A DNA stretch of 64,000 nucleotides. Origin: Deltaproteobacteria bacterium (GTDB lineage: Bacteria; Desulfobacterota; Desulfuromonadia; Desulfuromonadales; Geopsychrobacteraceae). Under the pieces are notes generated by a model. It was not told where the DNA came from. It did not search any database and saw nothing but the letters and a program-made list of their open reading frames with translations. The DNA is taken from assembly GCA_024280335.1 (NCBI GenBank), contig JAJRQI010000071.1, positions 1-64,000 on the forward strand, read 5' to 3'. Below are positions 1 to 64,000 of this stretch, piece by piece (positions within the stretch are counted from its first letter, which is position 1; the number at the start of each line of letters is the position of its first letter). The position numbers and the translations under genes were made by a program.

Positions 1-65
1 CGTGTCAGTGCCTCAAGATCCTTACGCTCCTGCTCAGTCAGTATAATTCGATATCTCGGTGGCAT
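1..65 (-). CDS. IS630-like transposase, N-terminal fragment cut by the window edge
   Basis: Reading leftwards from an ATG at 65-63, the frame stays open to the window edge and gives a peptide beginning MPPRYRIILTEQERKDLEAL. An opening of this kind, LTEQER followed by a helix, is typical of the helix-turn-helix N-terminus of IS630-family transposases (family knowledge). A very strong ribosome site, AAGGAGG, lies at 77-71 but is held in a hairpin directly before the ATG. Only about 21 residues are visible, so another helix-turn-helix protein cannot be excluded. Confidence 0.5.
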   Translation of the reverse strand, partial: MPPRYRIILTEQERKDLEALT

Positions 66-85
66 GGCAACCTCCTTGGGTTGCC
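66..85 (-). promoter_or_regulatory. Hairpin that sequesters the transposase ribosome binding site
   Basis: GGCAACC (66-72) and GGTTGCC (79-85) form a perfect 7-bp stem with a six-base loop. On the minus strand the AAGGAGG ribosome site falls in the loop and the 3' arm, and the start codon follows at once. A transcript containing both arms would fold and hide the site. Insertion sequences are known to use such structures to stop read-through transcripts from making transposase; applying this here is an inference. Confidence 0.5.
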
Positions 86-344
86 GTAAGTATATATTAT
101 GCGCCAACGATTGCGAAGATTTAAATGTTACATGGTACTAGGCCATTGCGAGCGTCAGTCGTATTTGAATGAAAGTGGGATCAACCGGTCTGATTCAGCA
201 TTTCAAAAATCGAAAAACGCTATTGCAATCTTTTCTTGGCCAAAGCAGACCGTTTTTCAAAAGTAGTAATTCAAGATTTGATAAAATGTGGGGACCAGCG
301 ACTTCGAATCTATCGAAAATCGGACCCTTTCAATTCAGGTGCTG

Positions 345-373
345 TTGACAGGTCGCTATAGTGGTGCTATCTA
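345..373 (+). promoter_or_regulatory. Candidate sigma-70 promoter of the toxin-antitoxin pair
   Basis: A perfect TTGACA (345-350) is followed after 17 bases by TATCTA (368-373), with an upstream TG giving a partial extended -10. It ends 21 bases before the antitoxin ATG. The rest of 66-344 shows no gene that I can support. Confidence 0.45.
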
Positions 374-394
374 ATGACCTAAAGGAGGATTGTC

Positions 395-664
395 ATGAAT
401 GTGAAATTTTCCGAGGATATCGTATCGCTGTCAGACATAAAGGTTAATCCCGGCAAAATAGTACGGCGTACCCGCGAGTCTCACCGTCCGATTCTTCTGA
501 CCAGCCGTGGGCGTGGTGTTGCTGTTGTTCAGTCCTTAGATGATTACGAGCAGGCTGAAGAGGAAAAAGCATTTATGCGGGCTGTGGTCGAGGGATTGTC
601 TGATTTGGACAATAGTCGCGAGCTTGGTCTAAGTGCTGCTAAAAACCGTCTTGGACTTACGTAG
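395..664 (+). CDS. Phd/YefM-family antitoxin
   Basis: An 89-residue protein with the Phd/YefM plan: an N-terminal DNA-binding part (about residues 8-55, with the stretch RPILLTSRGRGVAVV and the DDYE motif) and a variable, charged C-terminal tail that would bind and neutralise the partner toxin. AAAGGAGGA sits just before the ATG, so the start is secure. The toxin gene begins three bases after the stop, the usual antitoxin-first operon. Family knowledge suggests that the complex represses its own promoter. The family call is firm; the partner specificity is inferred from position. Confidence 0.85.
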   Translation: MNVKFSEDIVSLSDIKVNPGKIVRRTRESHRPILLTSRGRGVAVVQSLDDYEQAEEEKAFMRAVVEGLSDLDNSRELGLSAAKNRLGLT

Positions 665-667
665 AAA

Positions 668-967
668 ATGTCGAAACAGCTCACTGTAACCTTTGCCGAA
701 TCTGCCATCCTTGATCTAGAGGCGATCCGCGCATCCTATCAAGAACAGCAGGTTCCTGAGGTCGGTGAGCGTTTCATGCGAGAAATATTCGCCCAGGTAG
801 AGGAACTACCAACGTATCCGGACCGAGGGCGGACTGTTCCTGAATTCAATCTACCCTCACTCAGAGAGTTGATCCATCCGCCTTTTCGTATCGTTTATCG
901 TCGTGATAAGCAGCGGATTGCCGTCGTGCGTATTTGGCGAAGTGAACGATTGATGAAACTTCCTTAG
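668..967 (+). CDS. RelE/ParE-family toxin
   Basis: A 99-residue basic protein of the RelE/ParE fold. Recognisable parts are the N-terminal strand (LTVTFAESAILDLEAI), the helix with GERFMREIFAQVEEL, the PDRGRTVPEF segment and the C-terminal strands FRIVYRRDKQRIAVVRIWRS, which in this superfamily carry the active or target-binding residues. It follows the antitoxin by three bases and is probably translationally coupled. ParE members poison gyrase and RelE members cut mRNA on the ribosome; sequence reading alone does not settle which applies. The gene appears intact and converges with the next gene six bases away. Confidence 0.8.
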   Translation: MSKQLTVTFAESAILDLEAIRASYQEQQVPEVGERFMREIFAQVEELPTYPDRGRTVPEFNLPSLRELIHPPFRIVYRRDKQRIAVVRIWRSERLMKLP

Positions 968-973
968 CTGCCT

Positions 974-1960
<987 letters not shown>

Positions 1961-2084
1961 TCAACTCTCCTGTTTTTAAGCTGGGGAACAAAAAACTGGG
2001 CCGCTCTTCAGTACTTTTTGCGGCACGACGCAGGCAGAAATCCTTCATGAAAACCGGTCATTCACTTTCGGGCATTGACTTGGA

Positions 2085-2235
2085 CTTTAAAACCCCTGAA
2101 CACGGATCAAATCTGATTTCCGCGGATCAAGCAGAAACCGACAAGATGGTTCCTCGCTCTGAATCTAAATCCATGTGCATCCGCGCAAATCTGTGTCCCA
2201 TCGCCTTTGATCACAAAACCTGTCTGCCGATGAAA
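2085..2235. repeat. Non-coding, degenerate repeat-like intergenic sequence
   Basis: Between the nitronate monooxygenase and tesA the sequence contains variants of a GATCC/CGCGGA/AATCTG word set (for example CGGATCAAATCTGATTTCC and later GCATCCGCGCAAATCTGTG). I recall similar wording in dispersed intergenic repeats of other bacterial genomes, but that is memory, not a search. No convincing coding frame spans it. Confidence 0.3.
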
Positions 2236-2240
2236 CCGGA

Positions 2241-2894
2241 TCAATTACCTCTGAGTGCCTGCCGCTGCAGCTGCTCCAGCAGCGCTTCCACCAGCGGCAG
2301 CATCCGCCGGACAATGATCGCTACCCCGGCCGCCGTCGGGTGAATGCCGTCCGCCTGGTTCAACCCCGGATCGCCCGCGACCCCGGCGAGAAAAAACGGA
2401 TAGAACGGAACCTGGTGCCGGCGGGCCAGTTCAACATAGAGCCGGTCGAACTTGTTATAATACTCTTCACCCAGGTTGCGCGGTGCTTTCATGCCGGTCA
2501 GCAGCGGCTGGACTTTGAGCGACCGCAAGCGACTGAGGATAGTGCTGAGGTTCTGCTTGGTCTGCTGCGGATCGAGGCCGCGCAACGCATCGTTAGCGCC
2601 CAGTTCGATAATCATCAGCTCGGGTCGCTCGGCCAGCGTCCAGTCGAGCCGGGCCAGCCCACCGGCCGAGGTGTCGCCGGAGACGCCGGCATTGATGACA
2701 CGCACCCGGTAGCCGCGGCGTTGCAGCCGTGCTTCCAGCTGTGCCGGGAAGGCAGTGTTCCTGGTCAGACCGGAACCGGCGGTCAAACTGTCACCCAGAA
2801 CGACGATCTTCAGTGGCTCCAGCGGTGGTTCTGCAGTCGCAGACACGACCGGCAGCAGCCATAAAAACAGCAACCAGAGCAGTGGGATCTTCAT
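2241..2894 (-). CDS. tesA: SGNH-family lysophospholipase / acyl-CoA thioesterase TesA
   Basis: A 217-residue periplasmic hydrolase. Residues 1-20 form a signal peptide (MKIPLLWLLFLWLLPVVSA). The SGNH blocks follow in order: GDSLTAG with the catalytic Ser, a Gly in NAGVSGDTS, GAND with the Asn, and DGIHP with the Asp/His pair. Family members hydrolyse acyl-CoA, lysophospholipid or aryl esters. An upstream ATG at 3041 is possible but would place the signal peptide in mid-protein, so 2894 is preferred. The gene is divergent from the YbbA-like gene and their start codons overlap by two bases, an arrangement resembling the tesA-ybbA pair of E. coli. Confidence 0.9.
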   Translation of the reverse strand: MKIPLLWLLFLWLLPVVSATAEPPLEPLKIVVLGDSLTAGSGLTRNTAFPAQLEARLQRRGYRVRVINAGVSGDTSAGGLARLDWTLAERPELMIIELGANDALRGLDPQQTKQNLSTILSRLRSLKVQPLLTGMKAPRNLGEEYYNKFDRLYVELARRHQVPFYPFFLAGVAGDPGLNQADGIHPTAAGVAIIVRRMLPLVEALLEQLQRQALRGN

Positions 2895-3582
2895 GAGCGA
2901 GCCAATCGTTGAAATAAGAAATCTGCATTTAAGTTTAGTCGGTGGTGGTGGAACGGTCAATATCTTGCGCGGCGTCGATCTGAGCGTTATGCGGGGAGAA
3001 ACTATCAGTATCGTCGGGCCCTCAGGCGCCGGAAAAACCACTCTGCTGATGGCTCTTTCCGGTCTGGAACAGGTCAGCTCCGGAGCGGTACAGGTCGCCG
3101 GGACCCGTTTGGAGCGGTTGGATGAAGACGCGCTGGCGCGCTTTCGGCGTCTTCAGGTCGGGATCGTTTTTCAGTCGTTCTATCTGATCCCGACCATGAC
3201 CGCACTGGAGAACGTCGCCCTGCCGCTGGAATTTTCCGGAGTCGAGGATGCCCTGCCGCAGGCCGCTGCAGCTCTGGCCGTGACCGGGTTGAGTGAGCGC
3301 GGCGCGCATTTCCCCGGCCAGCTTTCCGGTGGCGAACAGCAGCGGGTCGCTTTGGCCCGCGCCTTTGTCGCCCGCCCGGCGCTGATTCTGGCTGACGAGC
3401 CGACCGGCAATCTGGATCGTGAAACCGGCCGGATGGTGATGGATCTGCTCTTCAACTTGCAACGTGAACAGGGCACCACGCTGATTCTGGTGACCCATGA
3501 CCCGGATCTGGCGCAGCGTTGCCAGCGTACGATTCTGCTGAAAGATGGGCAGTTGCAGGGTTCGGCCGAGGCGGAATCATGA
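2893..3582 (+). CDS. ABC transporter ATP-binding protein, YbbA/LolD type
   Basis: A 229-residue ATPase of the MacB/LolD group. It shows Walker A GPSGAGKTT, a Q-loop at FQSFYLIP, the signature LSGGEQQRVALARA, Walker B LILADEPTGNLD and the switch His in VTHDP. It should energise the FtsX-like permease encoded next; such pairs often extract lipids, lipoproteins or toxic molecules rather than import solutes. The start is the ATG at 2893 (MSEPIVEIRNLHL), which overlaps the tesA start codon, so the control signals of each gene must lie inside the other. Its stop overlaps the permease start as ATGA. Confidence 0.9.
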   Translation: MSEPIVEIRNLHLSLVGGGGTVNILRGVDLSVMRGETISIVGPSGAGKTTLLMALSGLEQVSSGAVQVAGTRLERLDEDALARFRRLQVGIVFQSFYLIPTMTALENVALPLEFSGVEDALPQAAAALAVTGLSERGAHFPGQLSGGEQQRVALARAFVARPALILADEPTGNLDRETGRMVMDLLFNLQREQGTTLILVTHDPDLAQRCQRTILLKDGQLQGSAEAES

Positions 3583-6110
3583 GCGAACCGCCGGTTTTGC
3601 GTCAGGCGTTGCGGCTGGTACGGCGTGAACTGCGTGGTGGACTGCGCGGCTTCGGGGTGTTCCTCGGCTGCCTGTTTCTCGGCGTCTTTGCGATTTCCGC
3701 GATCGGCAGCTTCAGTGCCGCCGCGCGCGCCGGGCTGTTGGCCGATGCCAGCGCCCTGCTCGGCGGGGACCTGGAGGTACGCCTGGTGCACCGACCGTTG
3801 AGTCCGGCGCAGCAACTCTATCTGGCCCGCCGCGGGCAGCTTTCGGAAGTTCTCGAACTGCGGACCATGGCCGCCGGCATGGCTGGTGGTCGCCGGCTGT
3901 TGGTCGAACTGAAAGCGGTGGATCAGGCCTATCCGCTCTACGGTCAGCTGTCGATTGCCCCGTCACAGCCGCTGCAATCAGCACTGGCGAAGAGCAACGG
4001 TGAATATGGCGCATTGGTGGAAGAGGCCTTTCTGCAGCGCTTGTCGGCTGCGGTCGGGGATCGAGTTCGGGTCGGCAAAATTATTTTTGTCATTCGCGGG
4101 GTGCTGAAAGTTGAGCCGGATCGAACCATCCGGGCCTTTACTCTGGGACCGCGCTTGCTGGTCAGTCGGGCCGGACTGGATGCCACCGAACTGTTGCAGC
4201 CGGGAAGCCTGGTGGCTTACGCCTACCGGTTGCGACTTGCCGATCGACAACAAGTAGATCAGCTCAAGCAGGATCTGCGGCAGCGGTTTCCCGATGCCGG
4301 TTGGCGATTGCGCAGTTGGCGTGAAGCGGCGCCACGGGTCCGTTTCTTTCTCGACCGGATGAGTACCAATCTGACCCTGCTCGGCCTCTGCGCCCTGCTG
4401 GTCGGCGGCTTGGGGGTGAGCGGTGCGGTGCGCGGCTATCTGGGCGGCAAGGTACTGCATATTGCCACGCTGAAATGTCTGGGGGCCTCAAGTCGGGTGA
4501 TTTTTACCGCGTATCTGCTGCAGATTCTCCTGCTCGGTTTGCTCGGCGCCGCTGCCGGCCTGCTGGCCGGGGTAAGCATCCCGTTTCTGCTCGATCGGTT
4601 GCTTGGCGAACAGCTACCGATTCCACTGCAACCCGGTTTTTATCCGCAGGTGTTGCTGACAGCGACCCTGTTCGGTTTGTTGATCGCGCTGTTGTTTTCG
4701 CTCAAAGAGCTCGGCATTGCCCGGCGGGTGCCGCCGGCAGTGTTGTTTCGCGGTTATCTGGAAACCGGCCGCAAGGATCCGGGATTAAAAATCCGGCTGG
4801 CAATTCTGTTGACCGCCGGGCTGCTGATCCTGGTTGCGCTGCTCAGCAGTGGCGATCGGCGGCTGGCTTTCTGGTTCGTGGTCGGCGCGTTGGTTTGTTT
4901 CCTGATCTTCCGCCTGTTGGCAGTTGTGGTGATCGCTTTTGCCCGTCATTGTCCGCGCCCCGATAATGCTTCGCTGCGACTTGGCCTGGCCAATATTCAG
5001 CGCCCCGGTGCGCCGGCGGGGAGCATCCTTTTCTCGCTCGGGCTGGGCTTGACGGCGCTGGTGATGATTGTGCTGGTGCAGTCCAATCTGAATAGTATGG
5101 TCAGTGAAACCATCCCTGCCGAGGCCCCGGACTATTTCTTTCTCGATATCCAACCGGATCAGGTCGTCCCTTTTGAGCAGCTGCTGAAAGGCGCTGTCGG
5201 GGTCAACCGACTGGAGCGATATCCGACCCTGCGCGGCCGGATTACCGCGATTGCCGGGGTGCCGGTGGCGCAGGCGAAGATCAATCCCAGGGTTCGCTGG
5301 GCAATTCGGGGCGATCGCTTTCTCAGTTACAGCGGGGCGATGCCGCCCGGTACGCAATTGAGCGCCGGGGCCTGGTGGCCGGTCGATTACCGCGGACCGC
5401 CGCTTTTGTCGTTGACCGCCGATATCGCTGCCGGCTTCGGGGTGCAGGTCGGCGACCGGCTGACGGTGAATATCCTCGGTCGCAAGGTCGATGCCGAAAT
5501 TGCCAATCTGCGCACTGTCGATTGGTCGACCCTGGAATTGAACTTCGCCCTGCTGTTCGCCCCCGGTGTTCTGGAGCAGGCACCGCAGACCCATATTGCC
5601 GCCGTGCATCTGGCGCCGGAGGCGGGGGAGAGGGTCTATCGGCGCATTACCGCCGCCTTTCCGAACATTTCGGCAATCTCCACCAGAGAGGTTCTGGCCA
5701 ATGTTTCACGAACCCTGGCGAGGATCGGTGCGGCCTTTCAGGGGATGGCCGGAATTGCCCTGCTGAGCGGTTTTCTGGTGCTGGCCGGCGCGCTGTCCGC
5801 TGACCAGCATCGGCGAATTCATGATGCGGTTATCTGCAAGATCTGCGGCGCGACCCGGCGCGATATCCTGCTCAGCTTCGCCGCCGAATTTACCCTGCTC
5901 GGTTTGGCTGCCGGGGGGATCAGCCTGCTGACCGGCGGGCTGGCTGCTTTCGGGATTCTCAAAGGCTTGATGGAGGCACCGTTTCATTTTTATCCCGGCG
6001 TGGTGCTGGCTACGCTGGCGGCGGGAATCGGTCTGGCTCTGCTGCTTGGGCTGCTCGGCACCTGGAAGGCGTTGGGGCAGAAACCGGCCGGATATCTGCG
6101 GGAAGATTGA
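3579..6110 (+). CDS. FtsX-like ABC permease, YbbP type
   Basis: A large (843-residue) inner-membrane permease with two FtsX-type halves. Predicted membrane stretches occur near the N-terminus (FGVFLGCLFLGVFAISAIG), at about residues 265-385 (LTLLGLCALLVGGLGVSG and following), at 425-475 and 485-505, and at the C-terminus (around MAGIALLSGFLVLAGALS and the final VLATLAAGIGLALLLGLLGTW). The loops between them are large and periplasmic. Size and order match YbbP. It starts at the ATGA that closes the ATPase gene. The substrate is unknown; pairing with TesA suggests lipid or esterified-substrate handling, which is inference. Confidence 0.88.
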   Translation: MSEPPVLRQALRLVRRELRGGLRGFGVFLGCLFLGVFAISAIGSFSAAARAGLLADASALLGGDLEVRLVHRPLSPAQQLYLARRGQLSEVLELRTMAAGMAGGRRLLVELKAVDQAYPLYGQLSIAPSQPLQSALAKSNGEYGALVEEAFLQRLSAAVGDRVRVGKIIFVIRGVLKVEPDRTIRAFTLGPRLLVSRAGLDATELLQPGSLVAYAYRLRLADRQQVDQLKQDLRQRFPDAGWRLRSWREAAPRVRFFLDRMSTNLTLLGLCALLVGGLGVSGAVRGYLGGKVLHIATLKCLGASSRVIFTAYLLQILLLGLLGAAAGLLAGVSIPFLLDRLLGEQLPIPLQPGFYPQVLLTATLFGLLIALLFSLKELGIARRVPPAVLFRGYLETGRKDPGLKIRLAILLTAGLLILVALLSSGDRRLAFWFVVGALVCFLIFRLLAVVVIAFARHCPRPDNASLRLGLANIQRPGAPAGSILFSLGLGLTALVMIVLVQSNLNSMVSETIPAEAPDYFFLDIQPDQVVPFEQLLKGAVGVNRLERYPTLRGRITAIAGVPVAQAKINPRVRWAIRGDRFLSYSGAMPPGTQLSAGAWWPVDYRGPPLLSLTADIAAGFGVQVGDRLTVNILGRKVDAEIANLRTVDWSTLELNFALLFAPGVLEQAPQTHIAAVHLAPEAGERVYRRITAAFPNISAISTREVLANVSRTLARIGAAFQGMAGIALLSGFLVLAGALSADQHRRIHDAVICKICGATRRDILLSFAAEFTLLGLAAGGISLLTGGLAAFGILKGLMEAPFHFYPGVVLATLAAGIGLALLLGLLGTWKALGQKPAGYLRED

Positions 6111-6120
6111 AGATAAGGTT

Positions 6121-6300
6121 CAGTGAATGGCCTCGCGCTGCCCACAGTGAAGGGCCGCATGAACCCATCCCTGGGGATTGACTGACGCCATCCTGGCGCC
6201 AGACACCCTTCTCTGTGAGCACCCCGAGGCCACCGAGCTGAATAGTTACGAAAGAAGTAACGCAGGGCAGAACGGCAACCCCTTTCAGTTTTGACATTTT
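6121..6300. repeat. Intergenic element, possibly a dispersed repeat with a small minus-strand frame
   Basis: The 190 bases between the permease and the next gene look unlike ordinary spacer. On the minus strand a 95-residue frame starts at 6297 (MSKLKGVAVLPCVTSFVTIQ) and runs into the antisense of the permease end. Its first 60 residues (with LGGLGVLTEKGVWRQDGV) resemble frames that I associate with repeated intergenic elements. GTTAC and GTAAC around 6245-6260 form a short hairpin. I cannot show that it is translated or repeated. Confidence 0.25.
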
Positions 6301-7041
6301 TCAGATCGACAGGTTGATCAGTTTATCCGCATACAAAGCGTAGCTTTTATCCGCACGTAGATAGAGGATCGCCCGGCGGTCGGCTTCGTCGGTCTCCAGC
6401 ACCCCGAGCAGAACGCTAATCTTCAGTTTCAGCAGTTCGCCGGTCGAGGTCAAGGCCGGGCCGAGCCGGCTGAAAGTCAGCCGTAAACGGTTCTGTTCCG
6501 CAATGTAGTGCCCTTCCCGATCGATCTGCTCGACAATCTGGCTGTCGTAGTGACCGGGAAGAATGTTCAGCTCATCGATTTTCAGATTGTATTCGGACAA
6601 GCCCTTGGCCGAGACCGGGAACAGGGTCGATTCTTCGTCGCTGATTCTGCGACCGCTGCCAAGCTCGATACTGGAGCGGTTCTGATCGACCTGTTGCAAC
6701 AGCGGCTCGATACTTTGCAGCGGGATTTTCAACTGCAGCAGCCGATCGATCAATGCTTCCTCGACAATCGCCAGGCCGATATTTCGCAGTTCGACATCGG
6801 CGCTCGCAAAGTCGACCTTGCTGATCGGGGACGTTTTTTTAAGCTCGTCGATCAGACGTCGTAAAGAGATAAAGCGGCGCCGGGCCCGGCTATCCTTCAC
6901 GTCCGTTGTTTCGGGCTGTTGTTGCGAATAGCCTTGCTTGTGCCGCTGTTGCGGGTTGATCCGCGGGTAGGGCGAGACCGCTTCAACCCCGCGCAAGAGA
7001 CCCTGTTTCGGAGATGTCGGCACCTTTATATAGTCGCTCAT
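6301..7041 (-). CDS. Conserved-looking protein of unknown function
   Basis: A 246-residue soluble protein that I do not recognise. The first 55 residues are rich in Pro, Gln, Arg and Ser and are probably disordered. From residue 56 onwards it is predicted mostly helical (ISLRRLIDELKKT, LIDRLLQLKIPLQSIEPLLQQV), followed by a more beta-like C-terminal part ending in a Tyr-Ala-rich stretch (YLRADKSYALYADKLINLSI). There is no signal peptide or membrane segment. The long undisturbed frame, codon use like its neighbours and an ATG start support a real gene. It is divergent from the diguanylate cyclase at 7195, so shared regulation is possible. Confidence 0.65.
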   Translation of the reverse strand: MSDYIKVPTSPKQGLLRGVEAVSPYPRINPQQRHKQGYSQQQPETTDVKDSRARRRFISLRRLIDELKKTSPISKVDFASADVELRNIGLAIVEEALIDRLLQLKIPLQSIEPLLQQVDQNRSSIELGSGRRISDEESTLFPVSAKGLSEYNLKIDELNILPGHYDSQIVEQIDREGHYIAEQNRLRLTFSRLGPALTSTGELLKLKISVLLGVLETDEADRRAILYLRADKSYALYADKLINLSI

Positions 7042-7130
7042 ACTTCCTCTCTCGCTGGGGTACTTCTTTTGTGCTTATCGGCAGCATCCGGGAAAAACTT
7101 TAATGAGGCAGGCAAGTTTCTTCGCAATGA

Positions 7131-7159
7131 TTGACTTCTTCCCGGGGAACGCTTAAATT
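7131..7159 (+). promoter_or_regulatory. Candidate sigma-70 promoter of the GAF-GGDEF gene
   Basis: TTGACT (7131-7136), a 17-base spacer and TAAATT (7154-7159) lie 35 bases before the ATG of the diguanylate cyclase. The spacing is ideal and the match is moderate. Confidence 0.4.
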
Positions 7160-7194
7160 AATAAGATTAAATGTGATCCATTCTCAGGACAACT

Positions 7195-8238
7195 ATGAAA
7201 GCAGAAAACCTACATCTTGTCGAAACGGGGCGTCTTTCCGATGAACTGGAGACCCTGATTGATATCGGCAAAGCTTTGACTTCGCACCTGACCTTGGAGG
7301 ATGTCTACACGGTCGTGATGGAAAAGGTCGGCAACCTGCTGCGCCCGCAGGCCTGGTCGTTGTTGACGGTCGATGAGCAGACCGGGGAACTCTGCTTTGA
7401 AATCGTCGTTTCTCCGGGGGCGGATAAATTGCAAGGTCGCCGTTTGCCCGCCGGACAGGGAGTCGCCGGCTGGGTTGCAGAGCAGGGCATTCCGCTGCTG
7501 GTTCCCGACGTCAGCAAGGAGCCGCGCTTTTCCGGCACGCTCGATAAAGAGATCGGCTTCGTCACCCGTTCCATTGTTTGCGTGCCGTTGGTTGCCGGCA
7601 ATCGGATTGTCGGTGTGATCCAGCTGCTCAACGGTTTGGGGCAGAGTGAGTTTACCGAGCAGGATCAGCGGATCCTCTCGACCATTGCCGATTTTACCGC
7701 CATCGCCATCGAAAATTCCCGGCTGCTGCAGACGGTTCGCGCGCTGACCATCACCGATGATCTGACCGGGCTCTACAATTCCCGCCATTTCCAGACCCTC
7801 TGCGATTATGAGATGGAGAGGGCAACCCGTTACGGTACCGAACTGTCGATGGTGTTCCTTGACCTTGACCATTTCAAACAGGTCAACGATACTTATGGTC
7901 ACTTGACCGGCAGCCGTGTACTCAAAGAGGTCGGCCAGCTGATTCGCGAGGTGATCCGCAAGGTCGACCATGCCGCCCGCTATGGCGGTGACGAGTTTAT
8001 CTTTCTGTTGCCGTCGACCGGCAAAAAGGGTGCTTTGGGGATGGCGAGAAATCTGCTGAAAGTGTTGCGTGACCGTGAATTCATCTCCGATTGCGGCCAA
8101 CCGATCAAGGTCACCGCCAGTATCGGTGTCGCTACCTATCCGACCAATGCCTACTGTCTGCAGGAATTGATCAAACTGTCGGACGAGGTGATGTACGAGG
8201 TCAAACGCAGTACCCGTAATGCGGTCAAAAGTTCCTGA
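7195..8238 (+). CDS. Diguanylate cyclase with N-terminal GAF sensor
   Basis: A 347-residue cytoplasmic protein. A GAF domain spans about residues 15-178 (with PAGQGVAGWVAEQG and SIVCVPLVAGNRIVGVIQLLN), followed by a GGDEF domain, about 185-345. The GGDEF domain has the entry motif DDLTGLYNSRHF, the metal-site FLDLDHFKQVND, an intact GGDEF (RYGGDEF) and the inhibitory RxxD site (RKVD) five residues before it. It should therefore make c-di-GMP from two GTP and be subject to product inhibition. The GAF ligand is unknown. It is followed 41 bases later by the RelA/SpoT-TPR gene on the same strand, so two nucleotide-second-messenger proteins may be co-transcribed. Confidence 0.9.
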   Translation: MKAENLHLVETGRLSDELETLIDIGKALTSHLTLEDVYTVVMEKVGNLLRPQAWSLLTVDEQTGELCFEIVVSPGADKLQGRRLPAGQGVAGWVAEQGIPLLVPDVSKEPRFSGTLDKEIGFVTRSIVCVPLVAGNRIVGVIQLLNGLGQSEFTEQDQRILSTIADFTAIAIENSRLLQTVRALTITDDLTGLYNSRHFQTLCDYEMERATRYGTELSMVFLDLDHFKQVNDTYGHLTGSRVLKEVGQLIREVIRKVDHAARYGGDEFIFLLPSTGKKGALGMARNLLKVLRDREFISDCGQPIKVTASIGVATYPTNAYCLQELIKLSDEVMYEVKRSTRNAVKSS

Positions 8239-8278
8239 ACTGCTGGTTTGTTCAAGATGATTTCCGGGAGGCTGGAGA

Positions 8279-9520
8279 ATGACCGATCATCTCAAGAAAG
8301 AGACCGCACCGCCTGATCGAACCCGCTGCGGAAAACTCTATAAGGCGTTGCGACCGGCACTTGAAGACCAACTGCAGGAAATCTGTCAACAGTTGCGTCA
8401 GCGGCTCGATACACAGGGTTTTTCTGCGACGATCAAATCCCGGGTTAAAAAGTTCGAGAATTATTTCCACAAAATTTCCCAGCTGAAGCCTGAGCCGCCG
8501 GGCGCTGCGCTGCTGATCAGCGATCTGCTCGGCTTGCGGGTGATCAGTCCTTTTCTGGAAGATCTGACCGCGATCGAACAATTAATCACGGCCAACTTTA
8601 ACGTCGTTGACATGGAGCGCAAAGGCGATAGTCACTCCTTCCGCGAGTTCGGTTATGATTCAGTGCATCTGCTGATTCAGCTCGAGGAGACGGTCGGCGA
8701 GCGGCTGCCGAACACCGGTCCCATCTGTGAAATCCAGCTGCGGACCATTTTGCAGGATGCCTGGGCCGAGGTTGAACACGAGCTGGTTTATAAATCGGAC
8801 CTGGTTTTCCCCAACGATTCGATCAAGCGCAAACTTGCTTCCCTCAATGCTTCGCTGGCGCTCTCTGATCTGATTTTTCAGGAAATCCGCGATTACCAGA
8901 AAGAGCTCCGCGCGCGTGGCTTGCAGCGGCGGCAGAGTGTCGAGGAGTTGTTATCGGCGGCCCGGCCGATCGAGATTGATCGGCTGCCCGAAGGGGTGTT
9001 GGGCGTTGCTGATGAAAGCATGGTTGATGATGACGGCAAAGAGTCGCCGCAGGGGTTGGAGAAGTCGATGTTTCGTGCGCTGCAAGAGCACAGCAACAAG
9101 AACTTTCCGGCGGCAATCAGAATCTACGGCCAGATTCTGCGTATGAAGCTTGAGGCGACGCTTCGCTCGTTGGTCTACAATCATCGCGGCATGGCGCTCT
9201 TTGCGCTGGCCGAATACCAGCGCGCAATCGAGGATTTTTCCAAGGCCCTCCAATACAACGAGGAGAACGGTCGGGCCTGGTGCAATCGCGGTCTGGTTTA
9301 CCGGGTGCAGGGAAAATATGACCAGTCACTGGCAGACTATGATCAGGCGATCAACCTTTCCTCGACCTCACTGGATGGTTTCTGGGGGCGGGCCCAGACC
9401 TGTTTTGAGATGAAGCTGTTCAGCCGGGCACTCAATGATTGCCGGATTGCACTCAGCCTGCAGGACGATTTTCTCCCCGCCCAGGAGTTGGAAAAAACCA
9501 TCCAGCGGGGGATGTTTTAA
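8279..9520 (+). CDS. RelA/SpoT-domain alarmone synthetase-like protein with TPR tail
   Basis: A 413-residue protein. The RelA/SpoT synthetase domain (about residues 40-200) is recognised from SRVKKFENYFHKI, ISDLLGLRVI, FGYDSVHLLI and CEIQLRTILQDAWAEVEHELVYK, the block with the EIQxRT and WAExEH motifs. There is no HD hydrolase domain and no TGS/ACT region, so it is not a classical Rel or SpoT. From about residue 265 to the end it carries tandem tetratricopeptide repeats (for example RAWCNRGLVYRVQGKYDQSL), suited to protein docking. The usual Arg in GYRS is Asp here, so (p)ppGpp synthesis should be tested, not assumed. A GGAGG ribosome site precedes the ATG. Confidence 0.82.
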   Translation: MTDHLKKETAPPDRTRCGKLYKALRPALEDQLQEICQQLRQRLDTQGFSATIKSRVKKFENYFHKISQLKPEPPGAALLISDLLGLRVISPFLEDLTAIEQLITANFNVVDMERKGDSHSFREFGYDSVHLLIQLEETVGERLPNTGPICEIQLRTILQDAWAEVEHELVYKSDLVFPNDSIKRKLASLNASLALSDLIFQEIRDYQKELRARGLQRRQSVEELLSAARPIEIDRLPEGVLGVADESMVDDDGKESPQGLEKSMFRALQEHSNKNFPAAIRIYGQILRMKLEATLRSLVYNHRGMALFALAEYQRAIEDFSKALQYNEENGRAWCNRGLVYRVQGKYDQSLADYDQAINLSSTSLDGFWGRAQTCFEMKLFSRALNDCRIALSLQDDFLPAQELEKTIQRGMF

Positions 9521-9593
9521 GTGGTACACATAAACCTGTTTCCTTGATCTATTTCGATGTTATTGACCCTTCCTCGCAGGAGTTTGAGCCTCG

Positions 9594-10406
9594 ATGAGCA
9601 GTTATCTCCTTTCACTCCACCCGGTCTGGCAGGCATTTCTGGCGACCCTGTTTACCTGGCTGTTGACCGCACTTGGCGCTGGAACCGTCTATTTGAGTCA
9701 GCAACCGAGCCGAAAAATGCTCGATTCCATGCTCGGCTTCGCTGCCGGTGTGATGATCGCTGCCAGCTACTGGTCGTTGCTGGCTCCGGCACTGGAAATG
9801 GGTGAAGGGAAATCTTTTCCCGCCTGGTTGCCGGTCGCTTTCGGTTTTCTCTGTGGCGGCGGTTTTTTGCGTCTGATCGATAAATTTCTACCCCACCTGC
9901 ACCTGAATTTCCCCCGCTCCGAGGCGGAAGGGATCGAAACCGACTGGCGGCGCAGTACCTTGCTGGTGCTGGCGATCACCCTGCACAATATCCCCGAAGG
10001 ATTAGCCGTCGGAGTCGCTTTCGGGGCGGTTGGCGCTGGTTTCCCGGAAGCCTCAATGGCCGGGGCCATCGCTCTGGCGCTGGGGATCGGTATTCAGAAC
10101 TTCCCGGAAGGGATGGCGGTCGCAGTACCGTTGCGGCGCGAGGGCCTATCGCAACATAAGAGCTTTATGGCTGGGCAACTATCTGGTATGGTCGAGATCG
10201 TCGCCGGAGTGGCGGGCGCGGCACTGGTGGTCTTTGCCCGGCCGATCCTGCCCTTCTCCCTGGCCTTCGCCGCCGGGGCGATGATCTTTGTCGTCGTCGA
10301 AGAGGTGATCCCCGAGTCGCAACGGGGAGAGAATACCGATATCGCCACCATGGGGGTGATGCTCGGCTTTACAGTGATGATGATTCTTGATGTGGCACTA
10401 GGTTAA
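9594..10406 (+). CDS. ZIP-family divalent metal transporter
   Basis: A 270-residue integral membrane protein with about eight hydrophobic segments. The metal-binding transmembrane helices are clear: LHNIPEGLAVGVAFGAVG (helix IV, His-Asn-x-x-Pro-Glu-Gly) and QNFPEGMAVAVPLRREG (helix V). VVEEVIPES lies near the end. This is the ZupT/GufA branch of the ZIP family, which takes up zinc and sometimes iron, manganese or cobalt. The ATG is preceded by a GCAGGAG site. It ends 13 bases before the tRNA, with no terminator in between. A start at 9557 in another frame is a shadow. Confidence 0.88.
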   Translation: MSSYLLSLHPVWQAFLATLFTWLLTALGAGTVYLSQQPSRKMLDSMLGFAAGVMIAASYWSLLAPALEMGEGKSFPAWLPVAFGFLCGGGFLRLIDKFLPHLHLNFPRSEAEGIETDWRRSTLLVLAITLHNIPEGLAVGVAFGAVGAGFPEASMAGAIALALGIGIQNFPEGMAVAVPLRREGLSQHKSFMAGQLSGMVEIVAGVAGAALVVFARPILPFSLAFAAGAMIFVVVEEVIPESQRGENTDIATMGVMLGFTVMMILDVALG

Positions 10407-10419
10407 TAACAGAAATTTC

Positions 10420-10495
<76 letters not shown>

Positions 10496-10500
10496 TTAAA

Positions 10501-10545
10501 GACAAAGGCTTATGCAGATCATTCTGCGTAAGCCTTTGTCTTTTT
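10501..10545 (+). terminator. Rho-independent terminator after tRNA-Ala
   Basis: A 17-bp stem (10501-10517 with 10524-10540, one G-U pair) with a six-base loop, followed by five T. It begins five bases after the tRNA and should end a ZIP-tRNA transcript or the tRNA transcript alone. Confidence 0.93.
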
Positions 10546-10875
10546 GTGCCCAAAGCAGAAAAAATCGAACAATAACAAAACATGGATAAATTATCAGTAA
10601 AACATAAATAAAACATTGACAAGGGCAAAGTGACAACCTAAGCTTAAAACAAACAATGTTCTGCTAAACTCATCAGGAGCAGATCCGTTGCACCTCTGGT
10701 TACACTCAACAGCACTGGCGGGCTCCAATTGACAGATAGAATCATGTTCTTCAACGAAAATATCGATCTCAAGTTAAGGGTGCCCATAACCTGTTGGCGT
10801 AGAGGGCCCCCCAAATTTCAATCCAGACCATCCGAATGGCGGATGGTCACTGGGCAATAACATCAGAAGGGAGAG
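10546..10875. other. 330-bp intergenic region before the TRAP operon
   Basis: No supported gene lies here. A TTGACA occurs near 10616-10622 and another near 10729-10735, but neither has a good -10 at the right distance. The one distinct structure is the inverted repeat at 10827-10847, listed separately. A frame starting around 10744 has no family resemblance. Confidence 0.5.
10827..10847 (+). promoter_or_regulatory. Inverted repeat just upstream of dctP
   Basis: ACCATCCG (10827-10834) and CGGATGGT (10840-10847) are perfect arms around AATGG, ending 28 bases before the dctP start. No T-run follows, so it is not a terminator. It could be an operator, for instance for the MarR-like regulator of this locus, or a leader hairpin. 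Confidence 0.35.
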
Positions 10876-11862
10876 ATGAGGATGCTGAGAAAGAGCGTAT
10901 TGGCGGTAGTTCTGATTGGACTGTTCTTTGTGACTCAAGGCTGGGCTGCGGGTGTCGTTAAGCTGGACCTGAATGCAATCTATGGTGCCACAAGCTTTCA
11001 CACGGTAGGTGCAATGGATTTTGCCAAGCTGGCGGATAAATACTCCGACGGCAGTGTGAAGATAACGGTTCATCCCGGCGGTAGTCTTGGATTTAAAGGT
11101 CCGGAACTGCTCAAGGTCGTCAAGGATGGTCAGGTCCCGATGTCCGATATTCTGATGGGTGTTGTTGCTGGTAGTGAGCATGCTTTTGGTATCAGCTCTC
11201 TACCTCGTCTTGTCGGTGGTTTCGATGACGCAAAGCGTCTTTATAATGATTCGAAACCGATTTATGAAAAATCTGCGCTCAGATGGAAGCAGAAGTTTCT
11301 CTATGCTGCTCCCTGGCCTCCCAGTGGTTTGGTGACAAAAAACATTGTCAACTCGAAGGCCGATCTGAAAAATCTCAAAACCAGAACCTATGATAAAAAC
11401 GGAGCCGAATTCCTGCGTTCACTCGGCGGATCTCCGGTCTCCCTGCCCTGGGGTGAAGTCTATTCTTCTTTGACCACCGGTATGATCGACTCGGTTCTTA
11501 CCTCGGCCGAATCCTCAAAAAATGGCAAGTTCTGGGAAGTTCTTAAAGGGTTTAAAAAGATCAACTATGCATACCCGCTCAACATGGTCACCATAAATAT
11601 GGATTACTGGAATGCCATGTCCAAATCACAGCAGGATGCGATTTTGAAGGCCGCTGCTGAAACCGAGAAAAAGCAATGGCAAAATTCTCAGGCGCGCCAT
11701 GAAGAGGGGATCAAGGTCATTCAGGAGCATGGCATGGTTGTTTCTGAAGAGAGTGCCGAATTTGGTAAAACTCTGGATGTTGCCGCAAAAACAATCGTTG
11801 CCGGGTTCAAGGCAAAGTCGAAGGCAAATGTTAAAGCACTTTTGGATAAGTACACGAAATGA
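10876..11862 (+). CDS. TRAP transporter periplasmic substrate-binding protein (DctP family)
   Basis: A 328-residue exported protein. The signal peptide covers about residues 1-24 and ends ...VTQGWA. The mature part follows the DctP fold, with HTVGAMDFAKLADKYSDGSV near the start and the conserved region LKNLKTRTYDKNGAEFL, whose Arg normally salt-bridges the carboxylate of the ligand, then WGEVYSSLTTGMIDSV. It captures an organic acid for the membrane subunits encoded next. Neighbouring oxoprolinase genes suggest 5-oxoproline or a related cyclic acid, which is inference. GGGAGAG precedes the ATG. The stop overlaps the next start as ATGA. Confidence 0.9.
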   Translation: MRMLRKSVLAVVLIGLFFVTQGWAAGVVKLDLNAIYGATSFHTVGAMDFAKLADKYSDGSVKITVHPGGSLGFKGPELLKVVKDGQVPMSDILMGVVAGSEHAFGISSLPRLVGGFDDAKRLYNDSKPIYEKSALRWKQKFLYAAPWPPSGLVTKNIVNSKADLKNLKTRTYDKNGAEFLRSLGGSPVSLPWGEVYSSLTTGMIDSVLTSAESSKNGKFWEVLKGFKKINYAYPLNMVTINMDYWNAMSKSQQDAILKAAAETEKKQWQNSQARHEEGIKVIQEHGMVVSEESAEFGKTLDVAAKTIVAGFKAKSKANVKALLDKYTK

Positions 11863-12356
11863 TGGAGAAGTTCGTCAAAGGGATAGATACGTTCTCGAAG
11901 GTGGGGGCGTATCTATCTGCCCTTTGCATGCTGGCAATCGTTGGTTTGATTGTGGTTGAGGTTATCTGTCGCACCTTTTTTAATTTCTCAACCTTTATTG
12001 CCGACGAATACAGTGGCTATCTCATGGTCGCCGCTGTCATGGCGGGCCTGGCTTTTACCCTGAAGTCTGATTCTCATATCAGAATCTCGATTCTAACGGC
12101 TAACCTCAGTCCCGAGCCCAAACGCTACCTGGAGTCGGTGGCAACCCTGATCGCAATGTCTATCACCATGTTTATCCTCTATCATGCTGTCCTCATGGTT
12201 TATGACACCTACAGCTACGACATGCTGGCAGATTCGATCTCGGAAACACCCCTTTATCTACCGCAGATAATGGTCGCGGTCGGTCTGTTTGGGCTGGCCC
12301 TGCAGCTGTTAGCGGAGTTTGTAAGGAGGTTGCCGTTTTGTTCTCGGAACCGTTAA
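11859..12356 (+). CDS. TRAP transporter small permease (DctQ family)
   Basis: A 165-residue inner-membrane protein with four hydrophobic helices (around residues 15-37, 50-67, 93-114 and 130-152) and the family pattern FIADEYSGYLMVAAVMAGLAF, containing the conserved DE(Y/F) segment. With the large DctM subunit it forms the sodium- or proton-driven permease that receives ligand from DctP. It begins inside the DctP stop (two adjacent ATGs, either could be used) and its 3' end contains the ribosome site of dctM. Confidence 0.87.
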   Translation: MMEKFVKGIDTFSKVGAYLSALCMLAIVGLIVVEVICRTFFNFSTFIADEYSGYLMVAAVMAGLAFTLKSDSHIRISILTANLSPEPKRYLESVATLIAMSITMFILYHAVLMVYDTYSYDMLADSISETPLYLPQIMVAVGLFGLALQLLAEFVRRLPFCSRNR

Positions 12357-13675
12357 TCCTGACAATCTGTCTGTTTGTTGTCCTGCTGGTACTCCTCCTC
12401 GGGGGAGTCTGGATTGGATTTACTCTCTTCGGGGTTGGTATCGCGGGGCTGCTCCTTTATCCCAGCAATCTGCCTCCGTCGATGTCGATCTGGGACAAAA
12501 TTGGCGGCCTGATGGCCAATTCGGTCTGGAACAGTATGAACTCATGGGCTCTTACGGCCTTGCCTCTGTTCATACTGATGGGCGAGATCCTGTTCCGAAC
12601 TTCCATTTCAACCAAGCTTTTGAACGGTCTTGTCCCTGGGCTGTCTGCTATTCCTGGCCGTCTTCTCCATATTAATGTCTTTGCTTGTTCTCTGTTTGCC
12701 GCAGTATCCGGATCAAGCGCAGCAACCACCGCGACTGTTGGCAAGATCACCCTTGACGAGTTATCCGAGCGGGGTTACGACCGTTCCCTGGCAATTGGCT
12801 CCTTGGCCGGAGCGGGAACTCTCGGTTTTCTCATCCCGCCCAGTTTGATTATGATCATCTACGGGGTGTTGTCAGATTCCTCGATAGGCAAACTGTTCAT
12901 CGCTGGTATCGTCCCTGGCATACTGCTGGCCTTGATGTACACGATCTATATTATTATCCAAGCAAAGCTGAAACCGGGCATCGTTCCTGATAGTACTGAA
13001 ACCTACTCTTTTGCCCAGAAAATGGCTGCGTTAAAAGAGCTGTTTCCTGTGATGCTCCTGGTTGTTCTCGTTCTTGGCGGGATTTATATGGGAGTTACCA
13101 CCCCAACGGAAGCCGCAGCAATGGGGGTGGTCGGTGCTCTGGGGCTTGCTGCAGCCTACCGGTGTTTGAACTGGGAGAATTTTCGTGAAGCACTGATGAG
13201 TGCCGTTCAAACCACAGGCATGATCTGTCTGATCATTTCCGGGGCGGCATTTTTGTCCCAAGTGGTTGGTTTCATCGGGATTGCCAGCGGGATAAGTTCT
13301 TACATTGCCAGTTTGAATGCCTCACCCTACGTGTTGCTCATTGTTCTTGGTTTTATGTATTTGCTGCTGGGGATGATCCTTGACGGTATTTCGATTGTTG
13401 TCATGACCTTGCCAATCGTTTTGCCGATTATCGTAGCGGCTGGTTTTGATCCTCTCTGGTTCGGTATTTTCCTGGTTATTATGGTCGAACTTTCGCAGAT
13501 TACGCCACCAGTCGGTTTCAGCCTCTTCGTTATTCAGGGAATCGCCAATGTGCCGATCAGTGAGATTATCAAGGCCACGGTGCCGTTCTTTTTGATCATG
13601 ATCTTGATGGTTATTATCTTATCGATCTTCCCGGAGTTGGTGCTTTACTTGCCGAATGTCATGGTTGGGAAGTAA
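12338..13675 (+). CDS. TRAP transporter large permease (DctM family)
   Basis: A 445-residue polytopic membrane protein, the transport-catalysing subunit, with about a dozen hydrophobic segments. Family marks include ALPLFILMGEILFRT, AVSGSSAATTATVG, LAGAGTLGFLIPPSLIMIIYG and VELSQITPPVGFSLFVIQG. The likely start is TTG at 12338, because AGGAGG lies eight bases before it and the protein then begins MFSEPLILTI, as expected. This makes an overlap with the dctQ end, so translation is coupled. The oxoprolinase gene pxpB follows four bases after the stop, tying transport to hydrolysis. Confidence 0.9.
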   Translation: MFSEPLILTICLFVVLLVLLLGGVWIGFTLFGVGIAGLLLYPSNLPPSMSIWDKIGGLMANSVWNSMNSWALTALPLFILMGEILFRTSISTKLLNGLVPGLSAIPGRLLHINVFACSLFAAVSGSSAATTATVGKITLDELSERGYDRSLAIGSLAGAGTLGFLIPPSLIMIIYGVLSDSSIGKLFIAGIVPGILLALMYTIYIIIQAKLKPGIVPDSTETYSFAQKMAALKELFPVMLLVVLVLGGIYMGVTTPTEAAAMGVVGALGLAAAYRCLNWENFREALMSAVQTTGMICLIISGAAFLSQVVGFIGIASGISSYIASLNASPYVLLIVLGFMYLLLGMILDGISIVVMTLPIVLPIIVAAGFDPLWFGIFLVIMVELSQITPPVGFSLFVIQGIANVPISEIIKATVPFFLIMILMVIILSIFPELVLYLPNVMVGK

Positions 13676-13679
13676 AACA

Positions 13680-14429
13680 ATGAAGAAGCCGCGTTTTCTA
13701 AATCTGGGTGATAGTGCCCTGACTCTGGAATTTGGCGACAGGATTGACCAGCAGCTTGTTTCGGCAGTTTCTGCTTTTGATACCCGATTAATGCAGGAAA
13801 AAGAGGCTGGCAGACTGAACGGGGTTATTGAAACGGTTCCGACCTTTCGCTCTCTGACGGTTATTTTCGATCCATTGGTAATCTCTCGATCTGACTTGCA
13901 AGGTCGACTGTTACTGCTGTTGGAGAAGGTCGAAACCGATAATCGACAGAAGGGCCGACATTGGCGTTTGCCGGTCTGTTATGGGGGAGATTATGGCCCC
14001 GATCTCGAGTCGGCCGCGGCCTCTCTTGGGCTGACCCCGGAAAAGGTTATCGACCTCCATGCCAGCCAGACCTATCTGGTTTACATGATCGGATTTCTGC
14101 CGGGCTTTCCTTACATGGGGGATGTCGATCCTGCGCTGCACATGCCCCGTCTGACGGAACCACGGGTCCGGGTCCCGGTCGGGTCGGTTGCCATCACTGG
14201 CCAGCAAACGGCAATTTATCCCTGGGAGAGTCCAGGGGGATGGCAACTGCTGGGCCGTTGCCCGCTTGCCCTGTTCGATGCTCAACGTTCAGAACCGGCA
14301 TTGCTCGGCCCCGGAGACCGGGTTGAATTTCAGGTCATTTCCGAAGACCGTTATCAAGAGCTTGTCGAACAAACGCTTGAGAATTCGCTCGATTTTAGTC
14401 AGTTTCTGCACAAGGAGGTCAAGACATGA
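13680..14429 (+). CDS. pxpB: 5-oxoprolinase subunit PxpB
   Basis: A 249-residue protein of the KipI/allophanate-hydrolase subunit 1 family. The core motif is IGFLPGFPYMGDVD, followed by PRVRVPVGSVAITGQQTAIYP and ESPGGWQLLGR. With PxpA and PxpC it forms an ATP-dependent 5-oxoprolinase opening 5-oxo-L-proline to L-glutamate (known from E. coli and B. subtilis). The ATG at 13680 is chosen since the protein then begins MKKPRFLNLGDSALTLEFGD, the usual family opening. It overlaps pxpC by ATGA. Confidence 0.9.
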   Translation: MKKPRFLNLGDSALTLEFGDRIDQQLVSAVSAFDTRLMQEKEAGRLNGVIETVPTFRSLTVIFDPLVISRSDLQGRLLLLLEKVETDNRQKGRHWRLPVCYGGDYGPDLESAAASLGLTPEKVIDLHASQTYLVYMIGFLPGFPYMGDVDPALHMPRLTEPRVRVPVGSVAITGQQTAIYPWESPGGWQLLGRCPLALFDAQRSEPALLGPGDRVEFQVISEDRYQELVEQTLENSLDFSQFLHKEVKT

Positions 14430-15538
14430 CTCCTCGACTCAAGGTCGTCTCTCCAGGAACTTTAGCTTGTATTCAGGATCGGGGCCGATTCGGTTATCGC
14501 CGCATCGGTGTCCCCCAATCAGGCGCACTCCACTCCGATCTGGCATGGGTGGCCAACAGCCTGGCCGGAAACAATGCTGATACGGCGCTTATCGAGTTTT
14601 TTTTCTCCGGGCCAACTCTTCGTCTGGAGGAAGGGGCTTTGAGACTGGCCCTGGCCGGAGATTTCTCCGCTGAATTGATCCGCGACAAGGTGAAGCGTAC
14701 CCTGAACTCTTGGAGAACCATCACTCTTGAAGCCGGTGATACCCTGCAGATCGGACCGGTGATGTCCGGCAAGGCGGGTTATGTCGCTGTCAGTGGCGGC
14801 CTGGATCTGCCAGACGTCATGGGAAGTAGCGCGACCTACCTGCGTGGCGGTTTCGGGGGGATTGACGGCCAAAAATTGCTGCCCGATTCTCCCCTTGCCG
14901 CCGCCGGGGAGACTCTTGACCCTGGTCCCGACCAGCAACTTCCCCGCTCGTCCGATTTAGCTAGCCTCGGGCTTAAACAATCTGCTTCCGAACAGGATCT
15001 GCCCACTTGCATCCGGGTCATCCTGGGTCCGCAGGAGGATTACTTTACCGACGCCGCGCGACAGGATTTCCTGACCGGCATCTATAAGGTGAGTCAGGAG
15101 TCGGATCGCATGGGCAGCCGTCTGGAAGGTCCGATTCTGGTTCATCATCCCGATAAGAACCCCGAAATTATTTCTGACGGCATTGTTCCCGGAGCGATTC
15201 AAGTCCCGGGCAATGGTGTGCCGATTGTCCTGTTGGCGGACGGCCCGACTGTCGGAGGCTACCCTAAAATTGCAACTGTGAGTTCCGTCGATTTGCCCAG
15301 ACTGGCGGCTATGCCTCCCGGTAGCCAGCTACGCTTTGAAGCGATCAGCCCCGAAGCCGCTGAATCACTGTTGCGGTCCCACCGAAAAGAACTAGCCGAG
15401 CTGCTCTCCAGCGTCGAACCCCTGGAGTTGACCGGTATCGTCGATATGAAGGCCATGTATAACGCCAGCCTGATCAGCGGCGTGATGGATGCTCTTGAGC
15501 AGCCGGACGTTTTCGAGCCACCTGAGATTCATCCATAA
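14426..15538 (+). CDS. pxpC: 5-oxoprolinase subunit PxpC
   Basis: A 370-residue protein of the KipA/allophanate-hydrolase subunit 2 (biotin-dependent carboxyltransferase-like) family. Marks are VVSPGTLACIQDRGRFGYR, GVPQSGALHSDLAWVAN, AVSGGLDLPDVMGSSATYLRGGFGG, VILGPQEDYF, SDRMGSRLEG and ADGPTVGGYPKIATV. It is the partner of PxpB, and the two are often fused in other organisms. Some databases label this family a biotin-dependent carboxyltransferase, which reflects homology to urea amidolyase and not a demonstrated use of biotin. The product gap to pxpA is 13 bases. Confidence 0.9.
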   Translation: MTPRLKVVSPGTLACIQDRGRFGYRRIGVPQSGALHSDLAWVANSLAGNNADTALIEFFFSGPTLRLEEGALRLALAGDFSAELIRDKVKRTLNSWRTITLEAGDTLQIGPVMSGKAGYVAVSGGLDLPDVMGSSATYLRGGFGGIDGQKLLPDSPLAAAGETLDPGPDQQLPRSSDLASLGLKQSASEQDLPTCIRVILGPQEDYFTDAARQDFLTGIYKVSQESDRMGSRLEGPILVHHPDKNPEIISDGIVPGAIQVPGNGVPIVLLADGPTVGGYPKIATVSSVDLPRLAAMPPGSQLRFEAISPEAAESLLRSHRKELAELLSSVEPLELTGIVDMKAMYNASLISGVMDALEQPDVFEPPEIHP

Positions 15539-15551
15539 AAGGAAGAGCAAT

Positions 15552-16319
15552 ATGAACATCAACCTGAATGCTGATATGGGCGAAAGTTTCGGTGCATACC
15601 AGATAGGCAATGACTCCCTGCTGCTGAAAGTCGTTAAGTCGGCCAACCTGGCCTGCGGTTTTCATGGCGGAGATGCCTTGGTCATGTCTCAGACCGTGGA
15701 GTTGGCATTGCCAGAAAAGGTCAGTATCGGTGCCCATCCGGGTTTTCCCGACCTGCAGGGTTTCGGGCGCAGGGCCATGCATCTTCCCGCCCAGGAGTTG
15801 AAGGCCATGATCATCTACCAGATTGGCGCGTTGGACGGGATCGCCCGCTCCAAGGGAACAAATGTCAGTCACGTCAAGCCGCACGGTGCCCTCAACAATA
15901 TGGCGAGTGAAAATGCTGATTTGGCAAGGGTCGTTGCGGAGGCGGTGCGAGAATATGATCGCGATATGATTCTGTTGGCTCCGGTGCTCTCAGAGTTGGC
16001 GAAAGCGGGCACAGCGGCCGGATTGCCCCTAGCTCTGGAAGTATTCTCCGACCGGGCCTACACAGATGCCGGGCAACTGGTTCCCCGCAGCCAACCTGGC
16101 TCAGTCTTCCATGACAGCGAAGATTGTGTCGCCCAGGTGCTGCGCATGGTCGAACAGGGAGGGGTTGTCAGCATCAATGGCAAATGCCTGCCAACCCCTT
16201 TTCATAGCATCTGCGTTCATGGCGATAACCTGCATTCGGCCGAGACCGCCAATAAGGTCAAACAGGGGGTGGAAGCGGCAGGCTGCACGATTGTCGCGCT
16301 GCCGGAAATTGATCTTTAG
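15552..16319 (+). CDS. pxpA: 5-oxoprolinase subunit PxpA (LamB/YcsF family)
   Basis: A 255-residue protein with all the LamB/YcsF blocks: NLNADMGESFG, ANLACGFHGGD, VSIGAHPGFPDLQGFGRR, SHVKPHGALNN, SDRAYTDAGQLVPR and CVHGDN. The His and Asp residues in these blocks form the hydrolytic metal or substrate site of the family. The ATG at 15552 has GGAAGAG in front and gives the canonical N-terminus; the upstream extension belongs to the pxpC reading region. It converges with the MarR-like gene, whose stop is 20 bases away. Confidence 0.92.
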   Translation: MNINLNADMGESFGAYQIGNDSLLLKVVKSANLACGFHGGDALVMSQTVELALPEKVSIGAHPGFPDLQGFGRRAMHLPAQELKAMIIYQIGALDGIARSKGTNVSHVKPHGALNNMASENADLARVVAEAVREYDRDMILLAPVLSELAKAGTAAGLPLALEVFSDRAYTDAGQLVPRSQPGSVFHDSEDCVAQVLRMVEQGGVVSINGKCLPTPFHSICVHGDNLHSAETANKVKQGVEAAGCTIVALPEIDL

Positions 16320-16339
16320 CCGCTAAAGCTGGTGGTTGT

Positions 16340-16903
16340 TCAGTACGAGGATGCTCCCCGCGAGGCTTGATCGTAAAGGCCGGAAAGGTTGCGCAGAAAT
16401 TTGGCTATGTCGGCCAGCTGTTTTTTTTCATCGTCGTTATTGGCAAAACTGGAAACCAGGCAACTGTCCCGCACCTCTTTGTAGCGGTCGCAGAGTGCTT
16501 TCCCTTCGGGAGTTGTGGAATAGAACATCTCCTTGCCCTTCTTCTCGTTCTGTACCAGACCGGCGGCGACCAGTTTTTTGAGGGAATAGGTGGCGGTATG
16601 GGTATCTTCGATATTCAGAATGAAGCAGATATCTGCCAGACGCTTCTCTTTGTCACGGTGGGTGATATGGTGCAGGATCAGAACGTCAAGCGGTGCCATC
16701 TCTTTAGCGCCGGCGGCGTTCATGCAGCGAATCAGCCAGCGCTGGAAGGCGTTTGACGCAATGATGAGCCCGAACTCAAATTCCGATAGCTCGGGATAGG
16801 CCGTCGCGAGATGGGCCGAAGTAACGATGCGTAAATTGTCTGCTGATTTGCTCGTCGGAAGAGATGTCGATGCTGTCGTTTTGATCGGCTTGTCCTTGGT
16901 CAT
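16340..16903 (-). CDS. MarR-like winged-helix transcriptional regulator
   Basis: A 187-residue protein. Residues 1-30 are Thr/Ser/Lys-rich and probably flexible. The winged helix lies at about residues 65-150, with EMAPLDVLILHHITHRDKEK, RLADICFILNIEDTHTATYSLKKLVAAGLV (the recognition region) and the wing EKKGKEMFYSTTPEGK. It sits between pxpA and the carboxylase genes, convergent with the first and divergent from the second, so it is a good candidate to control one or both, perhaps in response to an acyl-CoA or organic acid. That role is inferred from position only. It resembles a MarR branch lacking obvious redox cysteines in the DNA-binding domain. Confidence 0.82.
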   Translation of the reverse strand: MTKDKPIKTTASTSLPTSKSADNLRIVTSAHLATAYPELSEFEFGLIIASNAFQRWLIRCMNAAGAKEMAPLDVLILHHITHRDKEKRLADICFILNIEDTHTATYSLKKLVAAGLVQNEKKGKEMFYSTTPEGKALCDRYKEVRDSCLVSSFANNDDEKKQLADIAKFLRNLSGLYDQASRGASSY

Positions 16904-17017
16904 GGCTCACCCCTTAATTGGATTCGGACCTTACTCTAACGTGAAAAAGTTGAAAATTAAAACACAAAAAGTAACTTGAGACCTTCAGGAATAATCTCAG
17001 AGCAAGAGGAGTCAATA

Positions 17018-18568
17018 ATGACGATCGAAGAGAAACTCGCCGAACTGGAGAGGCGCAATGCCGAGGCCGAACTTGGCGGCGGTCCCGCGCGCATTGAAAA
17101 GCAACATCAGGGTGGAAAGCTCACGGCCCGTGAACGAATTCATATTCTCCTCGACGAAGGCTCTTTTCAGGAAACGGATAAGTTCGTCATTCACCGTTGT
17201 ACGAATTTTGGTATGGACCAGCAGCATCTTCCGGGTGATGGGGTTATCACTGGCTATGGCATGATTGACGGACGCTTGGTTTATGCTTTTGCTCAGGATT
17301 TCGGTGTTTTTGGCGGTTCGCTGTCCAAGGCGTTTGCCGAGAAAATATGCAAAATCATGGATATGGCGATGAAAATGGGGGCTCCGGTCATCGGCCTGAA
17401 TGACTCAGGAGGCGCGCGGATTCAGGAAGGGGTGCAAGCCCTGGCCGGTTATGGTGACATCTTTTTACGCAATGTCATGGCCTCGGGGGTTGTCCCCCAA
17501 TTCTCCGCCATCATGGGCCCCTGCGCCGGTGGTGCGGCATATTCTCCAGCCATCACTGATTTCATCTTCATGGTGCGCGATACCTCCTACATGTTTATTA
17601 CCGGTCCCGAGGTTATCAAAACCGTGACCCGGGATGAAGTCACCAAAGAAGAACTCGGTGGTGCCATGACGCACAACGAAGTTTCCGGCACCGCCCATTT
17701 CGCCAGCGATGACGACGAAGGCTGCCTGCTGATGATGCGCGAGCTCTTCTCCTTCATTCCCCTCAATAATCAGGAAGATCCGCCCCTCAAGGCCTGTACC
17801 GATGACCCCCATCGCGGCGAAGCAGCGTTGCGGGATCTGGTCCCCACAAACTCCAACAGCCCTTATGACATGAAAGAAGTCATTACGGCGGTCGTGGATG
17901 ATCAGTATTTCTTCGAGGTCCAGGAACACTACGCCAGAAATATTTTGATCGGTTTCGCCAGGCTGAATGGTCGCTCGGTCGGTATCATTGCCAACCAGCC
18001 GAACTTTATGGCCGGCGCGCTCGATTCTGACTCCTCGATGAAGGGCGCCCGTTTCGTGCGTTTTTGCGATGCGTTCAATATCTCGCTGGTCATTTTTGAG
18101 GATGTCCCCGGGTTCATGCCAGGGGTAGAACAGGAGTTGGGCGGGATTATCAAGCACGGAGCCAAGCTGCTCTATGCCATGGCCGAGGCAACCGTTCCCA
18201 AGCTCACGGTCATTACCCGCAAGGCCTACGGCGGGGCTTATTGTGTCATGAATTCCAAGCACATCCGCGCCGATTATGTTTTTGCTTATCCCACCGCCGA
18301 GATCGCAGTCATGGGTCCAGAGGGGGCAGTCAGCATCATTCACCGTGATAAAATGGCCAACGCAGAAGATGCCGAAGCGACTCGTGATGAACTCGTGGCT
18401 GACTATCGGGACAAGTTTGCCAATCCCTACAACGCTGCGGAACTGGGATATGTCGATGAAGTTATCGACCCGACAGAAACCCGGCCCAAGCTGATCCGTG
18501 CCCTGGAAATGCTGAAGAACAAGCGGGACCTCAATCCACCGCGTAAGCACGGCAATATTCCGCTTTAG
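17018..18568 (+). CDS. Acyl-CoA carboxylase carboxyltransferase subunit (propionyl-CoA carboxylase beta type)
   Basis: A 516-residue protein with two crotonase-like halves. Visible marks are [37 protein letters not shown] and [19 protein letters not shown] (acyl-CoA oxyanion hole), then [14 protein letters not shown] and [17 protein letters not shown] (biotin site). It moves CO2 from carboxybiotin to an acyl-CoA, or in decarboxylases the reverse. Length and motifs fit propionyl-CoA carboxylase beta or methylmalonyl-CoA decarboxylase alpha. The ATG at 17018 follows AAGAGGAG; the biotin carboxylase gene is 35 bases downstream. Confidence 0.9.
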
Positions 18569-18603
18569 TGACGACTAAATTTTCTCATAAAGGAGATCGC
18601 AAT

Positions 18604-20121
18604 ATGTTCAATAAAGTCCTGATTGCGAATCGCGGTGAAATTGCCGTTCGTGTGGTCCGGGCCTGCAAAGAGCTCGGCATTGCAACCGTGGCCGTCTACT
18701 CCGAAGTGGACCGCGCCAGCCTGCATGTCCGGGTGGCGGATGAGGCTTACTGCATCGGCCCCGCCCCCTCCAGCCAATCTTACCTGATGGCGGAAAAGAT
18801 CATCGAAGTTGCCAGAAAAGCCAAGGTCGATGCCATTCATCCCGGTTATGGTTTCCTTTCAGAAAATGCTGAATTTGCCGAATTGTGCGTCGAGAATGAC
18901 ATTGTTTTTATCGGACCTAATCCCCGGGCGATCCGGATTATGGGCAACAAGACCACTTCTCGGGTTGCCGTGGCCGAGATGAATGTGCCACTGGTCCCGG
19001 GGATGAAGGAAAACCTGCTCAATGCAGAGCATTGTTTGGAGTGGTCCGAAAAGATCGGCTATCCCCTGATGCTCAAGGCTGCAGCCGGCGGTGGCGGCAA
19101 GGGGATGCGTAAGATCGACAGCCCCGATGGGTTACTGGATGCTTTCCGCGCCACCAAGAGTGAGGCGATCAAGTCGTTCAATGACGATGCGATCTACATG
19201 GAACGCTACGTTGATCGTCCACGACATATCGAGATTCAGGTCCTCGGTGACAAGCACGGGAATATGATCCATGTTGGTGAGCGCGAATGTTCCATTCAGC
19301 GGCGTCACCAGAAGGTCATCGAGGAAGCACCGAGCCCGATTGTCGATGAGGAGATGCGGCAACGGATGGGCGCGGCAGCGTTAAGCGCGGCCCGGTCCGT
19401 CAACTACGACAGTGCGGGTACCGTGGAGTTCATCGTTTCAGGAGAATCGAAAGAGTTCTTCTTTCTTGAGATGAACACCCGCCTGCAGGTTGAACACCCG
19501 ATCACCGAGATGGTCACGGGTATCGATCTGTGTAAGGAGATGATTCGCAGCGCAGCCGGACAGGAACTGACGATCAAGCAGGAAGATGTGCAGATGCGCG
19601 GGCACGCCATCGAGTGCCGCATATCTGCTGAGGATCCGGATAATGATTTTTTGCCCACTCCGGGCAAAATTGCCGGTCTGCGCGTTCCCGGTGGCCCCGG
19701 CATTCGTGATGAATCCGGGGTGTATGAAGGTTTCGAGGTGCCGATCCATTATGACCCCTTGATTTCCAAGCTGGTGGTCTGGGGACGTGACCGCGACAAT
19801 GCCATTTCCCGGTGCCGACGCGCACTGTCCGAATACATCGTTAAGGGGATCAAAACCACCATCCCGTTTCATGCACGGGTCATGCTGAACGAGCATTTTA
19901 TCAGTGGCGATTTCGATACCAGTTTCATTGATACCCACTTCAAGATGGAGGATGCGGCGCACAAACGCCCGGACGAGAAGGTCGCCATTATCGGTGCGGT
20001 GATCAAAGCTTTTCGTCGCGATAAAGAAAATTCCCAAAGGATTACTTCCACAACAGAAGGCGGCGGCGGGGTGAATCCCTGGAAACTGTCTGGCCGCATA
20101 CGCTCTCTCAGCAACCGATAA
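18604..20121 (+). CDS. Biotin carboxylase subunit of an acyl-CoA carboxylase
   Basis: A 505-residue ATP-grasp enzyme. It starts with the classic [20 protein letters not shown], then has [15 protein letters not shown], the glycine-rich ATP lid [25 protein letters not shown], the block [21 protein letters not shown] and the C-terminal ECRISAEDP region. It carboxylates biotin on the separate carrier protein, using ATP and bicarbonate. The last 40 residues ([19 protein letters not shown]) extend past the biotin-carboxylase core but contain no biotin-binding lysine, so the carrier is the next gene. GGAG precedes the ATG. Confidence 0.93.
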
Positions 20122-20134
20122 CGGAGGTATTCCG

Positions 20135-20650
20135 ATGGCCTATATCGCAACCATAAAAGATGAAGATATTCGGGTTGAGATCGAAGAGTCCGAACCCGGT
20201 CTTTACCGCGTGTGGATCAACGGTGCTGACTGCAAGGTCGATTTTTTCGAAGCCCGGGAAAATCTCTATTCTCTGATTTTCGATCATCAATCCTACGAGG
20301 TCGATATCGATGAAGTCGAAAATGGCAGTTACTCGGTGATGGTCAAAGGCGATCATTTCGATGTGCTGGTGGTTGACGAAAAAAAGAAAAAACTTGCGGA
20401 AAAACTTGGTGCCGGGGCGGGTGGTCGTCAGGAGATCAAGAGCCCGATGGCCGGAAACATCTGGAAGCTTCTGAAAAATCAGGGAGACTTCGTCAAGGAG
20501 GGCGAAGTTCTGATTATTCTTGAAGCGATGAAGATGGAGAATGAAATAAGATCCCCGATCGATGGGCTTGTCACCAGCGTGAGTGCAGTTGAAGGCGCGG
20601 CTGTTTCAGCCGGAGCCCTTCTCTGCCTGATAGATCCGACCGAAGAATGA
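20135..20650 (+). CDS. Biotin carboxyl carrier protein of the acyl-CoA carboxylase
   Basis: A 171-residue protein. The C-terminal 75 residues form a biotinyl domain with [14 protein letters not shown] and the biotin-attachment motif EAMKMENE (the Lys between the two Met). Residues 1-90 are a separate beta-rich part resembling the BT (carboxylase-binding) region of acyl-CoA carboxylase alpha chains, here split from the biotin carboxylase. A short acidic-basic linker ([19 protein letters not shown]) joins the two. It lies 13 bases after the carboxylase gene. With 17018-20121 it completes a three-polypeptide carboxylase. Confidence 0.92.
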
Positions 20651-20797
20651 GTCGAACCGACAGGACATTAATGAATTGCCGGTGGTCCGGTTGAAATTAC
20701 CTACACAGTGACTTTTGACGGGCCTTTCGGTGATTTGGTCAGGGGTGGAGCTGAGAATCAGCTTGCCGCTTTTCCTCTCTCTCTCTGCCTGGTTCTG

Positions 20798-22090
20798 CTA
20801 ACGGCCCAGCGGCAGAGTAAAGGCAAAGGTCGAACCGGCGCCAGCCTCACTCTCGACCCAGATTCGGCCGCCGTGCAGGTCGACCATGTTTTTGCAGATC
20901 GACAGCCCCAGACCGGTTCCGATTTCTCCGCGAGTTCCGGTTTTGCGTCTTTTTACCTGATGGAACTTATTGAAAATCTGTGCCTGTTCCGCTTGCGGAA
21001 TACCGGGACCGTTATCACTGACACTGATCTGCAGTTGTTGCGCCGCGTTCAGTGCCAGTTTCAGCTTGAGAGTCCCATGTTCCGAGGTGAACTTGATAGC
21101 GTTGCCGATCAGGTTATTCAGCACCTGCTGAATTTTCGGCACATCGAAGCTGATAAACAGGGGATCGGTTGCTGCCGCAGCGTAGGAATCGAGCGTCGGA
21201 CAGCTCTCCAGCGAAACCGTCAGCTGCTTGTTGCGGGACAGCAGTCTGGCACGCCTTTCGATCTGCCGGAAGACGGTCTGTAACTGTGCATAGTTGAAAC
21301 TGGTTGTTTCCAGTTTCAGGTGCCCCGATTCGATCTTCGCCAGATCGAGCAGATCGTTCACCAGGGTCAACTGCTCATTGCAGGTCTCCTTGACCTCCTT
21401 GAGCAGGTCAATCACCTCCGCATCCAGTTCGTAGCAGGCTGGAATCGTCTCCATCACGGTAATCACGCTGCCGATCGGTGAACGCAGATCGTGCGAGGCG
21501 ATCCCGATCAGTTCGGTTTTCAGATTATTTAGCTCTTCCAACTCTGCCTTTGATTTTTCCAGCTCAGCAGCGGCTTTGCGCAGGTTTTCAGAAATTCGCT
21601 GCTGTATCGCCAACGACTCTCGCAATTCGGCGCTGGCGTCCTCAAACTGTTTGGCTTTTTCCGAGGTCAAATGCAGCTTGTCAGCCAGAATCCGCGACAC
21701 CCAGTCGTAAAAGAGAAAACTCAGTTCATGGGAGTTATCCTCTTTCACTTCCAGCAGCAGAGCCGAAGAGATGATCAGCGCCTCCAACTCTTCCAGCACC
21801 TCGACCGATGAGGGGGAGGGCTGGCCGGTGACGACCGTCATCTCGCCGAAGATATCCCCGATCCGGCCCAGGGTGTACAGCTGTCGCTGGTCGGTTTTGA
21901 CCGCAACGCTCCCCTTGAGAACGATAAAGACCTCGCGATTTTTCACCCCCTGTTTGATCACCATTTTCCCCGGTGGAAAATACTCGTGACGGATCAGCGG
22001 CAGGAATTTTTTCAAGGTGTCATCGGAAACCGAGGCGAGGTAGCGGGATTGTTTGAGTGCGGCGAGGATCTTTTGTTTACTGACGGGCAT
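20798..22090 (-). CDS. Cytoplasmic histidine kinase with N-terminal cyclic-nucleotide-binding-like domain
   Basis: A 430-residue protein with no membrane helix. Residues 12-130 are a CRP-type cyclic nucleotide-binding-like beta-barrel (FPPGKMVIKQGVKNREVFIVLKGSVAV, GRIGDIFGEMTVVTGQPS). A long coiled coil (about 145-195) leads to the dimerisation domain with the phospho-accepting His in IGIASHDLRSP. The catalytic domain has the N-box VLNNLIGNAIKF, the G1 box VSDNGPGIP and GTGLGLSICKNMVDLHGG. No response regulator gene is adjacent, so it is an orphan. Whether the barrel binds a nucleotide is open. Confidence 0.9.
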   Translation of the reverse strand: MPVSKQKILAALKQSRYLASVSDDTLKKFLPLIRHEYFPPGKMVIKQGVKNREVFIVLKGSVAVKTDQRQLYTLGRIGDIFGEMTVVTGQPSPSSVEVLEELEALIISSALLLEVKEDNSHELSFLFYDWVSRILADKLHLTSEKAKQFEDASAELRESLAIQQRISENLRKAAAELEKSKAELEELNNLKTELIGIASHDLRSPIGSVITVMETIPACYELDAEVIDLLKEVKETCNEQLTLVNDLLDLAKIESGHLKLETTSFNYAQLQTVFRQIERRARLLSRNKQLTVSLESCPTLDSYAAAATDPLFISFDVPKIQQVLNNLIGNAIKFTSEHGTLKLKLALNAAQQLQISVSDNGPGIPQAEQAQIFNKFHQVKRRKTGTRGEIGTGLGLSICKNMVDLHGGRIWVESEAGAGSTFAFTLPLGR

Positions 22091-22189
22091 ACGACAACTC
22101 CTGTTTCCGGGACAATAATCATTTTAATGAATGAACGGTATTGTTGCGGAAAGCTCAGAAGCTGTCAATCTACTAAGTGTCCTGTGTCG

Positions 22190-23059
22190 TTAATCCATCC
22201 CGACCTGCGCTAGAAATACTGATAAATCGTCAGGTAACGGACTGTCGATGGCTATCGCTGCGGCACTGTAGGGATCAACAAAGGCCAGCCGGCTGCAGTG
22301 CAGAAACAGTCGTGGAAGTTCAGCCGGGCAGGGGCCTTTGTAGCGCAGATCACCAAACAGCGGATGACCGGCCTCGGCCAGCTGCCGACGAATCTGGTGC
22401 TGACGCCCGGTGTGCAGGCGGAGTTCGAGCAGCGACGCTTGTTCGTTCCGCTGCAGTGCGCGATAGCTGCTGTGCGCGTCTTTCTGTTTTCCTTTAGCCA
22501 TGAGCTGCGAACGCAGTTCACCGCTGCCGGGAGTTTTGCCGGCGGCCAACGCCAGATAGGTTTTTTCCACCTCCTGGCGCATGAACAGCTGGCCCAATCT
22601 GCCGCACGCCTCTTTCCCCTTGCCGAACAGCACCGGGCCTGAAGTTTCCAGATCAAGCCGATGGGCCGGGGCCACCTGGAAGCGGCTGCCCCGTTCTTTC
22701 AGCAACGTCTCGACCCAGGCGGTCAGATTTTCGCTTTCATGTCCCTGACTGGAATGGATGGCCAGCCCGGCCGGTTTATCGACCAGCAGAATCTCACGAC
22801 TTTCATAGAGGATCACCACCCCGGCGGCGCTGCTGCGCGGAACCTTCATCAGCTCCTGCAACCTGGCGCTGTCAGGCAACTGAATCCGGTCGGCAGTATT
22901 CAAGCAGTCAGCGGCCGCCAACGGCCCGTTCGGACCACGAATTTTGCCCTTTTTCAACAACTGTTTCAAATAGGCTGGAGGGGCTGCGGGGATCCGGTGC
23001 TGTAAAAATTCACCGGCACTCAGGGTCGCTTCATCTTTTTCAACAATAAAGTAGTTCAT
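22190..23059 (-). CDS. RluA-family pseudouridine synthase
   Basis: A 289-residue enzyme. An S4-like RNA-binding region is seen at about residues 14-60 (EFLQHRIPAAPPAYLKQLLKKGKIRG). The catalytic domain has LLVDKPAGLAIHSSQG and the family active-site segment HRLDLETSG, in which the Asp is catalytic, then TGRQHQIRRQLAEAGHPLFGDLRY. It isomerises uridine in rRNA or tRNA; the exact target cannot be read from the sequence. The gene is single, with about 70-100 bases to each neighbour. Confidence 0.9.
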   Translation of the reverse strand: MNYFIVEKDEATLSAGEFLQHRIPAAPPAYLKQLLKKGKIRGPNGPLAAADCLNTADRIQLPDSARLQELMKVPRSSAAGVVILYESREILLVDKPAGLAIHSSQGHESENLTAWVETLLKERGSRFQVAPAHRLDLETSGPVLFGKGKEACGRLGQLFMRQEVEKTYLALAAGKTPGSGELRSQLMAKGKQKDAHSSYRALQRNEQASLLELRLHTGRQHQIRRQLAEAGHPLFGDLRYKGPCPAELPRLFLHCSRLAFVDPYSAAAIAIDSPLPDDLSVFLAQVGMD

Positions 23060-23133
23060 CAGCAGAGCATAGTGCGGCGCGACTGTCAGCGCAACGAAAA
23101 GCTCTGCAATCAGCTGATTTTCTGAATGTTTTA

Positions 23134-24054
23134 TCAGCTCTCGGCGGCGACCTCATCCAGCGCGGCGATCACCTTTGCCTTGTCCCGCCCGGTCGACATC
23201 GCCAGATAATTGCCGCAAAGAATCAGCGCAATGCCGACAAAGGCAGACGCTGTCCACTGATAATCCTCCCAGATGGTTGACAACACCAGCGCCACTAACG
23301 GGAAAAGCAGTGTCGCGTAAGCCGCACGGCCGGGACCGATTCGGCCGACCAGACTCAGATAGCAGCCGAACGCAATCACCGAACCGAACAGCGCCAGGTA
23401 GAACAATGAAGCCAGATAGCCGGTGGCGGTGGAAATATTCAGCGGCAGTCCGAAGGCCAGTGAGATCAGCAACATCAGCAGCGCGCCATAGCCCATTCCG
23501 TAGGCGTTGCTCTGGAGGATCGGCAATCCCTGCTGCTGATTGCGGGCCGAGATGATATTTCCCAGCGATGCCAGATAGGTGGCAGCAAAGCAGTAGCCGA
23601 GCGCCAGCAGCGCATCCCCCGCAGCGTCAAAACGGGCAACCTCCGGCCAGAACAGCAGGAGCAGGCCGACCAGTCCCAACCCGCCGCCGAACAAGACTTT
23701 CAGCTCCACTGTCGTGCCGAGAAACAGGCGGCCGTTGAGCAGGTTCATGATTACGATCGTGGAAAAGGCCACCGCCGCCAGGCCACTGGTCAACTCCAGT
23801 TCCGCCAGGTAGAAGAGCAGGTAGTTGAGTGCAAACAGGCAGGTTCCCTGCAAGGCCATGAACTGTTGTTCCTTGCCGGAAAAGCGCAACTTGCGGCGGG
23901 TCACCAGGCACCAGACAAATAGCATCAGCGCCGCCAGGGCAAAACGGTAGGCAACCGATACTGCCGGTGGAACGATTCCCAACTGATATTTGATCGCCAG
24001 CCAGGTTGAACCCCAGATCAGGATGGTCATGGTGTAGAAGAAAAAGTTTGCCAC
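23134..24054 (-). CDS. EamA/DMT-family membrane transporter
   Basis: A 306-residue protein with about ten hydrophobic helices arranged as two EamA repeats (first from FFFYTMTILIWGSTWLAIKY, second from ALLALGYCFAATYLASLGNII). GSVIAFGCYLSLVGRIGPGRAAYATLLFPLVAL is typical of the second half. Members export amino acids or metabolites. Six bases upstream lies the remnant of a MocR-type regulator gene, a frequent partner of EamA exporters, so the exporter may have lost its regulator. Confidence 0.88.
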   Translation of the reverse strand: MANFFFYTMTILIWGSTWLAIKYQLGIVPPAVSVAYRFALAALMLFVWCLVTRRKLRFSGKEQQFMALQGTCLFALNYLLFYLAELELTSGLAAVAFSTIVIMNLLNGRLFLGTTVELKVLFGGGLGLVGLLLLFWPEVARFDAAGDALLALGYCFAATYLASLGNIISARNQQQGLPILQSNAYGMGYGALLMLLISLAFGLPLNISTATGYLASLFYLALFGSVIAFGCYLSLVGRIGPGRAAYATLLFPLVALVLSTIWEDYQWTASAFVGIALILCGNYLAMSTGRDKAKVIAALDEVAAES

Positions 24055-24060
24055 GCTACC

Positions 24061-24936
24061 TCATTTCTGCTGTTTGGCAAGCAGCTGCTTGGCCAGCTTG
24101 CCGAGGGTTTCGATTGCCGCTTCAACACAGGGATTCCAGCAGGCAGCGTTGAGCCGGATGCAGTTATGAAACTTACCGGCGAGGGAGAAGATATGCCCCG
24201 GAGCGATGGAGATAGCGAACTCCTGCGCCTGTTCGTACAGGCATAAGGCATCGATCGTCGCGGGCATTTCAACCCAGAGGACAAAGCCGCCCTGCGGCCG
24301 CGATACCCGGGTTCCCGGCGGGAAAAATCGGCCGATGGCGGCACCCATCTGGGCCGTTTGCCGGGCATAGACCCTGCGGATTGAGCGCAGGTGATGTTCA
24401 TAACCGCCGTTAGCGAGGAACTCGGCAATCGCCAACTGGGTGGGGCTGGGGGTGGCGACGCTGGCGATCATCTTGCTCCGTTCGATCTGCTCCTGGTAGC
24501 GTCCGGCGGCAATCCAGCCGACCCGATAACCAGGTGCCAGGGTTTTGCTGATGGAAGAACAGAGCAATACATTGCCGGTTTTATCGAAGGATTTCGCTAC
24601 CGAAGGGCGGTCATCGCAATGGGACAGATCACCGTAAATATCGTCCTCGATCAGCGCTACCTAGTATTTATCCAGCATCGCCACCAGGGTCTGCTTGTCA
24701 TTATCCGACATGCAGCTGCCGAGGGGATTGTTGAAATTGGAAAGCACAATGCAGGCCTTGACTTCGTCCCGATTCCGATCGATGGCATATTCAAGTGCTT
24801 CCAGGCTGATGCCGCCACGTGGCGATGCGGGAATCTCCAGCGCTTTGAGGCCGAGCTCTTCAATCAACTGGAGAAAATTAAAGTCTGCCGGAAAGGCTGC
24901 TGCTGGTTGACGCAGGCAGGGGACAGCCGGGATCAT
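24061..24936 (-). pseudogene. Decayed MocR-type (aminotransferase-like) regulator gene with an in-frame amber stop
   Basis: Two collinear fragments in the same frame encode the C-terminal two thirds of a fold-type I PLP aminotransferase domain: 24936-24661 (FNFLQLIEELGLKALEIP ... IVLSNFNNPLGS ... LDKY) and 24660-24061 (VALIEDDIYGDLSHCDDRPS ... SSISKTLAPGYRVGW, with the PLP Lys). A TAG at 24663-24661 separates them; a single C-to-T change of a Gln codon would explain it. Homology ends abruptly near 24891, so the N-terminal GntR domain and first part of the aminotransferase are missing. EDDIYGDL and SKTLAPGYRVGW point to the MocR/PdxR group. It is broken in two independent ways and is not likely to be functional. 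Confidence 0.85.
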
Positions 24937-24945
24937 ATCCTTCGC

Positions 24946-25095
24946 TCAGGTGAGAATGTTTCTGTCAGACAAAAAGGTCGGCTGATCCTCACTGCCACCG
25001 AAGATTGCTGCCTGATGCTGGTTGTCACAGCGAAAATGGAGTCGACCGCCCCGTGGAAACAGCTCTGTCGTAACGACCAGTCCCCTGTACTTCAT
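24946..25095 (-). CDS. Short frame upstream of the aminotransferase remnant, doubtful
   Basis: A 49-codon frame beginning MKYRGLVVTTELFPRGGRLHF and ending TGA at 24946, in the same phase as the aminotransferase remnant but without similarity to it. It has no visible ribosome site. It may be a fragment of the sequence that replaced the missing 5' part of the regulator gene. I do not recognise it. Confidence 0.2.
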   Translation of the reverse strand: MKYRGLVVTTELFPRGGRLHFRCDNQHQAAIFGGSEDQPTFLSDRNILT

Positions 25096-25171
25096 AAGAG
25101 TTCGTAAGATTGTGCAGGGACTCGGCGCGTCAGCAAGTCGCGAAGGACTATGGGGTACAGGGCGCCTGGCA

Positions 25172-25199
25172 ACCGGGCTCCGATAACCGGGAGCCCGGT
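25172..25199. terminator. Strong GC-rich hairpin downstream of the small gene at 25214
   Basis: ACCGGGCTCC (25172-25181) and GGAGCCCGGT (25190-25199) form a perfect 10-bp stem with an eight-base loop. It lies 15 bases past the stop of the minus-strand gene. No T-run follows on either strand, so it may stabilise the mRNA end or act with Rho and is not a classical terminator. Confidence 0.4.
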
Positions 25200-25213
25200 T
25201 TGTAACCGGCGGC

Positions 25214-25462
25214 TTAATCGAGATGGGTATCGAATTCGTGCGGGTGTTTTTTCACCTCTTCGTACTTCACCTTGTAGCCGTGGGTCATCTCGGCACACTC
25301 GCTGCGACTCCACTTTTCACAATGATCGCCGACCTCAACCTCGATCATATCAGCTTCACAGCCGATCACCCGTCCCTTCATATGGCTGTTCAGCTTTTGT
25401 ACCCAGATCAGCTGACCATCGTTAAACAGCTCGCACATTCCTTGGAAATCGGTCGTGTTCAT
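25214..25462 (-). CDS. Small protein of unknown function
   Basis: An 82-residue acidic soluble protein with three Cys and several His (MCELFNDGQLIW, RVIGCEADMIEVEVGDHCEKW, HPHEFDTHLD). The central part reads like a small beta-barrel (GRVIGCEADMIEVEV), the end is charged and His-rich. AGGAGG precedes the ATG at 25462, which supports translation. I do not recognise the family. A TATAAT on the minus strand near 25567-25562 could be its -10, though no clear -35 accompanies it. 25463-25697 holds no other gene. Confidence 0.7.
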   Translation of the reverse strand: MNTTDFQGMCELFNDGQLIWVQKLNSHMKGRVIGCEADMIEVEVGDHCEKWSRSECAEMTHGYKVKYEEVKKHPHEFDTHLD

Positions 25463-25697
25463 ACACTCCTCCTTTGTTGCGGCCGGTTGTTCAAAACCTC
25501 TGGAGAAATGAGTGGCGCCAAGGTATGAACAGCAGCCCTCAAAGAGTTTTTCCTGTACTTGAATTATAGCGCAAAATCCTTATTTTTTCATGTCTTGGAG
25601 GATAATCGCTGATTGGATCCGGTAGGTTCTTGGCTGGATGCAAATTCTGTTGCCGGCGCTGATGAAAAGCGGTGTGATCTGTGCGCGCAAACCCTGA

Positions 25698-27992
25698 TTA
25701 GAACAGGAATCCGGTCTGCGGTGAGGAATAATACTGATAGGTTGCTTTGCCCTGGTTTTTCGCCCGGTACATGGCCAGATCGGCATTTCTGAGCAGCTCC
25801 TGGCCGCTAGTGCCGTCGTTGGGATAGAGGCTGATGCCGATACTGGCACTGACCCGCTGATAGTATTTGCCCTGATTCAACTCGTGGATCAGCGATGCGC
25901 AGATCCGCTCGGCCATGATTTCGACCAGCTCGAGCGAGTCGACCTCATCGAGCAACACCAGAAACTCATCACCGCCCATTCTGGCGACCGTATCACTCTC
26001 CCGGACACAACTGCGCAAGCGGTTGGCAATATCGATCAACAGCAGGTCGCCGAAATCGTGGCCGAGATTGTCATTGATGTCCTTGAAATGATCCAGATCG
26101 AGAAAAAACAGCGCTACCTGCTTGCTGTTGCGCCGTGCCTTGCTTAAGGCCTGTTTCAGCCGATCCTCGAACAGCAGCCGATTCGGTAGATCGGTCAGCG
26201 AATCATGATGAGCCAGGTGGTGCAAGCGCTTTTCGTTTTCGCTCAGCAGCTCTTCCGTCTGCAGCCGATCGGTAATGTCCCGTGCCACCTCGATTACCGC
26301 ATGGATCTTGCCCTCCTGATCAAACAGCGGTGAGGCATTCAGCTCAATAATCCGTCGTCCTTTGCTGGTTACATGGTGATGTATAACCGTTACCGATTCG
26401 CCATTTTCTTGTACTTGTTCGAGTGGACAAGGATGCTCATCCCCACTGCACGGGGATTCGGAGGCGTGAGAAACCTGATAGCAACGCGGTTCTTCCTGCT
26501 TGGCATATCCCGGCATTAACTGTTCTCGGGCAATCCGGTTCATCTTGATCACCCGATGGTCGGTCGCGATCACCATGATCGGATCGGAGACACCATCAAT
26601 CACCGATTGGAGAAATTGGTTGCGTTCCTCCAACTGTCGCTCTGCCTGCTTTCGCTTGCTGATATCGTGAACAATCGAACAGAGCAGGGAGCGCCCGGCA
26701 ACCACGATCGGACTGCAGTGAACCTCCACTTCACGCAACTGACCATTCGCCAGGCGATGGGTGAACTGAAACTGTTTGGCCCCCGTGTTCCCGACCGAGG
26801 CCATTTCTGTTCTGATTTCCGACTCATTCAGCTGGTTCAGGCGAGTAACGTCCATCCCCTGCAGTTCTTCACGAGGATACTGGTAAAAACTGCAGGCAGC
26901 CGGGCTGGCATCAACAATCTTGGCGGTGGCGGGATCGACCAGAATGATAATTGTCTGCGATTCCTCAAACAGCACTTGGTACTGTTGATGTCGTTCACGC
27001 AGTTCATCCTCCACCCGTTGTCGCTCGAGCAATTCATCTTCCAGTTGACGATTCTTCCCCTCCAGCTGTTTGGTTTTGGCCGCTACCTGGCGGCGGGCCC
27101 ACATGGTTGTAATAATCAATGTAATCAGCACGGCGCTGAGGAGATACATCAGATAGCGCAACCAGGCCGGGAAAGTATTAATCGGCTTCTCTTTAAGCCA
27201 GGTCTCCATCAATTGAAAAAAGATCGAATCGGGGGTTTGCTTCCACTCGATCAGCTGCTGGTCGAAGGCAGCCGTTAAGCTGACCGGACTGTGAAGGGAA
27301 AATGCCGGTCGTACCTGAATCGGGTTGAGCTGAATTGCGGTTGCTTGAAGACCGAACTTGTGTTGATGTTTAAGGCCGAACAGCCGATTGACCAGCGCCA
27401 CATCCACAGCACCACGGGCCAGCATTGAGAATGCCTCCAGGTAACTGGAGACCTCGACAAAACTGGGGTTTACATTGAAGGTCTCGGCTAAATGCACCAG
27501 ACCGTTGCCGCCGATATAGTGGACATCATCTTTGAGGACCGCAACCTTGCGCTCAGCAAGGCTGGGAAGGGAGTCAAACTGGCCACCGGGTTGTTGGTAG
27601 ATCTGTCCCCAGTTGGTCAGAATTGCTTCATGGGCAAAGCGGAATTTCTCCGCCCGCTGCGGTGTGTAGCCGATTGCCGGCAGAATTTCAACCGTACCGT
27701 TCGCCAGTTTTTCCAGGCATTCGGTCCAGGACGCAGACACATAGCTGAGGGACCATTGTTTTTGTCTGGCAACTTCGTTCAACAAATCGGGCAACAGCCC
27801 CCGAGTGGCGCCGGACGCATCGGTAAAGCTTAAGGGGGGATTGTCGTAGACACAAACACGCACTTCCGCAGCCACTGCACGAAACGGCAGCGAGAGCAGG
27901 AGTCCGGAAAGAAGGAAGAGAATCCAGCGCAAAAGAGCCCCCCCAGGCGATGATAAATGGCTGAAAATAAGTGGCGAGCAATAATAACACAA
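25698..27992 (-). CDS. Membrane sensor diguanylate cyclase: periplasmic binding domain, two PAS domains, GGDEF
   Basis: A 764-residue protein. After an N-terminal hydrophobic signal (WILFLLSGLLLSLPFRAVAA) it has an extracytoplasmic solute-binding domain of the amino-acid-binding type (about 43-285, with VCVYDNPPLSFTDASGATRGL). A transmembrane helix (YLMYLLSAVLITLIITTMW), a coiled coil, two PAS domains (about 340-460 and 470-585) and a C-terminal GGDEF domain follow (HDSLTDLPNRLLFEDRL, FLDLDHFKDINDNLGHD, RMGGDEF). The RxxD inhibitory site (RESD) is present and no EAL domain follows. It should turn a periplasmic ligand signal into c-di-GMP. The true start may be downstream, for example a TTG before LRWILF, because the first 20 residues look non-native. 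Confidence 0.88.
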   Translation of the reverse strand: MCYYCSPLIFSHLSSPGGALLRWILFLLSGLLLSLPFRAVAAEVRVCVYDNPPLSFTDASGATRGLLPDLLNEVARQKQWSLSYVSASWTECLEKLANGTVEILPAIGYTPQRAEKFRFAHEAILTNWGQIYQQPGGQFDSLPSLAERKVAVLKDDVHYIGGNGLVHLAETFNVNPSFVEVSSYLEAFSMLARGAVDVALVNRLFGLKHQHKFGLQATAIQLNPIQVRPAFSLHSPVSLTAAFDQQLIEWKQTPDSIFFQLMETWLKEKPINTFPAWLRYLMYLLSAVLITLIITTMWARRQVAAKTKQLEGKNRQLEDELLERQRVEDELRERHQQYQVLFEESQTIIILVDPATAKIVDASPAACSFYQYPREELQGMDVTRLNQLNESEIRTEMASVGNTGAKQFQFTHRLANGQLREVEVHCSPIVVAGRSLLCSIVHDISKRKQAERQLEERNQFLQSVIDGVSDPIMVIATDHRVIKMNRIAREQLMPGYAKQEEPRCYQVSHASESPCSGDEHPCPLEQVQENGESVTVIHHHVTSKGRRIIELNASPLFDQEGKIHAVIEVARDITDRLQTEELLSENEKRLHHLAHHDSLTDLPNRLLFEDRLKQALSKARRNSKQVALFFLDLDHFKDINDNLGHDFGDLLLIDIANRLRSCVRESDTVARMGGDEFLVLLDEVDSLELVEIMAERICASLIHELNQGKYYQRVSASIGISLYPNDGTSGQELLRNADLAMYRAKNQGKATYQYYSSPQTGFLF

Positions 27993-28040
27993 CTACCGAC
28001 AAAAACCAGCAGTCTGGGCGGATGCTCCATGAGCGGGACA

Positions 28041-29045
28041 CTAGCGGCGTCGTTGCAGGTTCTGCAATTCTTCTTTCAGCTTCTGGTAGCTGCTCAGCCG
28101 GTCTGCACTCAGTTGTCCCGCTGTGACCGCAACCAATACCGCGCAGCCAGGCTCGGACAGGTGTCGACAATCGTTGAACCGGCAGCCGGTCGCCAACTCT
28201 TCAATATCGGTGAACGATTCAGCGAGATCTTCTTTTTCCCCCCAGAGGTGCAGTTCGCGCATCCCCGGATTGTCCATCAGGATGCCGCCCTGCGGCATCA
28301 GAAACAGCTCTCGATGCGTGGTGGTGTGTCGTCCCCTGCCGATCGTTTCGTTGATCTCACCGACCTTCTGCCGCTGTTCGCCGAGCAGGCCGTTGAGAAT
28401 GGTCGACTTGCCGACTCCTGAGGAGCCGAGCATCGCCAGGGTCCTCCCCGGTTGTAAATAGCTGAACAGAAATTCAATCTGCTCAAGGTTGTGGGCGCAG
28501 CAGAAATGCACCGGTGCCCCGGAAGCAATCGCTTCAACCTGCATTTTGCAACCCTCCGGATCGGCACAGAGATCGGCCTTGTTGAGCAGTACCACCGCCT
28601 CGGCTCCACTGCCGCCGACCAGGGTCAGATAGCGTTCGATCCGGCGCAGGTTGAAATCGCGGTCGAGGCCGCTGACGATCAGCACCAGATCGACATTGGC
28701 GGCGATCCCCTGCTGCTCGATCCGTTCGCGTCCTTTGCCTTTGCGGCGACCGGGCAGGTTGCGGGCAAAGAAACTTTTTCGCTCCAGCAGCGCCTGGATG
28801 ATCCCGCGCTGCTCCGCTTGCGGTTCCACCGCCACCCAATCGCCGACCACCGGCAGATCGGCCCGGCCATCAGCCCGATGACGCAGCTTGCCGGCAAAAC
28901 GGACGGTCAGCTCAGCGCTTGCGGTACAGACCCGAAAGTAGTTTTTCTCTCCGCGGATGACCCGCGCAGGCAGGTAGCCGCGTTTGCCCCAGGGCGTGAA
29001 TTGTTCAGCAAAATAGGGGGTCCAGCCCCAGTCTTCCAGTGTCAT
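28041..29045 (-). CDS. rsgA: Ribosome small subunit-dependent GTPase A
   Basis: A 334-residue circularly permuted GTPase. An OB-like N-terminal domain is followed by G4 (LLNKADLC), then G1 (GSSGVGKST), then G3 (DNPGMREL), the permuted order that defines RsgA/YjeQ. The C-terminal zinc-binding segment GCRFNDCRHLSEPGC carries the C-C-H-C set. The protein binds late 30S precursors and helps their maturation. It is 63 bases downstream of tatC and 48 upstream of the sensor cyclase, all on the minus strand, and may be read from the tat promoter. Confidence 0.94.
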   Translation of the reverse strand: MTLEDWGWTPYFAEQFTPWGKRGYLPARVIRGEKNYFRVCTASAELTVRFAGKLRHRADGRADLPVVGDWVAVEPQAEQRGIIQALLERKSFFARNLPGRRKGKGRERIEQQGIAANVDLVLIVSGLDRDFNLRRIERYLTLVGGSGAEAVVLLNKADLCADPEGCKMQVEAIASGAPVHFCCAHNLEQIEFLFSYLQPGRTLAMLGSSGVGKSTILNGLLGEQRQKVGEINETIGRGRHTTTHRELFLMPQGGILMDNPGMRELHLWGEKEDLAESFTDIEELATGCRFNDCRHLSEPGCAVLVAVTAGQLSADRLSSYQKLKEELQNLQRRR

Positions 29046-29108
29046 GCGGGGACGGTCGCAGCAAGGCTGCGGTTAGATCTGCGACATCCTTCATTTCGAT
29101 TTCCAGTG

Positions 29109-29891
29109 TCAGTCATCCTGTTTTTCCTGCTTCTCCGGCTGTTCCTCGTCATCTTCTTCGATGACCTTCTTTTTGCCGAACAGTCGCGCAACGATAATCC
29201 CGATTTCATAAAGGACAATGAAGGGAATGGCAATCGATGCTTGGGAAAAGATATCGGGCGGCGTCAGCACCGCACCGAGGACAAAGGCCATCAGCAGAGC
29301 AAACTTGCGATTTTTGGCCAGCCATTTATGGTCGACGATGCCCATCCGGGCGAGGAAGAAGATCACGATCGGCAGTTCGAAAACCAGTCCGAAGGCAATC
29401 AGCAGGCGGCTGGCCAGGGTCAGGTAGGCGCCCATTGAGAGCATCGCGTTGACTCCGCCGACCCCGGTGCCGTAGGCGACCAGAAAGGAGAAGACCATCG
29501 GGAAAACCAGGGTGAAGCCGAAAAAGGTGCCGCAGGCGAAACAGAGGCTGCTGAAGAAAACAAAAGGGATCGCCAGGCGTTTTTCATTGCTGTACAGGCC
29601 GGGCGCGATAAACCCCCAGACCTGCCAGATGATAATCGGAAAAGCGACCACCAGCCCGGCCAGGGCAGACACCTTGAGCAGGGTGAAGAAGGGTTCGGTG
29701 GCACTGATGAAAACCAGTGAACTGCCTTCCGGAAGAACCTCACGAACCGGAGCGGAGATCTGTTCGAACAGTTGTTCGGCGATGCTGTAGCAACCGAGAA
29801 AGGCGACCAGCCAGGCCCCGGCGGCGATCATCAGCCGTTTGCGCAACTCCTCCAGGTGTTTGGAGAGTGCCATTCCTTGGGGTTCGGTCAT
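29109..29891 (-). CDS. tatC: Twin-arginine translocase subunit TatC
   Basis: A 260-residue inner-membrane protein with six hydrophobic helices and the TatC marks [10 protein letters not shown] at the N-terminus, [19 protein letters not shown], FALGxx-like [19 protein letters not shown] and [18 protein letters not shown]. It recognises twin-arginine signal peptides and forms the core of the Tat translocon. Its C-terminal tail is charged ([21 protein letters not shown]). The ATG overlaps the tatB stop as ATGA, so the two are translated together. Confidence 0.96.
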
Positions 29892-30313
29892 TGTTGTTTC
29901 TGCTCCGGAGCGGATTCCGGGGTCACCGCTGAGGGGGGGGGCGCGGGCTCAAAAATACTGCTTTGCGGCGTGGCCAGCTCATCCTCGCCAGCCATCGATT
30001 GAGCCAGCCGGGCTTCGCGGATTTTTTCTGCATTCCCCTGCGGTTCCGGGCTGGATTCGCTGTCATCGGCCTCCGGAGTCATTGCCTGGGGTGGGGTCAT
30101 CTTGCCGTCACGGATCAGTTGTTCGCGAATTTTTTCCACCTCGGCAGAGCGGGCCTCGACCTCAATGGTGTTTTTCAATTCGTTGGTTGCCCGTTTGAAT
30201 TCGGCAAACCCCTTGCCGAGTGAACGGGCCAGATCGGGAAGCTTTTTCGGCCCCAACACGATCAGTGCCAGGCCGGCGATCAGCAGCATTTCGGTCATCC
30301 CGATTCCGAACAT
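29888..30313 (-). CDS. tatB: Sec-independent translocase protein TatB
   Basis: A 141-residue protein with one N-terminal membrane helix ([21 protein letters not shown]), the [14 protein letters not shown] hinge and amphipathic helix, a helical middle with [16 protein letters not shown], and a long, Pro/Ala/Glu-rich disordered tail from about residue 80. The GxGxTE start and long tail favour TatB over TatA. A separate tatA is not visible in the window. Confidence 0.93.
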
Positions 30314-30436
30314 CTATCTCTTCCCTTTCTTTGCAGCTACAGAACTGTTTTTACCGGCGCAGCGACCCGCTCCGGCAGCGAGCATTCTCATCCCGCTTAA
30401 CCCGGCGAGAATATCCGCTTCGCTGACCACTGTCAA

Positions 30437-30448
30437 GCTCTCGAGAGC
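30437..30448. promoter_or_regulatory. Perfect 12-bp palindrome upstream of the nadA promoter
   Basis: GCTCTCGAGAGC is a perfect palindrome that ends 11 bases before the -35 element of nadA. Its position suits an activator or repressor site. No NAD-pathway regulator is known to me with this sequence. Confidence 0.3.
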
Positions 30449-30459
30449 GGGTGAAAAGA

Positions 30460-30488
30460 TTGACATATCAGGGGGTTTTGTCTAGGAT
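30460..30488 (+). promoter_or_regulatory. Sigma-70 promoter of nadA
   Basis: A perfect TTGACA (30460-30465), a 17-base spacer and TAGGAT (30483-30488), 43 bases before the nadA ATG. It lies in the 218-bp divergent space between tatB and nadA. Confidence 0.65.
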
Positions 30489-30531
30489 GCCGGTTTCGTT
30501 GCGTATACATATATTCATTTAGGATCGTCAG

Positions 30532-31449
30532 ATGGATCAAGCACAGTTGAAACAGAGAATAAAGGCGTTGGCCGTCGAGCGAAATGCCCTGTTATTGGCA
30601 CATAATTATCAGCGCGATGAAGTTCAGGACATTGCTGAAATCACCGGGGATTCCCTGGCGCTGTCGATGGAAGCGGCAAAAACCGACAAGGCTGTGATCG
30701 TTTTCTGCGGTGTTCACTTTATGGCCGAAAGTGCCGCGATCCTCGCCCCGGAAAAAATTGTACTGTTGCCGCGCGTAGATGCCGGTTGCCCGATGGCCGA
30801 CATGGTCACCGCCGAAGGCTTAAGGGCGCTTAAAGCAGAGCACCCCGACGCCACCGTGGTCACCTATGTCAATTCCAGCGCTGCGGTGAAGGCCGAGAGT
30901 GACATCTGCTGCACCAGTTCCAACGCGGTCAACGTCGCCCGCTCCCTTGATGCCAGGAAATTGCTGCTGGTTCCCGATCGCAACCTGGGGCGCTACATCG
31001 CCGAACAGGTGCCGGAGAAAGAGTGCATCTGCTGGGAAGGTTACTGTCCGACTCACGATCGCCTGCAGGTTGCCGAGGTAGAAAAGGCCAAAACCGACTA
31101 CCCGGATGCGCTGTTCATGGCCCATCCCGAGTGTACGCCGGAAATCCTCGCGCTGGCCGATCATATCTGCTCGACCAGCGGCATGTACGAATTCGCCAAA
31201 ACCAACCCGGCGCAGACCTTCATCATCGGTACCGAGGAGGGGATCCTCTGGCGGTTGAAAAAGGAGAACCCGGAGAAGAGCTTCATTCTGCCGAGCCGCG
31301 CGCTGATCTGCCCGAACATGAAACTGACCTCGCTGGAAGATATTCTGGCCTGCCTGGAAACTATGGAACCGCGGATCACGGTTCCCGAAGCGGTGCGTGA
31401 GAAAGCCAAGCTGACTCTCGACCGGATGCTGACGGTGCCGCGGGATTGA
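30532..31449 (+). CDS. nadA: Quinolinate synthase
   Basis: A 305-residue [4Fe-4S] enzyme that condenses iminoaspartate with dihydroxyacetone phosphate to quinolinate, the precursor of NAD. The three cluster cysteines are seen in [19 protein letters not shown] and [13 protein letters not shown]. Substrate-binding blocks [39 protein letters not shown] and [13 protein letters not shown] are present. Length is typical of the short bacterial form. It has its own promoter and its own terminator, so it is probably monocistronic. Confidence 0.96.
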
Positions 31450-31480
31450 GTTTTTTGGACAATCTGATTTAGGATGAAGA

Positions 31481-31506
31481 GGGCGTGCGATCCAGCACGC
31501 CCTTTT
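31481..31506 (+). terminator. Rho-independent terminator of nadA
   Basis: GGGCGTGC (31481-31488) pairs with GCACGCCC (31495-31502) around a six-base loop and is followed by TTTT. It lies 31 bases after the nadA stop. Confidence 0.85.
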
Positions 31507-31535
31507 GATTTGTGCGCCCGAACAATTTAAATAAC

Positions 31536-31615
31536 GTAGGGGCGACCCGCTGGGTCGCCCACTTTTGAACGCACCGGTCGACACAAACAAGGGCGATCCA
31601 GCGGATCACCCCTAC
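31536..31615. repeat. Compound palindromic repeat between nadA and mfd
   Basis: Two 25-base arms (31536-31560 and 31591-31615) are inverted copies with 22 of 25 positions matching, around a 30-base centre. Each arm is itself a palindrome: GGGCGACCC-GCT-GGGTCGCCC in the first, GGGCGATCC-AGC-GGATCACCC in the second. Similar GTAGGGGCGA palindromes are, from memory, dispersed in several bacterial genomes as small non-autonomous elements. Confidence 0.65.
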
Positions 31616-31629
31616 AACGAAACCTGCCT

Positions 31630-34600
31630 ATGGACCTAGACTCTCAAGACATCCGTCACGCCACCGTCAAAAGCTTTGTCGACGGCCTCAGCAGCCACCG
31701 GCAGACCAGCGAAGTGTTCGGATTGCACGGCTCCAGCGATGCCTATCTGCTGGCCCGGCTGTTACCCGAGCAGGCCGGATTACTGGTACTGCTGACCGCC
31801 GATCTGCCGCAGGCTCGGCAGCTGACCGCCGATCTGCAATTTTACCATCATCGTCCTGAACAGATTGCCCTGCTGCCGAACTGGGAACTCTCCCCCTACG
31901 ATCCGCTCACCCCGCACCCGGAACTGGAAGCGATCCGACTGACCAGCTTGGCGGCTCTCGACCGCGGCGAACTCAAGGCGCTGGTGCTGCCGGTTCGGGC
32001 GCTGATGCAGAAGCTGATCCCGCGCCAGGTGTTGACCCGCATTGCCCTGGAGCTGATTCTGGAAGAGGAGTACGAACGGGATCCGTTGCTCGAAACCCTG
32101 CTGCAACTCGGCTATCAACCGGTGCCGCTGGTTGAGGAGCGCGGCAGTTTCGCCGTGCGCGGCGATATTATCGACCTGTTTCCGCCCGACGCCGATCAGC
32201 CGGTGCGACTCGATTTTTACGGCGACTTCATCGAAAAGATGCGCCCTTTCGATCCGAGCAGTCAACGCTCCGGCGAGCAGACACTTGAGCGGCTCAAACT
32301 GATCCCTGCGAAGGAGATGATTCTCCACGGCCCTTTTCTCGAAACCTTCGGCCGACGGCTGAAGCAGCGCTGCGATGAATTGTCACTGCCGCGCACCGAG
32401 CGGGAAGCGATCATGGAGGAGGTGCGGGAAGGGATTCTCGCTCCCGGCCGCCACTTTCTGCTCCCTTTCAACTATCCGGCCCTCGATCCGTTGTTCCGCT
32501 ATCTGCAGGATGAGCGCTGGATTCTGCTCGATCCACCGGCGATTGAACAGCAGATCGACCTGTTCCATCGTGAGGTTCGCGACGGCGAGGCGCGGATGCT
32601 GGAGCAGAAACAGCCGCATGTTGCACGCAGGGAACTGTTCCTCGACCCGAGCGAAGTCCAGCCGCTGCTGCAAGCCGCCGGGCGGATCGAATTCTCGCAA
32701 CTGCGGGTTTTTCAGCTGGATGAGGAACGGGAACGTTACCATTTCAAATGCCTCGGCAACGCTGAGCTGCGCGCCCACCCGAGCGAGGCGCAGGATGGCC
32801 TGGAACCGCTGGTCAAGCGGCTGCGAGATGCTGAAGCGGATAACTGGCGGACGCTGCTGGTCTGTCATCGACGCAGCCAGGCGCAGCGGCTGCAGGAGCT
32901 GCTCGCCGCTCACAGTATCGAACTGAACATCAATCCGCAGCTGCGCTTGAGCAACCTGCACCCCGGCTATCCGCAATTGACCGTCGGTGAACTCTCCAGC
33001 GGCTTCAGCCTGCCGGAAGAGAAGCTGTTGATCATCAGCGAAGAGGAGATCTTCGGTCGCCGCAGCCATCGGCAGAAGAAGAGCGGCCGGCAGCGTGCGC
33101 GTAAACTGATGAGCAGTCTGGCCGAGCTTAAAGACGGCGATTACATCGTGCATACCGATCATGGCATCGGCAGGTATCTCGGCCTGACCCATCTGCAGAC
33201 CGGTCCGGTCGAAGGCGATTTTTTGCACCTGGAATACGCCGGTAACGACAAGCTCTACCTGCCGATCGACAAGATCGAGAAGATGCAGAAATACCAGGGG
33301 GGCGAAGGCTCGGCGCCGAAACTGGATAAGATGGGTGGCCAGGGCTGGGAGAAGGCCCGCCTGAAAGCCCGCGCCGCAGTTGAGGAGTTGGCCCGGCAAC
33401 TGCTGGAGTTGTACGCCAAACGGGAACTGCGCCAGGGTTTTGCCTTCTCGGCGCCCGATCAACTCTACCGCGAGTTCGAAGCGACCTTCCCTTACGAGGA
33501 GACCGCCGATCAGCTGCAGGCAATTGAGGAAACCATCGAAGATATGCAGTCGTCGAAGCCGATGGATCGGCTGGTCTGCGGCGATGTCGGCTACGGTAAA
33601 ACCGAGGTCGCCCTGCGCGCCGCGGTCAAGGCGGTCCTCGACAGCAAGCAGGTGGCGCTGCTGGTGCCGACCACCGTGCTGGCCCGGCAGCACTGGCAAA
33701 GTTTCAAAAAACGGCTGGCGGAGTTCCCGGTGCGGGTCGAGATGGTCTCGCGTTTCCGTAGTCCGGCGGAAAATAGAAAAACTCTGGAAGCTGCGGCAGC
33801 AGGCAAGATCGACATTCTGATCGGCACCCATCGGCTGCTGCAACGGGATGTCCGCTTCAAGGACCTGGGGCTGGTGATTGTCGATGAGGAGCAGCGCTTC
33901 GGCGTCAGTCACAAAGAGAAGCTCAAGCAGTTACGCGCCGAGGTCGACATCCTGACCCTCTCGGCGACGCCGATCCCGCGCACCCTGCATATGGGACTGA
34001 CCGGGATGCGCGACCTGTCGGTGATCGAAACCGCGCCGGTCGACCGCTTGGCGATCCGCACCTATGTGACCCGCTTTGACGATGAGCTGATCCGTCAGGC
34101 GATCCTGCGCGAACTGCGTCGCGGCGGCCAAGTCTACTTTGTCCACAACCGGGTGCAGACCATCGATGCGATGGCCGAACAGCTCAAAGCATTGGTGCCG
34201 GAAGCGAAGATCTCGGTCGGTCACGGCCAGCTGCCGGAAAAGCAGCTGGAACAGGTGATGCTCGATTTTATCGAGGGGAAGAGCAACCTGCTGCTCGCTT
34301 CGACGATTATCGAGAACGGTCTGGATATTCCGCGTGCCAACACCATCATCATTAATCGGGCCGACTGCTTCGGCCTGTCGCAACTCTACCAGCTGCGCGG
34401 CCGGGTCGGTCGCAGCGACCGCCGTGCCTATGCCTACCTGCTGATCCCCGGCGAGGCCGCGCTGACCCGCGAGGCGCGCGAGCGGCTGCGGGTGCTGCAG
34501 GAGTTGACCGAACTGGGCGCCGGATTCCGCATCGCCAGCCACGACCTGGAACTGCGCGGCGCCGGCGACTTGCTCGGTGCCAAACAGTCGGGGCCGATCG

Positions 34601-35115
34601 CCGCAATCGGCTTCGACCTCTACACCGAACTGCTCGAAGAGACGATCAACAAGCTGCGCGGCAAGGAACATGAGGAGCGGATCGACCCGGAGATCCGTCT
34701 CGGTCTGTCGGCTTTTTTCTCGGAGAAATATCTGCCCGATCCGAACCAGCGGTTGCAGTTCTATCAGCGGATGGCCAGTGCCGAGGACGATCAGCAGCTG
34801 TTCGAGTTGCGCGAAGAGTTGCGCGATCGCTACGGTGAATTACCCGCCGCCGGAGAGTTGCTGTTCAGCAACATGCGCTTGCGGATTCTGCTGAAAAAAC
34901 TGCGCATTGAACTGCTCGAATTTGATGGTCGTCGCCTCAGCCTGTTGTTCCATGCCAGTACCCGGGTTGCACCGGAACAGATCCGCGGCCTGTTGACCGA
35001 ACAACCCGACCGCTATCGGTTGTCAGCCGACTTTAAGCTGGGGATCGAGCTGGGTCGGCTGAAGGGGGATGAGCTGCTGCTGCAGGTGAGAAAAGAATTG
35101 CAACAATTTTTCTGA
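31630..35115 (+). CDS. mfd: Transcription-repair coupling factor
   Basis: A 1161-residue protein that removes stalled RNA polymerase and recruits UvrA. The UvrB-like N-terminal part has LLPNWELSPYDPLTPHPELEAIRL. The RNA-polymerase-interaction region has GDYIVHTDHGIGRYLGL and YAGNDKLYLPIDKIEKMQKY. The RecG-like motor has DRLVCGDVGYGKTEVALRAA (Walker A), VDEEQRFGV (DEEQ) and LSATPIPRTLHM. Then come the TRG motif area and the C-terminal D7 domain. Length is normal. The ATG has only a weak ribosome site. A parvulin-family pair follows on the same strand. Confidence 0.97.
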   Translation: MDLDSQDIRHATVKSFVDGLSSHRQTSEVFGLHGSSDAYLLARLLPEQAGLLVLLTADLPQARQLTADLQFYHHRPEQIALLPNWELSPYDPLTPHPELEAIRLTSLAALDRGELKALVLPVRALMQKLIPRQVLTRIALELILEEEYERDPLLETLLQLGYQPVPLVEERGSFAVRGDIIDLFPPDADQPVRLDFYGDFIEKMRPFDPSSQRSGEQTLERLKLIPAKEMILHGPFLETFGRRLKQRCDELSLPRTEREAIMEEVREGILAPGRHFLLPFNYPALDPLFRYLQDERWILLDPPAIEQQIDLFHREVRDGEARMLEQKQPHVARRELFLDPSEVQPLLQAAGRIEFSQLRVFQLDEERERYHFKCLGNAELRAHPSEAQDGLEPLVKRLRDAEADNWRTLLVCHRRSQAQRLQELLAAHSIELNINPQLRLSNLHPGYPQLTVGELSSGFSLPEEKLLIISEEEIFGRRSHRQKKSGRQRARKLMSSLAELKDGDYIVHTDHGIGRYLGLTHLQTGPVEGDFLHLEYAGNDKLYLPIDKIEKMQKYQGGEGSAPKLDKMGGQGWEKARLKARAAVEELARQLLELYAKRELRQGFAFSAPDQLYREFEATFPYEETADQLQAIEETIEDMQSSKPMDRLVCGDVGYGKTEVALRAAVKAVLDSKQVALLVPTTVLARQHWQSFKKRLAEFPVRVEMVSRFRSPAENRKTLEAAAAGKIDILIGTHRLLQRDVRFKDLGLVIVDEEQRFGVSHKEKLKQLRAEVDILTLSATPIPRTLHMGLTGMRDLSVIETAPVDRLAIRTYVTRFDDELIRQAILRELRRGGQVYFVHNRVQTIDAMAEQLKALVPEAKISVGHGQLPEKQLEQVMLDFIEGKSNLLLASTIIENGLDIPRANTIIINRADCFGLSQLYQLRGRVGRSDRRAYAYLLIPGEAALTREARERLRVLQELTELGAGFRIASHDLELRGAGDLLGAKQSGPIAAIGFDLYTELLEETINKLRGKEHEERIDPEIRLGLSAFFSEKYLPDPNQRLQFYQRMASAEDDQQLFELREELRDRYGELPAAGELLFSNMRLRILLKKLRIELLEFDGRRLSLLFHASTRVAPEQIRGLLTEQPDRYRLSADFKLGIELGRLKGDELLLQVRKELQQFF

Positions 35116-35233
35116 CTGTGCCATGATCGATGGCGGCGCAAAATTTTTGCTTAGCCATCTAATTCTTTTGAGCGAGAGCGATCATGATCAGCCGCTCTTG
35201 CGCCTCTCTTCCGAGCGTTTGGGGACCAACTTT

Positions 35234-36214
35234 GTGAACTTGCCGCTCCGGTTTTTTCTGCTGTTTTTCCTGCTCGGTACGGCCGCCTGTCAACAACAGG
35301 AACCGCCGCCGCTGCCGCTGTTGACGGTCGGCCAGCGGCAGCTGAGCCTGGGGCAATTTGAGCGGGAGCTGCAGAGCAGTTATCCCGATTTTTCCAGCCT
35401 GGAGAAGGACGCGCAGCTAGCGCTGAAAAAACAGCTGATCAACCAGTTGATCGAACGGGAAATGATTCTCGGTGAAACCGATCGCCTGGCAGTCCAGATC
35501 GGACCGGATGAGCTGGATGCGGCGCTGCGTAAATTGCGCGGCAGCTATTCGGCGGAGGAATTTACCGGGATTCTGCGGGAAGCGGGACAGACTCAAGCCA
35601 GCTGGAGTACCGCTTTGAAGTTGCGTCTGCTGACGGAAAAGGTCAGTGCGGCGGTGATTGGATCGCTGAGTCAGGTTAGCGCGCAGGAGGCTGAAGCCTA
35701 CTATCTGCAACATCGCGACAGCTTTCGCCGACCGGCAGAACTGCGGGCCAGGCAGATGCTGCTGCCTGACATCGGGACGGCTAAGCATATTCTCAAGCGG
35801 CTGCGCGACGGCGAAAAGTTCGCCGCGCTGGCAAAGGAGAACTCCCGTTCTCCCGATCGAGAAACGGGCGGCAACCTCGGCTACTTTTCTCAGGGACAAC
35901 TACCGGCCGAATTTGATAAGGTGCTGTTCCGTCTGCCGACCGGCCAGGTCAGCGACCCGGTGGAAAGCCCCTACGGAATTCACCTGTTTCTGGTCGAACG
36001 GCGCCGGAAAGCCGGTCTGCGACCCTATAAACAGGTCGAAGGTGAAATTATTGCCCTGCTGAAGCAGCAAAAAGAGGAGGATGTGTTTCAGCTCTGGCTG
36101 GATAAGCTGCATGAACAAACTTCGGTGAAGGTCAACTGGCAACTGTTGCTGGAGGAAAAACCACCGGAAGATAGATTATTCAAAACTCTCAAAACGTTTT
36201 TGGAGGATATATGA
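35234..36214 (+). CDS. Parvulin-type peptidyl-prolyl isomerase lipoprotein
   Basis: A periplasmic chaperone-isomerase of about 326 residues. Starting from the GTG at 35234, the protein opens with a lipoprotein signal ending LLGTAAC, whose Cys would be lipidated. Longer starts (from 35123) place the signal internally. A helical SurA-like N-domain (about 50-160) precedes the PpiC domain: LRARQMLLPDIGTAKHILKRLRDGEKFAALAKENSRSPDRETGGNLGYFSQGQLP, read in parts, and VSDPVESPYGIHLFLVERR. It assists folding of outer-membrane proteins. It follows mfd and overlaps the next gene as ATGA. Confidence 0.88.
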   Translation: MNLPLRFFLLFFLLGTAACQQQEPPPLPLLTVGQRQLSLGQFERELQSSYPDFSSLEKDAQLALKKQLINQLIEREMILGETDRLAVQIGPDELDAALRKLRGSYSAEEFTGILREAGQTQASWSTALKLRLLTEKVSAAVIGSLSQVSAQEAEAYYLQHRDSFRRPAELRARQMLLPDIGTAKHILKRLRDGEKFAALAKENSRSPDRETGGNLGYFSQGQLPAEFDKVLFRLPTGQVSDPVESPYGIHLFLVERRRKAGLRPYKQVEGEIIALLKQQKEEDVFQLWLDKLHEQTSVKVNWQLLLEEKPPEDRLFKTLKTFLEDI

Positions 36215-37158
36215 TCAGACCATTTGTGTTACTGCTGTTGCTGGCCGGTCTGTTGTCGGCCAACCCGGCTCTGGCGAAAACCTTGAGCAAGGTTGTTGCG
36301 GTGGTCAATAACGACATCATCAGCTCCTATCGGCTGGACAAGGCAGTTCTTGCCGCGCTGGAAAAATACCCCCAGAGCAACCAGTTGACTGCTCAGCAGT
36401 TTGACCAGCTGCGCGAGAACACGTTGGAGCAGCTGATCAATGAAAAATTGGCCAAACAACGGATCAAGGAACTCGGCCTGCGGGTCGGTGAAGCTGAGCT
36501 GAATGCGGCGATCGAAGATGTTCAGCGCAAAAACAACCTGACCCGTACCATGCTGAAAAGCGCCCTGGAAGCTCAGGGGATGGACTTTGCCAGCTACCGT
36601 GCGCAACTCAAGGAGGGGATTCTCCGCTACAAGCTGCTCGGTCGTGAGGTCAACTACAAGGTCCAGGTGACCAGCGGTGAAGTGCGCGAATATTTCCGCG
36701 AGCATATCGACGAATACCGGGCGACCCCCAAGGTTCGGGTCAGCAATATCAGCTATCCGTTGCCGGTTGCTGACGAAGAAAAACTTGCTGAGCTGCGCAA
36801 GCAGGCTGCCGTGACCCGTGATCTGTTGTCGAGCGGTGAACCGCCGGAGACCGTTCTGGCGGCACAGGGGGATGTCGCCAGCATCACTGACCTGGGTGAA
36901 CTGGTCGAATCAGAGTTGACCGAGCATATGCGCAAAGCGTTGGCCGGTCTCGATATCGGCCAGGTGAGTGAGTTGATGGAGATGAACGGGCAACTCCACA
37001 TGTTTCTGGTCACTGATCGCAACCCGGGTGATATTCACCTTTTCGACCGGGTCAAGGGGGAGATCGAGCAGATCATCGAAAAGAAAAAGACCGAGATCCG
37101 CTATAAGGAATGGACCCAGGAGCTGCGGGACGATGGCTACGTTGATATCCGTATTTGA
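36211..37158 (+). CDS. SurA-like periplasmic chaperone
   Basis: A 315-residue protein with a signal peptide (residues 1-22, ending NPALA) and a SurA N-terminal domain: LSKVVAVVNNDIISSYRLDKAV and LEQLINEKLAKQRIKELGLRV. A divergent parvulin-like domain follows, recognised from spacing and from LGELVESELTEHMRKALAGLDIGQVSELMEM. The usual parvulin active-site residues are not clear, so it may act mainly as a chaperone. It is coupled to the upstream isomerase lipoprotein by ATGA. The pair after mfd resembles the layout I recall from Geobacter relatives. Confidence 0.87.
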   Translation: MIRPFVLLLLLAGLLSANPALAKTLSKVVAVVNNDIISSYRLDKAVLAALEKYPQSNQLTAQQFDQLRENTLEQLINEKLAKQRIKELGLRVGEAELNAAIEDVQRKNNLTRTMLKSALEAQGMDFASYRAQLKEGILRYKLLGREVNYKVQVTSGEVREYFREHIDEYRATPKVRVSNISYPLPVADEEKLAELRKQAAVTRDLLSSGEPPETVLAAQGDVASITDLGELVESELTEHMRKALAGLDIGQVSELMEMNGQLHMFLVTDRNPGDIHLFDRVKGEIEQIIEKKKTEIRYKEWTQELRDDGYVDIRI

Positions 37159-37269
37159 TTAATTCTGTTTCATTGGCTGTCATTGCAAAGTAGCCGTTTC
37201 CTGCTAGCCTCTGTAATCAACAAGACTATTTCCATTTGCACCACTGATATTTCCTGTGAGGGAGAGCCG

Positions 37270-38106
37270 ATGAAATCAGCAATTATTGTCGCCGAAGCTG
37301 CCGAAGAACGCCGGGCGATTGCACAATTTTTGAAGCCGACCGAACTTTTCAACCAGATACATTTTTGCGGAACCGGCGAAGAGGTCGACTTTCTGCTGGA
37401 AAACAGCAACATCGACTGCATCTTCTGTGATGTCTATGCACAACACAAAGAGGCACGTCCCTTTACGGCACGACTGGTTGAAGTTGCCGATAGCTACCGG
37501 CTGCAGCTGGTTTTCTTCTCCCATCTTGATCCGGCCGAACTCTCGCAGTTAGGAGTTCTACCCGCCGGAGCACAGTGTTTAAACTACCAGGCATCACCGG
37601 CCAGCACCACGGCGCTGCTCAGCCACCTGTTGCGGGAGCCGCTGGCGGCAAAGGGGGCGACAGCAAAAAACCTGAGTGATAATCTGATCGATCACAGTTC
37701 CGGAATCTATAATCGCTTTTACTTTGATGCTCTCCTCGATCAGGAGCTGTCCCGCTCCAAGCTGACCGGACGACCCTTTTCACTGCTGTTGATCGAACCG
37801 CAGAGTCATGAAAAATCAACTCTGGATGAAAATTGGTCTGCACTGTTCCCCTCGGTCACACTGACCATCAAGGAACAGATCAGAGCTTCGGATCTGCTCT
37901 GCCGGATCGAAAAGAAGCGTTTGGCCCTGCTGCTGCCGGAAACGACCTCCTCGAATGCCGAGCGGGTGATCAAGCGGATTCAAAGCCGGGTGCTGGAACT
38001 GGCCGATGGATTCCCTGTTTCCCTGAAGTTCGGCCTGGTTTCACCGCATCAGGCTAACCATTTCAATCGCCACGGCTTGTTGAGTGCCGCGGAAGCTGCG
38101 TTGTAA
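37270..38106 (+). CDS. Receiver-like domain fused to a degenerate GGDEF domain
   Basis: A 278-residue cytoplasmic protein. Residues 1-120 follow a response-regulator-like fold (KSAIIVAEAAEERRAIAQFL, IDCIFCDVYA with a possible phospho-Asp). Residues 145-278 align with a GGDEF domain: SGIYNRFYFDALLDQELSRSK, FSLLLIEPQ, then RASDLLCRIEKKRLALLLPETT. The catalytic GGDEF is replaced by EKKRL and the metal-site DxDxFK is lost, so cyclase activity is not expected. The RxxD inhibitory site (RASD) is kept at its exact distance. This suggests a c-di-GMP-binding receptor. The start at 37270 follows GAGGGAGA; the frame is open further upstream. Confidence 0.8.
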   Translation: MKSAIIVAEAAEERRAIAQFLKPTELFNQIHFCGTGEEVDFLLENSNIDCIFCDVYAQHKEARPFTARLVEVADSYRLQLVFFSHLDPAELSQLGVLPAGAQCLNYQASPASTTALLSHLLREPLAAKGATAKNLSDNLIDHSSGIYNRFYFDALLDQELSRSKLTGRPFSLLLIEPQSHEKSTLDENWSALFPSVTLTIKEQIRASDLLCRIEKKRLALLLPETTSSNAERVIKRIQSRVLELADGFPVSLKFGLVSPHQANHFNRHGLLSAAEAAL

Positions 38107-38124
38107 GCGAATTCTCGGCTGTGC

Positions 38125-38796
38125 TCAAAGCGACGCCAGCCAGATGCAGTGGCGGGCCCCCTTGCCCCGACCGATGGCACGGGGGCGCGTCTCTTCGACG
38201 GTAAAACCGGCCTGTTGCAGGCGTTTGCTGAAGAGGGCATCGGGGGCGACCGACCAGACCGCCAATACGCCCTGCGGTTTGAGGGCTTTGCGCGCCGCGC
38301 GCAGCCCGGCCGGGCCGTAGAGCCAACTGTTCTCCGGTTGCGTTAAACCTTGCGGGCCGTTATCGACGTCGAGCAGGATCGCGTCGAAGGCGCGTGCTGA
38401 TTGTTTCAGCAGCCTGGCAACATCGCCGACCTCTACCCTGACCCGTCGATCCTGCAGCGGGTCTCCGGCCAGATGGCCGAAAATCTTCCGGTTCCACTCC
38501 ACCAGCCCCGTCACCAGTTCGGCGACGACGACCGTTGCGTTTTTCGGCAGATGCTGCAGCGCGGCGGCGGTGGTAAAGCCCATCCCCAGTCCGCCGATCA
38601 GGATTTGCGGCTGCTGCCGCTGCGCAACCCGTCGGCAACTGAGTTTCGCCAGCGCCTCTTCGGAACCGTGGGCGCGGCTGTTCATCAGTTCGCAGTTATT
38701 GACGCGGATCGAGTACTCTTCTCCCCGTTTCGACAGGCGCAGTTCGCCGCCCTGGTTCGGGATTATCGCACTATCGAGGGTTTCCCAGGGGATCAT
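38125..38796 (-). CDS. Spermidine-synthase-like methyltransferase-fold protein
   Basis: A 223-residue protein with the SAM-binding Rossmann fold of the spermidine/spermine synthase family: ILIGGLGMGFTTAAAL (glycine-rich loop), VVVAELVTGLVEWN (acidic end of strand 2), VEVGDVARLL and FDAILLDVDNGP. Family enzymes transfer aminopropyl groups, but many short members of this sort have unknown substrates. The ATG at 38796 overlaps the stop of the methyltransferase-zinc-ribbon gene as ATGA, so the two are coupled. Confidence 0.82.
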   Translation of the reverse strand: MIPWETLDSAIIPNQGGELRLSKRGEEYSIRVNNCELMNSRAHGSEEALAKLSCRRVAQRQQPQILIGGLGMGFTTAAALQHLPKNATVVVAELVTGLVEWNRKIFGHLAGDPLQDRRVRVEVGDVARLLKQSARAFDAILLDVDNGPQGLTQPENSWLYGPAGLRAARKALKPQGVLAVWSVAPDALFSKRLQQAGFTVEETRPRAIGRGKGARHCIWLASL

Positions 38797-39683
38797 CGCT
38801 TCTCTTCCATGGTCGATATCCGGCCGAAATCTTTTTTGCACTGCCGGCAATGCCACTCGGGGGCATCCCGCTGCAGCAGACAGCCGCCGGCGATGATCTG
38901 TCCCGAGTCCAGGCCGTGGAGGATCTGCCGGGTCAGGGCCGGTTTGCCGTAGACAATTTTACCGACCTTGTCGCTGTCGCAGAACGGGCAGTGCGGGTAG
39001 CCGGCGGGGTCGAAATCCTGATTGCGGCTTGCGGTAATGCTGGTGGCGCCGGGGTCCGGCTTGCGGGCTGCTCCGCGGATGGTGCGGTGGACAATCGCCG
39101 GTGCCCCGAGCAGGACTTCATCCTTGCAGCTTTGCAGCAGAAACCCGGCAGCTTTTATCGCCCGGCCGGTGTCGCGGGTCAGGTGACAATTGCCGCAGCA
39201 GCAACTCCAGAACGGTTCTATACGCCGCTGCCAGCGGCGGGTACTCGGTTTGAGGGCGACGACATGCTCGAGAAACAGCAAGGTGCCGCCCGGCCGCAGC
39301 AGCCGATAGAGCTCAGTCAGGGTTTGCTGTAGATCTGTGACCGAGCAAAGCACCAAGGTGGAGACGATGGTATCCAGGGAGTTGTCCGGCAGGTCGATCG
39401 CGGCCGCATTCCAGTCGGTCAGTTGTGGCTTTCCCCTGTTGTGTTGTCGCAGCCGATTCAGCAGCTTGGCCCGCATCTGCTGATCCGGTTCGCTGAGGAT
39501 AAGTTTCGTGTCTGGCGGGTAGTGTTGTAGGTTGATCCCGGTTCCCGCGCCGATTTCCAGCACCTGGCCCTGCGCGGCAGCCATCAGCTCTGCGCGCCAG
39601 TCGTGCAGGCAGAGCTTTTCGCTGCGCTGCATGACCCAGTCGTAAGTCTGGGCCATTATGAAGGCACTGATCGGGCGAAACAT
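38793..39683 (-). CDS. Class I SAM methyltransferase fused to a C-terminal zinc-ribbon domain
   Basis: A 296-residue protein. Residues 1-200 are a UbiE-like methyltransferase: VLEIGAGTGINLQHYPP (SAM loop), LILSEPDQQM, LPDNSLDTIVSTLVLCSV and LLRPGGTLLFLEHV. Residues 232-296 are a separate domain with two Cys pairs (HCPFCDSDKVGKIVYGKPA and EWHCRQCKKDFGR) around a LDSGQIIAGGCLL segment. This domain matches, as I recall, small stand-alone proteins of unknown function. A Cys-rich patch (FWSCCCGNCH) lies between the two parts. The zinc ribbon might bind RNA or protein; the methyl acceptor is unknown. Confidence 0.8.
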   Translation of the reverse strand: MFRPISAFIMAQTYDWVMQRSEKLCLHDWRAELMAAAQGQVLEIGAGTGINLQHYPPDTKLILSEPDQQMRAKLLNRLRQHNRGKPQLTDWNAAAIDLPDNSLDTIVSTLVLCSVTDLQQTLTELYRLLRPGGTLLFLEHVVALKPSTRRWQRRIEPFWSCCCGNCHLTRDTGRAIKAAGFLLQSCKDEVLLGAPAIVHRTIRGAARKPDPGATSITASRNQDFDPAGYPHCPFCDSDKVGKIVYGKPALTRQILHGLDSGQIIAGGCLLQRDAPEWHCRQCKKDFGRISTMEEKR

Positions 39684-39689
39684 GATTTC

Positions 39690-40211
39690 CTACTCAAGCT
39701 CGAGGTGGCGTTCGACAAAGTCCTCGACGCTGTCAATCTGACTTTGCAGTTCGATGATTTTATTATCGTACTCCAGCAGTTCGCTGTCGACCCTGGTCAG
39801 CCGTTGTTTGAGCATTTTTAATTGTTCCTGTACTTCCTGCTTGCTCAGCCGGTCTTTGTTGTTGCCGGTCTGTTCCTCGATCTGCTCGATCCGCTGTTCC
39901 CACTGGCGGATAATATCCTCAAAGCGGGTCCTGGACGTATTGCTCCGCTGTTTGTCGCGTTCGAGCTGTTCGATCCGCCGCGAGCGAAAGTTCAGGTAGG
40001 CAACGGCGATATCCAGTTTGCGCAGGATTGTTTGCTGACTGTTCTGCTGTGTCTGGCTATAGAGTAATTCGGTCAGTCGATCGACCGAGGTCGACAGGTT
40101 GCGGATCTCCAGAGAGATGATCTCGGCAGTTGCCGACTCCTCGGCGGCGGATGACAGTAGCGGCAGGCCGGCGATCAGCAGGAACAGCAGCAGTGATAAT
40201 TTTTTTAGCAT
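39690..40211 (-). CDS. Exported coiled-coil protein of unknown function
   Basis: A 173-residue protein with a signal peptide (MLKKLSLLLFLLIAGLPLLSSA) followed by an almost wholly helical, Gln/Glu/Arg-rich mature part with heptad-like spacing (LRKLDIAVAYLNFRSRRIEQLERD and VQEQLKMLKQRLTRVDSELLEYDNKIIELQ). It is probably a periplasmic coiled coil. The function is not known to me. It lies six bases upstream of the methyltransferase gene on the same strand, hence probably co-transcribed. Confidence 0.75.
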   Translation of the reverse strand: MLKKLSLLLFLLIAGLPLLSSAAEESATAEIISLEIRNLSTSVDRLTELLYSQTQQNSQQTILRKLDIAVAYLNFRSRRIEQLERDKQRSNTSRTRFEDIIRQWEQRIEQIEEQTGNNKDRLSKQEVQEQLKMLKQRLTRVDSELLEYDNKIIELQSQIDSVEDFVERHLELE

Positions 40212-40275
40212 TTTCCCCTCCCAGGTGGTGTTGTGATAATTTGCTTGGTTGTAGCAGGATCAGCAGGTGATTAAT

Positions 40276-40290
40276 AGGCAAATATTGCCT
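40276..40290. promoter_or_regulatory. Palindrome between the coiled-coil gene and the ABC exporter
   Basis: AGGCAA-ATA-TTGCCT is a perfect 6+3+6 inverted repeat in the 140-bp divergent spacer, 62 bases before the ATPase start. It is a candidate operator for either gene. Confidence 0.3.
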
Positions 40291-40351
40291 GCCGGTTTGC
40301 TCTCGGTGTTGCTGTCTTGCCAGTCTGGGACAGCGCATGTATAGTCGCGGC

Positions 40352-41278
40352 ATGGATGCACTGGTGATCAAAAATCTGTACAAATCGTTTGCTGGAACCG
40401 TTGTTGTCAAGGGGGTCGATTTCACCATCAAGCAGGGTGAAATTCTCGGTCTGCTCGGTCCGAACGGCGCGGGGAAAAGTACCATTATCAATATGATCGT
40501 CGGGGTTGCCCGGATCGATTCCGGAAGCATCACTGCGTTCGGTTACGACAATCAGCGGGATTACCGCAAAACCCGACAGATGCTCGGGGTGGTACATCAG
40601 GAGGTTGTTATCGACAACTTCTTTACCATCGATCAGGCGCTTAAACTGCACGCCGGCTATTACGGGGTCAAGGATGATCCGGTCTGGCGGCAGTTGCTGA
40701 TCGACAAACTCGGCCTGCGGCCGCATCTGGACAAGGTGATGCTGAAGCTCTCCGGCGGCATGAAGCGCCGCTTTATGATTGCCAAGGCGCTGATCCACCG
40801 GCCGCAACTGCTGATTCTGGATGAGCCGACCGCCGGGGTCGATGTCGAGCTGCGCCACGGTCTCTGGGAGTTTGTCCGTGAGATCAACCGCGAGGGGACG
40901 ACCATCCTGTTGACCACGCACTATTTAGAAGAGGCGGAGGAGATGTGCGACCGGATCGCCATCATGCATCATGGTCAGCTGATCGCCATGGAAGCGACCC
41001 ATGAGCTGGTGCGCCGCTTGTCGAACCGGCAACTGCGCCTCTGGTTGGAGCTGCCGTTGCAAGAAATGCCGGTCGGCTTGGAGGCGTATCGGCCGAAGCT
41101 CAAGGAGGATGGCCGCCAACTGCTGCTCAATCTGCCGGCCGGGGAGAGCGCCGGGATCTTGCTGGGACGGATCTGCGAACTGGGCTTGAAGGTCCGTGAC
41201 ATTGAAACCGACCAGAGCGGTCTTGAGGAGGTCTTTATCCAGCTGACCGGCCTGCAGGGGGCTGCGCATGGCCGCTAA
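40352..41278 (+). CDS. ABC-2 type exporter ATP-binding protein
   Basis: A 308-residue ATPase of the YadG/NodI/DrrA group. It has Walker A GPNGAGKST, Q-loop VVHQEVVID, signature LSGGMKRRFMIAKA, Walker B LLILDEPTAGVD and switch His LTTHYLEEAEEMCDR. The C-terminal 90 residues form the extra domain usual in exporters of this group. The start at 40352 (MDALVIKNLYKSF) is chosen over an ATG 15 bases upstream. It overlaps the permease gene by 11 bases. Confidence 0.92.
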   Translation: MDALVIKNLYKSFAGTVVVKGVDFTIKQGEILGLLGPNGAGKSTIINMIVGVARIDSGSITAFGYDNQRDYRKTRQMLGVVHQEVVIDNFFTIDQALKLHAGYYGVKDDPVWRQLLIDKLGLRPHLDKVMLKLSGGMKRRFMIAKALIHRPQLLILDEPTAGVDVELRHGLWEFVREINREGTTILLTTHYLEEAEEMCDRIAIMHHGQLIAMEATHELVRRLSNRQLRLWLELPLQEMPVGLEAYRPKLKEDGRQLLLNLPAGESAGILLGRICELGLKVRDIETDQSGLEEVFIQLTGLQGAAHGR

Positions 41279-42056
41279 ATCCTCACGTCAGTTCAATCCC
41301 TGGCTGCCGTTTGTCACCCTGCTGCGCAAGGAAATTCTGCGTTTCTGGCGGGTCTCCTCGCAGACCTTGCTGACGCCGATCATCACTGCTTCGCTCTATC
41401 TGTTTGTCTTCGGCGCTACCCTCGGCGAGCGACTCAACGTAATCGAAGCTTTCAGTTATGCCCAGTTTGTAATCCCCGGGCTGATCCTGATGGGAGTGAT
41501 CAACAACTCCTTTGCCAATACCTCTTCATCGCTGTTCATGTCGCGCTATCTCGGCGGGATCGTCGATCTGCTGGTGACGCCGGTCAGCCCGCCGCAGTTT
41601 ATTCTTGCCTATACCTTGGCGGCGATGCTGCGCGGCCTGCTGGTCGGCACGGTGGTCGGGTTGATTTCGACTCTGTTCGCCGAGCTGCCTTGGGAGGCCC
41701 CGCTGCTGGCAATCCTGATGGCGATGCTGGCCAGTTTTTTGTTTGCCCAGTTCGGTTTGATTGCGTCGATTTTTGCTCATAATTTCGATACCTTATCGAT
41801 GTACAGTAACTTTCTGATCCTGCCGCTGATCTATCTCGGCGGGGTTTTCTATCCGATTTCGATCCTGCCCGATCCCTGGCGAGGATTATCCTATCTGAAC
41901 CCGCTTTTTTATCTGATCGACGGTTTTCGCCATGCACTGCTCGGGGTCGGCGATACCAGCTACCTGATGGCCTTCGGCGTCAGTGGCGCGATCGCCTTGG
42001 CGCTGTTCTGCTGGGCTGCCTGGTTGATCGGCAAGGGCTATCGGTTACGGATTTAA
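41268..42056 (+). CDS. ABC-2 type exporter permease (YadH-like)
   Basis: A 262-residue membrane protein with six hydrophobic helices and the ABC-2 signature region ILPLIYLGGVFYPISILPDPWRGLSYLNPLFYLIDGFRHALLG. With the preceding ATPase it forms a two-component exporter; substrates in the family range from polysaccharides to drugs. A 48-bp gap with a GGGAGG site leads to the selenoprotein gene. Confidence 0.92.
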   Translation: MAAKSSRQFNPWLPFVTLLRKEILRFWRVSSQTLLTPIITASLYLFVFGATLGERLNVIEAFSYAQFVIPGLILMGVINNSFANTSSSLFMSRYLGGIVDLLVTPVSPPQFILAYTLAAMLRGLLVGTVVGLISTLFAELPWEAPLLAILMAMLASFLFAQFGLIASIFAHNFDTLSMYSNFLILPLIYLGGVFYPISILPDPWRGLSYLNPLFYLIDGFRHALLGVGDTSYLMAFGVSGAIALALFCWAAWLIGKGYRLRI

Positions 42057-42104
42057 CCCAGCAACAGGCGGATTTTCCTGCTCCAGCCAAAAGGGAGGTT
42101 GATC

Positions 42105-42395
42105 ATGTTGTCAGCAAAAAACGGCAAGGCATTCAGCGGTTTTTATGATGCGGTCCGGGACGAATCGCTTCTCGATCGAAAAACCACCATTTTGATCGGC
42201 CTGGCGGCCGCGCTGACCTCCGGTTGTGCGCCTTGACTGGAACATTACCTTGGCGTCGCCAGGGTCGAAGGGATCAGTGATGAAGAGATCGGTGCCGTGC
42301 AGGGTTTATGTATGGCGGTCTCTGCCGGGCGGGTCAACGCCCAATTGAAAGATGTGGAAAAGAAATTGCGTAAAGAACGGGACGAAAAGGCTTAG
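42105..42395 (+). CDS. AhpD-like (carboxymuconolactone decarboxylase family) selenoprotein, in-frame UGA read as Sec
   Basis: A 96-residue protein is obtained if the TGA at 42234-42236 is read as selenocysteine. The sequence around it is LTSGCAP-U-LEHYLGVARVEG: Cys41, Sec44 and His47 occupy the place of the CxxC...H redox site of AhpD-type proteins. The part after UGA continues in frame for 52 codons and keeps the family pattern ISDEEIGAVQGLCMAVSAGRV. GGGAGG lies six bases before the ATG. A hairpin suited to a SECIS begins 10 bases after the UGA. A normal gene caller would split or miss it. hslO begins two bases after the stop. The likely role is a small thiol/selenol oxidoreductase or peroxidase partner; the substrate is unknown. 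Confidence 0.88.
42247..42265 (+). promoter_or_regulatory. Candidate bacterial SECIS hairpin
   Basis: ACCTTGGC (42247-42254) pairs with GCCAGGGT (42258-42265), including one G-U pair, around the loop GTC. The loop starts 19 bases after the UGA and its first base is G. Both fit the loose rules for bacterial SECIS elements (a stem-loop shortly after UGA with a G early in the apical loop), which bring SelB to the ribosome. Folding and SelB binding are untested. Confidence 0.6.
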
Positions 42396-42397
42396 AG

Positions 42398-43279
42398 ATG
42401 GGATTGAAGATGCAGGATCATTTGGTTCGGGTGGTCAGCCCGGATGGTTTGCTGCGCGGTGTCGCAGCGGTGACTACCGGACTGGTCAAGGATATTTGTC
42501 AAAAACAGCAGACCGATCTGACCGCTACGGTTGCTCTCGGCCGCCTGTTGACCGGTGGCGCTTTAATGGGTTGCCTGCTCAAAGGGCCGCAGCGTTTGGC
42601 ACTGATGGTTGAGGGGAACGGCCCGCTCGGCAAGTTGAGCGTCGAAACGGATGCCGCCGGGCGGGTACGGGGTTCGATCCGCAATCCGTTGGCCGGGTTG
42701 CCACCGAAAGAAGATCGCTTCGATGTCGCCGGGGCGATCGGTAAGGCGGGATTTCTACACGTCTGGAAGGATCTCGGCCTGAAGGCACCCTATCAGAGTA
42801 TGGTGCAGCTGCAGAGCAGTGAAATCGCCGAAGACCTGGCCTGGTATCTGACCAGCTCTGAGCAGATCCCCTCAAGTGTTGCCCTGGGTGTTGAGCTCGA
42901 CAGCGAGGGGCAGGTCGCTGCCGCCGGCGGCTTGCTGGTGCAGTCGCTGCCGCCGGGGGATGAGCAGCGGGTCGACTTGCTGGTAGAGCGTCTGCAGCAG
43001 TTGCCGCCGATCACCAGCTTGCTGCGTCAGGGACTGACACCGGCAGAGATTCTCGGCCGACTGTTCGGCGAGCTGGATTTTCGCGTGCAGGCTGAGGTTC
43101 CGCTGTACTTTCACTGTCCCTGCAACCAGCAGCAGATCGAACGGATGCTGGTCAGCCTGGGGGATGACGAACTGCAGGCGCTTGCCGCTGAACAGCAACC
43201 GGTAGAGGTGACCTGCGAATACTGCCGCAAGAGTTATCACTTTGCGCGGGAAGAGTTGTTGGTGCTTATGGGTAGCTAG
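42398..43279 (+). CDS. hslO: Redox-regulated chaperone Hsp33
   Basis: A 293-residue chaperone. The N-terminal core (MQDHLVRVVSPDGLLRG, ALGRLLTGGALMGCLLKG, GPLGKLSVETDAAGRVRG) is followed by a linker and the C-terminal zinc redox switch with CPC (FHCPCNQQQIERML) and CEYC (VTCEYCRKSYHF). When oxidised these cysteines form disulfides, release zinc and activate holdase function. It starts two bases after the selenoprotein stop, so a thiol-based stress protein and a redox selenoprotein share an operon. Confidence 0.95.
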   Translation: MGLKMQDHLVRVVSPDGLLRGVAAVTTGLVKDICQKQQTDLTATVALGRLLTGGALMGCLLKGPQRLALMVEGNGPLGKLSVETDAAGRVRGSIRNPLAGLPPKEDRFDVAGAIGKAGFLHVWKDLGLKAPYQSMVQLQSSEIAEDLAWYLTSSEQIPSSVALGVELDSEGQVAAAGGLLVQSLPPGDEQRVDLLVERLQQLPPITSLLRQGLTPAEILGRLFGELDFRVQAEVPLYFHCPCNQQQIERMLVSLGDDELQALAAEQQPVEVTCEYCRKSYHFAREELLVLMGS

Positions 43280-43410
43280 AAGGCTGCCGATTCCGAAACT
43301 GTGCTTTTGGTTACAGTTTTTATGAACGGCAAACAGCTGATCAGCAGCGAGCTGTTCTTGAGTTGAGAACTCGGAAAAAACAAAAAACATCGACTTCTTC
43401 AATCATTAGA

Positions 43411-43431
43411 AAATCAAACGTCGTTTGATTT
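43411..43431. promoter_or_regulatory. Perfect 21-bp inverted repeat upstream of nuoA
   Basis: AAATCAAACG and CGTTTGATTT are perfect 10-base arms around a single T. The size and near-continuous symmetry suit a TetR-like dimer site. It lies about 145 bases upstream of the -35 box. Confidence 0.5.
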
Positions 43432-43552
43432 GAAACCGAACTTCATCGCTGCTATTTTATATAGCAAAACAGGCATTCATCGATTTATCAAAAAGCCAGA
43501 AAAGTGAAGTAATTACGTCATAAATTGCAGCTATTCGACGACCTCTGATTGC

Positions 43553-43568
43553 ATACAGTATACTGTAT
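43553..43568. promoter_or_regulatory. Perfect 16-bp palindrome abutting the nuo -35 box
   Basis: ATACAGTATACTGTAT is fully symmetric and ends seven bases before TTGACA. The central GTATAC is shared by sites of several GntR/FadR-type repressors (family knowledge), so a metabolite-responsive repressor or activator of nuo is plausible. Confidence 0.55.
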
Positions 43569-43575
43569 TTTTTCC

Positions 43576-43604
43576 TTGACATGTTTAGGGGATTATCCTA
43601 ATTT
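43576..43604 (+). promoter_or_regulatory. Sigma-70 promoter of the nuo operon
   Basis: Perfect TTGACA (43576-43581), 17-base spacer, TAATTT (43599-43604). It is the best promoter match in the 403-bp region. Confidence 0.55.
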
Positions 43605-43682
43605 CCGACACGCTGTCGCGCAATCAATATCTTTGCGTCAGCCGTTGACGGTCCAATTTCTTCGATGGAAGGAGCGGGTTTT

Positions 43683-44042
43683 ATGCTGGAAAATTATTTG
43701 CCGGTTATGGTTCTGATCGGCATCGCATTCGCATTTGCAATCGGTTCGGTGGTGATGTCGCGACTGATCGGGCAGAAGAAGCCGAGCGCGGTCAAGTTGG
43801 CGCCTTATGAGTGCGGGATGCCGCTGCTCAGCTCCGTGCAAGAGCGGTTCTCCATCAAGTTTTACATCGTTGCGATGCTCTTTATCCTGTTTGATATTGA
43901 AGCGGTGTTTCTCTATCCCTGGGCGATTATGTTCAAGCGCTTGGGGATTTTTGGTTTCATTGAAATGGGTGTCTTTATTGTCATCCTGCTGGTCGGTTTT
44001 ATCTATGTGTGGAAAAAAGGAGCTCTGGAATGGGAGGAGTAG
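43683..44042 (+). CDS. nuoA: NADH-quinone oxidoreductase subunit A
   Basis: A 119-residue membrane subunit with three helices and the conserved [41 protein letters not shown] region, read here in parts (YECG; FDIE). It lies at the junction of the membrane and peripheral arms. ATG at 43683 with AAGGAG eight bases before it; the frame opens earlier but without a ribosome site. It overlaps nuoB by 13 bases. Confidence 0.95.
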
Positions 44043-44563
44043 ACCAAACCAAGACCCTCGGCAACGGGTTTGTTACCACCAGCCTTGACAAGTTGGTCAA
44101 CTGGTCAAGGGCAAGTTCTTTGTGGCCGATGACCTTCGGGCTGGCCTGCTGCGCGATCGAAATGATGGCGACCGGTGCGGCTCGTTTTGACCTCGACCGT
44201 ATGGGTGTTCTGTTTCGTGCTTCGCCCCGTCAGGCCGACGTTATCATTATTGCCGGAACCGTTACCAAGAAGATGCTGCCGGTCATCCAGACGGTTTACG
44301 AGCAGATGCCGGAGCCGCGCTACGTTATCGCCATGGGCGCCTGTGCTTCTTCGGGCGGCGTGTTCGATACCTACAGTGTTGTGCAGGGGATTGATGAGTA
44401 CCTGCCGGTTGATGTCTACATCCCCGGCTGTCCGCCCCGCCCGGAAGGTCTTCTTTATGGCTTGATGAAGCTGCAAGAGAAGATTAAGGCAGAAAGAAAT
44501 ACCTTTGGTGCCGCTATCGGTGTCGGTGACGTGGTCCAGCCGACCATGGCCTCCAGCGTTTAG
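44030..44563 (+). CDS. nuoB: NADH-quinone oxidoreductase subunit B
   Basis: A 177-residue subunit carrying cluster N2, the last iron-sulfur centre before quinone. The ligands are the adjacent Cys pair in [11 protein letters not shown], the Cys in MGACASSGG and the one in PGCPPRPEG. The ATG at 44030 lies within the end of nuoA (ATGGGAGGAG); an upstream ATG at 44009 would extend it into nuoA without homology. Confidence 0.96.
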
Positions 44564-44578
44564 GACAGGGACAAAACA

Positions 44579-45061
44579 ATGAGCGATCAAGCAATTGTTG
44601 AAAAGCTGAAAGCAAAGTTTTCCGCGGCTGTGCTGGAGGTTGTCGAGTACCGTGGTGAAACCACCGTGACGATGGCCAAGGAGCCGATCGTCGAGATCTG
44701 CATCTTCATGCGTGATGAATGTGGTTACAACCTGCTGACCGACCTCTGTGGTGTCGACTACCTCGGCAAGACGCCTCGCTTTATGGTGGTCTATAACCTC
44801 TACAACATCGCAACCAAGCAGCGCCTGCGGATCAAGGTGCCGGTTGAAGAGCAGGATGCCACGGTTGATACCGTCAGTACTGTCTGGGGAACCGCCAACT
44901 GGCATGAACGTGAATGCTGGGATTTACTGGGGATCAGCTTCAACGGTCATCCCGACCTGCGCCGCATCCTGATGCCTGCCGACTGGGAAGGCTACCCGTT
45001 GCGTAAGGATTATCCTCTGCAGGGTCCTGACCGTGAGCCCTATCAGGGTCGTCTTTCCTGA
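44579..45061 (+). CDS. nuoC: NADH-quinone oxidoreductase subunit C
   Basis: A 160-residue subunit of the connecting part, with LTDLCGVDYLGKTPRFMVVYNLY, STVWGTANWHERECWDLLGISFNGHPDLRRILMP in pieces, and RKDYPLQG. It is separate from nuoD, unlike the NuoCD fusion of enteric bacteria. It sits 15 bases after nuoB. Confidence 0.95.
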   Translation: MSDQAIVEKLKAKFSAAVLEVVEYRGETTVTMAKEPIVEICIFMRDECGYNLLTDLCGVDYLGKTPRFMVVYNLYNIATKQRLRIKVPVEEQDATVDTVSTVWGTANWHERECWDLLGISFNGHPDLRRILMPADWEGYPLRKDYPLQGPDREPYQGRLS

Positions 45062-45100
45062 TTGACGCGATAACAATTCCTTCACTGGACGAGGCATAAC

Positions 45101-46282
45101 ATGGCAGTTAAATCCGAAACAATGACCATCAATATGGGACCCCAGCACCCGTCTACGCACGGTGTGCTGCAGCTGATCCTGGAGCTTGATGGTGAGATTG
45201 TCAGAAAGGCAACCCCGCATATCGGTTTCCTGCATCGTGGCACCGAAAAGCTTTCGGAATACCGGACCTACCATCAGATCATTCCGTTGACCGACCGGCT
45301 CGATTACCTGGCGCCGATGAGCAACAATCTCGGTTACGTGCTAGCGGTCGAAAAGCTGCTCGGTATTACCGATCAGATTCCCGAGCGTGCCGAGCAGATC
45401 CGCGTTCTCCTGACCGAGCTGACCCGCCTCAAGAGCCATCTGGTCTGGTTGGCCTGTCACGCGCTTGATATCGGTGCGATGACGGTTTTTCTCTACTGTT
45501 TCCGTGAGCGGGAAGAGATTACCGATATTTATGAAAAGGTTTCCGGCGCCCGGATGACCAGCAACTATTTCCGCGTCGGCGGTCTTTCTGAAGACCTGCC
45601 GGACGGCCTGGAGCAGGAGATCCGTGCCTTTGCCGAATCGATGCCCGGCCATGTCGAGACCTACGAAGGTTTGCTGACCGGCAACAAAATCTGGCAGCTG
45701 CGGACCCAGGGTGTCGGTCATATCAGTGCTGAGGCGGCGATCGATATCGGTATTACCGGTCCGGCATTGCGCGCTTCCGGTGTTGACTGGGATCTGCGTC
45801 GCGACAATCCTTACTCCGGCTACGAAAATTATGATTTCGAAGTTCCCGTCCGGCAAGAGGGTGATACCTTTGCCCGTTACAAGTGCCGTCTCGACGAGAT
45901 GATTCAGTCCAGCCGGATTATCCTGCAGGCACTCGATAAGTTGAAGCCCGGCCCGATTCTGGCCGACTGCCCGAAGGTCTGTCTGCCGCCGAAAAAGGAT
46001 GTCGTCAATACCATCGAAGGGTTGATCCATCATTTCAAGATTGTCACCGAAGGGTTTTCGCCGGAACCGGGCGAGATCTACCAGGGGATTGAAGCGCCCA
46101 AGGGTGAGCTTGGCTACTATCTGGTCTCTGACGGCTCGCCGATGCCGGTGAGGATGAAGATTCGTCCGCCATCCTTTGTCAATCTGCAGGGTCTGCCGCA
46201 GATGGTAGAAGGGAAACTGCTGGCTGACGTTATTGCTGTTATCGGTACGCTCGATATCGTTCTCGGTGAAATCGACCGTTAA
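45101..46282 (+). CDS. nuoD: NADH-quinone oxidoreductase subunit D
   Basis: A 393-residue subunit related to the large subunit of NiFe hydrogenase and forming the quinone pocket with NuoB. Marks are MGPQHPSTHGVLQLILELDGE, HIGFLHRGTEKL, TDRLDYLAPMSNNLGY, GALDIG-type ALDIGAMTVFLYCFRERE and EAPKGELGYYLVSDGS. The ending LADVIAVIGTLDIVLGEIDR is typical, so the gene is complete. Confidence 0.96.
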   Translation: MAVKSETMTINMGPQHPSTHGVLQLILELDGEIVRKATPHIGFLHRGTEKLSEYRTYHQIIPLTDRLDYLAPMSNNLGYVLAVEKLLGITDQIPERAEQIRVLLTELTRLKSHLVWLACHALDIGAMTVFLYCFREREEITDIYEKVSGARMTSNYFRVGGLSEDLPDGLEQEIRAFAESMPGHVETYEGLLTGNKIWQLRTQGVGHISAEAAIDIGITGPALRASGVDWDLRRDNPYSGYENYDFEVPVRQEGDTFARYKCRLDEMIQSSRIILQALDKLKPGPILADCPKVCLPPKKDVVNTIEGLIHHFKIVTEGFSPEPGEIYQGIEAPKGELGYYLVSDGSPMPVRMKIRPPSFVNLQGLPQMVEGKLLADVIAVIGTLDIVLGEIDR

Positions 46283-46315
46283 TGCTCAAGTAAGTGATGG
46301 GATAAAGAGGACATC

Positions 46316-46825
46316 ATGACGGAAACCGCAGAGCAGGTAGAAGAAACGGCTGTCGAGGAAGAGATCGACCTGACAGCTGCCAATAAAATACTGGATAAAT
46401 ACCAGGACATGCACGGTGCGTTGATGCCGGTGTTGCAGGCGATTCAGGAGGAGTACGGCTATATTCCTGAACCGACCGTATTCTTGGTCGCTGAACGGCT
46501 GAATGTCTATTCCAGTCAAATCTACGGGGTGTTGACGTTTTACGCCCAGTTCCATTTAAAACCACGTGGTAAGTACATTATTCGTGTCTGTATGGGAACG
46601 GCCTGCCATGTCAAAGGGGCTGGTCGGATCGGTGATACCGTCAAGGAACGACTCGGTATCGGTCACGCAGAAACCACTGAAGACCTTTTGTTTACGGCTG
46701 AATATGTAGCCTGTATCGGTGCCTGCGGCATGGCCCCGGTCATCATGGTTAATGACGCGACCTACGGAAGCATCACCGTTCAGAAGACGGACGAGGTCAT
46801 CGAAAAATACAAGGCAATTGGCTGA
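46316..46825 (+). CDS. nuoE: NADH-quinone oxidoreductase subunit E
   Basis: A 169-residue [2Fe-2S] protein (cluster N1a). The ligands are the two Cys of CMGTACHVKGA and those of ACIGACGMAPV. The helical part LMPVLQAIQEEYGYIPEPTVFLVAERLNVYSSQIYGVLTFYAQF precedes them. The first 20 residues are acidic. It belongs to the NADH-oxidising module with NuoF and NuoG. Confidence 0.95.
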   Translation: MTETAEQVEETAVEEEIDLTAANKILDKYQDMHGALMPVLQAIQEEYGYIPEPTVFLVAERLNVYSSQIYGVLTFYAQFHLKPRGKYIIRVCMGTACHVKGAGRIGDTVKERLGIGHAETTEDLLFTAEYVACIGACGMAPVIMVNDATYGSITVQKTDEVIEKYKAIG

Positions 46826-46861
46826 TTTTGCCACACCCGTACCAGGCATCGAGGATGGTTT

Positions 46862-48643
46862 ATGGCCGAAAGTGCTGAAAAGCTAAAAATTCTGATCTGT
46901 ACAGGAACTGGCGGACTGGCCTCGGGGGCAGGGGATGTTTCTGCCGCCTTTGAGAGCGAATTCGTAAAACAGGGCGTCGAAGCCAGCGTCGGCAAGCGCT
47001 GTGAAGTCATCGGCACCGGTTGTCGCGGACTCTGTGCCAATGACGTGCTGGTCGACGTTTGCGTTCCCGGTCAGGATCCCGTGACTTATGATTTTGTGAC
47101 TCCGGAACTGGTTCCGCAGATCGTCCAGGAACATATCCTCGGTGATGGGCCGATCGCGAAAAAGGTCGCCGGACCCTATTATGGAAAGTTTCTGGAAAAG
47201 CAGCAGCGGATCATCTTTTCCCGTTGCGGGACCGTTGATGCCGAATCTCTGGATGATTTCATTGCCCACGAGGGATTCAAGGGGATCAAGACGGCGGTCG
47301 GCATGACCCAGGACGAGGTCATCGCCGAAGTGAAAAAGTCTGGCCTGCGCGGCCGTGGTGGCGGTGGCTTCCCGACCGGACTCAAGTGGTCTTTTGCCAA
47401 AGGTTCTCCGGGAGATCATAAATATCTGATCTGCAACGCTGATGAGGGTGATCCAGGCGCATTTATGGATCGCTCGATTCTCGAAGGCGATCCCTACGGC
47501 TTGATCGAAGGTCTGATGATCGGCGCCTATGCCATCGGCTGCAAGTTTGCCTATGTTTATGTTCGCGCTGAGTACCCGCTGGCGATCAAACGCCTGCAGA
47601 TGGCGATCGATACCTGTTACGAAAAAGGTATCCTCGGCAAGGACTGCATGGGGTTCGGATTTGATCTCGATATGCGCATCAAGGCCGGTGCCGGTGCCTT
47701 TGTCTGCGGCGAGGAGACGGCACTGATGGCCTCGATCGAAGGTCATCGCGGTATGTCCCGCCCCCGCCCGCCGTTCCCGGCGGTGCGTGGTCTCTGGGGC
47801 AAGCCGACCAACATCAACAACGTTGAGACCTTCGCCAACGTCGCTTATATCTTTTATAACGGCGCTGATTGGTACAACTCCATCGGCACCGAAGGGACCA
47901 AGGGAACCAAGATCTTTGCGCTGACCGGCAAGGTCAAGCACACCGGTCTGGTGGAGGTTCCCGCCGGTACGACGATCAAAGAAGTCATTTACGATGTCTG
48001 CGGCGGAATCGAAAACAACCGTAAGTTCAAGGCGGTTCAGGCCGGTGGTCCTTCGGGGGGGTGTTTGCCCGCCGATGCGATCGAGACCGAGGTCGATTAC
48101 GATTCGCTGATCAAGGCCGGGGCGATGATGGGTTCCGGTGGCTTGGTAGTGATGGACGAAACCACCTGCATGGTCGATATCGCGCGTTTTTTCCTGAACT
48201 TTACCCGGGTCGAGTCCTGCGGAAAGTGTATTCCCTGCCGCATCGGGCTGAAGATCATGCTCGAAATCCTGGAGCGGATCACCGAGGGGAAGGGGCGCGA
48301 AGGCGATATCGAAATGCTCCAAGATATGGCCTATGACATCAAGAAGAGCTCGCTCTGCGGACTTGGCCAGACCGCGCCGAATCCGGTACTTTCGACGATT
48401 CGTTACTTCCGTCATGAGTATGAGACCCACATCAAGAGCGGTGAGTGCCCTTCACACTCCTGTAAGCCGTTGCTGCATTTTCGCGTCATTGAAGATAAAT
48501 GCAAGAAGTGTGGAATCTGCCCGCGGGTCTGCCCGGTAGATGCAATCGAATGGGAAAAAGGCAAGGTGGCTTATATCGATCTCGAGAAGTGTACCAAGTG
48601 TACCTCTTGTTACGACGCCTGCCGCTTCATGGCTATTGATTAG
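46862..48643 (+). CDS. nuoF: NADH-quinone oxidoreductase subunit F with extra N- and C-terminal Fe-S domains
   Basis: A 593-residue protein, about 150 longer than E. coli NuoF. An N-terminal thioredoxin-like [2Fe-2S]-type domain (residues 1-95, with ILICTGTGGLASGAG and GTGCRGLC) comes first. The core has the FMN/NAD region RGRGGGGFPTGLKW, CNADEGDPGAFMDR and the N3 ligands ESCGKCIPCRIG with a later Cys in SLCGLGQ. A C-terminal 2[4Fe-4S] ferredoxin domain follows (KCKKCGICPRVCPVDAI, KCTKCTSCYDACRF). This plan resembles NAD(P)-linked hydrogenase and HndC-type subunits and may let the enzyme use ferredoxin-like carriers as well as NADH. Confidence 0.94.
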   Translation: MAESAEKLKILICTGTGGLASGAGDVSAAFESEFVKQGVEASVGKRCEVIGTGCRGLCANDVLVDVCVPGQDPVTYDFVTPELVPQIVQEHILGDGPIAKKVAGPYYGKFLEKQQRIIFSRCGTVDAESLDDFIAHEGFKGIKTAVGMTQDEVIAEVKKSGLRGRGGGGFPTGLKWSFAKGSPGDHKYLICNADEGDPGAFMDRSILEGDPYGLIEGLMIGAYAIGCKFAYVYVRAEYPLAIKRLQMAIDTCYEKGILGKDCMGFGFDLDMRIKAGAGAFVCGEETALMASIEGHRGMSRPRPPFPAVRGLWGKPTNINNVETFANVAYIFYNGADWYNSIGTEGTKGTKIFALTGKVKHTGLVEVPAGTTIKEVIYDVCGGIENNRKFKAVQAGGPSGGCLPADAIETEVDYDSLIKAGAMMGSGGLVVMDETTCMVDIARFFLNFTRVESCGKCIPCRIGLKIMLEILERITEGKGREGDIEMLQDMAYDIKKSSLCGLGQTAPNPVLSTIRYFRHEYETHIKSGECPSHSCKPLLHFRVIEDKCKKCGICPRVCPVDAIEWEKGKVAYIDLEKCTKCTSCYDACRFMAID

Positions 48644-48679
48644 TCGCACTTACTGTCTTTGAGTTGATACGAGGTTGAG

Positions 48680-51151
48680 ATGGTTAATCTTACGATTGAC
48701 GGAAAACAGATAACAGTCAGCAAAAAGGCCACCATTTACGAGGCGGCTAAAGAGGCAGGCGTTCATATTCCGGTGCTTTGCTACGCGAAAAAGCTTCTTC
48801 CCTACGGTGCCTGTCGTATCTGTCTGGTTGAAGTCGAGCAGATGAAAGGCCGCCTGATCCCTTCCTGTACGACTCCGGTCACCGAAGGGATGGTGGTCAA
48901 CAGTATCTCCGACGAGATCCGCAAGGTCCGCAAGACGGTACTTGAGTTTTTGCTGGTCAACCATGTGGTCGAATGTCCGGTCTGCGACAAGGGCGGAGAG
49001 TGTGATCTGCAGGATCTGACCTACGAATATGAAGTTGTCACCAACCGCTTTGAGGGTGAGAAGTTCGATCTGCCGACTGATGAGATCAACCCGTTGATCG
49101 AACGCAACATGAATCGTTGTGTGCTCTGCGGTAAATGTGTCCGGGTTTGCGACGAGATCGTCGGTTACGGTTCCTACTCCTTTATCAATCGCGGCTTTGA
49201 AACCAAAATCGCCACCGCCTTTGATCGTGGGTTGAATTGTGAATTCTGCGGTCAATGTGTCTCGATGTGTCCGGTCGGTGCCATTTTGCCGCGCCCCTTC
49301 AAGTTCAAGGCGCGTCCCTGGCAGCTCAAGGAAGTCGATTCGGTCTGCGGCTACTGCGGCAACGGTTGTACGGTAACGTTCGGCACTAAGGATAACGAGG
49401 TACAGACTATCCGTTTTAACGATAAAAATGGTGTTAATGACGGCAACCTCTGTATTCGCGGCCGTTTCGGCATCTCTTATGTCAATAGCGATAAGCGTTT
49501 GACCCGACCGCTGGTGCGCAGAAACGGACATCTGACTGAAACCAGTTGGGATGATGCCATCCAGGTTGCGGTAGCAGGGCTTAAAGCTGCCGGTGATAAG
49601 CTGGGGGTCATTTCGGGAGCTCGGCTGACCAACGAGGAACTTTTCCTGGTCAAACAGCTGGCTAAAACGCTCGGTACCGAGAACCTCGATCACTCCGGCG
49701 GCGAATGTTACAAAGGTGTTACCGAAGGTCTCAAGGAAACACTCGGGATTCAAGCTTCTACCGGAACCTTCCCGCAGGTGGAACACTGTGATGCTATCCT
49801 TTCGATCCGTTCCGATTTCTACGAAACCCATCCGGTCTTCGGCATGGTTGTCAATCAGGCGGTTCGGAACAATGAGGCAAAGCTGACGGTTATTGCCGAT
49901 AAGCGTGGAAAATTTACCAAGCTGCCGAATGCCAGGACCCTGCTGCATAAGCCGGGTCTGGAGTTGAACATCCTGAATGCCATCTGTTCAGTTCTGCTGG
50001 ATGAAGGCTTGGCCAAGACCGACGGCATCGAGGGGTTGAATGAACTCAAGGATGCGCTTAAAGATTACTCGGCGGATGCCGTTGCTGCTGCGACCGGTGT
50101 CGGGGCAGATGCGATCAAGCAGGCAGCGCGCGAACTGGCCCAGGCCGACAATGCCGCCATCCTGCTCGCTTACGGCCTGCCGTACACCGCCTATAGCAAG
50201 GAACTCGGCACTGCGGCTGCCAACTTGGCGCTGTTGACCGGGATTGCCGGTCGCCCGGGTTCCGGACTCTATCTCTGCGGTGAAAAAGCCAACAGCCAGG
50301 GTGCTGTCGACCTGTCGATCCTGCCGGGTGAAAAAGGACTCGGAGCCCAACAGATGCTGGCAGCTGCCGGAACCGGTGAGCTGAAAGCACTCTACCTGAT
50401 CGGCGAGGATCCACTGACCTCCTATCCGGATCGTGCGCTGGTTGAGAAAGCACTGGAGGCTTCCTTTCTGGTGGTTCAGGATCTGTTCCTTTCGCCGACC
50501 GCCCAGAAGGCCGATGTGGTCTTCCCGGCCACCTCCTTCGCGGAAAAAGACGGTACCTTTACCAACGCCGAGCGGCGGATCCAGCGCTTGCGTGTCGGAA
50601 TCACTCCGCCGGGTGAAGCCAGAACCGATTTTGCCATCCTGCAGCAACTGATTCAGGAGTTCGGCGGCCAGGCTCCGGCAACTTCCGCTGAGGCGTTTGC
50701 GGCACTGGCAGCTGAGACCCCCGGCTACGAGATGGTCAGTCTGGAGATGCTCGGTCCACAAGGTTATGTCTGGGGCGGCGATATCCTGCAGCCGGAAAGC
50801 AAAAAGCTGCTGCCGGTTGCCGGTGCTGTTGCGGTCGATGGCGACTACCAGCTGCTGGTCGGAAGCAGCCTGTATCACAGCGGTACTGTTTCGACCGGCG
50901 CCAAAGGCCCGATGGCGGTTGTTTCCGAGCCCTATATTGAACTCGGGCGTGAAGATGCCGCCGCGCTTAAGCTCGTGGACGGTGATCTGCTCAAGCTGAA
51001 AGCGGCGGCAGGTGAAATTCAGGCCAAGGTCAAGGTCGATCGGCGTTTGCCGAAGGGGGTTCTGTTTACCCCTTATCACTTCTCACAACTGGAATTGAAC
51101 CGGATCTATCGTGGGCAGGCGGCCATCGCGGTGGAACCTGTCAAGCAATAA
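48680..51151 (+). CDS. nuoG: NADH-quinone oxidoreductase subunit G
   Basis: An 823-residue subunit. In order: a [2Fe-2S] domain (CYAKKLLPYGACRICLVE, IPSCTTP), the His-Cys cluster (HVVECPVCDKGGECDLQD), two [4Fe-4S] sets (CVLCGKCVRVCDE; CEFCGQCVSMCPVGAI), a molybdopterin-protein-like domain starting with an N7-type site (VCGYCGNGCTVTFG ... NLCIRGRFG) and a C-terminal formate-dehydrogenase-like tail (LPKGVLFTPYHF). It carries electrons from NuoF to NuoI/NuoB. No molybdenum cofactor is expected in complex I. Confidence 0.95.
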   Translation: MVNLTIDGKQITVSKKATIYEAAKEAGVHIPVLCYAKKLLPYGACRICLVEVEQMKGRLIPSCTTPVTEGMVVNSISDEIRKVRKTVLEFLLVNHVVECPVCDKGGECDLQDLTYEYEVVTNRFEGEKFDLPTDEINPLIERNMNRCVLCGKCVRVCDEIVGYGSYSFINRGFETKIATAFDRGLNCEFCGQCVSMCPVGAILPRPFKFKARPWQLKEVDSVCGYCGNGCTVTFGTKDNEVQTIRFNDKNGVNDGNLCIRGRFGISYVNSDKRLTRPLVRRNGHLTETSWDDAIQVAVAGLKAAGDKLGVISGARLTNEELFLVKQLAKTLGTENLDHSGGECYKGVTEGLKETLGIQASTGTFPQVEHCDAILSIRSDFYETHPVFGMVVNQAVRNNEAKLTVIADKRGKFTKLPNARTLLHKPGLELNILNAICSVLLDEGLAKTDGIEGLNELKDALKDYSADAVAAATGVGADAIKQAARELAQADNAAILLAYGLPYTAYSKELGTAAANLALLTGIAGRPGSGLYLCGEKANSQGAVDLSILPGEKGLGAQQMLAAAGTGELKALYLIGEDPLTSYPDRALVEKALEASFLVVQDLFLSPTAQKADVVFPATSFAEKDGTFTNAERRIQRLRVGITPPGEARTDFAILQQLIQEFGGQAPATSAEAFAALAAETPGYEMVSLEMLGPQGYVWGGDILQPESKKLLPVAGAVAVDGDYQLLVGSSLYHSGTVSTGAKGPMAVVSEPYIELGREDAAALKLVDGDLLKLKAAAGEIQAKVKVDRRLPKGVLFTPYHFSQLELNRIYRGQAAIAVEPVKQ

Positions 51152-51227
51152 TCTTTATTGGATTGTCGGTAACTTTTACCGACTGAATACGGCAGCAATG
51201 CCATAGACTTTAAGGAAGAGGATGGTC

Positions 51228-52289
51228 ATGACGCCAGAGGTTTTGACACTCTCAAACAGCCCCTTGCTTTTCACCGCAGCAATGCTGGCGAAAATTTTGG
51301 TGGCTTTCACTGTGACGATTCTGATCGTGGCGTATGCGACCTGGGTTGAGCGTAAGGTTATCGGCCGTATGCAGACCCGTATGGGGCCGACAATGACCGG
51401 TCCCAAAGGGTTGTTGCAGCCGATTGCCGATGGACTGAAGCTGTTTTTCAAGGAAGACATCATTCCGGCAGAGGCGCACACGTTTGCCTTTATTCTGGCG
51501 CCGATGATGATTCTTGCCCCGGCATTCATCTCGATTGCGGTCATTCCTTTCGGCGGCGACATCCAGTACACCTACGACGGTGTGACGTACCTGATCCCGT
51601 TGCAGGTCACCGACCTTAATATCGGGATTCTTTTCATCCTGGCAATGGCCGGGCTGGGTGTCTACGGTATCGTTCTTGCCGGTCTGGCATCGAACAGCAA
51701 GTACTCGCTGCTGGGAGGTATTCGCTCGACAGCACAGATGATCTCCTACGAATTGGCCGCAGGCCTGTCGATTGTGGCGATTTTCATGCTCTCCGAATCT
51801 CTCAGTTTGCGTGATATCGTTGCCGCTCAGCAGGGCCCGCTCTGGGGCTTGGAGGCACTTAGCTTTCTCCCGAACTGGTATGTTTTTACCCAACCGCTGG
51901 CTTTCGGTCTGTTTGTCATCAGCGGCATGGCTGAAATCAACCGGACTCCGTTCGACCTGCCGGAAGCTGAGACCGAGCTGGTTTCCGGTTTCTGTACCGA
52001 ATACTCTTCTATGAAGTACGCTCTCTTTTTCATGGCCGAGTATGCGAACATGGTCACCGTCTCTGCTATCGGTGCCACCCTGTTTCTGGGCGGTTGGGCC
52101 GGCCCGTTCTACAGCCCCATCAACTTTTTGATCAAAGTTTTCGCGGCGATGTTCTTTATGATCTGGATTCGGGCAACCTTCCCCCGCTTCCGTTATGACC
52201 AGCTGATGACCTTGGGCTGGAAAATCCTGCTCCCCCTGGCGCTGGCGAACATTGTCTTCACGGGTGTTGCAGTTATTCTCTGGCAGTAA
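51228..52289 (+). CDS. nuoH: NADH-quinone oxidoreductase subunit H
   Basis: A 353-residue membrane subunit at the quinone-binding junction. Marks are WVERKVIGRMQTRMGP, GLLQPIADGLKLFFKEDIIP, GGIRSTAQMISYELAAGLSI, EINRTPFDLPEAETELVSGF and IRATFPRFRYDQLMTLGWK. The ATG at 51228 is preferred to 51222 because AGGAAGAGG ends seven bases before it. Confidence 0.95.
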   Translation: MTPEVLTLSNSPLLFTAAMLAKILVAFTVTILIVAYATWVERKVIGRMQTRMGPTMTGPKGLLQPIADGLKLFFKEDIIPAEAHTFAFILAPMMILAPAFISIAVIPFGGDIQYTYDGVTYLIPLQVTDLNIGILFILAMAGLGVYGIVLAGLASNSKYSLLGGIRSTAQMISYELAAGLSIVAIFMLSESLSLRDIVAAQQGPLWGLEALSFLPNWYVFTQPLAFGLFVISGMAEINRTPFDLPEAETELVSGFCTEYSSMKYALFFMAEYANMVTVSAIGATLFLGGWAGPFYSPINFLIKVFAAMFFMIWIRATFPRFRYDQLMTLGWKILLPLALANIVFTGVAVILWQ

Positions 52290-52314
52290 CCACCAAGTTG
52301 CGTAGAGGATAGAT

Positions 52315-52713
52315 ATGTTTAAAGAGTTTGCCAAAGGCCTGAGTATTACGTTGAAGCATTTGTTGCCCGGGAACTGCACTACGGTTCAGTATCCGCAGCA
52401 GAAGCTGGAAATGTCGCCCCGCTTCCGTGGCTTGCATCGCCTGGTTCCGACCCAGACCCGTGAAAAATGCGTGGCCTGCTATCTCTGTCCGACCGTGTGC
52501 CCTGCCAAGTGCATCACCGTTGAGTCGGCTGAGAACGAAGCTGGTGAAAAGTACCCGAAAGTTTATAAGATCGACCTGTTACGCTGCATTTTCTGCGGCT
52601 ACTGCGTGGAAGCCTGCCCGGTGGAAGCGATTGAGATGACCGATGCTTACGAATTGGCCAACTACAAGCGGGACGATTTCAACTTCGAAAAAGAACGTCT
52701 TCTAAAGTCGTAA
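52315..52713 (+). CDS. nuoI: NADH-quinone oxidoreductase subunit I
   Basis: A 132-residue ferredoxin-like subunit with two [4Fe-4S] sites: CVACYLCPTVCPAKCITVE and CIFCGYCVEACPVEAIEMTDAYELANY. It passes electrons to N2 of NuoB. The N-terminal amphipathic part (SITLKHLLPGN) packs against the membrane arm. Confidence 0.96.
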   Translation: MFKEFAKGLSITLKHLLPGNCTTVQYPQQKLEMSPRFRGLHRLVPTQTREKCVACYLCPTVCPAKCITVESAENEAGEKYPKVYKIDLLRCIFCGYCVEACPVEAIEMTDAYELANYKRDDFNFEKERLLKS

Positions 52714-52730
52714 AAAGGAGCAGCGAATTC

Positions 52731-53234
52731 ATGGAAGCCATCCTTTTTTATCTGACAGCATTGGTAGCTGTGGTTGCAGCTTTTTTCGTTACCAAGTGTC
52801 GCAACCCGGTCAACAGTGCTCTTTGCCTGGTGACTAATTTCATCTGTCTGGCGGTTTTTTACGTGATGCTGGAGGCGCCTTTTATGGCCGCAATTCAGAT
52901 CATGGTTTACGCCGGTGCAATTATGGTGCTGATTGTTTTTGTCATCATGCTGCTGAACCTGGGGACCGCGGTCAAAAGTCGCTATACCCATGGTCTGGCC
53001 GCCGGCGGTGTTCTGTCGGTACTGATGCTGCTGGTTGCCACTGTTTTTCTCGGCAAAGGCAGCGCCACCGCTACCGGCGGCGAAGTCACCAGTGAGCTGA
53101 TCCAGAGCTACGGTCATACCGAACTGATCGGCAGAGCGATGTTCACTGATTTTCTGCTCCCCTTCGAGATCGCTTCGATCCTGTTGCTGGTGGCAATTAT
53201 CGGTGCTGTGGTTCTCTCGAAGCGCAAAGTTTAA
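52731..53234 (+). CDS. nuoJ: NADH-quinone oxidoreductase subunit J
   Basis: A 167-residue membrane subunit with five hydrophobic helices and the NuoJ marks CRNPVNSALCLVTNFICLAVFYVML and QIMVYAGAIMVLIVFVIMLLNLG. AAAGGAG precedes the ATG by 12 bases. It lies 17 bases after nuoI. Confidence 0.94.
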   Translation: MEAILFYLTALVAVVAAFFVTKCRNPVNSALCLVTNFICLAVFYVMLEAPFMAAIQIMVYAGAIMVLIVFVIMLLNLGTAVKSRYTHGLAAGGVLSVLMLLVATVFLGKGSATATGGEVTSELIQSYGHTELIGRAMFTDFLLPFEIASILLLVAIIGAVVLSKRKV

Positions 53235-53258
53235 CCGGGTACGGTTGGGAGATAGATC

Positions 53259-53561
53259 ATGATTGATACAAGTCACTACATGTTGTTGAGCGCCATCCTT
53301 TTCTGCATCGGCAGCTATGGGGTGCTGACCCGTAAAAATGCCATTGTTATCTTCATGTGCATTGAGGTGATGCTCAACTCAGTGAACCTGACCTTCATTG
53401 CCCTGTCACGCCACGTCGGCAACATGGACGGTCAGATCTTTGTCTTTTTTGTTATGACGGTTGCCGCTGCTGAAGCTGCTGTCGGCCTGGCGTTGATGAT
53501 TGCGTTCTATCGCAATAAAGATTCGATCGATGTTGACGATTTCAACATGCTCAAATGGTAA
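53259..53561 (+). CDS. nuoK: NADH-quinone oxidoreductase subunit K
   Basis: A 100-residue, three-helix subunit of the proton-pumping arm, with the conserved Glu in FMCIEVMLNSVNLTF and the second in TVAAAEAAVGLALMIAFYR. The length is standard. Confidence 0.95.
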   Translation: MIDTSHYMLLSAILFCIGSYGVLTRKNAIVIFMCIEVMLNSVNLTFIALSRHVGNMDGQIFVFFVMTVAAAEAAVGLALMIAFYRNKDSIDVDDFNMLKW

Positions 53562-53601
53562 TTATCCGTTAACGGATATTTTCAGCAAATAGGAGAGTTT
53601 G

Positions 53602-55572
53602 ATGCAAGGTTACAGTTATCTGTGGCTCATCCCGTTCTTCCCGCTGGCTGGGTCGATAATCAACGGCCTGTTCGGTAAGAAGATCAAAAATGAAGCGGTG
53701 ATCGGAGGGATCGCAACCCTGGCGATTTTCAGCTCCTTCGTGGTCTCCTGCAGCTACTTTTTTCAGTTGCTCGGGGACAGCGTCAAGGTTCACCAGAATG
53801 TCATCGCACCCTGGATCTCGGTCGGCAATCTTCAGGTAGACTGGGGTTTCCTGCTCGATCCGTTGTCTGTCGTGATGATTCTGATCATAACCGGTGTCGG
53901 CTCGCTGATCCATCTCTACTCAATCGGTTACATGCATGGTGAAGTCGGCTACTACCGTTTCTTCAGCTACCTGAACCTGTTCTGCTTCTCGATGCTGATG
54001 CTGGTGCTGGGAAACAACGCCCTGGTGATGTTCATCGGCTGGGAAGGTGTCGGTCTCTGTTCCTATCTGCTGATCGGCTACTATTTTGAGAAGAAGAGTG
54101 CCGGCGACGCCGCCAAGAAGGCCTTTGTTGTCAACCGGATCGGTGACTTCGGTTTCCTTTGCGGTTTGTTTGCTCTGTTCTGGGCGCTCGGCAGTAAAGG
54201 TGTCTGGACTCTGAACTTTGTTGAAATCTCTGAGAATGCCCACCTGCTGCAGAGCGGCGGGGTGCTGGTAACCGTAGTGACCCTCTGCTTCTTCCTCGGT
54301 GCAACCGGTAAGTCGGCGCAGATTCCGCTCTTTACCTGGCTGCCTGACGCGATGGAAGGCCCGACGCCGGTTTCCGCTCTGATCCATGCGGCAACCATGG
54401 TGACTGCCGGTGTCTACATGATCGCCCGGATGAATATTCTCTTCGCCATGTCGCCGGTAACGATGATGGTTATCGCCTGTGTCGGTGCGGCTACCGCGAT
54501 CTTTGCCGCCAGTATCGGTTTTGCCCAGAATGATATCAAACGGGTGTTGGCCTACTCAACGGTTTCGCAGCTCGGGTTTATGTTTCTGGCCATGGGTGTC
54601 GGCGCTTTTACCGCCGGTATCTTCCACCTGATGACCCACGCTTTCTTCAAGGCCTGCCTGTTCCTCGGTTCCGGTTCGGTTATCCACGGTATGCACCATG
54701 GTTACCACCATGCGCATCTGGATGATGACCCGCAGGATATGCGCAACATGGGTGGTCTTGCCAAGAAAATGCCGATCACTTACTGGACCTTCCTGATCTC
54801 AACCATCGCCATCGCCGGGGTGCCGCTCTTTTCGGCATTCTTCTCCAAGGATGAGATTCTCTGGTGGGCGTTCGGGTCGACCCGTGGTCACTGGGGGCTA
54901 TGGCTGGTCGGTGCTATTGCCGCCGGGATGACCGCCTTCTATATGTTCCGCTGTGTCTCAATGACTTTCTGGGGGCCGCAGAAGACCAATCCGAAGGCAA
55001 AAGATCATATTCCCGAGTCTCCCTGGACGATCACTCTGCCGCTGATTGTGCTGGCATTTCTTGCCCTGGTCGGTGGTTATGTCGGTGTCCCGGCCATTCT
55101 TGGCGGTGCCAACCATATCCATCACTTTTTCGAGCCGGTCTTCGGCCATGCTCAGGAGCTGTTCAAGATTGAAGCGCACGGCAGCCATGCGACTGAATAC
55201 GCCTTGATGGCCGCTTCGGTGCTGATCGCTTTTGCCGGAATCGGGATTGCAATCTTTATGTACCTGAAGAAGCCGGAACTGCCCGGCAAGTTCACCGCGG
55301 CCTTCTCCGGGTTGCACAAGGCGGTTTACAACAAGTGGTACATCGATGAACTGTATGATTTCCTGTTCGTCAACCCCTGTAAGAAAATCGGTACCTTCCT
55401 CTGGCGCGGCGTCGATGTGAAAGTTGTCGACGGTGCTGTCAACGGGTGTGCCTGGGTAATCAAGGGGATCGGTGCCGGGTTGCGTTACTCCCAGTCCGGT
55501 TACCTGCATAATTACGCTGTGGCCATGGTGGTCGGTGTAGTCGTGATCGTCGGCTATTACGTCCTCGGTTAA
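53602..55572 (+). CDS. nuoL: NADH-quinone oxidoreductase subunit L
   Basis: A 656-residue antiporter-like subunit at the tip of the membrane arm. Key segments are FIGWEGVGLCSYLLIGYYFEK with the essential Glu, GATGKSAQIPLFTWLPDAMEGPTPVSALIHAATMVTAGVYM in pieces with its Lys and His, KRVLAYSTVSQLGFMFLAMG, MTHAFFKACLFLGSGSVIHG and the C-terminal lateral helix region. The ATG at 53602 is chosen over the TTG three bases upstream. Confidence 0.95.
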   Translation: MQGYSYLWLIPFFPLAGSIINGLFGKKIKNEAVIGGIATLAIFSSFVVSCSYFFQLLGDSVKVHQNVIAPWISVGNLQVDWGFLLDPLSVVMILIITGVGSLIHLYSIGYMHGEVGYYRFFSYLNLFCFSMLMLVLGNNALVMFIGWEGVGLCSYLLIGYYFEKKSAGDAAKKAFVVNRIGDFGFLCGLFALFWALGSKGVWTLNFVEISENAHLLQSGGVLVTVVTLCFFLGATGKSAQIPLFTWLPDAMEGPTPVSALIHAATMVTAGVYMIARMNILFAMSPVTMMVIACVGAATAIFAASIGFAQNDIKRVLAYSTVSQLGFMFLAMGVGAFTAGIFHLMTHAFFKACLFLGSGSVIHGMHHGYHHAHLDDDPQDMRNMGGLAKKMPITYWTFLISTIAIAGVPLFSAFFSKDEILWWAFGSTRGHWGLWLVGAIAAGMTAFYMFRCVSMTFWGPQKTNPKAKDHIPESPWTITLPLIVLAFLALVGGYVGVPAILGGANHIHHFFEPVFGHAQELFKIEAHGSHATEYALMAASVLIAFAGIGIAIFMYLKKPELPGKFTAAFSGLHKAVYNKWYIDELYDFLFVNPCKKIGTFLWRGVDVKVVDGAVNGCAWVIKGIGAGLRYSQSGYLHNYAVAMVVGVVVIVGYYVLG

Positions 55573-55616
55573 CGGTTCGCCAGCGAATACGATAAAGCAA
55601 CAAGGAGCGATTCTTC

Positions 55617-57179
55617 ATGGCCGATTATCTTCTCAGCTTAATGACTTTCTTCCCGCTACTGGGGATGCTGTTTGTCCTCTTTATTCCGCGGGATAACGAT
55701 GGGCTGCTCAAAGGATTTACCCTGGCGGTGACGCTGATCACCTTTGCCATCAGCCTGCCTTTGGCATTCGACAATGTTTTTGCCGCTTCCGGTGGAATGC
55801 ACTACCGCGAATTCTACCAGTGGATCAACATCGGCGACTTTTTCCAGATGAACTATAGCATCGGTGTCGACGGCATCAGCCTCTGGCTGGTGATGCTGAC
55901 CACCTTCATCATGCCGATCGCGGTGCTCTCCACCTGGAAGGCCGTCGAGAAGAACACCAAGGGTTTCATGGCTCTGCTGCTGCTGCTGGAAACCGGCATG
56001 CTCGGTGCGTTCGTCTCCCTCGATCTGTTCCTCTTCTACATCTTCTGGGAACTGATGCTGATCCCGATGTACTTCCTGATCGGTATCTGGGGTGGTAAAA
56101 ACCGGATTTACGCAGCGGTCAAGTTCTTCATCTATACCGCGGTCGGTTCACTGTTGATGCTGGTCGCAATCATGTTCGTTTACTATTATGCCGTACAGGC
56201 GGGCATGCCGGCAGAGAACGGCTTCGGCATCCACGAATTTTACAAGCTGGATATTCCGTATAACGCCCAGTACTGGCTGTTTTTGGCCTTCGGTTTCAGC
56301 TTTGCCATCAAGGTGCCGATGTTTCCATTGCACACCTGGTTACCCGATGCGCACACCGAGGCACCGACCGCCGGTTCGGTTATTCTGGCTGCCGTGTTAC
56401 TGAAGATGGGCACTTACGGCTATGTGCGCTTCGCCATGCCGCTGTTTCCGGAAGCCCTGCCGACCTTCATCCCGCTGCTTGCGACCCTGTCGGTGATCGG
56501 TATCGTCTACGCATCGCTGGTCGCGATGATGCAGGAAGATGTCAAGAGGCTGGTCGCCTACTCTTCGGTGGCCCACCTGGGCTTTGTCATGCTCGGTATC
56601 TTCGCCATGAACATGCAGGGGTTGGCCGGCGGCATGATCCAGATGATCAGCCACGGGATTACCACCGGAGCACTGTTCCTTATCGTCGGCTTCCTCTATG
56701 AACGTCGGCATACCCGGCTGATCAGCGAGTTCGGTGGCCTGGCGCACAAGATGCCGATCTTTGCCGCCATCTTTCTGATTATCACCTTCTCTTCGATCGG
56801 CCTGCCCGGGACCAACGGTTTTGTCGGTGAATTTCTGGCCCTGATGGGTGCCTTCGAAGCAGGTCTGCGCTGGTATGCGGTGGTTGCCACGACCGGAGTT
56901 ATTTTCGCCGCGGTCTACATGCTCTGGATGTATCAGCGGGTTATGTTCGGCAAGATCACCAATCCGGCAAACGAAAATCTCAAGGATCTGTCGGCACGTG
57001 AGATCGTTATTATGCTGCCGCTGCTGCTGTTTGTCTTCTGGATCGGTGTCTATCCGAACACCTTCTTTGAGAAGATGAACCCGGCGATGGAGCAACTGCT
57101 GGGTCAGATGCAAAGCAAGCAGGTGGCCATGGTTGACGTTCAGCAACCGACGATTGCCAAGCTGATTGAAATCAAGTAG
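55617..57179 (+). CDS. nuoM: NADH-quinone oxidoreductase subunit M
   Basis: A 520-residue antiporter-like membrane subunit. Marks are DGISLWLVMLTTFIMPIAVL, YIFWELMLIPMYFLIGIWGG, AIKVPMFPLHTWLPDAHTEAPTAGSVILA (read in parts), KRLVAYSSVAHLGFVMLGIF and ISHGITTGALFLIVGFLYER. The conserved Glu, Lys and His of the proton path are present. Confidence 0.95.
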   Translation: MADYLLSLMTFFPLLGMLFVLFIPRDNDGLLKGFTLAVTLITFAISLPLAFDNVFAASGGMHYREFYQWINIGDFFQMNYSIGVDGISLWLVMLTTFIMPIAVLSTWKAVEKNTKGFMALLLLLETGMLGAFVSLDLFLFYIFWELMLIPMYFLIGIWGGKNRIYAAVKFFIYTAVGSLLMLVAIMFVYYYAVQAGMPAENGFGIHEFYKLDIPYNAQYWLFLAFGFSFAIKVPMFPLHTWLPDAHTEAPTAGSVILAAVLLKMGTYGYVRFAMPLFPEALPTFIPLLATLSVIGIVYASLVAMMQEDVKRLVAYSSVAHLGFVMLGIFAMNMQGLAGGMIQMISHGITTGALFLIVGFLYERRHTRLISEFGGLAHKMPIFAAIFLIITFSSIGLPGTNGFVGEFLALMGAFEAGLRWYAVVATTGVIFAAVYMLWMYQRVMFGKITNPANENLKDLSAREIVIMLPLLLFVFWIGVYPNTFFEKMNPAMEQLLGQMQSKQVAMVDVQQPTIAKLIEIK

Positions 57180-57219
57180 TTGATGACTGTTTTATAACTG
57201 GTTCCCGAGGAGCTGTTCG

Positions 57220-58695
57220 ATGGACGCAAACTTAGTTCAAGAAGCCATCCAGAATGTAAATTTACAGGCAATCATGCCGTCACTGGTGCTTTGTGGCTTC
57301 GGCATGGTACTGCTGCTGGTTTCGGTCTTCTCCGAACGCGGCAAAACCACCCATATTGCCTGGTTGAGCATTATCGCACTGATCATCACCGGCTTTATCT
57401 CGCTCAATGCCTGGAATAACCCCCAGGCCGGATTTGCCGACAGTGTGCTGCTTGACAACTTTGCCACCTTCTTCAGTATCATCTGCATCCTTGCTGCAGG
57501 ACTGACGATTCTGATGTCGGATGCCTATCTGAAGCGTGAAGGCTACCCGATCGGCGAATACTACCCGCTGATCCTCTTTACCACTGCGGGTGCCATGTGG
57601 ATGGCCTCAGGTACCGACCTGATGACCATTTTCCTCGGTCTGGAGGTATTATCGGTTTCGCTCTATGTTCTGGCCGGGTTTTTCCGTGGTCAAACCAAAT
57701 CGAACGAAGCGGGTCTCAAGTACTTCTTCCTCGGTGCCTTCTCGACCGGGTTCCTGCTTTACGGGGTGGCGCTGCTTTACGGTGTGACCGGAACCACCAA
57801 GCTGGCCGGAATTGCCGCCTATGTCCGCAGTAACCCGGACATCGTTAATTTGAATGACCCGAACATGATGTTCATCGCTGGTGGTCTGCTGTTGCTGACC
57901 GGCTTTCTTTTCAAGATTGCTGCGGCGCCTTTCCACATGTGGACCCCCGATGTTTATCAGGGCGCGCCGACACCGATCACAGCGTTTATGAGTGCTGGAC
58001 CCAAGGCTGCCGCCTTTGCCGCGTTGATGCGTATTACCATCGTCGGTCTTGAGGGGATGCATGCTGATCTGACCGCGCTGCTCTGGGTCCTCGCGGTGCT
58101 GACCATGACGGTCGGTAACTTCATCGCCCTGAGTCAAAAAGATCTCAAGCGGATGCTGGCTTACTCATCGATCTCGCATGCCGGTTATGCGCTGGTCGGT
58201 CTGGTCGCCTGGAACGAAGTCGGTTTCTCCGGCATTCTTTTCTACATGCTGGTTTACACCTTCATGAATATGGGTGCCTTCGCGGTCCTGGTGCTGGTCG
58301 GTAAGCAGGGTGAAGAGAATCTGACCCTCGAAGGCTTGACCGGCATGGGCTTCAAGAAACCGTTTCTGGGGATTGCACTCTGTATCTTCCTGTTCTCCTT
58401 GATGGGACTGCCGCCGACGGCCGGTTTTACTGGCAAGTTCTACATTTTCGCTGCCGCGATCAAGTCCGGTTATGTCTGGCTGGCGGTCTTGGGGGTCTTG
58501 AACTCAGCAGTTTCCCTCTACTACTATCTGCGGGTCATGGTCTTCATGTACTTTAAAGATCCGCAGGAGGATTTCAGCTGGGTATCGATCAATGCTCCCG
58601 CCGCGATCTCGATTATCATCTCACTCGCCGGTGTGTTGCTGCTCGGTATCCTGCCCGGTCCGGTCATGGAGATGGCCAAACTGGCCGGATTCTGA
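57220..58695 (+). CDS. nuoN: NADH-quinone oxidoreductase subunit N
   Basis: A 491-residue antiporter-like membrane subunit, last gene of the operon. Marks are FLGLEVLSVSLYVLAGFFRG, AGLKYFFLGAFSTGFLLYG, FKIAAAPFHMWTPDVYQGAPTPITAFMSAGPKAA (in parts), KRMLAYSSISHAGYALVGL and LMGLPPTAGFTGKFYIF. It is followed 19 bases later by a strong terminator. Confidence 0.95.
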   Translation: MDANLVQEAIQNVNLQAIMPSLVLCGFGMVLLLVSVFSERGKTTHIAWLSIIALIITGFISLNAWNNPQAGFADSVLLDNFATFFSIICILAAGLTILMSDAYLKREGYPIGEYYPLILFTTAGAMWMASGTDLMTIFLGLEVLSVSLYVLAGFFRGQTKSNEAGLKYFFLGAFSTGFLLYGVALLYGVTGTTKLAGIAAYVRSNPDIVNLNDPNMMFIAGGLLLLTGFLFKIAAAPFHMWTPDVYQGAPTPITAFMSAGPKAAAFAALMRITIVGLEGMHADLTALLWVLAVLTMTVGNFIALSQKDLKRMLAYSSISHAGYALVGLVAWNEVGFSGILFYMLVYTFMNMGAFAVLVLVGKQGEENLTLEGLTGMGFKKPFLGIALCIFLFSLMGLPPTAGFTGKFYIFAAAIKSGYVWLAVLGVLNSAVSLYYYLRVMVFMYFKDPQEDFSWVSINAPAAISIIISLAGVLLLGILPGPVMEMAKLAGF

Positions 58696-58714
58696 ACCGC
58701 TTATTGAATGATTG

Positions 58715-58749
58715 AAAAGCCTCTCGATTTTCCGGGGGGCTTTTTTTTT
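58715..58749 (+). terminator. Rho-independent terminator of the nuo operon
   Basis: AAAAGCCTCTC (58715-58725) pairs with GGGGGGCTTTT through two G-U pairs around an eight-base loop, and a run of nine T follows from 58741. Confidence 0.9.
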
Positions 58750-58766
58750 AATTGGACAGCACTTCA

Positions 58767-60581
58767 ATGACGACTTCCATAACGGTAGAAACCGACCCCC
58801 TGACCACCTTACAGCAGGTTTTCGGTTACCAATCCTTTCGTCCGTTTCAGCAAGAGGTGGTCGCCGACCTGATCGCCGGCAACGATGCCTTTGTGCTGAT
58901 GCCGACCGGTGGTGGAAAATCGCTCTGTTTTCAAATCCCGGCCCTGCATCGAACTGGCGTTGCGATCGTGGTTTCGCCGCTGATCTCATTGATGAAGGAT
59001 CAGGTCGATGCACTGCGGGTCAACGGGGTGCGCGCCGCCTGTTATAATTCCTCGCTGGCTGCCGCAGAGGCACGACAGGTGTTGGCGCAACTGCACGCCG
59101 GGCAACTTGATCTGCTCTACGTCGCCCCGGAGCGGCTGCTCAGCGACGATTTTCTGGCTCGCTTGAGTGGTTTGCAGGTTGCTCTGTTTGCTATCGACGA
59201 AGCCCACTGCGTCTCCCAGTGGGGGCACGATTTCCGCCCCGAGTATGTCCAGCTCGGCCGCTTGCGTGAGCTGTTCCCGCAAGTCCCGCTGGTCGCCCTG
59301 ACCGCCACTGCTGAAAAACAGACGCGGCTCGATATTCTGCAACGCTTACAACTGCACAGTGCCCGTCAGGTGGTCGCCGGTTTCGATCGGCCGAATATCC
59401 GCTACACAGTGATCGACAAAGCCAAACCTTACCTGCAACTGAGCGCCTTTCTCGATGGCCGCAAGCAGGAGTCGGGCATCGTCTACTGTTTAAGTCGCAA
59501 GCGGGTCGAAGAGGTCGCGGCAAAGCTGCAACAGGACGGCATCAGCGCCGCTGCCTATCATGCGGGGCTGCCCGCTGAGCAACGACGCCAGGTGCAGGAC
59601 GACTTTTTGCGCGACGATCTGCAGGTGGTTATTGCAACCGTCGCCTTCGGCATGGGGATCGACAAGCCGAACGTACGTTTCGTCGTTCATTACGATCTGC
59701 CGAAAAATATCGAAAGCTACTATCAGGAGACCGGTCGGGCCGGGCGGGACGGGCTGCCGGCAGAAGCGTTGCTGCTGTTCGGCTACGGGGACATCGCCAT
59801 CAGTCGTGGCCTGATCGAAAAGGGCGGCAACCCGGAGCAGAACCGGATCGAAATCCACAAACTGAACGCCATGGTCGCTTTTGCCGAATCCGGAACCTGC
59901 CGCAGGCGAGCGCTGCTCGGCTATTTTGCCGAAACCCTGCAAGAGGATTGCGGAAACTGCGATATCTGCCTCAATCCACCGGAGCGCTACGATGCCACCG
60001 AAGACGCGCGAAAAGCTCTTTCCTGCGTTTATCGGGTCGGACAGCGCTTCGGCATCGGCCATGTCATCGAGGTACTGCGCGGCTCCAAGGCGCAGCGGGT
60101 GCTCGATCTGCGCCACGAACAGCTGACCACTTACGGGATCGGTCGTGAACAAAGTCAGGATTACTGGAGCCATCTGTTGCGGCAGCTCATTCATCACGGC
60201 TATCTGGAGCAGGATATCGCCAATTATTCGGTGTTGAAACTGACTGAGGCGGCGCGTCCGCTGTTGCGCGGTGAGACCGAGCTGATCATCACCAAACCGC
60301 GGGTAAAGCCGGGTAGAAAGAAGAAACCGGAACGGAAGATAGCCGGATTGGAATACGACCAGGAACTGTTCAATCTGCTGCGAGTGCTGCGTAAGCAGAT
60401 CGCCGATCGTGACGGCGTGCCGCCCTACGTCGTCTTCGGTGACGCCAGTCTGGCCGAAATGGCCGCCAGCTTGCCGACTGACGATGAGGCCTTGCTGCAG
60501 ATCAACGGTGTCGGCCAAACCAAACTGCAACGTTACGGTGCCGAGTTTATCGCAGAAATCGTCGGTTTTTTGTGCCGCTAA
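58767..60581 (+). CDS. recQ: ATP-dependent DNA helicase RecQ
   Basis: A 604-residue helicase with the full RecQ plan: helicase core with FRPFQQEVV (motif 0), MPTGGGKSLCFQ (Walker A), DEAHCVSQWGHDFRPEY (DEAH and aromatic loop) and QETGRAGRDG (motif VI); the RQC zinc site CRRRALLGYF ... CGNCDIC; and a C-terminal HRDC domain (DQELFNLLRVLRKQIAD). It unwinds DNA during RecF-pathway repair. A TTG at 58752 could add five residues, but the ATG at 58767 is more ordinary. No good ribosome site precedes either. It may form a repair pair with xthA, 15 bases downstream. Confidence 0.94.
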   Translation: MTTSITVETDPLTTLQQVFGYQSFRPFQQEVVADLIAGNDAFVLMPTGGGKSLCFQIPALHRTGVAIVVSPLISLMKDQVDALRVNGVRAACYNSSLAAAEARQVLAQLHAGQLDLLYVAPERLLSDDFLARLSGLQVALFAIDEAHCVSQWGHDFRPEYVQLGRLRELFPQVPLVALTATAEKQTRLDILQRLQLHSARQVVAGFDRPNIRYTVIDKAKPYLQLSAFLDGRKQESGIVYCLSRKRVEEVAAKLQQDGISAAAYHAGLPAEQRRQVQDDFLRDDLQVVIATVAFGMGIDKPNVRFVVHYDLPKNIESYYQETGRAGRDGLPAEALLLFGYGDIAISRGLIEKGGNPEQNRIEIHKLNAMVAFAESGTCRRRALLGYFAETLQEDCGNCDICLNPPERYDATEDARKALSCVYRVGQRFGIGHVIEVLRGSKAQRVLDLRHEQLTTYGIGREQSQDYWSHLLRQLIHHGYLEQDIANYSVLKLTEAARPLLRGETELIITKPRVKPGRKKKPERKIAGLEYDQELFNLLRVLRKQIADRDGVPPYVVFGDASLAEMAASLPTDDEALLQINGVGQTKLQRYGAEFIAEIVGFLCR

Positions 60582-60596
60582 GCTAAGGAGTCCAGC

Positions 60597-61412
60597 ATGA
60601 AAATCATCTCGTTTAACGTCAACGGTCTGCGCGCTCGAGCACACCAGATGCAGGCTCTGGTTGAGCAACACCGGCCGGATATCATCGCTCTTCAGGAGAC
60701 CAAGGTTCACGACAGTGAATTTCCGTTGGAGATGATCGAAGCCTTAGGCTACCAGGTGATTCATCATGGCCAGAAGGGCCACTACGGGGTTGCCACCCTG
60801 TCGAAATTGGAGCCGATTGAGGTGCAAAAAGGCTTTCCCGACGAAGATCCGCAGCATCAACGCCGCCTGATTATCAGTCGTTACCAACTGACCGACGGCC
60901 GCAGCCTGCGTGTGGTCAACGGTTATTTTCCGCAAGGAGAAAGCCGCGATCATCCGCAAAAATTCCCCAATAAGCGGGCCTTTTACGCCAACCTGCAACG
61001 GTGGCTGGAAACGCAAGCCGACCCGAACGAACTGCTGCTGGTGCTGGGGGACATCAATATTTCTCAGCAGGACAGCGATATCGGCATCGGCGCCGACAAC
61101 GCCAAGCGCTGGTTACGCACCGGCAAGTGCAGCTTTCTGCCGGAGGAGCGGCAATGGCTGGAAAACATCTGCGCCTGGGGATTGCGCGATACCTTCCGCA
61201 AGCACTACCCGGAGGTCACCGACCGCTTCAGCTGGTTCGACTATCGCTCCCGAGGCTTCAACGATGAGCCGAAGCGCGGCCTAAGAATCGATCAGATCAT
61301 GGCCAGCCGGCCGCTCTATGACCTCTGCACTGCCAGCGGCATCGATTATCGGTTGCGCGGCATGGAGAAGCCGTCAGATCACTGCCCGATCTGGGCGGAG
61401 TTCGCACTGTAG
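60597..61412 (+). CDS. xthA: Exodeoxyribonuclease III
   Basis: A 271-residue enzyme of the exonuclease III/APE family. It has [19 protein letters not shown] (metal-binding Glu), [35 protein letters not shown] and the terminal [10 protein letters not shown] with the catalytic Asp-His. It cuts at abasic sites and degrades one strand of duplex DNA. CTAAGGAG precedes the ATG. Confidence 0.95.
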
Positions 61413-61488
61413 GATGAATTCAGACATGAAAGCTGCGGATGAGTGGATTTGCAACTATTCAGCACAATCTGAACGGTCTGACAAAAAC

Positions 61489-61567
61489 GTCCGTCATCCC
61501 CGAATGATTCTATCGGGGATCCACAGCTTTAACGTCTGGATTCCCGATTACACCCTCGGGAATGACA
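61489..61567. repeat. Palindromic intergenic repeat (TCATyCCCGA type)
   Basis: The segment has outer arms GTCATCCCCGAATG and the inverted CTCGGGAATGAC, and inner arms ATCGGGGATCCA and TGGATTCCCGAT, so it can fold as a long imperfect hairpin. Sequences of the form CGTCATTCCCG...GGAATCCAG are, from memory, widespread as palindromic intergenic repeats in Proteobacteria. The rest of 61413-61621 holds no supported gene. Confidence 0.6.
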
Positions 61568-61621
61568 GATTATTCTCATGCTGAATAGTTAGTGGTTTTT
61601 TTAAATTGAATCCTCCCTTGC

Positions 61622-62017
61622 TTAATACCAATCAGCAAGCATCAGCCCATCGACCCGAGCAAATTCACCGGTATTGTGCGTGACAAGAGTGTTTTGATTG
61701 GCAAGAGCTGTCCCTGCAATCAAGGTGTCAAGCGGTCCGATCGGTGCCCCCAGCTTTTCGAGCTGCACGCGAATAGCGGCCGATGCATCTGCTTCGCGCC
61801 TGCCGAAGGGGACGATATTGACCAGATCGAGAAGGGTCTCAAGCTGTTTTCTACGTTTGGCCGGAGATTTTGATTTTTGTAGACCGACTTCAAGTTCGTA
61901 GATCACCAGCGTTGAAATGCCGATCTCTTGAGGTGAGTTCAGCAGCAGATTATCGGCAACCCGGCCCACTCCCTTGAAAAAATAGATGACAGTATTTGTG
62001 TCGAGAAGCCAGGTCAT
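61622..62017 (-). CDS. VapC-family PIN-domain toxin
   Basis: A 131-residue PIN ribonuclease. The acidic metal-binding residues are seen in LLDTNTVIYF (Asp), IYELEVGLQKS (Glu) and GPLDTLIAGTAL (Asp), with a further polar residue in LVTHNTGEFARV. VapC toxins cut tRNA or rRNA. The ATG overlaps the antitoxin stop, the usual arrangement. It resembles the FitB/VapC branch with LDTLIA. All catalytic residues appear intact. Confidence 0.9.
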   Translation of the reverse strand: MTWLLDTNTVIYFFKGVGRVADNLLLNSPQEIGISTLVIYELEVGLQKSKSPAKRRKQLETLLDLVNIVPFGRREADASAAIRVQLEKLGAPIGPLDTLIAGTALANQNTLVTHNTGEFARVDGLMLADWY

Positions 62018-62244
62018 AATACCTCTCGCGGCAGGTCTGTCCCCTCAGATTGCCGAATCTCTTCTTGCTCAGGAACATCTGACCACTCGCCAACCAATTC
62101 CCGAATTTCGTCCGGCCACTCTGTGGTCGTTTTCTTCTTGATCAAGCGCGCGATCCACTGACTTTTTGACAGCCCGGATTTGCTGACTTCCTTCCGCATT
62201 TTTTTATCGGTCTCATCGTCTAGATAAATTGTCACTTGGCCCAT
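62014..62244 (-). CDS. VapB-like ribbon-helix-helix antitoxin
   Basis: A 76-residue protein beginning MGQVTIYLDDETDKKMRKEV, a ribbon-helix-helix strand and first helix, then SGLSKSQWIARLI (second helix). The C-terminal half, rich in acidic residues and Trp, would wrap the toxin. Start choice between 62256 and 62244 is open; the shorter form begins directly with the DNA-binding strand. A palindrome lies about 40 bases upstream and could be its operator. Confidence 0.82.
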   Translation of the reverse strand: MGQVTIYLDDETDKKMRKEVSKSGLSKSQWIARLIKKKTTTEWPDEIRELVGEWSDVPEQEEIRQSEGTDLPREVL

Positions 62245-62284
62245 GGCGGTCTCCATCCAAAAGAGAGGCGAAAAAGAAAGTAGA

Positions 62285-62296
62285 CAAGTATACTTG
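62285..62296. promoter_or_regulatory. Perfect palindrome upstream of the VapBC genes
   Basis: CAAGTATACTTG is a perfect 12-bp palindrome, 41-52 bases upstream of the preferred antitoxin start. Antitoxin-toxin complexes of this class bind short palindromes of this kind at their promoters (family knowledge). Confidence 0.45.
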
Positions 62297-62434
62297 GGAG
62301 TATATGTGGTTGGCTTTAGATTGCAAGATAAACTAACTCAGCGACGCTGGTTGACCGGTGTATCACGCTCAGTTGATGACCGGTTCTGTCGGTTCCCCAT
62401 CACCAAGGGCCCAACGCCCGGTGCCTGTTCGATG

Positions 62435-62483
62435 TTTTACAATCGAGCAAAAATGTCCTATATTGCTATAACTATTTGATTTT
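62435..62483. repeat. Direct repeat, copy 1, left of the MntA/HepT module
   Basis: A 49-base sequence containing ATCGAGCAAAA, TCCTATAT and TATTTGATTTT. A near copy lies at 63041-63088 in the same orientation; roughly 40 positions agree, with one single-base gap. Nothing else is recognisable in 62297-62612. Confidence 0.65.
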
Positions 62484-62612
62484 TGGCTGCCATCGGAAGG
62501 TAAATAATTTCATGCAGGGTAGAAAGAAATTAATTTAACGATACTGTTTTGTAGATTCTGCAGGTTTGTTCCTTATTGAAATTGTTATAGAAAATGGTCA
62601 TGGAGATTGAAG

Positions 62613-62903
62613 ATGGAGCGACAACGAGCCATTGAGCTGTTAACTCTGAGCAAGACAGAGTTGCAATCTCTTTTCGGTGTCACGCACTTGGCACTGTTTG
62701 GCTCGACAGCTCGCGATACCGCTGATAGTGGCAGCGATGTGGATGTCCTGGTCGCCTTTGATGGTGCTGCGACATCAAAGCGGTATTTTGGCGTGCAGTT
62801 TTATCTTGAAGACCTGATGGGTTGCCCGGTGGACCTGGTGACAGAAAAAGCGTTGCGTCCAGAATTGCGTCCCTATATTGAGCAGGAGCGGGTTTATGTC
62901 TGA
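62613..62903 (+). CDS. MntA-type nucleotidyltransferase antitoxin
   Basis: A 96-residue minimal nucleotidyltransferase. The active-site motif is FGSTARDTADSGSDVDVLV (GSx...SDxD), and a later Asp is in CPVDLVTEKAL. In HEPN/MNT (type VII) systems this protein inactivates the HepT ribonuclease by AMP transfer. A TTG six bases upstream is possible, but ATG at 62613 has GGAG at the right distance. The partner gene overlaps its end and is truncated. Confidence 0.85.
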   Translation: MERQRAIELLTLSKTELQSLFGVTHLALFGSTARDTADSGSDVDVLVAFDGAATSKRYFGVQFYLEDLMGCPVDLVTEKALRPELRPYIEQERVYV

Positions 62904-62973
62904 TCCCGCCAACCGTGAATGGCGTTTTTATCTCGATGATATGATCGATTTCTCTGGCAAGGTGCTTACTTAG
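62896..62973 (+). pseudogene. Truncated HepT (HEPN-domain) toxin remnant
   Basis: A 25-codon frame starting MSDPANREWRFYLDDMIDF and ending at TAG. The start matches the first helix of HepT/DUF86 toxins (RxxWRxYLDDMIxF), whose normal length is about 110-120 residues with an RxxxxH active site near the end. Nothing after the stop in any frame resembles the missing part. It overlaps mntA by eight bases, as an intact system would. Confidence 0.8.
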
Positions 62974-63040
62974 TATCAAGGATAAAGTCAGATTGGACCT
63001 GTTTTTGCCTTTTACTGCTACCTGCTACTGACCCGCATCA

Positions 63041-63088
63041 TTTTACCATCGAGCAAAAGTATCCTATATCCTCAAATTATTTGATTTT
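63041..63088. repeat. Direct repeat, copy 2, right of the MntA/HepT module
   Basis: Second copy of the repeat at 62435-62483. The span between the copies (about 560 bases) holds mntA and the hepT remnant. No gene is seen in 62974-63229. Confidence 0.65.
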
Positions 63089-63229
63089 ATTGGGAGGGCG
63101 ATGTGGGTTGGAGAAGCGAAGATAGCTTAATGGATTGATGTTCGTCTGTGTCGGTGTTTGCTGCGAATTGTCAGCAGTAAAATGTGTTTTTAAACAGGTA
63201 ACTCTGACTGAATATGGGAAGCAGCCACC

Positions 63230-63811
63230 GTGAAGGATTATTATGATATCTATGCACAGAACTATTTCGACTCGACAGTGCACATCGATCCGTCATCATT
63301 TCTGGCACCGTTAACCTCTTCGCTCAAACCGCCCGCGTCTGTTCTTGATATCGGATGTGGGTCTGGGCGGGATCTCCTTTGGTTGAAACAGCGAGGTTAT
63401 AAAGTTACCGGCCTCGAACGCTCTCCCAGACTCGCTACGTTGGCTAAAGGACACGCCGGATGTCGAGTGATAGCGGGAGATTTCTTGACCTACGATTTTT
63501 CCTTACTCAGCTTTGACGCATTAATTCTGATTGGTGCTCTTGTTCACCTTGAACGCGAATTACTCCCCCAAGTATTGGAAAGCATGTCTCGGGCTCTAAG
63601 CGAAGACGGGCTGCTTTTTCTCACCCTGAAGGAGGGGTGCGAAATTCAACTTGGCAGCGATGGTCGCTCTTTTACTCTCTGGCAGCAGCCGGACGTCGAA
63701 TCGGTTTTTTCCGTGTCCGGTTTACGGGTCGAGCATTTCTCCCGTCAGACTTCAAGGCTCAGAAAAACCGATATCTGGCTTAGTTATTTGCTGCGTTTTC
63801 TGCCGGTTTAA
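63230..63811 (+). CDS. Class I SAM-dependent methyltransferase-like protein
   Basis: A 193-residue protein, starting at GTG. It opens with YYDIYAQNYFDSTVHIDPSSF and has the SAM loop VLDIGCGSGRDLLWLKQRGYKVTGLERS, then AGDFLTYDF and ALVHLERELLPQVLESMSRAL. The N-terminal pattern (Tyr-rich, then F(D/E)STVxxD) marks a family of small stand-alone methyltransferases that I associate with accessory regions. The methyl acceptor is not known. It is three bases from the next gene, so it probably forms an operon. Confidence 0.8.
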   Translation: MKDYYDIYAQNYFDSTVHIDPSSFLAPLTSSLKPPASVLDIGCGSGRDLLWLKQRGYKVTGLERSPRLATLAKGHAGCRVIAGDFLTYDFSLLSFDALILIGALVHLERELLPQVLESMSRALSEDGLLFLTLKEGCEIQLGSDGRSFTLWQQPDVESVFSVSGLRVEHFSRQTSRLRKTDIWLSYLLRFLPV

Positions 63812-63813
63812 AC

Positions 63814-64000
63814 ATGCCAGCGATTGAACTTACGCTTGCGGAACTCTTGTCTTCACTCGGGTTCTCTCAAGTTGAAACAGTTGAAACAGGCTTTATCTAT
63901 GACGATGGATGTGGTAGCTGCGTTGTTGTTGATGTCGGCATTTGCGAACTGAAAAATTTCCGCTACGTTGACTATACCCATCTGCAGAACAGCTTATTTT
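63814..64000 (+). CDS. Unknown protein, cut by the right window edge
   Basis: A frame open from the ATG at 63814 to the edge (62 codons) begins MPAIELTLAELLSSLGFSQV and contains a CGSC pair (DDGCGSCVVVDVGIC). It starts two bases after the methyltransferase stop. I do not recognise it. Confidence 0.6.
   Translation, partial: MPAIELTLAELLSSLGFSQVETVETGFIYDDGCGSCVVVDVGICELKNFRYVDYTHLQNSLF

Follow-up and report, generated by a model that had tools for sequence, protein, structure and literature searches.

A predicted CMD/AhpD-like selenoprotein encoded next to hslO in a deltaproteobacterium of the Geopsychrobacteraceae

Relation to described CMD/AhpD-like proteins

CMD/AhpD-like selenoproteins with a CxxU motif have been known since 2005. 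They were reported from the Sargasso Sea (PMC1088965) and GOS (PMC2398784) metagenomes, and CMD domain-containing/AhpD-like 2 selenoproteins are listed in a 2026 review (PMC13188914). The gene described here lies in a stretch of 64,000 nucleotides (hereafter the window) from a deltaproteobacterium of the family Geopsychrobacteraceae. By published description, the Sargasso Sea and GOS proteins resemble the window protein in the presence of pfam02627 and CxxU; unlike the window gene, they originate from marine metagenomes. As proteins of this kind have been published from both sources, the window protein belongs, with good support, to a known protein kind and does not represent a new one.

No NCBIfam model covers the subfamily of this protein at its cut-off. 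Sub-threshold matches were obtained with MduS, ArsM_AhpD_UU, the GSU3128 family and an arsenosugar-associated peroxidase-like family. The closest curated sequence relatives are the AhpD domains of MduS (NF045649) and ArsM_AhpD_UU (NF041537), which have CxxU in common with the window protein, but the window domain stands alone, without a methyltransferase part and without a second Sec. Only the C-terminal domain of these two models is matched, and since a single domain is shared the scores (52.2 bits versus 380 for MduS, 47.8 versus 510 for ArsM_AhpD_UU) are far under the full-length cut-offs. The GSU3128 family (seleno)protein (NF041047), a 'distant AhpD homolog' of Geobacter, is also a small AhpD-like protein with CxxU from Desulfuromonadales relatives; the window protein reaches 28.3 bits with this model, against a cut-off of 110, and thus falls outside that family. 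AhpD of M. tuberculosis shares the fold and the two-residue redox motif at 14–15% identity, but differs in that the window protein has Sec for the second Cys, a His shifted by one residue and no relay Glu. RclX (7y4r), an AhpD-like protein of Pseudomonas aeruginosa, is similar in size and fold, but is a Cys-Cys enzyme with Glu and the canonical His, and without selenium.

Reading frame, UGA codon and recoding hairpin

The following features were identified in the gene and directly upstream of it:

42093..42098, plus strand: ribosome binding site GGGAGG, 6 nt upstream of the ATG, read directly
42105..42395, plus strand: predicted AhpD/CMD-like selenoprotein gene, 96 codons plus TAG, with a Pfam CMD match spanning the UGA and 64 UGA homologs
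42234..42236, plus strand: in-frame UGA, predicted Sec44 of the C41-A-P-U44 motif; UGA in 64/71 homologs, Cys in 5/71
42248..42264, plus strand: SECIS-like hairpin CCUUGGC-GUC-GCCAGGG of 7 bp within the coding sequence, with frozen third positions and compensatory pairs, lost with Cys

Direct reading places the start at ATG 42105 and the stop at TAG 42393–42395. The sole internal stop is the TGA at codon 44, beyond which 52 sense codons follow, with no frameshift after the UGA in the window copy. This bears out a preliminary description of the locus, which had claimed a 96-codon frame broken solely by this TGA, a ribosome site ahead of it, Cys41 and His47 at three residues before and after the UGA, and a coding signal and family pattern continuing past it. 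The product matches PF02627 (CMD) over residues 7–72 (42.6 bits, gathering cut-off 23) when the UGA is translated as an amino acid, so that the family pattern crosses the UGA. Comparison with nine relatives (67–80% identity) gives a pN far lower than pS on either side of the UGA, the unsaturated dN/dS values being about 0.06–0.15 before and 0.16–0.22 after it. Ordinary annotation would miss or split such a gene.

A first homolog search in 98 genomes, consisting of the window's own and related ones, gave 30 strong near-full-length matches (the window's own included), and 29 of these carry TGA at the corresponding codon. From named genomes, 61 loci were obtained, including one in Malonomonas rubra DSM 5091, and further loci came from a phylum-wide search. 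The hosts include Desulfuromonadales, Desulfobacterales, Candidatus Zixiibacteriota, Fidelibacterota (Neomarinimicrobiota) and Acidobacteriota (Terriglobia). Among 71 distinct motif-bearing sequences, the codon at the Sec position is UGA in 64, TGC (Cys) in five, TTA in one and CGA in one. Cys had been sought at the equivalent of codon 44 in relatives, and the five distinct Cys homologs occupy at least two places in a 69-row tree (90 columns) in which few forks are resolved. Sense codons other than Cys, which the preliminary description had named as a sign against Sec, are thus confined to the lone TTA (Leu, L099 1597–1599) and the lone CGA (Arg, L147 5016–5018). Each occurs on a single MAG contig with an intact hairpin, and would represent either a recent loss or a sequencing error.

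The bacterial SECIS element is an RNA hairpin that is bound by SelB. A stem-loop at SECIS distance, with G opening its loop, had been proposed for the window gene, and this is confirmed by covariation and by frozen third codon positions. The hairpin starts 11 nt past the UGA; its arms (42248–42254 and 42258–42264) enclose the loop GUC, with G first, and 18 nt separate the UGA from the loop. Third positions of the stem codons 48, 49, 50, 52 and 53 carry 1.53–2.00 bits, compared to less than 1 for most other third positions of the gene, and codon 51, whose third base falls in the loop, varies freely at that base. In 28 distinct sequences the stem cells are paired in 99.5% of cases, with double changes in three of the seven pairs, and sliding the partner by 1–3 columns lowers the pairing to 24–59%. 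The covariation score is 0.212 versus 0.166 in shuffles, and none of 500 shuffles scored as high. Pairing amounts to 98.9% over the 64 UGA genes, in which CG/UA, UA/CG and GC/AU double changes are present. The GC to AU change occurs in seven genes, and in the cases read it replaces Gly by Ser in one arm and is synonymous in the other. In contrast, the Cys forms (five distinct sequences) retain only 2–4 of the seven pairs. As judged from these sequences, the pattern fits the needs of a SECIS element, and protein constraint alone would not produce it. The frozen hairpin clearly illustrates, in a natural setting, how RNA structure constrains a protein sequence, a constraint that is released where Cys replaces Sec.

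The single-strand fold of the hairpin region in the window has z = -2.0. An Rfam search of 42000–42500 gave no match to a SECIS family, the sole hit being a sub-threshold snoRNA match. Folding the window sequence by itself gives an extended lower stem, but this is absent from the consensus fold, and the hairpin is therefore restricted here to 7 bp.

The genome of the window (3.59 Mb in 72 contigs, 99.5% complete) was searched for the Sec pathway, and all of its components were found: a tRNA-Sec with anticodon UCA (contig C50), and SelA, SelB and SelD scoring above their curated cut-offs (selA/selB on C69, selD on C55). A tRNA-Sec was matched in 33 of the 38 genomes with UGA forms, the remaining five being draft assemblies. 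Nearly all relatives have tRNA-Sec whether or not they have the selenoprotein gene, and hence co-occurrence of the two is uninformative. The SelD sequence of this genome (L048, G000:C55:36959-37888) itself has an in-frame TGA, so that SelD is probably a selenoprotein too.

An in-frame UGA could also mark a pseudogene that a nonsense mutation has split, and truly decayed copies are indeed known from three species of the same genus (L136 3289–3539, L150 338–569, L083 about 5913–6190). The first two of these (in G009 and G002, respectively) lie at the same site, before hslO, and share a deletion of 10 nt ahead of the UGA site, indicating a recent loss of the selenoprotein in part of the genus; the third (in G003) contains several frameshifts and stops. 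All of these lesions are absent from the window copy. Several genomes of the same genus or family lack the gene or have a decayed copy, so that it is dispensable. For the window copy, the recurrence of this UGA in 64 distinct genes, the purifying selection downstream of it, the compensatory changes in the hairpin and the Sec machinery of the genome all speak against decay. Since the UGA is conserved and the decayed sister copies look different, we reject the pseudogene explanation, which is left with a very small probability. No more credible is that the UGA is read as another amino acid, by near-cognate suppression or another genetic code: the frame would be open whatever the residue at the UGA, but the Cys homologs point to Sec, the hairpin is tied to the UGA and lost with Cys, and the genome has a tRNA-Sec with a UCA anticodon.

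Conservation in 64 distinct genes and low dN/dS upstream and downstream of the UGA put the frame, the UGA and the hairpin beyond chance. As more than 60 related genes retain both the UGA and the recoding hairpin, the segment 42105–42395 almost certainly encodes a real selenium-containing protein. The claim of a true selenoprotein rather than a broken gene is upheld by the conserved UGA, the compensatory hairpin changes, the Sec pathway and the intact frame, and a genuine selenoprotein of CMD/AhpD-like fold is very probably the best explanation overall.

Predicted fold and active site

The AlphaFold2 model, built with 44 homologs, has a mean pLDDT of 93.2 and consists of four helices, in agreement with the all-helical CMD fold. 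The best PDB matches to the model are all CMD/AhpD proteins: 3bey (Z 11.7, rmsd 1.6 over 86 residues), RclX 7y4r (Z 10.5, rmsd 2.5 Å over 91 residues), 2cwq (Z 10.3, rmsd 2.8 over 88 residues) and M. tuberculosis AhpD 1knc (Z 7.0, rmsd 2.6 over 81 residues). Two redox residues are present in the motif C41-A-P-U44, and neither C41 nor position 44 varies among the 44 rows of the alignment.

The surroundings of this motif differ from those in AhpD, for which a proton relay consisting of a Glu and a His is known from M. tuberculosis. The residue at U+3 is His in 50 and Tyr in 11 of the 64 UGA forms, and Tyr in four of the five Cys forms. In profile alignments the canonical His of RclX and 3bey falls on U+4 (position 48), where 63 of the 64 UGA forms have Tyr instead of the AhpD His. 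The relay Glu, located 12 residues before the first Cys in AhpD, would correspond to position 29, which aligns with the Glu of RclX; this position is Leu, Ile, Ala, Val, Thr or another residue, and never Glu, among the homologs. The preliminary description had placed Sec exactly in a CxxU...H site of the AhpD type. Its C41-x-x-U44 part stands, but the correspondence is looser than claimed, since the His is at U+3 and not U+4, is variable, and the Glu is missing. Alkylhydroperoxidase activity is not to be assumed, as the Glu/His proton relay of AhpD is not conserved.

Gene neighbourhood and possible function

The gene is flanked by the following genes:

40337..41278, plus strand: ABC transporter ATPase, upstream (PF00005; synteny)
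41268..42056, plus strand: ABC-2 type permease, ending 48 bp before the selenoprotein gene (PF01061; synteny)
42398..43279, plus strand: hslO, encoding the redox-regulated chaperone Hsp33, directly downstream (PF01430, 294.5 bits; NF001033 over its cut-off; synteny)

The first ATG of hslO is at 42398, and comparison with relatives makes the ATG at 42410 the likelier start. In the family of the window organism the order ABC-ATPase, ABC permease, selenoprotein gene, hslO, nuoA is kept. In a literature search on Hsp33 in combination with selenoproteins nothing relevant was found.

The protein is likely to have thiol/selenol oxidoreductase activity. Located where the third helix begins, Cys41 and Sec44 would form a selenol/thiol redox pair cycling via a Se-S bond, and electrons would flow from a thioredoxin- or thiol-type donor through this pair to an oxidised substrate, for which a disulfide, a sulfenic acid, a peroxide or a metal(loid)-thiol adduct are candidates. 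The most economical reading is that a general selenol/thiol oxidoreductase has been put to use in several redox settings. Beside hslO, its likeliest job would be thiol repair or detoxification when an anaerobe comes under oxidant stress. P. aeruginosa depends on the structurally similar RclX for protection from HOCl and HOSCN (PMC7950407), and a role in thiol oxidation stress is favoured here on account of this similarity and of the Hsp33 neighbour. The fold shared with RclX shows no function by itself, and we infer a specific role in oxidant stress only tentatively.

Other neighbourhoods would point to a possible connection with metal(loid)s. In five loci (L100, L102, L107, L109 and L111) from Geobacter, Geotalea and Oryzomonas relatives, hgcA-hgcB occupy the stretch from about 1550 to 50 bases before the family gene, which directly follows them and is a Cys form in four cases and a Sec form in one; the encoded HgcA scores 451 bits (cut-off 275), and HgcB 126.6 and 133.7 bits (cut-off 99). 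Arsenic genes were also identified near relatives, encoding ArsM (L131), ArsC (L126), ArsM-like methyltransferases (L128, L138) and Acr3/ArsR (L100, L107, L109). No paper pairing hgcAB with carboxymuconolactone was found in a literature search. The genome of the window encodes HgcA (L154, G000:C72:51583-52560; 452.9 bits versus a cut-off of 275), by which the organism is a predicted mercury methylator. The protein might accordingly be a selenoprotein for metal(loid) or organometal chemistry, acting as a redox helper where Hg, As or similar elements are methylated or handled, as the nearest curated models, the MduS and ArsM_AhpD_UU methyltransferase fusions, would also suggest. We consider this rather unlikely, since in the window's family the gene has the ABC transporter and hslO beside it and no metal genes, hgcA lies on a separate contig in the window's genome, and the fusion-model scores are as low as described above.

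Service to selenium or Sec metabolism, for example in the handling of selenide/selenol intermediates or in sensing of Sec supply, is more doubtful still. A second Desulfuromonadales clade has the selenoprotein gene immediately 5' of selA-selB-selD, and in two loci a tRNA-Sec is found immediately upstream of the family gene (L067 6546–6641, L133 4877–4972), that of L133 having the selenoprotein gene between selC and selA, with selA-selB-selD after it. However, the neighbours differ in other clades, the window copy is away from the sel genes of its genome, and sister species with decayed copies can retain tRNA-Sec (G002, G003).

A stand-alone selenol redox partner common to the HgcAB, ArsM-type and Sec biosynthesis systems, acting on metal-thiol/selenol intermediates and not on peroxides, and coupled to Hsp33 in the window's family, is also conceivable, albeit unlikely. 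With hslO, selA-selB-selD or hgcA-hgcB adjoining the gene, a part for the protein as redox partner in defence against oxidants, in selenium metabolism or in the methylation of mercury can be put to the test.

Finally, frames of 345–347 aa, each with one TGA and with a part resembling the window protein, were found in three genomes of the same order (G067, G072 and G075), and look like methyltransferase-AhpD fusion selenoproteins.
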